From an uncultured Acidimicrobiia bacterium (GTDB lineage: Bacteria > Actinomycetota > Acidimicrobiia > Acidimicrobiales > CAIXPF01), in NCBI GenBank assembly GCA_903921205.1, contig CAIXPF010000103.1, forward strand, positions 1-36,489: a DNA stretch of 36,489 bases. Reading direction: 5' to 3'. The position numbers and the translations under genes are program-made. The notes under the pieces are model-generated. The model saw only the letters and a program-made list of their open reading frames with translations. It ran no database searches and was not told where the DNA came from. The first letter of the stretch is position 1. The number at the start of each line of letters is the position of its first letter. Below are positions 1 to 36,489 of this stretch, in pieces.

Positions 1-14
1 TGACCTTCGACTGA
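1..14 (+). CDS. 3' end of an upstream gene, probably a paralogous alcohol dehydrogenase
   Basis: Only the last codons are in the window: ACC TTC GAC TGA reads Thr-Phe-Asp-stop. The convergent alcohol dehydrogenase next to it also ends in Thr-Phe-Asp-stop with the same bases. A second MDR-type dehydrogenase facing this one is therefore the simplest reading, but that is inference from four codons. The same match could instead be just one arm of a long inverted repeat around the terminator. Confidence 0.4.
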
Positions 15-21
15 GGGCGCG

Positions 22-65
22 CGCGACGAGGGGGCGGAGCCGGCCGGCCCCGCCCCCTCGTCGCG
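22..65. terminator. Strong bidirectional hairpin between convergent genes
   Basis: A perfect 16-bp inverted repeat (22-37 against 50-65) encloses a 12-base GC-only-but-one loop. An outer pair of 12-bp arms (3-14 and 78-89) carries the stop codons of both flanking genes. No T-tract follows, as is common for high-GC actinobacterial terminators. Function as a terminator is inferred from position and symmetry. Confidence 0.75.
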
Positions 66-77
66 TCCGGAGCCGGG

Positions 78-1169
78 TCAGTCGAAGGTGATGACCTGGC
101 GGGCGACCTCGCCGCGCTTCATGGCGGCATAGCCCTCGTTGATCTGCTCGAGGCTGAGGCGGGCCGACACCATCTCGTCGAGCTTGAGGCGCCCGTCGAG
201 GTACATGCTGACCATGGCCGGCATGTCGGTGCGGAACTGGTTCGAGCCCATCATCGAGCCCTGCAGCTTCTTCTCGGCGAGCAGGTCGATGCCGCGGATC
301 TCGAGCACCTGCTTGGGCGGCACCATGCCGATCACGGTGGCGGTGCCACCGACGCCGAGCATGTTGAACGCCTGCTCCGCGGTGGCCTTGAGGCCGATCG
401 CCTCGAAGCTGTACTCGACGCCGCCGTCGGACAGCTCACGGACGGCCTCGACCACGTTGTCGACCTTGGAGGCGTTGACGACGTCGGTGCCGCCGAGCTG
501 GCGGGCGACCTCGAGCTTCTCGTCGCTGACGTCGACCACGATCACCTGCACCGCTCCGGCGATGCGGGCGGCCTGGATGGCGGCGAGGCCGATGCCGCCG
601 GCACCGATCACGCACACCGAGGCGCCGGGCGGGACCTTGGCGGTGCGGAACACTGCGCCCATGCCGGTGGTGATGCCGCACCCGATCAGGGCGGCGCGGT
701 CGAGGGGCATGTCGTTGGTGACCTTCACCAGGGCGTTCTGGTGGACCAGCATCATCTCGGCGAACCCGCCGAGGCGGGCGAACTGGTCGATCGGGGTGCC
801 GTCGTGCTTGCGCAGTCGCGAGGGGGCGCCCTTCGGACGGGAGGTGGCAGCCGGGTTGGAGCAGCGGTAGGGGTGGCCCGACAGGCACTGCTTGCACTGG
901 CCGCAGAAGATCGACAGGCAGCAGATCACGTGGTCGCCGGGCTTGCAGTACGACACGCCCTCACCGACGGCCTCGACGATGCCCGCGGACTCGTGGCCCA
1001 GCACGGCCGGGAGCTTCGAGCGGAAGATGCCCTCCATGTAGTGCAGGTCGGAGTGGCACAGGCCGGCGCCCATGACCCGGACGAGCACCTCACCGGGGCC
1101 GGGGTTGTCGATGAGGACATCCTCGATGTCGAGCCCACCCGGTTGTTCGTTGAGTACGGCAGCCTTCAT
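78..1169 (-). CDS. Zinc-dependent MDR alcohol dehydrogenase (AdhB/AdhD-like)
   Basis: 363 residues, normal for medium-chain dehydrogenases that oxidise alcohols to aldehydes or ketones with NAD(P). Catalytic zinc ligands are visible as Cys38 (GLCHSD), His59-Glu60 (GHE) and Cys164. The structural zinc lobe has four cysteines at about 89, 92, 95 and 103, and the Rossmann motif GAGGIG lies at 189-194. The start is set at MKAAVLNEQ because the reading frame upstream lacks family similarity and GGGGAG lies about 8 bases before this ATG. Similar proteins in mycobacteria are annotated as class-III-like or NDMA-type ADHs; the substrate is unknown. It is divergent from the oxidoreductase at 1304 and convergent with whatever lies left of the window. 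Confidence 0.93.
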   Translation of the reverse strand: MKAAVLNEQPGGLDIEDVLIDNPGPGEVLVRVMGAGLCHSDLHYMEGIFRSKLPAVLGHESAGIVEAVGEGVSYCKPGDHVICCLSIFCGQCKQCLSGHPYRCSNPAATSRPKGAPSRLRKHDGTPIDQFARLGGFAEMMLVHQNALVKVTNDMPLDRAALIGCGITTGMGAVFRTAKVPPGASVCVIGAGGIGLAAIQAARIAGAVQVIVVDVSDEKLEVARQLGGTDVVNASKVDNVVEAVRELSDGGVEYSFEAIGLKATAEQAFNMLGVGGTATVIGMVPPKQVLEIRGIDLLAEKKLQGSMMGSNQFRTDMPAMVSMYLDGRLKLDEMVSARLSLEQINEGYAAMKRGEVARQVITFD

Positions 1170-1291
1170 CGGCGTTGCTCCCCACAAGGATCGAGGCCAC
1201 CCTCCGTCGGGTGGCGGCGCACGAAGTGTCGCGCATCGGGCGCTGGTGATGCTCGATCCCACATCGGACCGAGCAGTGCGGTCGGGGGCAG

Positions 1292-1303
1292 TACGGTGCG
1301 CAC
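1292..1303 (+). promoter_or_regulatory. -10 box of a probable leaderless promoter
   Basis: TACGGT (1292-1297) fits the actinobacterial TANNNT -10 consensus and is followed by exactly six bases before the ATG at 1304. There is no Shine-Dalgarno sequence. A transcript beginning at or next to the start codon is inferred. Confidence 0.6.
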
Positions 1304-2212
1304 ATGCGCATCGGAGCGTCGCTGACCAGCGCCCACCCGTCGGTCGACGGTCGTGAGGGTGCCCGGCGGATGATCGAGCGGACCCGCGCCGCCCGCGCCG
1401 CCGGCCTGTGGTGCCTGACCGTCGGCGACCATCACGCCAACCGTCGTCCGTACTTCCAGAACACGCCGATCCTCGGGCGGTTGCTCGCCGAATGGGGCGA
1501 CGACCGGCCGGCCGGGTGTCTGTTCCTGGTTCCGCTGTGGAACCCGGTGCTGATGGCGGAGCAGGTCGGGACGCTGGCCACCCTCGCCGGTGAGCCGTTC
1601 ATCATCCAGACCGGCATCGGCCAACCCGCCGATCGTGCGGCGATGGGAACCGACGGGCGAGGGCGGGGTCGCCTGCTCGACGAGACCATCGCCGTGGTCG
1701 ACGCCCTCCTGGCCGGCGAACGGGTCGACTCGGCGTTCTTCGGCCTCACCGGGGCCACCGTCGCGCCGCTACCACCGGGTCCGGTCGAATGGTGGATCGG
1801 GGCGTCCTCCGATGCCGGGATCGACCGCGCCGCCCGGGTCGGTGACTGCTGGTACGCCGAACCCGGCCTGACGGTGACGACCGCAGCGGAGCGCATGGCG
1901 TTCTACCTCGGTCGTTGCGCCCACCACGGGCGCTCGCCGGTGCGGGTACCGCTGCGGCGCGACGTGCTGATCGCGGAGACCGACGCCGAAGCCCACCGGC
2001 TCGTGGCCCCGTTGCTCGCCGCCGGCTACCGCGGCATCGACCCCATGGCGTTGGCGTTCGGGTCGCCCGCGACGGTCGCCGAGCAGCTGGCGGCGTTCGG
2101 CCCGCTGGGCTTCACCGACATCATCGTGCGTCAGATGGCGGTGGACCATGCCGCCGTCCTGCGCAGCTACGCCCTGCTCGGCGAGGTCGTCGAACGGTTG
2201 GAGGAACCATGA
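1304..2212 (+). CDS. Luciferase-like (LLM) flavin/F420-dependent oxidoreductase
   Basis: 302 residues of the bacterial luciferase-like TIM-barrel family, whose actinobacterial members often use coenzyme F420. Visible signs are the N-terminal barrel strand MRIGASL, a VGDHH segment where the family usually has a D-H pair, a QTGIGQ strand and a C-terminal SPATVAEQLAAFGPLGF segment typical of the last helices. It is on the short side for the family. Its TGA overlaps the ATG of the crotonase gene (ATGA), so the two are translationally coupled and probably act on the same CoA-linked pathway. Whether the cofactor is F420 or FMN cannot be told from sequence alone. Confidence 0.88.
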   Translation: MRIGASLTSAHPSVDGREGARRMIERTRAARAAGLWCLTVGDHHANRRPYFQNTPILGRLLAEWGDDRPAGCLFLVPLWNPVLMAEQVGTLATLAGEPFIIQTGIGQPADRAAMGTDGRGRGRLLDETIAVVDALLAGERVDSAFFGLTGATVAPLPPGPVEWWIGASSDAGIDRAARVGDCWYAEPGLTVTTAAERMAFYLGRCAHHGRSPVRVPLRRDVLIAETDAEAHRLVAPLLAAGYRGIDPMALAFGSPATVAEQLAAFGPLGFTDIIVRQMAVDHAAVLRSYALLGEVVERLEEP

Positions 2213-3027
2213 GCGAGTACCGGACCCTGCGCTACGAGGTGGGCGAGCACATCGCCCGCATCACGCTCGACCGTCCCCGTTATCGCAACGCCCAGAGCCG
2301 GGTGCTGCTCGAGGAGCTCGACCACGCGGTCCTGCGGGCCGGTGAGGATCGTGACGTGCGGGTCATTGTGCTGTTCGGCGAGGGGGACCACTTCTCGGCC
2401 GGCCACGATCTGGGTACCCCCGACGAGCTCGCCGACCAGGAGGAACGGCCGTGGCGTCGCGGCATCCGGGGTTGGTACGAGCAGACCCACGAGCAGTTCC
2501 TGGCCAACACGCTGCGCTGGCGCAACGTGGCAAAGCCGACGGTCGCCGCGGTGCAGGGGTACTGCATCTGGGGCGGTTGGATGATCGCCTCGTCCATGGA
2601 CGTGATCTTCGCCGCGGACGACGCCATGTTCCTGGGCAGCCTGTTCCAGTACTTCTGCATGCCGTGGGACCTGCCGCCGCGCAAGGTGAAGGAGCTGCTC
2701 TTCGAGAGCCGGTTCATCGACGCGCAGGAGGCCCGCGAGCTCGGGCTGGTCAACCGGGTCCTGCCCCGTGCCGAGCTCGAGGCCGAGACGTTGGCGTGGG
2801 CGGCCCGGGTGGCCGAGAACGACCCGTTCCAGATGCGCATGACCAAGGCCGCGGTCAACCAGGCCCAGGACGGGCAGGGCTTCGGGGCCCACCTGCAGTC
2901 GGCACATGCCTTCTACGTGCTCAGCCGCCTCGGCGAGAAGGACCCGGACTCCACGGTGGTGGAGACCGGGACCCGCCGGCGGCCCGGGGTGCAGACGGCG
3001 ATGGAGAACTACCAGCGCCGCCGCTGA
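2209..3027 (+). CDS. Enoyl-CoA hydratase/isomerase-family (crotonase-fold) protein lacking both canonical glutamates
   Basis: 272 residues, full length for the crotonase superfamily. The CoA/oxyanion-hole segment HFSAGHDLG is at 61-69 and the second oxyanion region (WGGWMIASSMD) at 121-131. The two glutamates that activate water in true hydratases (Glu144 and Glu164 of rat mitochondrial ECH) align with Met125 and Leu145. It may therefore catalyse another crotonase reaction such as isomerisation, hydrolysis or decarboxylation, or be a diverged paralogue. The start is fixed by the ATGA overlap with the preceding oxidoreductase; longer frames upstream are antisense-like. It converges with the CoA-transferase gene only four bases away. 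Confidence 0.85.
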   Translation: MSEYRTLRYEVGEHIARITLDRPRYRNAQSRVLLEELDHAVLRAGEDRDVRVIVLFGEGDHFSAGHDLGTPDELADQEERPWRRGIRGWYEQTHEQFLANTLRWRNVAKPTVAAVQGYCIWGGWMIASSMDVIFAADDAMFLGSLFQYFCMPWDLPPRKVKELLFESRFIDAQEARELGLVNRVLPRAELEAETLAWAARVAENDPFQMRMTKAAVNQAQDGQGFGAHLQSAHAFYVLSRLGEKDPDSTVVETGTRRRPGVQTAMENYQRRR

Positions 3028-3031
3028 CGCG

Positions 3032-4267
3032 TCAGGACCCGGCGAGGTCCCGTCGCCACTGCGGGACCCGGGCCGACACGATGCCCTCGGCGGAGAGCCG
3101 GGCGAGCTCGGCCGCGTCGAGCCCGAGGAGCTCCGACAGCACCGCCTCGTTGTGCTCGCCCCGGAAGCCGACCATGGGCCGCACACCGCTGTCCGCGTCG
3201 CTGAACCGCCACGGCGACTGCGGCACGGTGACCGTATGGCCGGCGCCGAGATCGACCTCGGCGAAGGCCCCGCGTTCGGCAGCCCATTCGGTGGCGGCGA
3301 GCTCGGCGACCGTGCGGACCTCGGCGGCGAGCACCGTGGACACCCCGATGGCCTGTTCTAGCTCGACCGCACTGTCGAAGGTGGCGACCCACACCCCGAT
3401 CTCGGCCTCGAGGGCGCCACGGTTGGCGACACGGTCTGCGGCGGTCCGGAAGCGCGGGTCGTCGCGCCAGTCCTGTCGCCCCGAGGCCTTCACCCACACG
3501 CCGAACCCGCCGTCGGTGGTCGGGTCGATCGTGACGTTCACCCAGCGGCCGGTGCGCAGCCGGAAGATGGCCGACCAGTTCTGCCCGGCCCGGAAGCCGC
3601 TGACCGGGTCCTCCCCGAGCAGCTCGGCGGTGGACAGGTCGTTCACCATCAACGTCGACTCGGTCATCGACACCTCGACCGCCTGGCCCTTGCCGGTCCG
3701 GTCGCGCTGGTGCAGGGCGGCGAGCAGTGCAGCGAGGGCGTGCAGGCCGGTGTAGGTGTCGGAGTGCGACATCGGGTCGTTGCGGGGACGGTCCGACTCG
3801 CCGCGGCGGCGGGCCACCATCTCGGTGACGCCGGCCTCGGCGTGGATCGCCGACGCATAGGCGCCCTGGTTCGAGCGCGAGTTGCCGTGGCCCCACCCGC
3901 TGATCGACGCCACGATCAGGCGCGGGTTGCGGGCCGAGAGGTCCTCGAAGGACAGGCCGAGCTTGCGCATCACCTCGGGCCGGTAGTTCTCCAGCAGCAC
4001 GTCGGCATGGTCGACGAGCTGCAGCAACAGCTCACGGCCCTCGGGGCGGGTCAGGTCGAGCGAGACGCATTCCTTGCCGGCGTTGTAATGGACGAAGTAG
4101 GTCGACATGCCCTCGACCCGCGGCACGATCGCCCGGGTCAGGTCGCCGTCGGGCGGCTCGATCTTGATGACCCGGGCACCGAGGTCGGCCAGCAGGCGGC
4201 TGGCGATGGGCCCGGCCAGGGCGCGGGTGAGGTCGAGCACGACGACGTCGGACAGCGGTCGATCCAT
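3032..4267 (-). CDS. CaiB/BaiF family III CoA-transferase
   Basis: 411 residues, the usual length. Family III transferases move CoA between carboxylic acids through an enzyme-aspartyl-CoA intermediate. The N-terminal signature (LDLTRALAGPIASRLLADLG) and the central LLENYRP motif are clear, and the nucleophilic aspartate is Asp170 in HSDTYTGLHA. It lies 9 bases downstream of the DUF4126 gene on the same strand, but a TAGCTT box six bases before its ATG suggests its own leaderless promoter. With the crotonase next door it fits activation of an organic acid to its CoA ester. Substrates are unknown. Confidence 0.93.
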   Translation of the reverse strand: MDRPLSDVVVLDLTRALAGPIASRLLADLGARVIKIEPPDGDLTRAIVPRVEGMSTYFVHYNAGKECVSLDLTRPEGRELLLQLVDHADVLLENYRPEVMRKLGLSFEDLSARNPRLIVASISGWGHGNSRSNQGAYASAIHAEAGVTEMVARRRGESDRPRNDPMSHSDTYTGLHALAALLAALHQRDRTGKGQAVEVSMTESTLMVNDLSTAELLGEDPVSGFRAGQNWSAIFRLRTGRWVNVTIDPTTDGGFGVWVKASGRQDWRDDPRFRTAADRVANRGALEAEIGVWVATFDSAVELEQAIGVSTVLAAEVRTVAELAATEWAAERGAFAEVDLGAGHTVTVPQSPWRFSDADSGVRPMVGFRGEHNEAVLSELLGLDAAELARLSAEGIVSARVPQWRRDLAGS

Positions 4268-4279
4268 GCCCGGAAGCTA
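4268..4279 (-). promoter_or_regulatory. -10 box of a probable leaderless promoter for the CoA-transferase
   Basis: On the minus strand TAGCTT (4279 to 4274) is followed by six bases and then the ATG at 4267. The TAG of the box is also the stop codon of the upstream DUF4126 gene, so promoter and stop share bases. Confidence 0.5.
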
Positions 4280-4864
4280 GCCCGTGGTCGATGGCCGCGG
4301 TCGGCCCAGGCCCCGGCGGACCATGCGGTAGCCCCGGCGGGCCAGCGACAGCAGCAGCACCGCCACCGTGGCGAAGACCACCATGGCGAGCACGCTGATC
4401 CCTGCTGCGACCCAGGGGCGAGTGACCGCCAGCACCATCAACGTGGCCACGACGCCGTCCTCGGTGAGGCTCGCGGCGATGTTGCTGAACGGCTCGGGGG
4501 AGGCGTTGATGGCCAGGCGTGTCGAGGCCTTGGACAGGTGGGCGACCAGCGCCAGGCTCGCCGCCAGCAGGGCGGCCTGGGGGCGACCCAGCTGGGCGCC
4601 GGCGACGGCACTGCCGACCAGGGCGCCGACCGTCGGGCGTACCGCGGTGTGCACCAGGTCCCACACGTTGTCCGCGAGCGGGATCTTGTCGACCACGAAC
4701 TCGAGCGCGAACAGCAGCCCACAGACCACCAGCACCGGCGTCGATTGCAGGGCGTCGGGTCCCTCGCTCCAGCCGAGCCGGCCGGCCAGTCCCAGGATCA
4801 GCACCGTCAGGTAGGCGTTGATGCCGCTGGTCCACCCGGCGGCGATGAGGACGGCGGTCTCCAT
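4277..4864 (-). CDS. DUF4126-type integral membrane protein
   Basis: 195 residues with several hydrophobic helices: METAVLIAAGWTSGINAYLTV opens the first, and others cover about 45-60, 90-115 and 140-170. The AGWTSGINAYLTV start and the PEPFSNI segment near residue 120-130 resemble DUF4126 proteins, whose function is not known. The C-terminus is short and arginine-rich (ARRGYRMVRRGLGR), consistent with a cytosolic end. The start at METAV is chosen because upstream in-frame sequence is not hydrophobic and overlaps the divergent gene. A weak AAGG lies about six bases upstream. Confidence 0.75.
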   Translation of the reverse strand: METAVLIAAGWTSGINAYLTVLILGLAGRLGWSEGPDALQSTPVLVVCGLLFALEFVVDKIPLADNVWDLVHTAVRPTVGALVGSAVAGAQLGRPQAALLAASLALVAHLSKASTRLAINASPEPFSNIAASLTEDGVVATLMVLAVTRPWVAAGISVLAMVVFATVAVLLLSLARRGYRMVRRGLGRPRPSTTG

Positions 4865-5000
4865 GCCGAACCTTGACACATCGTGGCGCTCGACGGGAGT
4901 CGCCGTGGAGCCCAGCAGGGGCGGCCGGCAGTCAGCGGGAGTCAGCGTCGGGCCCGCGGCTGGCTTGCCGGTGGGCGCGCAGCCCGGTTGTCGCACGGCG

Positions 5001-5012
5001 TAGTGTGCGGCC
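5001..5012 (+). promoter_or_regulatory. -10 box of a probable leaderless promoter
   Basis: TAGTGT (5001-5006) sits exactly six bases before the ATG at 5013, with no ribosome binding site between them. The 4865-5012 interval separates two divergent genes and holds no other feature I can support. Confidence 0.6.
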
Positions 5013-5816
5013 ATGATCGCCCTTCCCACTGCAGCATCGACGAGCGGTCCCGATCTGGTGGCCGCGTTCGACGAGTGCTGGCAGGCTTGGCGCGGCCTCG
5101 GTGCCGGACTCGACGAGGACGCCTGGGCCCGGCCGTCGCTGTGTCCCGGTTGGACCACCCGCGACGCGCTGGTGCACCTCACCTCGGCCGAGATCGGGTT
5201 CGCCGCGTGGACGCCGTCGCCGGATCCTCCCTTCGAGCAGATCGGCGCCGAGGCGCGTCGGCTGCGCGACGCATCGGGCGCCGACGTCCTCGCCGAGTTC
5301 GAAGCGGTCACGGCGCGGCGGCTCGAGCAGATCGGCAACTTCTCCGAGGCCGACCTCGACATTGTCGGCTGGTCACCCGCAGGCTTGGGACCGCACCGGC
5401 GGTACCTGGAGATCCGCGTCTTCGACACCTGGGCCCACGAGCAGGACGTGCGGGTGCCCCTCGGCCTCGCCGGCCACCTGCACGGCCGCGGCCCGGCGAT
5501 GTCGCTCGACGAGGCCCATCTGGCGTTCGGCTACATCGCGGGCAAGAAGGCGGCGCTGCCGACCGGCAGCTCGGTGACGGTTCGGGTCCACGGTGCCCAG
5601 CAGCGCGAGCTGCATGCGGTGATCGAGGGCCGTGCCCGGGTCGTCGAACGGTTGGACCAGCCGGCCTGCACCCTCGATGCGGACTTCCTGACGTTCATGC
5701 TGCTGGCCTGCGGTCGTCTCGACGCGCCTGGTCCGATCGAGCAGGGACTCGTGCGCCTCGGCGGGGACCTGGCCCTGGCGGAGCGGGTGGCGAACAACCT
5801 GGCCTTCACGATCTGA
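5013..5816 (+). CDS. Maleylpyruvate-isomerase-family mycothiol-dependent enzyme
   Basis: 267 residues. The N-terminal MDMPI/DinB-like four-helix domain shows the signature PSLCPGWTTRDALVHL (41-56), with His55 as the expected metal ligand, and the EIRVFDTWAHEQDVR segment carries the C-terminal metal-site histidine. The second half looks like the small C-terminal domain seen in many actinobacterial relatives. Members use mycothiol for isomerisation or thiol transfer, but most are of unknown function. It stands alone on the plus strand and converges with the flavoenzyme at 5904. Its last bases ATC TGA CCG match the tail of that gene on the other strand. Confidence 0.85.
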   Translation: MIALPTAASTSGPDLVAAFDECWQAWRGLGAGLDEDAWARPSLCPGWTTRDALVHLTSAEIGFAAWTPSPDPPFEQIGAEARRLRDASGADVLAEFEAVTARRLEQIGNFSEADLDIVGWSPAGLGPHRRYLEIRVFDTWAHEQDVRVPLGLAGHLHGRGPAMSLDEAHLAFGYIAGKKAALPTGSSVTVRVHGAQQRELHAVIEGRARVVERLDQPACTLDADFLTFMLLACGRLDAPGPIEQGLVRLGGDLALAERVANNLAFTI

Positions 5817-5909
5817 CCGTCCCCGCCGGGTGTCGCGGCTCGGGCCGTGGTGCGCCGGCCGGCGGTGTCCGGTCAGATGAAGCGGCCGGCCGGCGGTGTC
5901 CGGTCAGAT
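5811..5909. terminator. Inverted repeat carrying both convergent stop codons
   Basis: ATCTGACCG (5811-5819) is the exact reverse complement of CGGTCAGAT at 5870-5878 and again at 5901-5909. The arms contain the stop codon of the plus-strand gene and of the minus-strand gene. The spacer holds further GC-rich palindromes (GCCGGCCGGC). A bidirectional terminator is a plausible role; the long spacer makes it uncertain. Confidence 0.4.
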
Positions 5910-5915
5910 GAAGCG
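5854..5915. repeat. Two tandem 31-bp copies of a gene tail
   Basis: Bases 5854-5884 are repeated at 5885-5915 without a mismatch. The unit runs from GCCGGCCGGCGG through the stop codon of the flavoenzyme into its last codons (Arg-Phe-Ile-stop). The extra copy lies just downstream of the gene, giving it a second, non-coding stop region. A recent tandem duplication is the simplest explanation. Confidence 0.9.
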
Positions 5916-7010
5916 GTCGGGCAACAGCCGCGGTTCCCAGCCATGGCCGAGGATGCCGGCGGCGACCGCCTCGCCGGACCCCGCTCCCCAGGTGATGCCC
6001 TGGCTGCCGTGCCCGACGGCGAGGACCAGGCCCGGCGTGCCCGGCACCGGGCCGTGCAACGGGAGGCCGTCGGCGGACAGCGGTCGTCGGCAGGTGCGCA
6101 GCTCGGCCACGGGCACGGCCCGTACTGCCGGCACCAGCTCGGCGGCGCGCCGGCAGACCGCCGCGACGGCCTCGGCCTGGTTCTCGGCGTGGTCGGTGCC
6201 GCTGGTCTGCAAGGACGCGCCGAGCAGCAGCCGGCCTGCGCCGTCCTGCTGGACCAGCCCGGCGATGGCCGGCGGGGTCACGGTCCCGTCCGCGTAATCG
6301 GCGACGGTCGGGGTGGTCAGACCTTTCTTGGTGGCGCTCCAGGAGGCGTCCTCGATGGCGTGGCGCAACCGGAAGGGTGCCGGTCGGGTGACCACCAGCC
6401 AGCCCCGCACGCCGCGGACGGGCACGTCGAACCCGGTGCTGCGGCACACCTGCCACGCCCACGGCCCGGCCGCGACCACGACGGTGCCTGCCGCACGCGG
6501 CCCGTCGTCGGTGAGCACTCCGGTCACCCGCTCGCCGGAACGGAGCAGCTCGCGCACCGCCACCCCGGTGCTGATGACCGCGCCGTGGGTCCGGGCCTCG
6601 GCGGCGAGGGCCGCTACTGCGGCGCCGGGGTCGATGCGTCGGGCGTCGGGTTCGAACGCGGCGCTGGTGACCGCCGGGCCGAGCAGCGGTTCGCGTTCGG
6701 CGAGTTCCTCGGGGGAGAGGCCGTCCTCGGCGCCGACCATCAGGCAGCCGTGCGGTTCACGGTCGAGGAAGAACGCGCCGTCGTTGCGATCGTGCAGGTC
6801 ACCGTAGAGCTGTACCCCTCGAGCCGCGATGGGGACCATCTCGGGCGGGTGCGGCCCGATCAGCAGCCCCTGGTTGCGGCCCGAGGCGTGCGAGGCCAGG
6901 CCGTCACGCTCGATCAGCTCGACCGTCGCCCCGGCCTCGGCGAGGAACCGAGCGGTCGCCACACCGATGATGCCGCCGCCCACCACCACCACATCGACCG
7001 TGCGCGTCAT
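5904..7010 (-). CDS. DAO-family FAD-dependent oxidoreductase
   Basis: 368 residues, typical of the D-amino-acid oxidase/glycine oxidase/sarcosine oxidase family. The N-terminal FAD-binding motif VVVGGGIIGVATARFL covers about 8-23, with the acidic ribose-binding residue in ELIERDG. The C-terminal second FAD contact GHGSQGITWGAGSGEAVA is intact. Family members oxidise C-N bonds of amino acids or amines. It is the last gene of a minus-strand cluster (LLM oxidoreductase, Mo-hydroxylase, small membrane protein, this gene), 32 bases after the small gene, and also has a TAGGCT box six bases before its ATG. The substrate is unknown. Confidence 0.9.
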   Translation of the reverse strand: MTRTVDVVVVGGGIIGVATARFLAEAGATVELIERDGLASHASGRNQGLLIGPHPPEMVPIAARGVQLYGDLHDRNDGAFFLDREPHGCLMVGAEDGLSPEELAEREPLLGPAVTSAAFEPDARRIDPGAAVAALAAEARTHGAVISTGVAVRELLRSGERVTGVLTDDGPRAAGTVVVAAGPWAWQVCRSTGFDVPVRGVRGWLVVTRPAPFRLRHAIEDASWSATKKGLTTPTVADYADGTVTPPAIAGLVQQDGAGRLLLGASLQTSGTDHAENQAEAVAAVCRRAAELVPAVRAVPVAELRTCRRPLSADGLPLHGPVPGTPGLVLAVGHGSQGITWGAGSGEAVAAGILGHGWEPRLLPDRFI

Positions 7011-7022
7011 GGGCCGAGCCTA
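7011..7022 (-). promoter_or_regulatory. -10 box of a probable leaderless promoter
   Basis: TAGGCT (7022 to 7017 on the minus strand) is followed by six bases and the ATG at 7010. It would let the flavoenzyme be expressed apart from the upstream Mo-hydroxylase genes. Confidence 0.5.
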
Positions 7023-7042
7023 GGCCGAGGTCCGGGTGCGGC

Positions 7043-7213
7043 TCAGCCTGCGAACGCCCACACGATGCAGCCGAGCCCTGATACCAGCAGCGCGCCGATG
7101 GTCATCGGCGCCGAGGTGCCCAGGCGCGCCTGGCCGGACCGTCGCCACAGCAGCGCTGCCGCGGCGAGCAGGACGACGCCGGCGGCCAGGACCCCCAGGT
7201 CGGACGCGGTCAT
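7043..7213 (-). CDS. Small two-helix membrane protein coupled to the Mo-hydroxylase
   Basis: A 56-residue frame begins with an ATG that overlaps the TGA of the molybdenum hydroxylase gene (ATGA). The translation has a first hydrophobic helix (LGVLAAGVVLLAAAALLW, about 6-23), a basic turn (RRSGQARLG) and a second hydrophobic helix (about 34-54) ending in Ala-Gly. Two membrane spans with a positive loop, plus stop-start coupling, support a real gene. I do not recognise a family. It could anchor or assist the hydroxylase, or be an unrelated coupled gene; that is inference. Confidence 0.65.
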   Translation of the reverse strand: MTASDLGVLAAGVVLLAAAALLWRRSGQARLGTSAPMTIGALLVSGLGCIVWAFAG

Positions 7214-9510
7214 GGCGTCACGTCGCCGGTCCGGGCCCCGGCCAGGGCGTGCCAGATCCGCTGGGGGGTCAGGGGCAGGTCGAGATGGGTGATCCCGAAC
7301 TCGGCGAGCGCGTCGAGGACGGCGTTCTGGACCGAGCTCGGTGCCGCGATGGCGCCGTTCTCGCCGACGCCCTTGGCCCCGTTCGGGGCAATCGGGGTGG
7401 GGATGCCCAACGTCAGGGTGTCGATGGCGGGAACCTCTGCCGCTGAGGGCAGGAGATAGTCCACGAACGTGGTGCTGCGCGGCGTGCCGTCGGCGTCGTA
7501 GGCGACCTCCTCGTACAGGGCCTGGCCGATGCCGGCCACGGACCCGCCGTGCTGCTGGCCGGCGACGACGGTGTGGTCGAGCACGGTGCCGCAGTCGTCG
7601 ACGGCCACGTGGCGCAGCACGCGCACCGAACCGGTTTCGAGGTCGACCTCGACCACGCTGGCATGGGCACCCGACGAGAAGGTGGCGCCGTCGAGCTCGA
7701 GATCGACCTCGGCCCGCAGCCCACCGGCGGTTCCCGCCTCGGCCGACTCGGCCAGTTCGGCCAGTTCGGGCCAGCCGACCGCGCGGGCCGGAACGCCCGC
7801 CACGGCGAGGCCACCGGGGCCGTTGGCGTCGGGGGCCACGACGACGATGTCCTCAGGGCGGGCCTCGAGCCTGGCGGCGGCAAGCAGCCGGGCGGCGTCG
7901 AGGACCGCATCGGCGGCACGGAGGGTGGCGCTGCCGGCCATCTGTGCCGAACGGGAGCCACCGGTCCCCTCACCGCGCGGTACCGCGTCGGAGTCGTTGT
8001 CGATGTACCGGATGCGTTCGATCGGAATGCCGAGCCGCTCGGCGACCGCGCCGCCGATCACCGTCGGATGGCTCTGGCCGTGGTTGGACGTACCGGCCCG
8101 TACGGTCACGGTACCGTCGCGCGCCACCTCGACCGCTCCGTACTCCGTGCCGCTCGCGGTGCAGGACACGTAGCACGCCACGCCGACGCCGACGCGTTGG
8201 GTCTGCCCGTCGCGGCGCTGCTGCTGCTGGCGGCGACGGACCTCCTCGACGCCGGCGAGCCCAGCGGCCTGTTCGAGCGCCAGCGGATAGTCGCCGCTGT
8301 CGTAGCGCAGGCCGGTCACCGTCTGATGCGGGAGCTCGGCCGCGGTCAACAGGTTGCGCCGACGCAGCTCGATCGGATCGAGGCCGAGGCGTCGGGCCGC
8401 GACGTCCATGATCCGCTCGAGGCCGTTGGTGACCTCGGGCTGGCCGGCCCCGCGATAGGCGCCGACGGGATTGGTGGTGGTGGCGTAGGCCACCCAGCTG
8501 ACGTCGACGGCCGGGATCCGGTAGGGACCGCAGGCCATCTTGCGCCCCATGAACGGCATCAGCGGGCCGAAGTGCGGGTAGGCGCCGCAATCGGCGAGGT
8601 TGCGCACCCGGAGGCCGACGATGCGGCCGTCGTCGTCGAAGCCCATGGCCACCTCGTGGCACTGGGCCCGGCCGTGGACCATCGACAGCAGGTTCTCGGT
8701 GCGGGAGGAGTCCCAGCGCAGCGCCCGGCCGAGGTGGCGGGCGGCTGCGGCGACGACGACGAACTCGATGGGGATGGCGTGGCGCCCGCCGAAGCCGCCA
8801 CCGACTGCGGCGGTCCGCACCCGGATCTGCGTCTCCGCCAGGCCGAGGGCGCCGGCGAGGTCGCGGCGAGCCATCTGGACGCCCTGGCAGGTGCACCACA
8901 CGTCGAGACGGTCGCCGTCGGGACGGACGAGGACGGCGTCGGGCTCGAGCGGGGCAGAGGCCAGTCGTTGGTTGGGGAAACGGCCTTCCACGACGACGGC
9001 CGCGGCGTCGAACAGATCGGCGCGGGGCGGCCGCTCGTAGGACAGCACCACGTTGGAACGGTGCTCGGGGAACAGCAGCGGCGCTGCGTCGTCGAGCGCG
9101 GCGTCGACTCCGACAACGGCTTCCAGGGTGTCGAGGTCGAGCTCCACCAGCTCGGCGGCGTCCACCGCATGGGCGTCGGTGTCGGCGACGACCACGGCGA
9201 GCAGCTCGCCCACGAAGCGGACCCGGTCGACGGCGAGCGGCGGGCGGGCCATCGCCTCGGGGATCTGGGCGAAGAAACGGAACGGCGCCAGGCCCAGGTC
9301 GGCCGCATCGAGTACGGCAACGACTCCTGGCGCGGAACGGGCAGCGTCGGTGTGGACGGCCCGGACGACCGCATGGGCCACCGGGCTGCGCACGAAGGCC
9401 ACGGCCAGGCAGTCGGCGGCGTCGAGGTCGCGCAGGTAGTGGGTGCTGCCCCGGAGCAGACCGGCGTCCTCGACCCGACGGAAGGTCCCTCGTCCCGGCT
9501 TGATCAGCAT
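7210..9510 (-). CDS. Xanthine dehydrogenase-family molybdopterin-binding (large) subunit, CoxL form-II-like
   Basis: 766 residues, full length for the molybdenum subunit of xanthine/aldehyde/CO-type dehydrogenases. An N-terminal a/b-hammerhead domain (FVRSPVAHA) is followed by Mo-cofactor motifs: VGGGFGGRH, AYRGAGQPE and near the end KGVGENGA, whose glutamate is the usual catalytic base. AYRGAG is the pattern of form-II CoxL-like proteins rather than genuine CO dehydrogenase (AYRCSF). The FAD (medium) and 2Fe-2S (small) subunits are not adjacent and are absent from the window. It lies 14 bases after a luciferase-like gene and overlaps the small membrane gene by four bases. Hydroxylation of an aldehyde or N-heterocycle is likely. 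Confidence 0.93.
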   Translation of the reverse strand: MLIKPGRGTFRRVEDAGLLRGSTHYLRDLDAADCLAVAFVRSPVAHAVVRAVHTDAARSAPGVVAVLDAADLGLAPFRFFAQIPEAMARPPLAVDRVRFVGELLAVVVADTDAHAVDAAELVELDLDTLEAVVGVDAALDDAAPLLFPEHRSNVVLSYERPPRADLFDAAAVVVEGRFPNQRLASAPLEPDAVLVRPDGDRLDVWCTCQGVQMARRDLAGALGLAETQIRVRTAAVGGGFGGRHAIPIEFVVVAAAARHLGRALRWDSSRTENLLSMVHGRAQCHEVAMGFDDDGRIVGLRVRNLADCGAYPHFGPLMPFMGRKMACGPYRIPAVDVSWVAYATTTNPVGAYRGAGQPEVTNGLERIMDVAARRLGLDPIELRRRNLLTAAELPHQTVTGLRYDSGDYPLALEQAAGLAGVEEVRRRQQQQRRDGQTQRVGVGVACYVSCTASGTEYGAVEVARDGTVTVRAGTSNHGQSHPTVIGGAVAERLGIPIERIRYIDNDSDAVPRGEGTGGSRSAQMAGSATLRAADAVLDAARLLAAARLEARPEDIVVVAPDANGPGGLAVAGVPARAVGWPELAELAESAEAGTAGGLRAEVDLELDGATFSSGAHASVVEVDLETGSVRVLRHVAVDDCGTVLDHTVVAGQQHGGSVAGIGQALYEEVAYDADGTPRSTTFVDYLLPSAAEVPAIDTLTLGIPTPIAPNGAKGVGENGAIAAPSSVQNAVLDALAEFGITHLDLPLTPQRIWHALAGARTGDVTP

Positions 9511-9524
9511 CGGCCCGCCCCCCG

Positions 9525-10706
9525 CTAGTTGCCGATTGCGCCGCCGAGCATGACCTCGGCCTCGCCGGTGAGGTCATGGCCCAGGGAGTGCTCGTGCAGC
9601 GGTGTCGCCATCTCGTGCACCGCCGGGAGCACTTCCTTGGCGAACAGCTCGAGGCTGGCACGGGCCTCGGGCCCGGGCTTGGAGCCGTGGGCCGGATGGA
9701 CGATGAGGTACTCGAGGCTGATGCGCTCCTGGGTCCGGCGGATCTTCTCGATGAGCTCGTCGGGGGTGCCGATCAGGTGGCCGTCCTCCGCGGCGGTGGC
9801 CTTGTCCTCGTCGAGGGTGGCCCCTTGGCGGAAGACCTTGGCGTAGTCCTCGTAGCCGGCGACGCCCTCGAAGGAGGGGGCGTTCCACACCGCATAGTGG
9901 TTGCGTGCCGCCCACGACTGCTCGCCGGCGAAGCGTCGGCCCCGCTCGATCGACTCGCGGTCGGTGGCACAGTGCAGGTACATCATGGTCGTGGGCTGGT
10001 TGGGTGCGAGCCCCATCTGTGACCGGATGGCGTTGAAGCGGGCCACGCCCTTGGCCATGACGTCGAGCGGCACGGCGGTGACGAACAGCTGGCCCAGGCC
10101 GAGCTCGGCAGCGACCTGCATCGACTGCGGGGTGTTGAACGCGCACTTCATGTTGTCGAACAGCGAGCCGCGGTGGATGGCCTGTGGTCGTACCGTCGTC
10201 TCGGGGACCTGGTAGTGCTCACCGTCGTAGGAGAACCGGTTCTGCTCCGACAGGCGGAGGATCTCGAGCATCTCCTGGAAGCGCTGACGGGATTCCTCGC
10301 GGGGCACCCCGAAGGCGTCGTACTCGTGGGCGGAGATGCCACGGCCGATGCCGAGGTGCAGCTTGCGGCCGTCGAGCAGCAGGTCGAGCATGGCGATCTC
10401 GTGGGCCAGCTTCACCGGCTGCCACCAGGGGGCGACGATGACCGCGGTGCCCATGTCGACTCGCTTGGTGCGCCCCGCCCAGAAGGCCAGCCACTGCAGC
10501 GGGTTGCCCTGCATCGAGTAGGCCGAGCCGTAGTGCTCGGCGCACCAGATGGCGTCGAAGCCGAGCGGCTCCACCATGTCGCCGAGCAGGACGGTCTGGC
10601 GGTGGATGTCGACATCGGGCGTGGCCGGGTTGTGGCCGTAGTCGCCGGCGAGCAGCCGATCCCAGTCGCGGTGGTTGTAGCTGGTCACCATGACGCCGAC
10701 CTGCAT
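9525..10706 (-). CDS. Luciferase-like (LLM) monooxygenase/F420-type oxidoreductase, long form
   Basis: 393 residues, matching the longer alkanal-monooxygenase-like group. Recognisable parts are MQVGVMVTSYNHRDW at the N-terminus, FDAIWCAEHYGS (residues about 50-62), and the GRKLHLGIGRGISAHEYDAFGVPREESRQRF region split by family motifs for flavin and substrate binding. SD sequence GGGGAG lies about seven bases before the ATG. It is the first gene of the four-gene minus-strand cluster that includes the Mo-hydroxylase. The cofactor (FMN or F420) and substrate are not determined by sequence. Confidence 0.88.
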   Translation of the reverse strand: MQVGVMVTSYNHRDWDRLLAGDYGHNPATPDVDIHRQTVLLGDMVEPLGFDAIWCAEHYGSAYSMQGNPLQWLAFWAGRTKRVDMGTAVIVAPWWQPVKLAHEIAMLDLLLDGRKLHLGIGRGISAHEYDAFGVPREESRQRFQEMLEILRLSEQNRFSYDGEHYQVPETTVRPQAIHRGSLFDNMKCAFNTPQSMQVAAELGLGQLFVTAVPLDVMAKGVARFNAIRSQMGLAPNQPTTMMYLHCATDRESIERGRRFAGEQSWAARNHYAVWNAPSFEGVAGYEDYAKVFRQGATLDEDKATAAEDGHLIGTPDELIEKIRRTQERISLEYLIVHPAHGSKPGPEARASLELFAKEVLPAVHEMATPLHEHSLGHDLTGEAEVMLGGAIGN

Positions 10707-10812
10707 GTCCGGTCTCCCCGTGCGGCTACCGGCGTGTCTCGCCGGAGTGCGTGCCCGACCTTACTGCGGTGGAGCGCGTGTCAATTTCGCGACCGGAATG
10801 TGACGCACGACA

Positions 10813-10840
10813 TATGCTGTGACAACAGACACAACGGAGG
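10813..10840 (+). promoter_or_regulatory. -10 box and strong ribosome binding site of the binding-protein gene
   Basis: TATGCT (10813-10818) fits the TANNNT -10 consensus. GGAGG at 10836-10840 lies three bases before the ATG at 10844 and six before an in-frame GTG at 10847, so either could be the true start. No clear -35 element is visible. Confidence 0.45.
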
Positions 10841-10843
10841 TCA

Positions 10844-12442
10844 ATGGTGCGTCGACGAGTGATTTCGGTAGCGGTGGGCCTGAGCGTGCTCGCCGCAGCA
10901 TGTGGTGGAGGAAGTGACGGCGAGAGCGCCACCGAGGACACTGCCTCGGCGGCGGTCAAGAACGAGGTGGACAAGATCGCCATCGGGGCGACCACGACCG
11001 TCGCCGGCGGCACGGCGACGACGGTGGCGGTGGCTCAGCCGAAGACCATCGAGGAGTGGGAGAAGCTCTGGGCTGCCGAGCGCAAGGCGGCCGTCGACAA
11101 GATCAAGGCCAACAAGTGGGGCCTGCAGCCGGACGGCAAGACGGTGCTGGGGCCCGATGGCTTCACCTTCGACACCAGCAAGTGCCCGGCCGGCTGGAGC
11201 AACACTGAGGGTCTGACCGACACGCAGATCAAGATCGGTAACCACACCCCGCTGTCGGGCACGCTGGCGGACGCCGGCAACATCTCGAAGTCCGCCCAGG
11301 CGATCCTGAACTACTACAACACCACCGACCTCTTCACCGACAGCAAGGGGAAGAAGCGGGCCGTCAACATGATCCTCAAGGACGACGGCTACGACCCCAC
11401 GCGGTCGATCCCCATCGTCGACGAGTTCCTCGACAGCGAGAAGGTCTTCGCCATCTGGGGGCTCGGCTCCCCGTCGGTCATGAAGACCTACGACAAGATC
11501 AATGGTCGTTGCGTCCCGCACCCCTTCGCCGTGACCGGTCATCCGGCCTGGGGCGATCCGGTGAACCATCCGTGGACCAGCGGCATTCTGCTCGCCTACA
11601 ACACCGAGGCCGTCCTGTGGGGGGCCTTCATCGATCAGCGCATCAATGAGTTGACGGCCAAGGACGGCAAGGCGACCATCGCTGCGCTGATCATGAACAA
11701 CGACTTCGGCAAGGCCTACGAGGCGGGCTTCAAATCGTATCTGGCGAAATCTCCGAACAAGGACAAGATCGAGTACGTCTCGGAGACCATCGAGCCGCAG
11801 GCGCCCACGGTGACCGACGCGATGACGAACCTGGCGGCGAAGAAGCCCGAGATGTTCATCCAGATGCTCGCCGGCACCCCATGCGCCCAGTCGATCACGG
11901 AGGCTGCGCAGAACGGCATCAAGGACACGGCGAAGTACCTGATGGCTGCATCGGTGTGCAAGAACGCCACCTACGTGGGTGAGAAGGTTGTCGGCGCCGC
12001 ATCGGACGGCTGGTGGGTGATGGGCGGGGGAATCCGCGACATGCTGTCCCCGGCTGAGGACACCAACCCCTGGATCGTGTGGGCGCGCAACATGTTGAAG
12101 AACGCCGGGTACGACTACAAGGCGTCCGGCGGCCTCGGTCAGGGCTCGGTCATCGGCTTCGGCTGGGCGCAGCTCATCGCGGTCGCCGGTCAGCTCGACG
12201 GCGGTCTGACCCGGACGAACATGCTCGTCGCCGGGCGGGCGCTCGAGATCACGCATCCCGGGTATCTCGAGGGGATCCGCTGGAACGTCAGCGGCAACAA
12301 GGACGCCTACTGGATCGAGGGCACCGAGGTCGGCAAGTGGGATGTGACCAAGCAGACCTGGGTCAAGCAGGGCGACATCATCGAGCTGTCGGGCAAGTCC
12401 TCGAACTGTGCCTGGGACGCCAGCATCGGCAACTGTAAGTGA
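10844..12442 (+). CDS. Branched-chain-amino-acid-type ABC substrate-binding lipoprotein
   Basis: 532 residues. A lipoprotein signal peptide (basic RRR, hydrophobic core, lipobox LAAAC) predicts lipid attachment at Cys20. About 100 residues of Gly/Ser/Thr-rich and then charged helical sequence (TIEEWEKLWAAERKAA) separate the lipobox from the periplasmic-binding fold, which starts near LTDTQIKIGNHTPLSGTLAD. Later segments such as ILKDDGYDPTRS and LIMNNDFGKAYEAG are typical of LivK-like (Peripla_BP_6) proteins. No permease or ATPase genes are nearby, so it is an orphan receptor. Position between catabolic genes suggests uptake of a pathway substrate. Confidence 0.92.
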   Translation: MVRRRVISVAVGLSVLAAACGGGSDGESATEDTASAAVKNEVDKIAIGATTTVAGGTATTVAVAQPKTIEEWEKLWAAERKAAVDKIKANKWGLQPDGKTVLGPDGFTFDTSKCPAGWSNTEGLTDTQIKIGNHTPLSGTLADAGNISKSAQAILNYYNTTDLFTDSKGKKRAVNMILKDDGYDPTRSIPIVDEFLDSEKVFAIWGLGSPSVMKTYDKINGRCVPHPFAVTGHPAWGDPVNHPWTSGILLAYNTEAVLWGAFIDQRINELTAKDGKATIAALIMNNDFGKAYEAGFKSYLAKSPNKDKIEYVSETIEPQAPTVTDAMTNLAAKKPEMFIQMLAGTPCAQSITEAAQNGIKDTAKYLMAASVCKNATYVGEKVVGAASDGWWVMGGGIRDMLSPAEDTNPWIVWARNMLKNAGYDYKASGGLGQGSVIGFGWAQLIAVAGQLDGGLTRTNMLVAGRALEITHPGYLEGIRWNVSGNKDAYWIEGTEVGKWDVTKQTWVKQGDIIELSGKSSNCAWDASIGNCK

Positions 12443-12454
12443 CGGCGACGCCCG

Positions 12455-12474
12455 GCATACCCAGGTGGGTATGC
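12455..12474. promoter_or_regulatory. CsoR/CstR-like operator palindrome
   Basis: GCATACCC-AGGT-GGGTATGC is a perfect inverted repeat with 8-bp arms and a 4-base spacer. The ATACCC/GGGTAT half-sites resemble operators of the CsoR/RcnR/CstR repressor family, which sense copper, formaldehyde or persulfide. It lies 7 bases before the thioredoxin start codon and overlaps its -10 box. The regulator is not in the window, so identity of the binding protein is inference. Confidence 0.65.
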
Positions 12475-12481
12475 TGGGCGT
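12470..12481 (+). promoter_or_regulatory. -10 box of a leaderless trxC promoter, embedded in the operator
   Basis: TATGCT (12470-12475) forms the right end of the palindrome and is followed by six bases and the ATG at 12482. No Shine-Dalgarno sequence is present. A repressor bound to the palindrome would directly occlude the -10 element. Confidence 0.55.
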
Positions 12482-12943
12482 ATGCCTCCGGCTCCGAAGC
12501 CTTCCAGCGGCGGCCACCGATCGGTAATCCCGTGTCGTGCATGCGGCAAGAAGAACCGGGTCCCGATCGTCGCGTCGGGGACGCCTCGATGCGCGGCCTG
12601 CCACGCAGCGCTGCCCTGGTTGGTCGAGGCCACGGCAGCGGACTTCGCAGCGGCGGTACGTACCAAGGTGCCGGTGCTGGTCGACCTGTGGGCTCCGTGG
12701 TGCGGGCCGTGCCGGCAGGTGGCCCCGCTCCTCGAGCGGGCAGCGGCCGATCGGGCCGGCTCGCTCAAGGTGGTCAAGGTCAACGTGGACGTGGCACCCG
12801 ACATCTCCCGGCGTTTCGGGGTGCAGGGCATTCCCACCATGCTCGTGCTGCGTGACGGCAACGAGGTCGGCCGCCAGGTGGGTGCGCTCGGCGAGGCCGC
12901 CCTGCAGCGCTGGCTCGACACGGTTGCACCGATCCGGACCTGA
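12482..12943 (+). CDS. trxC: Thioredoxin 2-like protein with N-terminal zinc ribbon
   Basis: 153 residues. An N-terminal zinc-ribbon-like segment has two CxxC pairs (Cys18/Cys21 and Cys37/Cys40), the hallmark of TrxC, followed by a thioredoxin fold with the WCGPC active site at 73-77 and the cis-proline motif GIPT. It acts as a cytosolic disulfide reductase, in TrxC often under oxidative stress. The palindromic operator and leaderless promoter directly upstream suggest metal-, persulfide- or thiol-stress control. It follows the binding-protein gene by only 39 bases, all of which is promoter/operator. The start is fixed by the -10 spacing. Confidence 0.9.
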   Translation: MPPAPKPSSGGHRSVIPCRACGKKNRVPIVASGTPRCAACHAALPWLVEATAADFAAAVRTKVPVLVDLWAPWCGPCRQVAPLLERAAADRAGSLKVVKVNVDVAPDISRRFGVQGIPTMLVLRDGNEVGRQVGALGEAALQRWLDTVAPIRT

Positions 12944-12968
12944 ACGACGGCCCGGACCGGTGCAACCG
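12921..12968. terminator. Hairpin enclosing the trxC stop codon
   Basis: CGGTTGCACCG (12921-12931), coding for the last residues of TrxC, pairs perfectly with 12958-12968. After a one-base mismatch a further 5 bp pair (12933-12937 with 12952-12956). The 14-base loop contains the TGA stop (12941-12943). One arm is therefore coding sequence. Terminator function is inferred. Confidence 0.6.
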
Positions 12969-12976
12969 GGTGCGGC

Positions 12977-13984
12977 TCAGCCGATGCGGTACGCGCGATG
13001 CGCCGAGCCGCGGAACAACTCGGCCTTCTCGGCGGCGCTGTAGCCGCCCGCGGCTGCGGTCTTCTTGAAGGCGTTCCACAGGACCACGTACGAGCAGCCC
13101 CGGCGATCGACGGGGAAGTTCGACTCGAACATGCAGCGGTCGGGGCCGAAGGCGTCGATGCAGAAGCGCATCGGCTCGCCCCAGGCGTCGACGAGGTCGT
13201 CGGAGCTCGGGGCGGTCTCGCGCTTGTGGAACTCGAGGCCGTAGAGCGACATGCCGATGCCGCCGACCTTGAGGAACACGTTCGGGCAGGCGGCGATCTC
13301 GCTCATGACCGGGCGCCACCAGGCCATGATCTCGTCGCGACGGCCGCGGTAGGGGCCGACGCCGAGCGGTCCGCCGAGGTGGTCCAACACGATCGTGGCC
13401 TCGGGGTAGGCGCGGGCCAGATCGAGCAGCTCCGGCAGCTGCGGGTGGTACAGCCACGCGTCGTAGGACAGTCCGAGCTCACCGGTGAGCACCTCGAAGC
13501 CACGCCGGAACGCCGCCGAGCCCATCTCACCCTGGGAGGGGTTCATGTGGGAGTTCTGGACCTTCGGGTCGGCATCCCACGAGGTGGCGTGGCGGATACC
13601 GGCGAACAGGCCGTTTCCCCGTTCGATCATGGCCTCGAGCACCGGCTTGACCCCGTCGCCGAGGCGCAGGTCGGCGCAACCGACGATGGAGGCGATCCGG
13701 GCCCCGGGTGTGGCGGCGGACTGCGCGGCCTGTTCGGCGGCGAAGACCACCTCGCCGACCGGTGCCATCTCGGGCGGCCCGTCGGTGAAGTAGCCGGACA
13801 TGCAGTCGACGTAGACGGTCTCGACGACGTTGTGGCCCGCACCGGTCTCGGCCTTGAGCTCCTCGACGAGGAACCGCTCCTTGGGATGATCCCACAGGTG
13901 ATGATGCGGGTCGCAGATCTCGAGGGTCGGCTCGAGAGCTTCTTCGGTGGTACTGGCCAGCCAGGCGGCGAATTCGGGGTCCAT
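12977..13984 (-). CDS. Amidohydrolase-2 family metal-dependent hydrolase
   Basis: 335 residues of the TIM-barrel amidohydrolase-2 family, which includes decarboxylases such as ACMSD and lactonases. The N-terminal metal motif ICDPHHHLWD is at about 22-31; the C-terminal catalytic segment CMFESNFPVD is also intact, and IVLDHLGGP supplies a mid-barrel histidine. It ends the minus-strand block P450-SDR-LLM-epoxide hydrolase-SDR and has its own TACGGT box seven bases before the ATG. Ring- or lactone-opening, or decarboxylation, would fit the block. It converges with trxC. Confidence 0.88.
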   Translation of the reverse strand: MDPEFAAWLASTTEEALEPTLEICDPHHHLWDHPKERFLVEELKAETGAGHNVVETVYVDCMSGYFTDGPPEMAPVGEVVFAAEQAAQSAATPGARIASIVGCADLRLGDGVKPVLEAMIERGNGLFAGIRHATSWDADPKVQNSHMNPSQGEMGSAAFRRGFEVLTGELGLSYDAWLYHPQLPELLDLARAYPEATIVLDHLGGPLGVGPYRGRRDEIMAWWRPVMSEIAACPNVFLKVGGIGMSLYGLEFHKRETAPSSDDLVDAWGEPMRFCIDAFGPDRCMFESNFPVDRRGCSYVVLWNAFKKTAAAGGYSAAEKAELFRGSAHRAYRIG

Positions 13985-13997
13985 GACGGCGACCGTA
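13985..13997 (-). promoter_or_regulatory. -10 box of a probable leaderless promoter for the amidohydrolase
   Basis: TACGGT (13997 to 13992, minus strand) is separated from the ATG at 13984 by seven bases, with no ribosome binding site. Confidence 0.5.
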
Positions 13998-14016
13998 GCG
14001 CGGCGAAACGGCCGCC

Positions 14017-14068
14017 GCGGTCTGTCGACGGGCGCGTCCGGCCGGGTCAGCCGTGGGTCGACAGACCG
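14017..14068. repeat. Duplicate copy of the SDR tail hairpin (copy A)
   Basis: This 52-bp segment matches 14106-14156 except for one extra G. It carries the same 12-bp inverted arms (14018-14029 and 14057-14068) and a copy of the SDR stop region, but here it is non-coding. Duplication of the gene tail plus hairpin is the likely origin. Confidence 0.9.
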
Positions 14069-14076
14069 GTTTGTTG

Positions 14077-14095
14077 CTGGGGGCTGCGCCCCCAG
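14077..14095. terminator. Short GC hairpin between the two repeat copies
   Basis: CTGGGGGC (14077-14084) and GCCCCCAG (14088-14095) form a perfect 8-bp stem with a three-base loop. It sits in the 37-base spacer between the duplicated hairpins, so three hairpins follow the SDR gene in a row. Confidence 0.5.
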
Positions 14096-14105
14096 ACCCC
14101 ATCGT

Positions 14106-14156
14106 GCGGTCTGTCGACGGCGCGTCCGGCCGGGTCAGCCGTGGGTCGACAGACCG
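14106..14156. terminator. Hairpin enclosing the SDR stop codon (copy B)
   Basis: Arms CGGTCTGTCGAC (14107-14118) and GTCGACAGACCG (14145-14156) are perfect 12-bp inverses. The right arm encodes the last residues Gly-Gly-Leu-Ser-Thr of the SDR, the stop (14135-14137) lies in the loop, and the left arm is 3' untranslated. Confidence 0.65.
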
Positions 14157-14917
14157 CCGTCCACCGGGATGAGGACGCCGGTGAGGAAGGCGCCGGCCCG
14201 GCTGGCCAGGAAGATGACCGTGCCGGCGACGTCCTCGGGGGTGCCGATGCGCTTGCGGGGCACCCGGCGGGCGATGCGCTCGCGGCTGTCGGGGTCGTCG
14301 AGCAGGTAGCCCATCATCTTGGAGCGGAACGGGCCGGGGGCGACGGTGTTCACGGTGATGTTGTCGCCCACCACGTTGTGGGCGAGGTGGCGGGCCAGCA
14401 TGTGGATCGCGGCCTTGGACCCCGAATACGAGAAGTTGTCGCCGATGGGCACCACCATGCCGTCGATCGAGCCGATCATGATGACCCGGGCGGGGTCCTC
14501 GGCGGTGGCGGATGCCTTCAGCTGCGGCAGCAGGGCCTGGGTCAACATGAACGGTGCCTTCACGTTGATGTTGAGCACCTTGTCGAACCCCGACGCCGGG
14601 AACTCGCCCAGCGGTGCGCCCCACGCTGCGCCGGCGTTGTTGACCAGGATGTCGAGCTTCTCCTCGCGTTCGGTGAACGCTGCGACGAACGATGCCAGAC
14701 CGTCGTCGCTGGCGAGGTCGGCGGGGATGGCGATGCACTCGCCCAGCTTGGACAGCTCGGCTGCGGCAGGTTCGAGCTCGGAAACCTTGCGCGAGGTGAT
14801 GTAGGTCTTCACCCCGTTGGACACGAGCCCTTCGGCGATCATGTAGCCGATGCCGCGGCTTCCGCCGGTGACGATGGCCGTCTTGCCCTCGATGCCGAAC
14901 AGTTCACTGATGTGCAT
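14135..14917 (-). CDS. Short-chain dehydrogenase/reductase (RhlG/FabG-like)
   Basis: 260 residues, classical SDR. The cofactor motif TGGSRGIG is at about 17-24, NNAG at about 92-95, the catalytic Ser in IGSIDG and Tyr-x3-Lys in YSGSK. An arginine after the second strand (TSRK) favours NADP(H). Sequence features resemble 3-oxoacyl reductases of the RhlG/DhrS4 type. It lies 61 bases downstream of the epoxide hydrolase on the same strand, consistent with oxidising an alcohol or diol from that reaction. Its last codons form an arm of a hairpin that is also duplicated downstream. Confidence 0.92.
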   Translation of the reverse strand: MHISELFGIEGKTAIVTGGSRGIGYMIAEGLVSNGVKTYITSRKVSELEPAAAELSKLGECIAIPADLASDDGLASFVAAFTEREEKLDILVNNAGAAWGAPLGEFPASGFDKVLNINVKAPFMLTQALLPQLKASATAEDPARVIMIGSIDGMVVPIGDNFSYSGSKAAIHMLARHLAHNVVGDNITVNTVAPGPFRSKMMGYLLDDPDSRERIARRVPRKRIGTPEDVAGTVIFLASRAGAFLTGVLIPVDGGLSTHG

Positions 14918-14978
14918 GGCTACCCCTTGGCCCGCGGGGACGGCCCCCGTCGCCGGGCACGATACCGGTCCGAAGGGT

Positions 14979-16142
14979 TCAGCGCAGGGGACCGAAGAAC
15001 GCCCGCAGTTCGTCGACCACGGCGTCGGGCCGTTCGGCCGGGCCGAAGTGGCCGCCCCGGTCGAACACCGTCCAGCGCTGCAGGTTCGTCACCTGCTCGG
15101 CCACCGAGCGGGGGATGAACATCAGTTCCTTGGGGAACACCCCGAAGCCTGTGGGCGCGTCGATGATGCGCGCCCGGTCGTGCACCGTCGGCTGCGGTTT
15201 GGAGAACTGCTCGGCGTACAGCCGGATCGACGACGCCATCGAGGTGTTGAACCAGTACAGCGAGGCCAGGGTGCACAGGTCGTCACGGCCGAACACCTCG
15301 AGCGCGTCGCCGTCGCACCACAGTTGCCGGCGGTGCCACAGCCAGGCACCGAGTCCGGCGGGGGAGTCGGCCATGGCATAGGCGAAGGTCTGGGGGTCGC
15401 GTCGGTGGACCGCGACGTGGGCCTCGGTCAGCCGACGGGCCTCGTCGGCCCGGGTCAGCATCCACTGCTCGTCGGCGGCGAATTGCTCGGGCCGTACGCC
15501 GCGCTTGCCGAGCAGGCCCGGTACCACCGGCAGGGTCAGGTAGGTGCCGATGAGGTGCTCGGCGTGGGCATGGCCCAGCCAGCCGGTGACGAACGCGCCC
15601 CAGTCGCCGCCCTGGGCGCCGAAACGGTCGTAGCCCAGCACGTCGCGCATGAGCTTGACCCACAGGCCGGCCACCGCGGCGATGTCGATGCCGGTTGTCT
15701 GCAGTGGCACCGAGAACCCGTAGCCCGGTAGCGACGGCACGATCACGTCGAAGCTGTCGGCCGGGTCGCCACCGAATCGGGCCGGGTCGGCGAGCGGTTC
15801 GGCGACCTTGCGCAGGTCCCAGAACGTCCAGGGCCAGCCGTGGGTGAGGACGAGCGGCATCGGGTCCGGGCCCTTGCCGGCCAGGCGCAGATAGTGCACC
15901 GGCACCCCGTCGATGTCGACCCGGAACTGCTCGAAGCGGTTCATCTCGGCCTCGACGCTCCGCCAGTCGTACTGCTCGGCCCAGTAGCCGACCAGATCGC
16001 CCATCCACTCACGGGTAGCGCCGTAGCGGCCGTCGGGGTTGCCGACGTCGACCGGCCAACGGGTCCGGCGCAAACGGTTGCGCAGGTCGTCGAGGTCGTC
16101 CTGGGCGATGTCGACGGTGAACGGCTGGGGTCGGCTCGGCAT
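14979..16142 (-). CDS. Epoxide hydrolase, EHN domain plus alpha/beta hydrolase
   Basis: 387 residues. The N-terminal EHN region (DLDDLRNRLRRTRWP, about 15-30, through the YDWR motif) precedes an alpha/beta-hydrolase fold. The oxyanion motif HGWPWTFWD, the nucleophile elbow QGGDWGAF with the catalytic aspartate, a lid tyrosine region and the C-terminal catalytic histidine in GGHFGPAERP are visible. It hydrates epoxides to diols, microsomal-type. In this block the upstream P450 and flavin enzyme could supply epoxides and the SDRs could oxidise the diols. A TAGCTT box lies seven bases before its ATG. Confidence 0.92.
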   Translation of the reverse strand: MPSRPQPFTVDIAQDDLDDLRNRLRRTRWPVDVGNPDGRYGATREWMGDLVGYWAEQYDWRSVEAEMNRFEQFRVDIDGVPVHYLRLAGKGPDPMPLVLTHGWPWTFWDLRKVAEPLADPARFGGDPADSFDVIVPSLPGYGFSVPLQTTGIDIAAVAGLWVKLMRDVLGYDRFGAQGGDWGAFVTGWLGHAHAEHLIGTYLTLPVVPGLLGKRGVRPEQFAADEQWMLTRADEARRLTEAHVAVHRRDPQTFAYAMADSPAGLGAWLWHRRQLWCDGDALEVFGRDDLCTLASLYWFNTSMASSIRLYAEQFSKPQPTVHDRARIIDAPTGFGVFPKELMFIPRSVAEQVTNLQRWTVFDRGGHFGPAERPDAVVDELRAFFGPLR

Positions 16143-16155
16143 GGCGGCGAAGCTA
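16143..16155 (-). promoter_or_regulatory. -10 box of a probable leaderless promoter for the epoxide hydrolase
   Basis: TAGCTT (16155 to 16150, minus strand) is followed by seven bases and the ATG at 16142. The same hexamer precedes the CoA-transferase at 4267. Confidence 0.5.
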
Positions 16156-16211
16156 GCCGCCGCACCCCGAATACCGCCCGGTAGGCGTACTGACCGGTAC
16201 GGGGCCGGCGA

Positions 16212-17153
16212 TCAGCGGTCCAGGTGGGGCAGCACCGTCTCGGCGAACAGGCGGGCCGGCCCGCGGGTGTCGCGGCCGAAGAACTCCATCATGAACATGT
16301 CGCAGCCGAGCTCGACGTGGCGGTTGATCTGCTCGATCACCCGCTCGGGCGAACCGGCGATGGCCAGGGCACCCCGAGGGTCGCCGAGATGACCGCCGAA
16401 CACCTTCTCCGCCGAGGCGATGGCGGCCTCGGCGGCGTGCTCGTCGGCACCGATGATGACCAGGCACTGCTGGGAGATCCGCACCTCGGCAGGGTCGCGA
16501 CCGATGTCGGCGAGGTGGCCCCGCAGCACCTCGATCTTGCGGGGCAGCTCTGCCTGCGCGACGGCGGAGTTGTTCCAGATGTCCGCGTGGCGGGCGGCGA
16601 GCCGCAGGGTGACCTTCTCGCCGGTACCGCCGATGAGGATCGGCGGGCGGCGAAGCGGCTTGGGGAGACACACAACATGGTCGGCGTGGACGAACTCTCC
16701 GTCGAAGCTGGCGTCGTCGGCCTCGGGGTCCCACATGGCCCGCAGCAGCGCCAGGGTCTCGTCCATCTGGCGCAGCCGGTCGAGCGGCGCCGGGAAGGCC
16801 ATGCCGAAATCGGTGTGCTCCCGGTCCATCCAGCCGGCCCCGAAGCCGGGGATGATGCGCCCGCCGGCGATGTTGTCGACGGTGGCGATGACCTTGCCGA
16901 GGTGCGCCGGGTTGCGCATGCCGGTCGGTGTGACCAGGGTTCCCAGCTCCACCCGGTCGGTCGACGCAGCCAGGGCCGACAGCAGCGACCAGGCCTCGAG
17001 GATGGGGATCGACGGCGACTGTGGGCCGTAGAGGTGGTCGCACACCCACAGCGAGTCGAAGCCCATGGCCTCGAACTCGCGGGACGCGGTGAGGCTCTCC
17101 TGCCAGGACCGCTTGATCTGCGGGACGGTGACCCCGATGTGGATTCCGGCCAT
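16212..17153 (-). CDS. Luciferase-like (LLM) F420-type oxidoreductase
   Basis: 313 residues. The N-terminal MAGIHIGVTVPQ strand, MGFDSLWVCDHLYGPQ (family D-H motif), LGTLVTPTGMRNPAHLGK and the GRIIPGFGAGWMDREH loop are those of F420-dependent LLM enzymes. SD AAGGGG lies six bases before the ATG. It follows the SDR at 17168 by 14 bases and precedes the epoxide hydrolase by 69, so it sits inside the P450-led block. Oxidation of an alcohol or a reduction or monooxygenation of an intermediate is possible; the exact reaction is not readable. Confidence 0.9.
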   Translation of the reverse strand: MAGIHIGVTVPQIKRSWQESLTASREFEAMGFDSLWVCDHLYGPQSPSIPILEAWSLLSALAASTDRVELGTLVTPTGMRNPAHLGKVIATVDNIAGGRIIPGFGAGWMDREHTDFGMAFPAPLDRLRQMDETLALLRAMWDPEADDASFDGEFVHADHVVCLPKPLRRPPILIGGTGEKVTLRLAARHADIWNNSAVAQAELPRKIEVLRGHLADIGRDPAEVRISQQCLVIIGADEHAAEAAIASAEKVFGGHLGDPRGALAIAGSPERVIEQINRHVELGCDMFMMEFFGRDTRGPARLFAETVLPHLDR

Positions 17154-17167
17154 GGTGTGCCCCTTGC

Positions 17168-17935
17168 TCAGTGGTTGCTCATCCCGCCGTCGGCGGCGAC
17201 TGCGGTGCCGTTGATCATGCGCGACTCGTCCGACGCCAGGAACAGCGCGATGGCGGCGATGTCCTCCGGCCGGCCGACGCTGTAGGGCCAGCGCCGGGTG
17301 CTCTCGTCGAGGGCGCCCGGCCGGCCGTCGGTGCCGTCACCGAGGCGGCTGACCACCCGTTCGGTCAGCACGTAGCCCGGGCAGATGGCATTGACCCGTA
17401 CGCCCTGGCGGCCGTACTGGTAGGCCATGGTCCGGGTGAGGGCGATGACGCCACCCTTGGCGGCGGAGTAGATGTGCATGCGCATCGGCCGCAGCGCAGC
17501 CATCGACGCCATGTTCACCACCGTGCCACCGCCGGCCTCGATGATGCGGGGGATACCGAGCCGGCAGCACAGCACCGTGCCCTTGAGGTCGAGGTTGATG
17601 GTGTGGTCCCACACGTCGAGGTCGACTTCGGTGACCGGCGCATCCTGCGGGATCGATCCACCGGCGCAGTTGTACAGCACGTCGAGCTTGCCGAAACGCT
17701 CGACGGTGGCCGCCATGGCTGCGGCGATCTGGGTCTCGTCGGTGACGTCGGTTCGCACGAACAGGGCGTCACCGCCATCGTCGCGAACCAGCGCCTCGGT
17801 CTGCGAGCCGTTGACCGGGTCGATCTCGGCGACCACGACCTTGGCGCCCTCGGCAGCGAAGAGCCGGGCCGCGGCCCGTCCGATCCCGAGACCGGCCCCG
17901 GTGATGAAGGCCACGCGTCCGTCGAGTCGTCCCAT
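17168..17935 (-). CDS. Short-chain dehydrogenase/reductase
   Basis: 255 residues. TGAGLGIG at about 14-21, an acidic residue after the second strand (VAEID, favouring NAD), NCAGG in place of NNAG, the catalytic serine in MASMAAL and Tyr-x3-Lys in YSAAK are all present. C-terminal GTAVAADGGMS is the classical SDR ending. The start at MGRLDGRVAF is preferred over an upstream arginine-rich extension because SDRs begin just before the first strand. It is the second gene of the P450-led block and is likely co-transcribed with the luciferase-like gene 14 bases downstream. Confidence 0.92.
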   Translation of the reverse strand: MGRLDGRVAFITGAGLGIGRAAARLFAAEGAKVVVAEIDPVNGSQTEALVRDDGGDALFVRTDVTDETQIAAAMAATVERFGKLDVLYNCAGGSIPQDAPVTEVDLDVWDHTINLDLKGTVLCCRLGIPRIIEAGGGTVVNMASMAALRPMRMHIYSAAKGGVIALTRTMAYQYGRQGVRVNAICPGYVLTERVVSRLGDGTDGRPGALDESTRRWPYSVGRPEDIAAIALFLASDESRMINGTAVAADGGMSNH

Positions 17936-17950
17936 GACGCGCCGACCGTA
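17936..17950 (-). promoter_or_regulatory. -10 box close to the SDR start
   Basis: TACGGT (17950 to 17945, minus strand) lies nine bases before the ATG at 17935, leaving at most a very short 5' leader. The rest of the 17936-18040 interval shows only GC-rich sequence. Confidence 0.4.
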
Positions 17951-18040
17951 GCAGAGGCCCCTGCGCCGCCGACGCCCGTACCGGGCCGAACGTCGAATCA
18001 TCGGCGTCGACCCGGCGGGGACGACTCGGTGGCCGTCGAC

Positions 18041-19219
18041 TCAGCGGGCGACGACCGGCAGTTTCGTGAGGCCGACCAGCCGGTTGTTGTTGGTCCAGCG
18101 CGGCTCGCCGGCGAGCTCGAAGCGCTCGAACCGCTCGAACAGTTCCTCGAACATCACCTTCATCTCGAGCCGGGCCAGGCTCGCCCCGAGGCAGAAATGG
18201 GTGCCCAGACCGAAGCCGACATGCGGGTTCGGGTCACGGGTCACGTCGAAGCGGAACGGCTCGTCGAACACATGCTCGTCGCGGTTGGCCGACATCTCCC
18301 ACAGGGTGACCCGCTGGCCCTCGCGGATCTCGGCGTTGCCGAGTTGCACGTCCCGGGTGGCGGTGCGCCGCTTGTAGACCGACGGCGAGGTCCAGCGCAC
18401 GATTTCCTCGATGGCCACCTTGAGCCGGTCGGGTTCCTCACGCAGGAGGCGGTACTGGTCGGGTTCGGCGACGAACTGCAACACCGCACCGCCGATGGCG
18501 CTACGGGTCGTCTCCGCCCCGGCGGGGAACAGCAGGTTGAAGAAGGCCCGCAGCTCACGGTCGTCGAGGCGTGAGCCGTCCTCGAGGCTGGCGTGCACGA
18601 TCACCGACAGGATGTCGTCGGAGGGGTTCTGACGCTTCTCGGCGAGGAGCTTGCGTGCATAGGCGCTCAGCTGGCGGACGTACTCCATGGCGATGACCTC
18701 GCCGGTCTCGCCGGCCACGCCGCGGTCCACGATCTCGACCAGCTCGGCCCGGTCCTCCTGGGGGACCCCGAGCACGCTGCAGATGGCCTGCAACGGCAGT
18801 TCGCGGGCCACGTCGGTGAGGAAGTCGAAGGGTTCACCGACGGTCACCCCGTCGAGGATCTGGCGGGCCCGGATGCGCAGGTCGTCCTCGAGCCTGCCGA
18901 TCATCCGTGGGGTGAAACCCTTGTTGACCAACGCCCGCAGGGTCCGGTGCTGTGGATCGTCGGTCTGGTTCAGCACGATGCCGGCGGCGTTGCTGTCGGC
19001 CAACGCGGTGCCGGCCACCGCCGAGGAGAACGTGGCACCGTCCTTGAACATCGCCACCACGTCGGCGTAGCGGCTGACCACCCAGAACCCCTCGCCCTCG
19101 GGGGTGTGCTCGGTGGGTTCGTGCCACCACACCGGCTCGTCGGCCCGCAGCCAGGTGAAGAACTCGTGCGGGAAGCCGTTGCCGAAGGTGCGCCCGTAGG
19201 ACAGGTCGATCGGTTCCAT
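18041..19219 (-). CDS. Cytochrome P450
   Basis: 392 residues, the usual size for soluble bacterial P450s. The I-helix oxygen-activation motif AGAETT is near residue 240, the ExxR motif is EEIVR, and the haem loop FGLGTHFCLG places the thiolate ligand at Cys343. The N-terminal FGNGFPHEFFTWLRADEPV style resembles actinobacterial lipid/sterol or terpene P450s such as CYP125/CYP142-like enzymes, a loose comparison only. The start at MEPIDLSYG is chosen because GGGAG lies about seven bases upstream; the longer frame adds an unrelated Arg/Pro-rich stretch. No ferredoxin or reductase gene is adjacent. It heads the minus-strand block. Confidence 0.95.
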   Translation of the reverse strand: MEPIDLSYGRTFGNGFPHEFFTWLRADEPVWWHEPTEHTPEGEGFWVVSRYADVVAMFKDGATFSSAVAGTALADSNAAGIVLNQTDDPQHRTLRALVNKGFTPRMIGRLEDDLRIRARQILDGVTVGEPFDFLTDVARELPLQAICSVLGVPQEDRAELVEIVDRGVAGETGEVIAMEYVRQLSAYARKLLAEKRQNPSDDILSVIVHASLEDGSRLDDRELRAFFNLLFPAGAETTRSAIGGAVLQFVAEPDQYRLLREEPDRLKVAIEEIVRWTSPSVYKRRTATRDVQLGNAEIREGQRVTLWEMSANRDEHVFDEPFRFDVTRDPNPHVGFGLGTHFCLGASLARLEMKVMFEELFERFERFELAGEPRWTNNNRLVGLTKLPVVAR

Positions 19220-19451
19220 CGCAGGGCTCCCGGATGTTCGTGCTCGCGCCGGCACCGGCGGCCGGCCGCTGCAGGACGGTAGCACCGGCACGATGGGGAC
19301 CCGCCGCTGTGGTCGCGGTCGGGGCTACCGGGAAGGTCGGGACGCATCCGGCTCGGTCGGATCGGGCCGGAAGGCCCTACCGCCCTTCGGCGGCGGTGGG
19401 CAGGATTGCCGCCAACAACGCCTCGGGGCAGGCGCGTGGGCAGGTGAAGGC

Positions 19452-20486
19452 ATGGGAAGCGACGATTTCGCACAGGAGCGGGTGCGCGGCCCGTCGGTCG
19501 GCGACCCGCACGACCCGGAGGCCTGCGCTGACGCCCGCGCCCGCGAGACCGGTCATCACGTGCCCGCCCTCGGCGAGTTGGTGCACGGGGGCGGCTGGGT
19601 CGAGGTGGCGCGACAGTTCGTGCTCATCTCCGGCGCAGCGCTCATCTACTTCGGTGTGCGGGGCCTGACCGAGGGCAACGTGCACGAGGCGGTCGAGCGG
19701 GGACGGGCCATCCTCGAGGCCGAGGCCGCCGTCGGGCTCGACATCGAGGTCGGCATGCAGAGCATCTTCGGGGCGACCCGGGCAATGACCACCTTGGCGA
19801 ACTGGGTCTACATCTGGCTGCACTGGCCGGTGATCATCGTGACGCTGTTCGGGCTGCACCACCGCCGCCGAAGCGACTACTACCTGCTGCGCAATGCCAT
19901 GTTCATCTCCGGAGCCATCGGCCTGATGATCTTCGCCCTGTGGCCGGTGGCCCCACCCAGACTGGTCGGTCTGGGGTTCGTGGACACGGTGACCGATCTG
20001 TCCACGTCCTACCGGGTGCTGCAGCCACCGGCGCTCGTGAACCGGTATGCGGCCGTGCCCAGCCTGCATGTCGGCTGGAACGTGCTGGTGGGGGTGACGC
20101 TGTGGCGGGTGTCGTCCAACCGGGCGGTTCGGGTGTTCGCCGTGGCCAGCCCGCTGCTCATGGCGGTGGCGGTGGTGGCGACGGCAAACCATTACGTGCT
20201 CGACGGGTGCGTTGGTACCGCTGTTGCGCTGGTCGGGCTGTGGGGTGCCCACCGCATCGAACGGGGTGGTCTGGGTGGGCTGCGCTCAGCGATACGGCGC
20301 AGCGAGGGCGGGGTCGTCGAGGATGAACCCGTCGATCCGCCCGTCGGCGAGCAGTTCGGCCAGGTCATCACCCTCGGTGACGCCCCAGGTGAACACCAGC
20401 CCCTGCCGGTGCAGGCGGGCGAGGGTCGGCTCGTCCAACAGGCGTCGGTGTACCACCGCTCCGTCGAGACGCACGCGGCTCGGTAG
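19452..20486 (+). CDS. PAP2_3 (AUR1-like) membrane phosphatase/phosphotransferase
   Basis: About 344 residues from the chosen start. After a hydrophilic, acidic N-terminus, hydrophobic helices begin at ARQFVLISGAALIYFG. The family motifs WPVAPPRL, AVPSLHVGW and TANHYVLDGCVG match the three conserved blocks of AUR1-like PAP2 proteins, with the catalytic histidines in PSLH and NHYVLD. Such enzymes act on phospholipid or inositol-phosphate head groups. The start is uncertain (ATG at 19452; a longer frame from 19293 has an Arg/Gly-rich leader). The last 66 codons are antisense to the convergent GDPD gene and look non-homologous, so the reading frame simply fails to stop at the domain end. Confidence 0.8.
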   Translation: MGSDDFAQERVRGPSVGDPHDPEACADARARETGHHVPALGELVHGGGWVEVARQFVLISGAALIYFGVRGLTEGNVHEAVERGRAILEAEAAVGLDIEVGMQSIFGATRAMTTLANWVYIWLHWPVIIVTLFGLHHRRRSDYYLLRNAMFISGAIGLMIFALWPVAPPRLVGLGFVDTVTDLSTSYRVLQPPALVNRYAAVPSLHVGWNVLVGVTLWRVSSNRAVRVFAVASPLLMAVAVVATANHYVLDGCVGTAVALVGLWGAHRIERGGLGGLRSAIRRSEGGVVEDEPVDPPVGEQFGQVITLGDAPGEHQPLPVQAGEGRLVQQASVYHRSVETHAAR

Positions 20487-20990
20487 CCAGCGCATCAGGG
20501 CGAGCTCGAACCGGTTGCCGGCCGAGCGCAGGGTGCGCAGCCCGGCCACGCCGGCGAAGGGCGCCAGCAACCACCAGGATTTCGACGACAGGGTCGTGGG
20601 CGGCCGGTCTCCGGCCCCGTCATCAGGGCCACGTTCGGCCCGGTCTTCCTCGGCCGAGATGCCGGGCAGGCTGGCCACGACCGGACGCAGGGTGCGGGCC
20701 AGCCGGGGGCTGACCCCCTTGAGGTCGAACCAGAGGGCCGGGTCGGACCGACGGGCGGTCACGAGGTCGGTCAGCAGCGGCACCGGGGTATGTCGCGGCA
20801 ACAGGTACCAGCGTTCCCACAGACGCCGGGTCGGCCACACCCGCTTGGCATGACGGACCTCGATCGTGGCCGACGGCCCGAGGTGCACGTCGAGTTCGTA
20901 CAGGTCGGCCAGATCCCGCGCCGCGTCCATCGCGGAGCTCGAGTTACCGGCCCGGTGGGCGATGAAGATCGGGCGACCCGAACCAGTCAT
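20286..20990 (-). CDS. Glycerophosphodiester phosphodiesterase-family protein
   Basis: 234 residues, slightly short for GDPD. The N-terminal FIAHRAGN (His12), ELDVHLG (Glu32, Asp34) and VRHAK (His47) correspond to the family's HRG-N, E-x-D and HD motifs; the Asp after the second His is replaced by Ala. The C-terminal TWGVTEGDDLAELLADGRID then ILDDP is the typical GDPD end. It would hydrolyse glycerophosphodiesters to glycerol-3-phosphate and an alcohol. The ATG overlaps the stop of the VC0807-like gene (ATGA), so the two are coupled. Its last 201 bases are overlapped by the PAP2 frame on the other strand. Confidence 0.82.
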   Translation of the reverse strand: MTGSGRPIFIAHRAGNSSSAMDAARDLADLYELDVHLGPSATIEVRHAKRVWPTRRLWERWYLLPRHTPVPLLTDLVTARRSDPALWFDLKGVSPRLARTLRPVVASLPGISAEEDRAERGPDDGAGDRPPTTLSSKSWWLLAPFAGVAGLRTLRSAGNRFELALMRWLPSRVRLDGAVVHRRLLDEPTLARLHRQGLVFTWGVTEGDDLAELLADGRIDGFILDDPALAAPYR

Positions 20991-21700
20991 GCGTTGCGGT
21001 GGGCGGCGGCTGCGAGCGCGGGGTGCACCGCCGGGGCAGCGACGGGCACGGTGGCGACGGACATCGACGAGCCGAAGTGCACCTGCAGACCGGCCCGCCG
21101 CATGCGGAACCGGAACCACACCGCAGCGATGCCGAGGGTGACGGCGGTGAAGGACGGGCCGAGGAAGGACTTCACGAGCACGAAGGTGGTCACGCTCTGG
21201 GTCAGCAGCAGCCACAAGGTGACCCCGGCGTTGAGCAGGCTGGTGAAGGCCCACAGCAACGAGAGCCGGACGAAGAACAGCCGCAACAGCGGATGGTCGG
21301 CGGCCTCGGCGTCGAGCGGGCAGAAGTCGCGAGCGAGCCGCTCGGCGAGCGGGCGGCCGGTCGCCACCGAGGCCAGGAAGGACACGCCGACGAGCGCCGT
21401 CGTGATCGTCGGCTGGAGGAAGTACGCGACGACGCTGCCGGTGGCCAACGCCAGCACGGTGCGCCCGGCAAGGCCGATGGTGCTGAACAGCACGAGCGCG
21501 GGAATGGGCCGGCCGGTGGCGCGGCGGTGAACCATCACCCCGACGGACCAGGCGAGGGCGGCGAGCAGCGCACCGGTGATCCCCACGAGGCGGAGGAAGC
21601 CGATGAACAGGGCCAGCGGTACCAGCTTGCCGATCACCACGTTGGGCAGCGCATGGCGGGCAACAGCCCGGGGACCCGGGATCGTCAACGGCGTGGACAA
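20987..21700 (-). CDS. VC0807/septation-protein-A-like integral membrane protein
   Basis: 237 residues with about five or six hydrophobic helices (for example LVPLALFIGFLRLVG, ALLAALAWSVGVMVH, LTQSVTTFVLVKSFLG). The FLRLVGITGALLAALAWS pattern and FCPLDAEAADHPLLRLFF segment resemble VC0807-type proteins of unknown function. The start codon is probably TTG (TTG TCC ACG CCG), preceded by AGG(T)G. It is translationally coupled to the GDPD gene, suggesting a joint role in lipid handling at the membrane; that is inference. Confidence 0.7.
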   Translation of the reverse strand: MSTPLTIPGPRAVARHALPNVVIGKLVPLALFIGFLRLVGITGALLAALAWSVGVMVHRRATGRPIPALVLFSTIGLAGRTVLALATGSVVAYFLQPTITTALVGVSFLASVATGRPLAERLARDFCPLDAEAADHPLLRLFFVRLSLLWAFTSLLNAGVTLWLLLTQSVTTFVLVKSFLGPSFTAVTLGIAAVWFRFRMRRAGLQVHFGSSMSVATVPVAAPAVHPALAAAAHRNA

Positions 21701-21878
21701 AGGACACCTGTGCTTCCGTCTCGGCCTAACGGTTCCAGCCTACGGCCGTGCCGGTGGTTGTCCGCGGGCCCGATGGGGTCGGGGAGGTCGACCCGTGCGG
21801 GCACCGCCTTGTGCCGGTGGGCGGTCCGCATGCCTGGCGCGGTCGACCCCGGCGTGCCGTGTACCTCCTGGGACGGTC

Positions 21879-21890
21879 TACCCTCTCGGT
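21879..21890 (+). promoter_or_regulatory. -10 box of a probable leaderless promoter
   Basis: TACCCT (21879-21884) is followed by six bases and the ATG at 21891, with no ribosome binding site. The 21701-21878 interval between divergent genes holds nothing else I can name. Confidence 0.6.
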
Positions 21891-22379
21891 ATGGCATCGA
21901 GCAGCACCGAGGTCCGTCCCCAGCTCCGTCTCGACGACGCCGCCATCGACTGGCGGCCGCTGCGGGGTTACGACGGCCTGTCCATGTGGGTCCTCGGGGT
22001 CAACGACGCCCGTCAGCAGGTCGACATCTTCTTCCGGTTCGCGCCCGGCGTGCGTTGCCCGGCCCACCGTCATCTCGGCCCGACCGACACCCTGGTCGTC
22101 GAGGGCGAGCATCGGACCTGGGCCCTCGGCGAGGACGGCTGGTACCTCGAGCAGGTTCGTCCCGTCGGGTTCTTCGGCAGCAACGAGGGTGACCATCTGC
22201 ACTCGGAGCAGGGCGGGCCGCAGGGCGCGATCATCCATCTGTCGATGGTCGCGGTCGGTGGCGTGATCTGGGAGATCTTCGACGACGACGGCCAGTGCAT
22301 CGGCGAGATGACCCTCGACGATTTCCGCAAGGTGGCCGAGCGACACGGGTCGGTGCAGCCGCTCGACGTGGCGAACTGA
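21891..22379 (+). CDS. Cupin-domain protein
   Basis: 162 residues. A single cupin barrel is indicated by VDIFFRFAPGVRCPAHRH (about 44-61; His59 and His61 as metal ligands), a following GPTDTLVVEGEH and a late GDHLHSE motif providing the last histidine. It resembles ChrR/2,4-dihydroxyacetophenone-dioxygenase-like cupins. Function is unknown: a small dioxygenase, isomerase or sensor are all possible. The start is set by the TACCCT-N6-ATG arrangement and the lack of similarity upstream. Nei follows 45 bases downstream on the same strand. Confidence 0.8.
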   Translation: MASSSTEVRPQLRLDDAAIDWRPLRGYDGLSMWVLGVNDARQQVDIFFRFAPGVRCPAHRHLGPTDTLVVEGEHRTWALGEDGWYLEQVRPVGFFGSNEGDHLHSEQGGPQGAIIHLSMVAVGGVIWEIFDDDGQCIGEMTLDDFRKVAERHGSVQPLDVAN

Positions 22380-22424
22380 CCACGCCCGTGCGGCCGATGC
22401 CGACGCACGGTCCGGGATCCGCCG

Positions 22425-23219
22425 GTGCCTGAAGGCCACACCATCCACCGCATCGCCAAGGACCACCGGCCCCTGCTGGTCTTCCACGTCCCCGAGGTCA
22501 GCTCCCCACAGGGACGCTTCGCCGACGGCGCCGCCTGCCTCGACGGGATGACGGTCGCCGACATCGAGGCCTACGGCAAGCACCTGTTCTACCGCTGGGA
22601 CGACGGCACCGTGCTGCACGTCCACCTCGGTCTGTTCGGCAAGTTCCGGATCCACCGCGGGTCCGAGCCACCGGCCCCGGGCGCTGCCGTACGCCTGCGG
22701 ATGCGCACGCCGGTTGCCACGCTGGATCTGAGCGGGCCGACCGACTGCTCCCTGGGCGACGAGGTCGACCGGGAGCGCATCGTCGCCCGGCTCGGACCCG
22801 ACCCGCTGCGGGCCGACGCCGACCCGGAGCGGTTCCACCGGCGGGTCGGCCGCAGCAGGGCACCGATCGGCGGGCTGCTGCTTGACCAGGCGGTCATCGC
22901 GGGAGTCGGCAACGTCTACCGGGCCGAGGCCCTGTTCGTCTGCGGCATCGACCCCGAGCGCACCGGCAGCTCGCTCGGAGAGGACGAACGCCAGGCGTTG
23001 TGGGACACCGTCGCAGCGATGCTGCGCGCCGGGGTCAAGGCCAACCGGATCGTGACCGTCGACCGGGCCGAGTTGGGCCTGCCGCCCGGCGCTCGTCATC
23101 GCCGGGGCGAGACCACCTACGCCTACAAACGGCGGGTGTGTCTGCGCTGCGGCAGCGACATCCGCTGGTTCCCGCTGGCCAACCGTCCCTGCTACGCCTG
23201 TCCCGGCTGCCAACGCTGA
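22425..23219 (+). CDS. nei: Fpg/Nei-family DNA glycosylase (endonuclease VIII-like)
   Basis: 264 residues, starting at GTG with the mature N-terminus PEGHTIHRIAK; Pro2 is the Schiff-base nucleophile and Glu3 the partner. The helix-two-turn-helix region (DQAVIAGVGNVYRAEALF) and the C-terminal zinc finger with two CxxC pairs (CLRC and CPGC) are intact. The enzyme excises oxidised bases and cleaves the strand by beta/delta elimination. PEGHT rather than PELPE points to the Nei side of the family. A perfect 15-bp hairpin begins right after the stop. Confidence 0.95.
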   Translation: MPEGHTIHRIAKDHRPLLVFHVPEVSSPQGRFADGAACLDGMTVADIEAYGKHLFYRWDDGTVLHVHLGLFGKFRIHRGSEPPAPGAAVRLRMRTPVATLDLSGPTDCSLGDEVDRERIVARLGPDPLRADADPERFHRRVGRSRAPIGGLLLDQAVIAGVGNVYRAEALFVCGIDPERTGSSLGEDERQALWDTVAAMLRAGVKANRIVTVDRAELGLPPGARHRRGETTYAYKRRVCLRCGSDIRWFPLANRPCYACPGCQR

Positions 23220-23220
23220 C

Positions 23221-23254
23221 CGCCCCGATGGCTGCACTGGCAGCCATCGGGGCG
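23221..23254 (+). terminator. Perfect 15-bp hairpin after nei
   Basis: CGCCCCGATGGCTGC (23221-23235), a four-base loop ACTG and the exact inverse (23240-23254) begin one base after the TGA. No T-tract follows. This is the clearest single-gene terminator candidate in the window. Confidence 0.8.
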
Positions 23255-23298
23255 CTGTGCCAGGCTCAGCAGCGGCAGCAGGTCACGGGGAGGCCGAC

Positions 23299-24231
23299 AT
23301 GAGCACGGGTACGAACGGCGATGCCATCGAGTTCGGGGTGTCGCTGCGCTTGTTGAACGGCGCGAAGGCCGAGGCCCGCCAGGCGGAGGACCTCGGCTAC
23401 GACTACCTGCTCACCGGTGAGCACGTGATGTTCCACGGGCCGGTGGCCAACAACCTGGTGTCCCTCGCCGCGGCGGCCGGTGCCACCGAGCGCATCAAGC
23501 TGATGAGCGGCATCGTGCTGGTCCCCCTGTACCCGGCCGCGCTGCTGGCCAAGCAGGTCGCCGTGCTCGACGTCGTCTCCGACGGGCGGTTCAGCCTCGG
23601 CATCGGGGTCGGCGGCGAGTTCCCCAAGGAGTTCGAGGCCGTCGGCGTGCCGGTCAACCAACGCGGGGCGCGCACCGACGAGGCGCTGAAGGTGCTCGAC
23701 CTGCTGCTGACCCAGAAGGACGTCCACTTCGACGGTCGCTTCACCAAGCTCGACGGGGTGTCGATCTCGCCGCGGGGGGTGCAGAAGCCCCGCGTGCCGT
23801 TCTGGGTGGCCGGACGCAAGGACGTCGCCATGCGGCGGGCGGCACGGTTGGCCGAGGGCTGGTTGCCGTACATGTACACCCCGGAGATGCTCGACGAGAG
23901 CATGCTGAAGATCGCACGTTTCACCGAGGAGGCCGAGCGTCCGGCCGGCACGGTCAAAGGTGGGCTGTTCATCTTCACCTGCGTGCACGAGGACCGCACC
24001 CGCGCCCTCGAGCTGGCCAACCAGCAGCTGAGCAAGCAGTACAACCAGGACTTCAGCAAGCTGGTCGACAAGTACACGATCGCCGGATCGCCCGACGACT
24101 GCATCGCCCGGTTGCGCGAGTACATCGACGCCGGGGCGCGCACGATCATGTTCTCGCAGGGCTGCCCGCCCGACTACGTCGAGGAGAACACCCGCCTCAT
24201 CGCCGAGACGGTCATCCCGGCGTTCCGCTGA
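23299..24231 (+). CDS. Luciferase-like (LLM) F420-type oxidoreductase
   Basis: 310 residues. Motifs include EAEDLGYDYLLTGEH-like LLM helix 1/strand 2 (LGYDYLLTGEHVM), GIVLVPLYPAALLAKQ, the FSLGIGVGGEFPKEFEAVG loop and FWVAGRKDVAMRRAARLAEG, typical of F420-dependent LLM enzymes. The start is taken at MSTGTNGD because GGGGAGG (23287-23293) lies six bases before it. It sits alone after the nei terminator and converges with the FabH-like gene. Confidence 0.9.
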   Translation: MSTGTNGDAIEFGVSLRLLNGAKAEARQAEDLGYDYLLTGEHVMFHGPVANNLVSLAAAAGATERIKLMSGIVLVPLYPAALLAKQVAVLDVVSDGRFSLGIGVGGEFPKEFEAVGVPVNQRGARTDEALKVLDLLLTQKDVHFDGRFTKLDGVSISPRGVQKPRVPFWVAGRKDVAMRRAARLAEGWLPYMYTPEMLDESMLKIARFTEEAERPAGTVKGGLFIFTCVHEDRTRALELANQQLSKQYNQDFSKLVDKYTIAGSPDDCIARLREYIDAGARTIMFSQGCPPDYVEENTRLIAETVIPAFR

Positions 24232-24289
24232 GCCACGCCGCCCGGCGGCGCCGTGCCTGGCGCGGCCGGACGTCGGTCGGCGTCAGCGG
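24225..24289. terminator. Possible hairpin starting in the oxidoreductase stop codon
   Basis: CCGCTGA (24225-24231, including the stop) is inverse to TCAGCGG (24283-24289), with further pairing ACGCCG/CGGCG inside and a compact GCCGCCCGGCGGC palindrome in the loop. In such GC-rich sequence short matches arise by chance, so this is weak. Confidence 0.3.
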
Positions 24290-24311
24290 CGAGCCGCCAG
24301 GACGTTCGTCC

Positions 24312-25241
24312 TCACCACTGGACCAGGGCCGAGGCGGCCACCAGGCCGGCCCCGAAGCTGACGAAGAGCACCTTCTCGCCCGGTTCGGGCGAACGCACGC
24401 CGGTGATGTGATCGGCAAGGGCCATCGGCACCGTGCCGGCGCTGCTGTTGCCGTGCTGGGCGATGTGGAGGGCGACCGGGGTGTGCTCGAGCCCGGCCCG
24501 GCGGGCCAGCGCGTCGATGATCCGCACGTTGGCCTGATGGGGCACGACGAGGTCGACGTCGCCGACCTCGAGGCCGGCCCGCTCGAGGGTGATCGACACG
24601 CTCTCGGCCATGGTGGTGACCGCCCGGCGGAAGATCTCGCGTCCCTCCATCGAGATCTTGCCGTTGCGCTCGGCGTAGAGCAGGTTCTCGCCGTCGGCGT
24701 CACTCGAGCTGTGGAACCCCAGCAACCCGGCATCGGGACAGGCTTCGAGGACCACGGCACCGGCACCGTCACCGAAGAGGATGGCGCTGTTGCGGTCCTC
24801 GTAGTCGACCAGCTCGCTGAAGCTGTCCGCGCCGACCACGAGCACCCGCCGGGCCCCGATGGCCAGCTGCCCGTAGGCCAGCTGCAGGCCGTACACGAAG
24901 CCACTGCACACGGCGTTGATGTCCACGCAGCCACAGCGTGAGCCCAGCCGTCCGGCGATGCGCACCGCCGTGGACGGCACCTGTCGCACCGCGGTGCTAG
25001 TCGCCAGGATGATGAGGTCGAGGTCGTCCGGCCCGAGCCCGGCCGCGGCCATGGCCCGTTCGGCCGCGGTTCCGGCCAACTCGTCGAGTTGGGCACCGAC
25101 CCAACGGCGCTCGATGCCGGTCCGTTCGAGGATCCAGCTCGGCTCGACGCCGTAGCGAGCGGCCAGCTCGGCGTTGTCGAGGGGATTGCCGCCGAGCGCT
25201 TTCGCCACGCTTCGAATGCGGCCTCCGGCCAGTAACGCCAT
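24312..25241 (-). CDS. Beta-ketoacyl-ACP synthase III (FabH)-family enzyme
   Basis: 309 residues with the complete FabH catalytic triad: Cys112 (AVCSGFVYGL), His235 (PHQANVRI) and Asn265 (QHGNSSAGT). FabH condenses an acyl-CoA starter with malonyl-ACP; relatives make alkylquinolones, olefins or other secondary lipids. The start at MALLAGGRIRSV is supported by AAGGGG six bases upstream; an upstream extension is basic and unlike the family. No other FAS genes are nearby, so a specialised ketosynthase role is possible. It is divergent from the radical SAM gene across 115 bases. Confidence 0.92.
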   Translation of the reverse strand: MALLAGGRIRSVAKALGGNPLDNAELAARYGVEPSWILERTGIERRWVGAQLDELAGTAAERAMAAAGLGPDDLDLIILATSTAVRQVPSTAVRIAGRLGSRCGCVDINAVCSGFVYGLQLAYGQLAIGARRVLVVGADSFSELVDYEDRNSAILFGDGAGAVVLEACPDAGLLGFHSSSDADGENLLYAERNGKISMEGREIFRRAVTTMAESVSITLERAGLEVGDVDLVVPHQANVRIIDALARRAGLEHTPVALHIAQHGNSSAGTVPMALADHITGVRSPEPGEKVLFVSFGAGLVAASALVQW

Positions 25242-25342
25242 CCCGAACCCCTTGACCCCACGGCGAGTGAACGGCGCGACCTTAGGCGACGAGTGCCCCG
25301 ATGCTGCGTATCGCCTGCGGACGGCCGGGTGCCCGCCCTGGC

Positions 25343-25356
25343 TAGGGTGAGCCGTC
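25343..25356 (+). promoter_or_regulatory. -10 box near the radical SAM start
   Basis: TAGGGT (25343-25348) lies eight bases before the ATG at 25357, consistent with a leaderless or nearly leaderless mRNA. No ribosome binding site is present. Confidence 0.45.
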
Positions 25357-26667
25357 ATGGCGGCGCTGACCGTGGTCCTGCACTACCGACGCACCGCGAC
25401 GTACGGGCTGAACGTCCTGCTGGGTGCCCTGGAGCAGGAGCTCGGGCCCGATCCCGGCGTCGGGATCGTCGAGGCGAGCGGTATCGACGCTGCGCTCGCG
25501 GCGGTGGCCGAGGCACAGCTCCGCGGCGACGAGGTGCTGGTGGCCTGGTCCTTCTACTCGCCGGAGCTGCCGACGGTGCTCGGGGAGTTGGCCCGTTTCG
25601 CGCACGAGGCGCCCGGCCCGGTGCGCCACGTCTGTGGCGGCGTGCATGCCTCGGCCGAGCCGGTGGCGACGCTGGCCGCCGGGTTCGACCTGGTGGTGGT
25701 CGGCGAGGGCGAGGAGCCCTTCGTCGAGCTGGTCCGGGTGCTGCGCGAGGCCGCCGCGTCGTGCACGCAGCCCGACTGGGCCCGCGTGCCCGGCCTCGCC
25801 CGGGTCGGGTCCGACGGAGCGCCGGTCCGCAACGAGCCGGCAGCACGCCATCCGCTGGGTCGCTACCCGGCCTTCGCCCGTCAGCGCGGTCGGTACAACC
25901 CGATCGAGATCACCCGCGGCTGTGTGTACGGCTGCACGTTCTGCCAGACCCCGTTCATGTTCAAGGCGCGTTTCCGGCATCGCCCGGTGCAGGACGTGGC
26001 CGACCACGCGGCCCAGATGGTGGCCAGCGGGCGGCGCGACGTGCGCTTCCTGACCCCGACGGCGCTGTCGTACGGATCCTCCGACGAGTCGGTACAGCTC
26101 GATGCGGTGGCATCGCTGCTCGGCTCGGTCCGTGCCGCGGTGGGTTCCCATGCCCGGATCTTCTTCGGGACCTTCCCGTCGGAGGTGCGGCCGGAGCACG
26201 TGACCCCGCAAGCCATGGCGCTGATCCGGCGGTACTGCGACAACGACAACCTGGTCATCGGCGGGCAGTCGGGCTCGGAGGACCTGCTCGCCCGCACCAA
26301 CCGGGGCCATGGCGTCGAGGTGATCGTCGACGCCGTACGCATCGCCCGCGCCGCCGGGCTGCTGCCCAACGTCGACCTGCTGTTCGGGATGCCGGGCGAA
26401 CGGCCCGAGGAGGTCGCCCTCAGCCTCGATCTCGCCGACCGGCTGGCCGCGCTCGGGGCCAGGGTGCACGGCCACACGTTCATGCCGTTACCGGGCACCC
26501 CACTGCGCGACGCCGATGCGGGCCGGCTCGACATGCAGACCCGCAACCGGCTCGAGCGCCTCGCCTCGGACGGATCGCTCTACGGCAGCTGGCGGCGCCA
26601 GGAGGAGGTCGCCGCACAGTTGGTCGAGCTGCGTCCGACCAGGCGCCGCCCGGCTCCCGGGTCCTGA
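25357..26667 (+). CDS. B12-binding-domain/radical SAM protein (MJ_1487-like)
   Basis: 436 residues. The N-terminal part (about 1-130) has the Rossmann-like layout of cobalamin-binding domains (LVAWSFYSPELP, HVCGGVHASAEP, VVVGEGEEPF) but no DxHxxG motif. The radical SAM core begins at ITRGCVYGCTFCQTP with cluster cysteines Cys189, Cys193 and Cys196, and continues with GGQSGSEDLL and PNVDLLFGMPGE. The overall pattern resembles the uncharacterised TIGR04013/MJ_1487 group, a family recalled chiefly from archaea and thermophiles. It could be a methyltransferase or other radical enzyme; the reaction is unknown. It ends 110 bases before the double CoA-transferase. Confidence 0.85.
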   Translation: MAALTVVLHYRRTATYGLNVLLGALEQELGPDPGVGIVEASGIDAALAAVAEAQLRGDEVLVAWSFYSPELPTVLGELARFAHEAPGPVRHVCGGVHASAEPVATLAAGFDLVVVGEGEEPFVELVRVLREAAASCTQPDWARVPGLARVGSDGAPVRNEPAARHPLGRYPAFARQRGRYNPIEITRGCVYGCTFCQTPFMFKARFRHRPVQDVADHAAQMVASGRRDVRFLTPTALSYGSSDESVQLDAVASLLGSVRAAVGSHARIFFGTFPSEVRPEHVTPQAMALIRRYCDNDNLVIGGQSGSEDLLARTNRGHGVEVIVDAVRIARAAGLLPNVDLLFGMPGERPEEVALSLDLADRLAALGARVHGHTFMPLPGTPLRDADAGRLDMQTRNRLERLASDGSLYGSWRRQEEVAAQLVELRPTRRRPAPGS

Positions 26668-26777
26668 GCAACCGCTCGTCACGGCGCCGGGCCGAACGGG
26701 TACGGTCGGCGGCCGGCACCGGGTCGGGGTGGATCCGGGAGACGGCTGTGCCGGGATGTGGCGAGGCAGGGGACGGT

Positions 26778-29216
26778 ATGCAGGGTGTCGGAAGTCTCGC
26801 CGGGGTGCGGGTGCTCGATCTGGCGGCAGGCCCGGCCCGCTTCGCCACCAAGCTCCTCGCCGAGATGGGGGCGGACGTCGTCAAGCTCGCCGGGTGGGGT
26901 CCTTCGGGTCGCCCGATGGCCGATCCGGCGGTGTCGGCACGGGGCGGACTGCTCGAGTGGACCTACGACGGGGGCAAACGCCTTGTGGCCCTCGACCCCG
27001 ACTCGCCCGAGGGGGTGACCGTCCTGCAACAGCTGGCAGCGGCCGCCGACCTGCTCATCGACGATGCCGAGCCCGGTTGGTTGGCCGAACGGGGCCTCGA
27101 CCACGCGCACCTCATCGCTGCGAACCCCACGCTCGTCGCGGTCTCGCTGAGCCCGTTCGGCCACAACGGGCCGCGTGCCGGCTGGCAGGGCAGTGACCTG
27201 GTCGCTGCGGCTCTCGGCGGGGTGTGTGCGCTCACCGGCCCGGTGGACAAGCCGCTCAACAGCTGGGGCCGCCAGAACGAGCACTTCGGCAGCTTCGTGG
27301 CGGTCATCAGCGCCCTGGCGGCGCTGCACGCGGTGCGCTGCGGCGGGAGCGGCCAGCATGTCGACGTCTCGCTGCACGAGGTGGTCACCGGCAGCATCGA
27401 GAACCTGTTCTTCCCGTATTTCTACGCCGACCGGCTCGACGACCTCCCCGCGGTTCAGGCCCGTCAGGGCTCGCTGCACTGGCTGCGGGTCTACGACGTG
27501 GTGCCCGCCCGCAGCGGCACGGTGATGATCACCCCGACCCCGTCACCGTCCCCGTTGATCGACTGGATGGTCGAGGAGGGATTCGAGGAGGCCATCGAGT
27601 TCGCCGGCCTCGACATCGAGGAGATCCTCGCCCGGCGTGACGACCTGATGGCGCTCGTCGCCCGGTTCTGCCTCGGCCACGACGCCGGGTACCTCTTCAC
27701 CGAGGGACAGGCGCGCCGGGTCGCCTTCGGTGAGGTGCAGTCGGTTCCCCAGGTGGTGGCCAACCCTCAGTTCGCCCATCGTGGGTTCCTCCAGGCGGTG
27801 GCCTGGGACGGCCCGACGGTGATCACCCCCGGCCGGCCGGCGCAGCTGTCGGCGACCCCGTCACCGGCGCCGCAGCCACCGCCGCGGCATCCGGTTGCGG
27901 CAGGTCTGATACTCGACCAGTGGGCCCGGCCGACGGTGCCGGCCGTGCCGACGGTGCCGGCCGTGCCGGCCGGTTCCGGCGGCGTCACCGTTCCGCCTGG
28001 TGCGACCTCCGTGGACAGCACGCGTCCCCCGTCGGCGAAGCCACTCGACGGCATCCGGATCGCCGACTTCACCTGGGTGCTCGCCGGACCGTTCTGCACC
28101 CGGATGCTCGGCGATCTCGGCGCCGACGTGGTCAAGGTGCAGAACGTCGAACGAGCGACGCTGGTCAACCGTCCCGACTATCCGTACTACCCGGTATGGA
28201 ACCGGTCGAAGCGCTCGGCGCTGCTGGACATGAAGCACCCCGACGCCGTCGGGGTGGCCCGCCGTCTGATCGAGGCCAGCGACGTCCTGGTGGAGAACTA
28301 CAGCGCCGGGGTGCTGGCCCGGTGGGGCCTCGACTGGGAGACGGTGCACGCGTGGAACCCACGACTGATCTACGTGACGATGTCCGGGCCCGGACATGAC
28401 GGACCCTGGCGCAACGTGCTCAGCTATGCCCCGACGGTGCACGCCCTGTGCGGCCTCACCTACCTGACCAACCCCGCCGATCGGTACGACATCGGTTGCG
28501 GGTTCTCGCTGAACGACCACGCCGCGGGCTTCGTGGCCGCGGTCGAGATCCTCGGGGCGCTCGAGGCCCGGCGGCACACGGGTGAGGGCCAACGAATCGA
28601 TCTGGCCCAGCTCGAGGTCGGTTCGTGGCTGATCACGCCGGCGGTGCTCGAGCTGACCGCCAACGGCCGGGTCACCGAGCCGGACGGGAACGCCGACCCC
28701 TTCGGCGTGGTTGCGCCGAACGACACCTACCCGACCGGCGACGGCGGATGGATCGCTGTCAGCGCCACCGATGACGCCATGTGGCGACGTCTGGCCTCGG
28801 TCGTCGGGGGGGAGGAGCTCGCCGCCGATCCTTCGTACCGTACGGCTGAGGATCGCCGGGCGCGACGCGACCTGCTCGACGGCCTGATCGCGACGTGGTG
28901 CGCGACCCGCCCCGGGGCGGCCGCGATGGAGCTGCTGCAGCAGGCGGCGGTCGCGGCCGGGGTTGTGCAGAACGCGCCGGACCTCGTCGGGGACGTCCAG
29001 CACCTGGCGCGGGGGTTCTGGCAACGTTTCGCCGATCATCCGCTGTACGGCCCGCGTCCCTATGACCGCTTTCCCGCCCTGTGGAGCGGATCGGACCTCA
29101 CGCCGTATCGGCGGGCCCCGGTGTTCGGCGAGCACAACCTCGAGGTGTACCGCGACGTGTGCGGCCTCGACGAGACCGAGGTCGCGGCCGGGATCGCCGG
29201 TGGCCTGTTCCGCTGA
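26778..29216 (+). CDS. Tandem fusion of two CaiB/BaiF CoA-transferase domains
   Basis: 812 residues, twice the family length. The N-half (about 1-375) starts LAGVRVLDLAAGPARFATKL; the C-half (from about 420) restarts DGIRIADFTWVLAGPFCTRM with the LVENYSAGVL motif. The catalytic aspartate is present in the C-half (Asp580 in NDHAAG), while the matching place in the N-half reads NEHFG (Glu168/His169). The linker is Pro/Val/Ala-rich and contains an 18-bp tandem repeat. Family III enzymes are interlocked dimers, so the fusion could be a pseudo-dimer with one active site. The start is ATG 26778; an in-frame GTG at 26748 is an alternative. Confidence 0.9.
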   Translation: MQGVGSLAGVRVLDLAAGPARFATKLLAEMGADVVKLAGWGPSGRPMADPAVSARGGLLEWTYDGGKRLVALDPDSPEGVTVLQQLAAAADLLIDDAEPGWLAERGLDHAHLIAANPTLVAVSLSPFGHNGPRAGWQGSDLVAAALGGVCALTGPVDKPLNSWGRQNEHFGSFVAVISALAALHAVRCGGSGQHVDVSLHEVVTGSIENLFFPYFYADRLDDLPAVQARQGSLHWLRVYDVVPARSGTVMITPTPSPSPLIDWMVEEGFEEAIEFAGLDIEEILARRDDLMALVARFCLGHDAGYLFTEGQARRVAFGEVQSVPQVVANPQFAHRGFLQAVAWDGPTVITPGRPAQLSATPSPAPQPPPRHPVAAGLILDQWARPTVPAVPTVPAVPAGSGGVTVPPGATSVDSTRPPSAKPLDGIRIADFTWVLAGPFCTRMLGDLGADVVKVQNVERATLVNRPDYPYYPVWNRSKRSALLDMKHPDAVGVARRLIEASDVLVENYSAGVLARWGLDWETVHAWNPRLIYVTMSGPGHDGPWRNVLSYAPTVHALCGLTYLTNPADRYDIGCGFSLNDHAAGFVAAVEILGALEARRHTGEGQRIDLAQLEVGSWLITPAVLELTANGRVTEPDGNADPFGVVAPNDTYPTGDGGWIAVSATDDAMWRRLASVVGGEELAADPSYRTAEDRRARRDLLDGLIATWCATRPGAAAMELLQQAAVAAGVVQNAPDLVGDVQHLARGFWQRFADHPLYGPRPYDRFPALWSGSDLTPYRRAPVFGEHNLEVYRDVCGLDETEVAAGIAGGLFR
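27932..27967 (+). repeat. 18-bp tandem repeat in the interdomain linker
   Basis: GACGGTGCCGGCCGTGCC occurs twice in direct succession (27932-27949, 27950-27967) and encodes Thr-Val-Pro-Ala-Val-Pro twice. It lies between the two CaiB domains and probably reflects linker expansion by slippage. Confidence 0.9.
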
Positions 29217-29419
29217 GGGCCGCGCAGGCGACGCGGGTCGCCGGTGACCGATCCGACGGTGGTTCACGGTCCCGCGCGGCGAATCGGCGCGCTGGACGGC
29301 GAATCGACGGCGAATCGGTGCGACACGTCGACGCTGAAGTGCGCAACGACGCATGGCCGGGCGAGGGGCCGGGGCCGCAACTGCCCCCAGGGGCTACGGT
29401 GAGCGGCGGGGAGGAACAC
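29217..29419 (+). repeat. Intergenic stretch with three GGCGAATCG copies
   Basis: The gap between the fused CoA-transferase and the SMP-30-like gene contains GGCGAATCG at 29278-29286, 29298-29306 and 29309-29317. They could be direct-repeat operators or a decayed repeat. No promoter hexamer near the next start is convincing; GGGGAGGA (29408-29415) is the ribosome binding site. Confidence 0.35.
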
Positions 29420-30265
29420 ATGGACGTACAACTGGAACTACTGGCATGGGGCTACGGGCTGGTCGAAGGTCCGCGTACCGATGCGGACAACAACCTGTAC
29501 TTCACCGACATCCCGGGCCGTGGGGTCTACCGTCGCTCGCCGGACGGCACCATCGAGACGCTGATCTCCGGTCGTCACAGCGTGGGCGGTCTCGTCCTGC
29601 ATGCGGACGGCGGGTTCGTGCTGTCGGGGCCGAACGTGGCCCACTGGCGCGACGGTGAGCTGCGGGTCCTGCTCGAGGTGAGCGGGGTCAAGGCGTTCAA
29701 CGACATCCACAGCGACAGCCAGGGTCGTATCTACGCCGGATCGATCCGCAGCGACCTCGAGGATCTGAAGGGTCCCAAGGTTCCGGGGGAGTGCTACCGC
29801 ATCAACCTCGACGGCAGCATCGACGAGCTCTACGGCGGCATCGAGGTCACCAACGGCATCGGCTTCTCGCCCGACGGTGGCACCATGTACCACGCCGATT
29901 CGACCTCCAAGGGCATCTGGGTGCACGACATGGCGGCAGACGGGTCGGTCTCGAACCGCCGTCACATCGGCAAGGCATCCTTCGAGCGGGGCATCCCCGA
30001 CGGTATGTGCGTGGACACCGACGGGAACCTCTGGGTCGCCCACGTCGGTGGCCGGCGTGCGGTCAAGTTGTCGCCCACCGGTGAGGAGCTCGACGAGATC
30101 AAGGTTCCGGCCAAGTGGGTGACCAGCGTGGCGTTCGGCGGACCCGACATGGGCGACCTGTACCTCGTCACCGCTGACGACCTCGAGCAGCCCGACCGCA
30201 AGGGCGGAATCTGGCGCTGCCGTCCGGGTGTCACGGGCGTGCCGACGCCGCTCGCCCGGGTCTGA
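29420..30265 (+). CDS. SMP-30/gluconolactonase/LRE-family beta-propeller protein
   Basis: 281 residues. Repeated propeller blades are visible: VEGPRTDADNNLYFTDI with the first metal-ligand glutamate, VKAFNDIHSDSQGRIYAGS, VTNGIGFSPDGGTMYHADS and GIPDGMCVDTDGNLWVAHVGG, the last two supplying the family Asn and Asp ligands. Members are Ca/Zn-dependent lactonases. A lactone-hydrolysing step in the catabolic neighbourhood is plausible. The start is set by GGGGAGGA five bases upstream. It converges with the Group-D monooxygenase gene 24 bases away. Confidence 0.9.
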   Translation: MDVQLELLAWGYGLVEGPRTDADNNLYFTDIPGRGVYRRSPDGTIETLISGRHSVGGLVLHADGGFVLSGPNVAHWRDGELRVLLEVSGVKAFNDIHSDSQGRIYAGSIRSDLEDLKGPKVPGECYRINLDGSIDELYGGIEVTNGIGFSPDGGTMYHADSTSKGIWVHDMAADGSVSNRRHIGKASFERGIPDGMCVDTDGNLWVAHVGGRRAVKLSPTGEELDEIKVPAKWVTSVAFGGPDMGDLYLVTADDLEQPDRKGGIWRCRPGVTGVPTPLARV

Positions 30266-30296
30266 GCACCGACGGCTCCGGCGGCCCGCTCAGACC
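30259..30296. terminator. Bidirectional hairpin with both stop codons in its arms
   Basis: GGTCTGAGC (30259-30267) and GCTCAGACC (30288-30296) are exact inverses. The left arm contains the SMP-30 stop (30263-30265) and the right arm the stop of the monooxygenase gene (30290-30292). The loop is also GC-rich and partly self-complementary. Confidence 0.65.
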
Positions 30297-31492
30297 AGCG
30301 GGTCGCCGGAATCGAGACCGAGCAGGAGCCGGCCGGCCGGCCGGTACAGCTTGGGATGCACCATGCGGTGCTGCGCGCCGGTGAGCATGTCGCGCATCAG
30401 CCGGTCGAGCGGGTTGCCCCGGTAGATCGCCGAGGCCGAGGCGGTGTCGTACATCGACTCGACGACCTCCTTGCCGATCTGGTGGATCCACGTCATCGTG
30501 ATGCGGTACATCGCCCGGTCACGGGTGGGGATGCGCTCGCCGGCCTGCAGCATCGCCCACATGGTGTCGATCGTGTCGTAGGTGAGCGCCCGGGCCGCAG
30601 CCAGCTTGGCCTCGGCCACGGCGACGGCCTCCTGGGCACCGGGATCGTCACGCAGGCTCTTCGACGATCCGGCCTGACGGGCCCCCGGGTACAGCTCCTT
30701 GTCCTGCGCGAGCGCGACCACGGCATCGATCGCGGCCCGGGCAATACCGAGCGGTACGCCGCAGTGGGGCATCAGGAACAGCGGCGGGTAGCGGTACAGC
30801 GGCTCCTGGCGGAGCGATGGCCCCGCCGGATCCCAGCTGTGCTCCTCGGGCACGAACACGTCATCGATGACGTAGTCGTTGCTGCCGGTGCCCCACAGGC
30901 CGGTCGTGTGCCAGGTGTCCACGATGGTGACCTGTTCGGGACGCAGCAGCGCCGAGCGCTGTTCGGGGCGCCCCTTCGGCCCGATGCTGACCTCGCCGCC
31001 GTCGTAGACCAGGCAGCCGCCGAGCAGCATCGTGGCGTGGCCGCTGCCGCTGCCGAAACGGAACCGCCCCGAGACCCGATAGCCGCCGGGCACCCGAACG
31101 GCCCGGCCGGTGGGAGCGAGCTGGCCGGCCAGGCAGGCGTTCGCGGGGCCGAAGAACGTGGCCGCCGTACCGGGGTCGAGGAAGCCACAGGTGAAGCTGG
31201 CGGCCGAGGCGATCATGGCGCACCAGCCGACAGAACCGTCGAGTCGGGACAGTTCCTCGACGACCTCGACCTGGGTCCGAGGGTCGTAGGACGGGCCACC
31301 GAGCTCCATCGGCACGGCGGCGCGCAGGATGCCCAGCCGGGCCATGCCCTCGACAACCGGTGCTGGCAGACGTCGCTGCGCGTCCATCTGCTCCCGGTGG
31401 GCCTCGATCACCGGCCCGAGCTCACGGGCCGCTATGACCGGATCAGCCGGGAACCCGGTCTCCGTCGGCACGGACAGGGTGGGACTGGTCAC
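30290..31492 (-). CDS. Acyl-CoA-dehydrogenase-like Group-D flavin monooxygenase (HsaA-like)
   Basis: 400 residues of the ACAD fold. VPMELGGPSYDP, ELSRLDGSVGWCAMI, the GYRVSGRFRFGSGSGHA beta-domain segment and DTWHTTGLWGTGSNDYVIDDVFVP match HsaA/HpaB-type oxygenases or related oxidases more than true acyl-CoA dehydrogenases. Such enzymes use reduced flavin from a separate reductase, none of which is adjacent. The start is GTG with GGAGG six bases upstream. It follows the D-aminoacylase-type gene by 67 bases on the same strand. A role in aromatic or steroid hydroxylation is an inference. Confidence 0.85.
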   Translation of the reverse strand: MTSPTLSVPTETGFPADPVIAARELGPVIEAHREQMDAQRRLPAPVVEGMARLGILRAAVPMELGGPSYDPRTQVEVVEELSRLDGSVGWCAMIASAASFTCGFLDPGTAATFFGPANACLAGQLAPTGRAVRVPGGYRVSGRFRFGSGSGHATMLLGGCLVYDGGEVSIGPKGRPEQRSALLRPEQVTIVDTWHTTGLWGTGSNDYVIDDVFVPEEHSWDPAGPSLRQEPLYRYPPLFLMPHCGVPLGIARAAIDAVVALAQDKELYPGARQAGSSKSLRDDPGAQEAVAVAEAKLAAARALTYDTIDTMWAMLQAGERIPTRDRAMYRITMTWIHQIGKEVVESMYDTASASAIYRGNPLDRLMRDMLTGAQHRMVHPKLYRPAGRLLLGLDSGDPLV

Positions 31493-31540
31493 GGAAGACC
31501 TCCAGGGCAGATGCCGGCCGGGTCACGACCCGACCGGCGA

Positions 31541-31565
31541 CGGATCAGCCGGTGCCGGATCAGCC
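31541..31565. repeat. Duplicated stop-codon context of the amidohydrolase
   Basis: CGGATCAGCC occurs at 31541-31550 and 31556-31565. On the coding (minus) strand this gives GGC TGA TCC GGC ACC GGC TGA TCC, so a second in-frame stop follows the first five codons later. It is a short slippage-type duplication of the gene end. Confidence 0.7.
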
Positions 31566-33278
31566 GACGGCGGTCCCGGCGGTGTCGCGGCCCGAGCGCA
31601 GCAGGGTTCCGGGCCGGGCCGGGGTGAACTCGCCGTTGCGCACGATCTCGGTACCGTTGACGAAGACGTGGTCGAAGCCGTCGGCCTCGCCGTACAGACG
31701 CCACGCCCCACCGGGCAGGTCGTACTTGGCGTAGGTCGGCCGGGCTCCCACGGTGGTCGGATCGATGATGTTGATGTCGGCGTGGTAGCCCTCGGCCAGC
31801 CGTCCGCGGTCCTTGATGCCGTAGAGGTGTGCGGGCACGTCGGCCAGGTGGTGCACGGCCTCCTCCCAGGTGAGCAGCTGGCGCTCACGCACGGCGTTGC
31901 CCAGCATGGCCGAGGTCGCGTTGAAGGTGGCGAGCAGGTCGAGGTGGGCCCCGGCGTCGGTGCCGCCCAGGACCGTGCGCTCGTCGCGCCAGACCTTGAC
32001 CCGCAGCTCCCAGGTCTCGTCGTCGTTGCCCCGCAACGGCTGCAGCAATCCGGTACGCAGCTCGTCGGCGACGACGATGTCGCAGAGTGTGTCGAAGGTG
32101 GAACGGCCCTGCTCCTCGGCGATCTCGCCGATGGTGCGGCCGAGGAACTGCTGGTTCTCGTCGCTGAACACGTCGCCGACGGTCAGGTTGTGCCACTTGG
32201 CGACCCCGCGCATCGGGGAGGGGCCCTGGGCCAGCTCGTCGAGCTCGCGGCGGCGCTCGGCGTCGGAGAGCATCGCCATCTTCTGGTCGTTCGGCAGGGC
32301 CATCGGCTCGCGCCAGCCGTTGAGGGCGTCGAACACGAACCCGCTCTCGAAGTTGAGGCGGCTCTCGATGGCGCAGGGCACGGTGAGGGCGATGATGCGA
32401 CCGCCGCGGGCCTGGGCGTACTCGTAGGCGCCGAGGTTGTTCTCCATCACCGCCATCTGCTGCGGGCTGGTCGAGGGGGCGATCAGGTTCCAGTTGAGCG
32501 TGCGCTGGGCGGCCGCCGACATGCGGGTGATCAGGTCGATGTGCTCGGGGTGGAACCGACCCACCGCCGGAATGAACTCGAGGGAGGTGCCCTCGAAGCG
32601 GCTGCAGACCGAGGACAGCGCCACCATCTCCTCCTCGGAGGCATGGCGGGAGGGGACCGGCTGGCCGTTCGGGTCGTTGTGGGTGGTGGCCCAGCTCGAG
32701 CTGAACCCGAGACCGCCGGCGTCGAGGCCGTCGGCGAGAAGGGCCTGCATCGCGGCGAGCTCCTCCGGGGTGGCGGTGTGGCCGACCGAGCGCTCGCCCA
32801 TGACGTGACGGCGGATGGCGCTGTGGCCGACCATGAACCCGGCGTTCACCGACAGGGTGCCGTCGAGCTTGTCGAGCCACTCGCCGTAGCTGCTCCAGTT
32901 CCACGGGACCCCGACCCGCAGCGACTCGAGTGGCATGCCCTCGACCCGGGCCAGCATCCGCATGAGGTAGTCGCCGCTCTCCGGTGCGAGCGGGGCGATG
33001 GTGAAACCGCAGTTGCCGGCGATGACCGTGGTGATGCCGTGCAGGGGCGACGGGCTGAGCGTCTGGTCCCAGAACGCCTGGGCGTCGTAATGGGTGTGCA
33101 CGTCGATGAAGCCCGGGGTGACCATCTTGCCGGTGGCGTCGATCACCTGACGGGCGTCCTGCTCGTCGACGTTGCCGATCTTGACGATGCGCCCGTCCTT
33201 GATGGCCACGTCGGCCCGGCGGGCCGGACCCCCGGTGCCGTCGACCACGGTGCCGTTGCGGATGATGACGTCCAACAT
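31560..33278 (-). CDS. N-acyl-D-amino-acid deacylase-family amidohydrolase
   Basis: 572 residues. The N-terminal beta-sandwich strand (MLDVIIRNGTVVDGTG) leads to the metal motif DVHTHYD (His61, His63, Asp65), VIAGNCGFTIAPL, VGHSAIRRHVMG and the late GGTDAGAHLD loop, all typical of D-aminoacylase/dihydroorotase-like members. These hydrolyse N-acyl-D-amino acids; many actinobacterial relatives have unknown substrates. The start at MLDVIIRNG has GGGGGAAC a few bases upstream; the longer frame adds an arginine-rich leader. It is divergent from the CoA-transferase-family gene at 33400 and lies upstream of the Group-D monooxygenase. Confidence 0.9.
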   Translation of the reverse strand: MLDVIIRNGTVVDGTGGPARRADVAIKDGRIVKIGNVDEQDARQVIDATGKMVTPGFIDVHTHYDAQAFWDQTLSPSPLHGITTVIAGNCGFTIAPLAPESGDYLMRMLARVEGMPLESLRVGVPWNWSSYGEWLDKLDGTLSVNAGFMVGHSAIRRHVMGERSVGHTATPEELAAMQALLADGLDAGGLGFSSSWATTHNDPNGQPVPSRHASEEEMVALSSVCSRFEGTSLEFIPAVGRFHPEHIDLITRMSAAAQRTLNWNLIAPSTSPQQMAVMENNLGAYEYAQARGGRIIALTVPCAIESRLNFESGFVFDALNGWREPMALPNDQKMAMLSDAERRRELDELAQGPSPMRGVAKWHNLTVGDVFSDENQQFLGRTIGEIAEEQGRSTFDTLCDIVVADELRTGLLQPLRGNDDETWELRVKVWRDERTVLGGTDAGAHLDLLATFNATSAMLGNAVRERQLLTWEEAVHHLADVPAHLYGIKDRGRLAEGYHADINIIDPTTVGARPTYAKYDLPGGAWRLYGEADGFDHVFVNGTEIVRNGEFTPARPGTLLRSGRDTAGTAVG

Positions 33279-33399
33279 GATGTTCCCCCGAGCTGCAGCG
33301 TCGACCGGTCGGCGGCGATGAGCACCAAGGGTGTTCGGCCGTCGTCCTTGCGCGCGCACTCTACCGGGCGCGTGGGGTCACTGTGCCAGGATCTGCGCC

Positions 33400-34707
33400 A
33401 TGGATCGCACTGCCCGCTCCCACGTCGCCGAGCTCCGTCCCGAAGGCCGTCCGCGGCGCGACGGGCGACTGGTCGATGCCGCCACCGCGCTCGCCGCCAT
33501 CGCCGAGCGGGCCCGGGTGTACTTCTCGCCCATCTGCTCGGTGCCGGTGGCCCTGCTCGAGGCCATGGTCCAGCACGCCGACCGTTGGCGCGAGCTGACC
33601 CTGGTGACCGACTACCTCATCGACCCGGTGGCCCCCTTCGCCCATCCCAACGAGCCGTTCCGGCTGATCAGCCTGCAGCCGACGCCGGCCACCGACGCCA
33701 TGCGCCGCGCCGGGGCGATGCGGACGGTGTCGGCGAGCTACGGGCAGTTCGTGTCCCACCTGCAGCCGGGAGGTGCGATCGCGGTCGACGTGGCGCTGGT
33801 GCAGATCAGCCTGCCGGGTCCGGGAGGGCGGGTCAGCCTGGGCGTCGGTGGCGGGGTGACCGCCGAGCTGATCGGTCGGGTGCCCTTCGTGATCGCCGAG
33901 ATGAACCCGGCCATGCCCTACACCTTCGGGGCGTCGGAATGCGACCTGACCGATTTCGACCTGATCGTCGAGGTGGACCATCCGCTGGTGGAACTGTCCG
34001 TCCCGGCCCCCGACGACGTGGCGACGGCGATCGGTCGCCACGCCGCCTCACAGGTCCCCGACGGTGCGTGCCTCGAGTTCGGGATCGGGGCCATCCCCGA
34101 GGCGGTCCTGACCGCGCTGCACGACCGCACCGATCTCGGGCTGCACGGCGGGATGATCAGCGATGCGGTGGTGGACCTCGCCGCGGTCGGAGCGCTCAGC
34201 GGTCGCCGCAAGAGCGTCGACGCCGGCCTGCACGTCGGCGCCGGGGTGGTGGGGACCCGCCGGGTCTTCGACTGGGTGGACCGCAACCCCGACGTCTACG
34301 TGGTCGGGTCGTCCTACAGCCACGGCATCTGCGACCTCGCCCGCCAGGAACGCTTCACCGCCATCAACTCGGCCATCGAGATCGCCTGCGACGGCTCGGT
34401 CAACGCCGAGGTCGCCGGGACCAAGGTCGTGTCGGGTCCCGGTGGCCAGCCCGACTTCGCGATCGGGGCGAACCTGGCCCCCGGCGGGATCTCGATGCTC
34501 GCCTTGCGATCCACCGCCGCTGGCGGCACGGTGTCACGCATCGTCGGCCAGCTCCCGGCCGGCAGCCCGACCACCCTGCCGCGGCACCTCGTTGACCGGG
34601 TCGTCACCGAGTTCGGTGTCGCCGAGCTGAAGGGTCGCTCGCCCGAGGAACGACGCGAGGCGTTGCGGGCCGTCGCCCACCCCGACCATCGCGCCGCCCT
34701 GGGCTGA
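33400..34707 (+). CDS. Acetyl-CoA hydrolase/4-hydroxybutyrate CoA-transferase-family protein lacking the usual glutamate
   Basis: 435 residues, full length for family I-type AcetylCoA_hyd proteins. FSPICSVPVALLEAM, LGVGGGVTAELIG, LEFGIGAIPEAVL and GSGGQPDFA-like (GPGGQPDFAIGA) are recognisable. In characterised members the acyl-enzyme glutamate sits in LGIHSEM/LHTEM; here the segment reads LHGGMISDAVVDL, with Gly at residue 251. It may be catalytically altered or inactive. The start at MDRTARSH is preferred; CAGGAT lies seven bases upstream but is a poor -10 match. It converges with the luciferase-like gene seven bases away. Confidence 0.85.
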   Translation: MDRTARSHVAELRPEGRPRRDGRLVDAATALAAIAERARVYFSPICSVPVALLEAMVQHADRWRELTLVTDYLIDPVAPFAHPNEPFRLISLQPTPATDAMRRAGAMRTVSASYGQFVSHLQPGGAIAVDVALVQISLPGPGGRVSLGVGGGVTAELIGRVPFVIAEMNPAMPYTFGASECDLTDFDLIVEVDHPLVELSVPAPDDVATAIGRHAASQVPDGACLEFGIGAIPEAVLTALHDRTDLGLHGGMISDAVVDLAAVGALSGRRKSVDAGLHVGAGVVGTRRVFDWVDRNPDVYVVGSSYSHGICDLARQERFTAINSAIEIACDGSVNAEVAGTKVVSGPGGQPDFAIGANLAPGGISMLALRSTAAGGTVSRIVGQLPAGSPTTLPRHLVDRVVTEFGVAELKGRSPEERREALRAVAHPDHRAALG

Positions 34708-34714
34708 TCGCAGG

Positions 34715-35590
34715 TCAGTCGAGCCGCGACAGGGCCTCGTCGGCGAAACGGCGCACCGCCTCCTCGGGGGTGCCCATGCGCAGGGCCTGCACGTTCACGA
34801 GCAGCCGGTGGACGCCCGCCTCCTCGTAGGCCTTGGCGCCGTCGAGCCCCTCTCGCGAGTAGTTCCAGTAGGCGGTGATCTCGAGCTCGGAGATGTCGCG
34901 GCCCTGCCGGTCGCATTCGGCCTGGAGCTTGGCCATCAACTCCTTGAAGTGCTCGAGGTCGCGATGGATGACGTACCAGCCGTCACCGCGGGCCACGACC
35001 CGGCGGATCGCCGGTGCGCTCGTACCGCCGACGATGATGGGCACGCGCGGCTTCTGTGCCGGGGTCGGCCGCATGCTGAACCCGTGCCAGTCGAGGAACT
35101 GGCCCTTGAAGTTCACCGTCTCGCCCGTCCACACCTGGGTCATGGCATCGATGTACTCGTCGGCGCGCGGGCCGCGATCGTCGAAGGGCACGTTGAGGGC
35201 GTCGAACTCCTCCTTCAGCCACCCCACACCAAGGCCCAGCATCAGCCGGCCACCGGAGAGGTGATCGATCGAGGAGGCCTGCTTGGCCAGGTACAGCGGG
35301 TTGGTCTGGCTCAGGATGTTGACGCCGGTGCCCAAGCGGATCGTCTCGGTGCAGGCGGCCACCCAGGCCAACGCGATCAGCGAGTCGACGAACTGATCGC
35401 TGCCGGACACCGCGATCTTGCCCTGGGGATTGTACGGGTACACCGAGTTGTAGTCGTCGGGGATGATGACGTGCTCGAAGGTCCACATCGACTCGAACCC
35501 GAGCTTCTCCACCAGCGGGGCGAAGCTGGTGAGGAACCTGCGGTCCTCGATGTAGTTGCGGGAGTTGATCGGGACGATACCGACGTGCAT
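34715..35590 (-). CDS. Luciferase-like (LLM) F420-type oxidoreductase
   Basis: 291 residues. MHVGIVPINSRNYI, LGFESMWTFEHVIIP, LGTGVNILSQTNPLYLAKQ, GGRLMLGLGVGWLKEEFDAL and VPIIVGGTSAPAIRRVVARG are the standard F420-dependent LLM blocks. A weak AAAGGA lies about ten bases before the ATG. It follows the BKACE gene by 75 bases on the same strand; that interval is filled by 16-bp G-rich repeats. Fifth luciferase-like paralogue of the window; substrate unknown. Confidence 0.9.
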   Translation of the reverse strand: MHVGIVPINSRNYIEDRRFLTSFAPLVEKLGFESMWTFEHVIIPDDYNSVYPYNPQGKIAVSGSDQFVDSLIALAWVAACTETIRLGTGVNILSQTNPLYLAKQASSIDHLSGGRLMLGLGVGWLKEEFDALNVPFDDRGPRADEYIDAMTQVWTGETVNFKGQFLDWHGFSMRPTPAQKPRVPIIVGGTSAPAIRRVVARGDGWYVIHRDLEHFKELMAKLQAECDRQGRDISELEITAYWNYSREGLDGAKAYEEAGVHRLLVNVQALRMGTPEEAVRRFADEALSRLD

Positions 35591-35620
35591 GGTGAGTGGT
35601 CCTTTCCGGTGGCCAGGTCA

Positions 35621-35668
35621 GCGGTTGGGTGGGTCTGCGGTTGGGTGGGTCTGCGGTTGGGTGGGTCA
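35621..35668. repeat. Three 16-bp tandem repeats with six GGG runs ending at a stop codon
   Basis: GCGGTTGGGTGGGTC(T/A) is repeated at 35621-35636, 35637-35652 and 35653-35668. The last copy ends in TCA, the stop codon (minus strand) of the BKACE gene. Six GGG runs spaced by 1 or 9 bases meet common G-quadruplex rules on the plus strand, which is the template strand for these genes. Confidence 0.9.
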
Positions 35669-36489
35669 GCGGGTGATGCCGAGCAACTCGGCGGTCTGGG
35701 CCGTGGTGGCGACGGGCCGGCCGACCTCGGCGGCGAGTGCGACACACTCGCCGATCAGCTCGGCGTTGGTGGGCCGGCGGTCCCCGGCGTATTCCTCGAG
35801 CCCGACGTGCAGGTGGCCGCCGAGCTCGAGTGCCCGTCGGGCGATGGGGGTCTCCATGAGATCGCCGCCCCACACCGACACCGACCACGGCAGGTCCGTA
35901 CCGTCGAGCATGCCGAGGTAGGCGTCGAGTGCGGCGACGGTCGGGGGCAGGCCGTAGCTCGCTGCCCGACCCCGGCCGAAGATGTCGTAGGGGCCGCAGA
36001 AGTACAGCTTCACCATGGCCCCGCGGGGCAGACGGCCTGCCCGGTGGTAGTGCAACGTGGTCTGCAGCCACCCCGGCTCGTAGACCGCGATGGAAGGGGC
36101 CAGCGACCGACGGTCGCAGAAGGCGAAGAACGCCTTGATGTCCTCGAAGCTGTGGACGTAGCTGTAACCGGTCGGCAGTCCGTCCGCGTCGAGCCAGGCA
36201 ACGTTGGTCGAGCCGGGATCGACGTAGGCCATGGGCATGGCCGGGCCGAGCTCGTCGGCGAGGATCTCGAGATGGGCCAGGCGGTCCTCGATGCTCGACG
36301 ACGCGACCCCCGTCGCATACCAGATGGTATCGGGACGTTCGGCGAGGATCGGCCGCCACGCGGCGAGGTAGTCGTCTGCGGCCTCGCGGCCGAGCAGATG
36401 GAAGTTGGCGTTGTGGGCGTGGATGATCGAGGCGCCGGCGTTGAGGCTGCTCAGTACGTCCGCATGGATCTCGTCGGGCTGGCGCGGCA
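35666..36489 (-). CDS. BKACE-family (DUF849) beta-keto acid cleavage enzyme, 5' end outside the window
   Basis: The frame continues past the internal Met at 36238 to the window edge, so at least 274 residues are present and the N-terminus is missing. Upstream translation reads AGASIIHAHNANFHLLG, where His-Ala-His matches the zinc-binding HxH of 3-keto-5-aminohexanoate cleavage enzymes. Later segments (VSVWGGDLMETP, HLHVGLEEY, RRPTNAELI) are also family-typical. BKACE enzymes combine a beta-keto acid with acetyl-CoA to give acetoacetate and a new acyl-CoA. With the neighbouring CoA-transferase-family gene it suggests a keto-acid degradation branch. Confidence 0.88.
   Translation of the reverse strand, partial: PRQPDEIHADVLSSLNAGASIIHAHNANFHLLGREAADDYLAAWRPILAERPDTIWYATGVASSSIEDRLAHLEILADELGPAMPMAYVDPGSTNVAWLDADGLPTGYSYVHSFEDIKAFFAFCDRRSLAPSIAVYEPGWLQTTLHYHRAGRLPRGAMVKLYFCGPYDIFGRGRAASYGLPPTVAALDAYLGMLDGTDLPWSVSVWGGDLMETPIARRALELGGHLHVGLEEYAGDRRPTNAELIGECVALAAEVGRPVATTAQTAELLGITR

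Follow-up and report, generated by a model that had tools for sequence, protein, structure and literature searches.

In the xanthine oxidase family, 2Fe-2S and FAD subunits carry electrons off the molybdenum, and no turnover is expected of a large subunit on its own. The locus described here contains a gene for such a large subunit with neither partner beside it, which raises the question of where the missing subunits of the enzyme are encoded. The analysed stretch of DNA (the window; 36.5 kb) is the entire contig C103 of the source genome (G000; 4.36 Mb in 208 contigs). A preliminary description had proposed that a small membrane protein encoded next to the large subunit could anchor the hydroxylase in the membrane or conduct electrons there, and had named, as a fallback, a location of the other subunits elsewhere. 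The reading preferred here, with a probability of about 0.68, is that dispersed, form-II-like solo large subunits, the window gene being one of them, share a single unlinked hub for electron transfer and maturation.

Gene content of the window

Four open reading frames of the minus strand, already noted in the preliminary description, are all present. The first encodes a luciferase-like (LLM) monooxygenase/oxidoreductase of 393 aa (9525-10706; Pfam PF00296, Bac_luciferase). It is followed by the gene of the solo CoxL-type large (molybdopterin-binding, catalytic) subunit of 766 aa (7210-9510), in which the MoCoBD_1, MoCoBD_2 and Ald_Xan_dh_C domains (PF02738, PF20256 and PF01315) all score above the Pfam cut-off. 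The other two encode a two-helix membrane protein of 56 aa (7043-7213), kept in genomes G001 and G003, and a DAO-type FAD oxidoreductase of 368 aa (5904-7010; PF01266). The start of the small frame overlaps the stop of the large subunit in an ATGA (7213/7210, minus strand), as described earlier. On the plus strand, a Peripla_BP_6 substrate-binding protein (10844-12442; PF13458) and a thioredoxin (12482-12943; PF00085) are encoded.

The absence of nearby FAD and 2Fe-2S genes was borne out: the corresponding family models (PF00941 and PF01799) had no match on contig C103, and tblastn with five queries, three of the FAD type and two of the 2Fe-2S type, gave none either. A complete locus of the xanthine oxidase family was thus not found in the window, and the 2Fe-2S/FAD pairs of this genome lie on other contigs.

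Family assignment of the large subunit

The best PDB relatives of the large subunit are the large chains of 8uem (CoxL), 1t3q (quinoline 2-oxidoreductase) and 7dqx, with a near full-length match. The C-terminal GxGE glutamate is catalytic in the xanthine oxidase family, and the stretch GVGENG at residues 714-719 (glutamate E717) aligns with GIGES/GMGES of 8uem and 1t3q. The active-site stretch, AYRGAGQ (residues 351-357), is form-II-like and differs from the form II motif AYRGAGR in its last residue; it stands in the place of the form I motif AYXCSFR, which was not found in the protein. Scores against the CO dehydrogenase equivalog models reached 393 of the 991 bits needed (TIGR02416) and 470 of 950 (NF040766). 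With both the form I motif and these cut-offs missed, a CO dehydrogenase function was rejected, and CO is not supported as the substrate. The model of the glyceraldehyde dehydrogenase alpha subunit (NF041018) gave 530.8 bits, below its cut-off of 790. Structure prediction for the large subunit, based on two sequences, reached a pLDDT of only 30.

Subunit inventory of the source genome

Eight CoxL-type large subunits are encoded in G000 (contigs C103, C106, C140, C1, C32, C20, C98 and C19), together with three FAD subunits (C51, C94 and C20). Large, FAD and 2Fe-2S subunits are found together only on C20, while the FAD/2Fe-2S pairs of C51 and C94 lack a large subunit. The solo state of the C140 gene is uncertain in G000 because its contig is only 4.6 kb long; the gene that seems to correspond to it in G001 (C16:54722-57013; judged from similar match scores, not from a direct comparison) lies inside a long contig. 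An additional MoCoBD match, below cut-off, is present on C34. On C13 (L068:6092-10140), a 2Fe-2S gene is followed by a long ninth MoCoBD protein, an apparent two-subunit type with no FAD match on the contig.

The C51 cluster, hereafter the hub, has the order S-M-AAA-VWA_CoxE-XdhC-XdhC-ACAD-MobA-CoxG and contains no large subunit. By Pfam, its genes encode a 2Fe-2S protein (S; L057:9969-10436), a FAD_binding_5 and CO_deh_flav_C protein (M; L057:9151-9969), an AAA ATPase, a VWA_CoxE protein, two XdhC-type proteins, an acyl-CoA dehydrogenase and a MobA-like protein; CoxG was identified on the hub copy of G004, and its match lies at the corresponding place in G000. The acyl-CoA dehydrogenase (L057:985-2238) is located between XdhC and MobA in G000, G001, G003 and G004, and had no match in the other hub loci compared. 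In G000 it is preceded by a gene block that, by eye, includes receptor-like and roadblock-like ORFs.

On C94 (L058:8169-10356), a gene for a Rce1-like CAAX protease stands between those of the FAD and 2Fe-2S subunits. Similar pairs, variably spaced, were also seen in G001, G002 and G003. None of the hub maturation genes was matched within 18 kb around C94.

These findings support the fallback of the preliminary description, since the genome does contain FAD/2Fe-2S pairs without a large subunit, one of them in a maturation cluster. The description had also named a complete CoxMS pair always encoded with this large subunit as a finding that would speak against its proposal, and no such pair is encoded with it.

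The best NCBIfam models for the window large subunit, hub M and hub S are the alpha, beta and gamma subunits of one enzyme (NF041018-20), all with scores below cut-off (531/790, 276/350 and 242/290, respectively). This agreement is consistent with an assembly of the window protein with the hub subunits.

Large subunits and hubs across the order

The window large subunit is matched (E 1e-30 or better) in 291 of the 397 genomes of the order, and the hub FAD subunit (E 1e-8 or better) in 288 of these 291 and in none of the remaining 106. Some of this co-occurrence is to be expected in a family whose enzymes are usually built of three subunits. The three genomes with a large subunit and no detectable FAD subunit, for which the FAD family model also finds none, are G219 (81% complete), G225 (93%) and G308 (93%); they may reflect gaps in the MAGs or an independence from the FAD subunit. 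Among 59 relatives, 39 had a large-subunit match and 39 a FAD subunit, and by inspection these are the same genomes.

Co-occurrence in a genome is frequently not accompanied by linkage. Among the matches listed, 95 of 149 large subunits have no FAD subunit within 5 kb, contig ends included (two fragments of one G005 gene were merged in this set, and 113 of the 115 listed FAD matches were used, two weak ones being dropped). Four single-contig genomes (G320, G177, G092 and G011) were chosen to exclude contig-end effects. These contain 31 large subunits, and for 20 of them the nearest FAD subunit is over 25 kb away; five weaker MoCoBD rows (at most 62 bits, two of them over cut-off) and two FAD rows below cut-off are left out of this count. 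In each of the four genomes, a distance of over 74 kb separates the hub FAD gene from the nearest large subunit. The plainest case is G004, with four CoxL-type large subunits, all of them unlinked, against a single FAD subunit and a single hub 2Fe-2S subunit; a further Fer2_2 match there shares another 533-residue frame with a weak MoCoBD match, and a second FAD match is below cut-off. The strongest imbalance seen is that of G017, with 14 MoCoBD_1 matches over cut-off (15 in all) and two FAD subunits.

A hub without a large subunit is a common, though not universal, state. From 30 loci, 24 were taken as hub-type, leaving out four of the C94 type and two of G005 (one on a 3.3-kb contig, one with distant S and M). 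Some of the 24 stretches examined end at contig ends. No large subunit was found in the stretch at 13 of the 24; five of the 13 are in single-contig genomes (G011, G320, G177, G243 and G092). The other 11 have a large subunit in the stretch, in three cases between S and M. Not every accessory gene was seen at each of the 24 loci, and L112 and L124 show S and M only.

Lineage of the large subunit

When 70 large subunits were placed in a quick tree, the window protein fell into a clade of 40 rows with an SH-aLRT of 90, below the mark of 95. No FAD or 2Fe-2S match was found in the flanking DNA of any of the 40, the flanks being mostly at least 1.5 kb on each side and shorter at some contig ends. 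Some tree labels have to be read with care: L030 is called solo and adjoins an S gene, and L036, L112, L113, L115 and L124 are labelled solo despite a hub within 10 kb; the 40-row clade includes none of these six.

Two members of the neighbouring clade are arranged differently. In G033, a large subunit with 46% identity to that of the window has the genes of hub-type S (72%) and M (76%) immediately after it, and in G043 a large subunit lies beside S (79% identity to that of the hub). Hub-type S and M are thus physically found with relatives of the solo subunits.

The small protein and its neighbours

The 56-residue protein had no Pfam family at cut-off, in agreement with its earlier description as unrecognised. 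AlphaFold2 predicted two helices (residues 3-31 and 36-55) with a mean pLDDT of 76. Its counterpart in G001 has the same length, start and stop, no gaps and 77% amino acid identity, and dN/dS between the two is about 0.3 (NG86) or 0.2 (YN00). Only 13 codons differ in the encoded amino acid, compared to a mean of 20.9 under random placement of the same 34 substitutions (P 0.00035; P 0.0001 when the permutation test is combined with the intact frame). A third copy, with 64% identity, was found in G003. Clear matches are limited to these three of the 397 genomes of the order; the next best had an E of 6.4e-4, and this and weaker matches were treated as noise. Judged from the sequences, the small frame is real and conserved more than chance would allow. 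The preliminary description had made its proposal depend on such conservation, and the frame is indeed conserved in G001 and G003.

Its conservation follows other genes than the large subunit. The luciferase-like protein (9525-10706) is 98% identical in G001 and 93% in G003, and the DAO-type protein 94% and 85%, respectively. In G003, which belongs to the same genus, the syntenic block reads ADH, ECH, CoA-transferase, DUF4126, MDMPI, DAO, small protein, luciferase, amidohydrolase, SDR and epoxide hydrolase. Missing from it are the large subunit, the Peripla_BP_6 substrate-binding protein and the thioredoxin. Only 91 bp separate the luciferase and the small gene there, and no remnant of the large subunit was found in this junction, its likeness to the large-subunit ends being no greater than that of shuffled sequence (P 0.68 and 0.55).

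After G001, the large subunit has its closest orthologues in G005 (67%) and G355 (61%). The G005 gene (L040:8013-10312) is split over two overlapping frames, perhaps through misassembly, perhaps because the gene is broken. Within about 19 kb around both orthologues, tblastn gave no match to the small protein, the 9525-10706 luciferase or the DAO-type protein; weak matches (24 and 32%) to the second luciferase-like gene of the window lie 7.8 and 3.7 kb away. In sum, the small protein accompanies this luciferase in three of three genomes, and the large subunit in two of the four genomes having its orthologue. A luciferase relative with 53% identity in G051 has no small gene beside it. By gene order, the 56-residue protein appears to belong with the luciferase-like/DAO neighbourhood, and to adjoin the large subunit by position only.

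The order luciferase, large subunit, small protein and DAO was looked for elsewhere, as the preliminary description had recommended, and among the genomes searched only G001 shares it with G000; it was therefore rejected as a conserved unit. A large-subunit scan of an 84,980-species collection, sensitive to close relatives only, returned a single locus, the record of G001 itself (87-88% match).

A probable shared hub and the alternatives to it

From the gene content and positions, the conservation, the synteny, the hub without a large subunit and the lack of local partners, we infer that the window large subunit assembles with hub subunits, shares them and uses their electron path. It would hold the molybdenum cofactor and the substrate pocket, and its CoxS-type 2Fe-2S and CoxM-type FAD subunits would come from the unlinked C51 cluster. 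Maturation would be carried out by the hub AAA ATPase (CoxD-like), the VWA protein (CoxE-like), the two XdhC-type proteins, the MobA-type nucleotidyltransferase and CoxG. Electrons would pass from molybdenum to 2Fe-2S, FAD and an acceptor, the route of the known three-subunit enzymes. One hub would supply several solo large subunits that differ in specificity. A wider generalization has about even odds: in Acidimicrobiia, one operon with a common 2Fe-2S/FAD pair and maturation genes may receive several (in some genomes about 10) unlinked catalytic subunits, substrate range being added by acquisition of single genes.

The C94 pair might serve the window protein instead of the hub, or the two pairs might serve different solo subunits. 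The pair likewise has no large subunit and recurs in G001 and G003, but it has no hub maturation genes matched within 18 kb, G004 has solo large subunits without any C94-type pair, and in G033 it is hub-type S and M that a related large subunit adjoins; this reading is considered unlikely. Even less is to be said for a solo subunit that works without 2Fe-2S and FAD subunits, either by giving electrons to neighbouring flavoenzymes or in a non-redox role. Flavoenzymes do adjoin the gene in G000 and G001, and three genomes have a large subunit with no detectable FAD subunit. However, such neighbours were not seen again near the orthologues or the other solo subunits examined, the large and FAD subunits co-occur in 288 of 291 genomes, and the closest proteins of known structure are the large chains of multi-subunit enzymes, which makes this reading highly improbable.

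The same holds, if anything more strongly, for the 56-residue protein as a dedicated partner, whether as anchor of the hydroxylase or as carrier of its electrons to the membrane. The ATGA overlap in G000 and G001 suggests translational coupling and the small frame is under purifying selection, but G003 keeps the protein with the luciferase and DAO genes and no large subunit there, no match lies near the G005 and G355 orthologues, and clear matches are confined to three of 397 genomes. Moreover, the protein has one cysteine and no histidine, so there is no obvious metal site. The tethering or electron transfer proposed in the preliminary description is accordingly not supported, and such a function was rejected as a conserved role of the protein because G003 retains it without the large subunit.

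Relation to known systems

The shared-hub arrangement resembles several known systems in part. The large, FAD and 2Fe-2S chains of aerobic CO dehydrogenase CoxMSL (PDB 1n5w, 1ffu and 8uem) are sequence relatives of the subunits considered here, and the hub contains CoxE-type, CoxG-type and AAA accessory genes; in contrast to CoxL, the window protein lacks the form I motif AYXCSFR, is far below the CO dehydrogenase equivalog cut-offs and has no linked M and S. The glyceraldehyde dehydrogenase/oxidoreductase alpha-beta-gamma models (NF041018-20), whose enzyme we take to be that of PDB 4zoh, are the best for the window large subunit, hub M and hub S, but all three scores are below cut-off and the subunits are unlinked here. 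In Rieske oxygenase or P450 systems, several catalytic components share one ferredoxin/reductase set encoded elsewhere. The dependence of several catalytic components on common redox partners encoded elsewhere is similar, whereas the enzyme family is another one, and separate electron carriers take the place of complex subunits.

A likeness in gene order is seen with form II cox operons, for which PMC13203968 gives the order coxSLM and calls the role unclear. The window motif AYRGAGQ resembles AYRGAGR of form II, and the hub loci of G018, G136 and G037 have the order S-L-M, as in coxSLM (PMC13203968). Here, on the other hand, the large subunit lies outside the operon, the operon exists without it (S-M in the G000 hub), and the large subunits are dispersed and in several copies.

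In the part of the PMC literature that was searched, mainly at the level of titles and abstracts, no description was found of coxL-less cox clusters that serve unlinked large subunits. The components are each known, and the arrangement may be new. If the shared hub is real, annotation that seeks coxL beside coxM and coxS misses or misnames many such enzymes, and counts of CO oxidisers from coxL homology alone would be inflated by solo subunits. Some form II cox loci would then be reductase hubs rather than CO dehydrogenases, and the question of the form II cox role would become testable. The syntenic block has the window gene in some genomes and lacks it in another, which also suggests that the catalytic repertoire can grow by the gain of a single gene.

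Surroundings of the large subunit

The neighbourhood of the window gene, which includes luciferases, an epoxide hydrolase, a P450, SDRs, a CoA-transferase and an amidohydrolase, looks catabolic, yet it is not specific to the large subunit because much of it is also present in G003, where the block lacks that gene. The stretch 12977-19291, with an amidohydrolase, an SDR, an epoxide hydrolase, a second luciferase-like protein, a further SDR and a P450, is one catabolic-looking part of it. Protein identities in G001 are 93-98% (the P450 compared only in part), and the amidohydrolase, SDR and epoxide hydrolase are also present in G003 (88-92%).

As a clue to the substrate, the surroundings of 21 solo-subunit loci were searched with the window proteins (tblastn), and no partner common to them was found. 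The matches were to luciferase-like proteins at 4 loci, DAO at 0, the substrate-binding protein at 1, CoA-transferase III-like proteins at 9 and SDR-like proteins at 7. The Peripla_BP_6 protein (10844-12442), which may bind the substrate of the hydroxylase, is encoded close to the large-subunit gene of both G000 and G001; no match to it was found around the G355 orthologue. In G005, a relative of it with 49% identity (L040:10475-12067) is encoded directly upstream of the large subunit.
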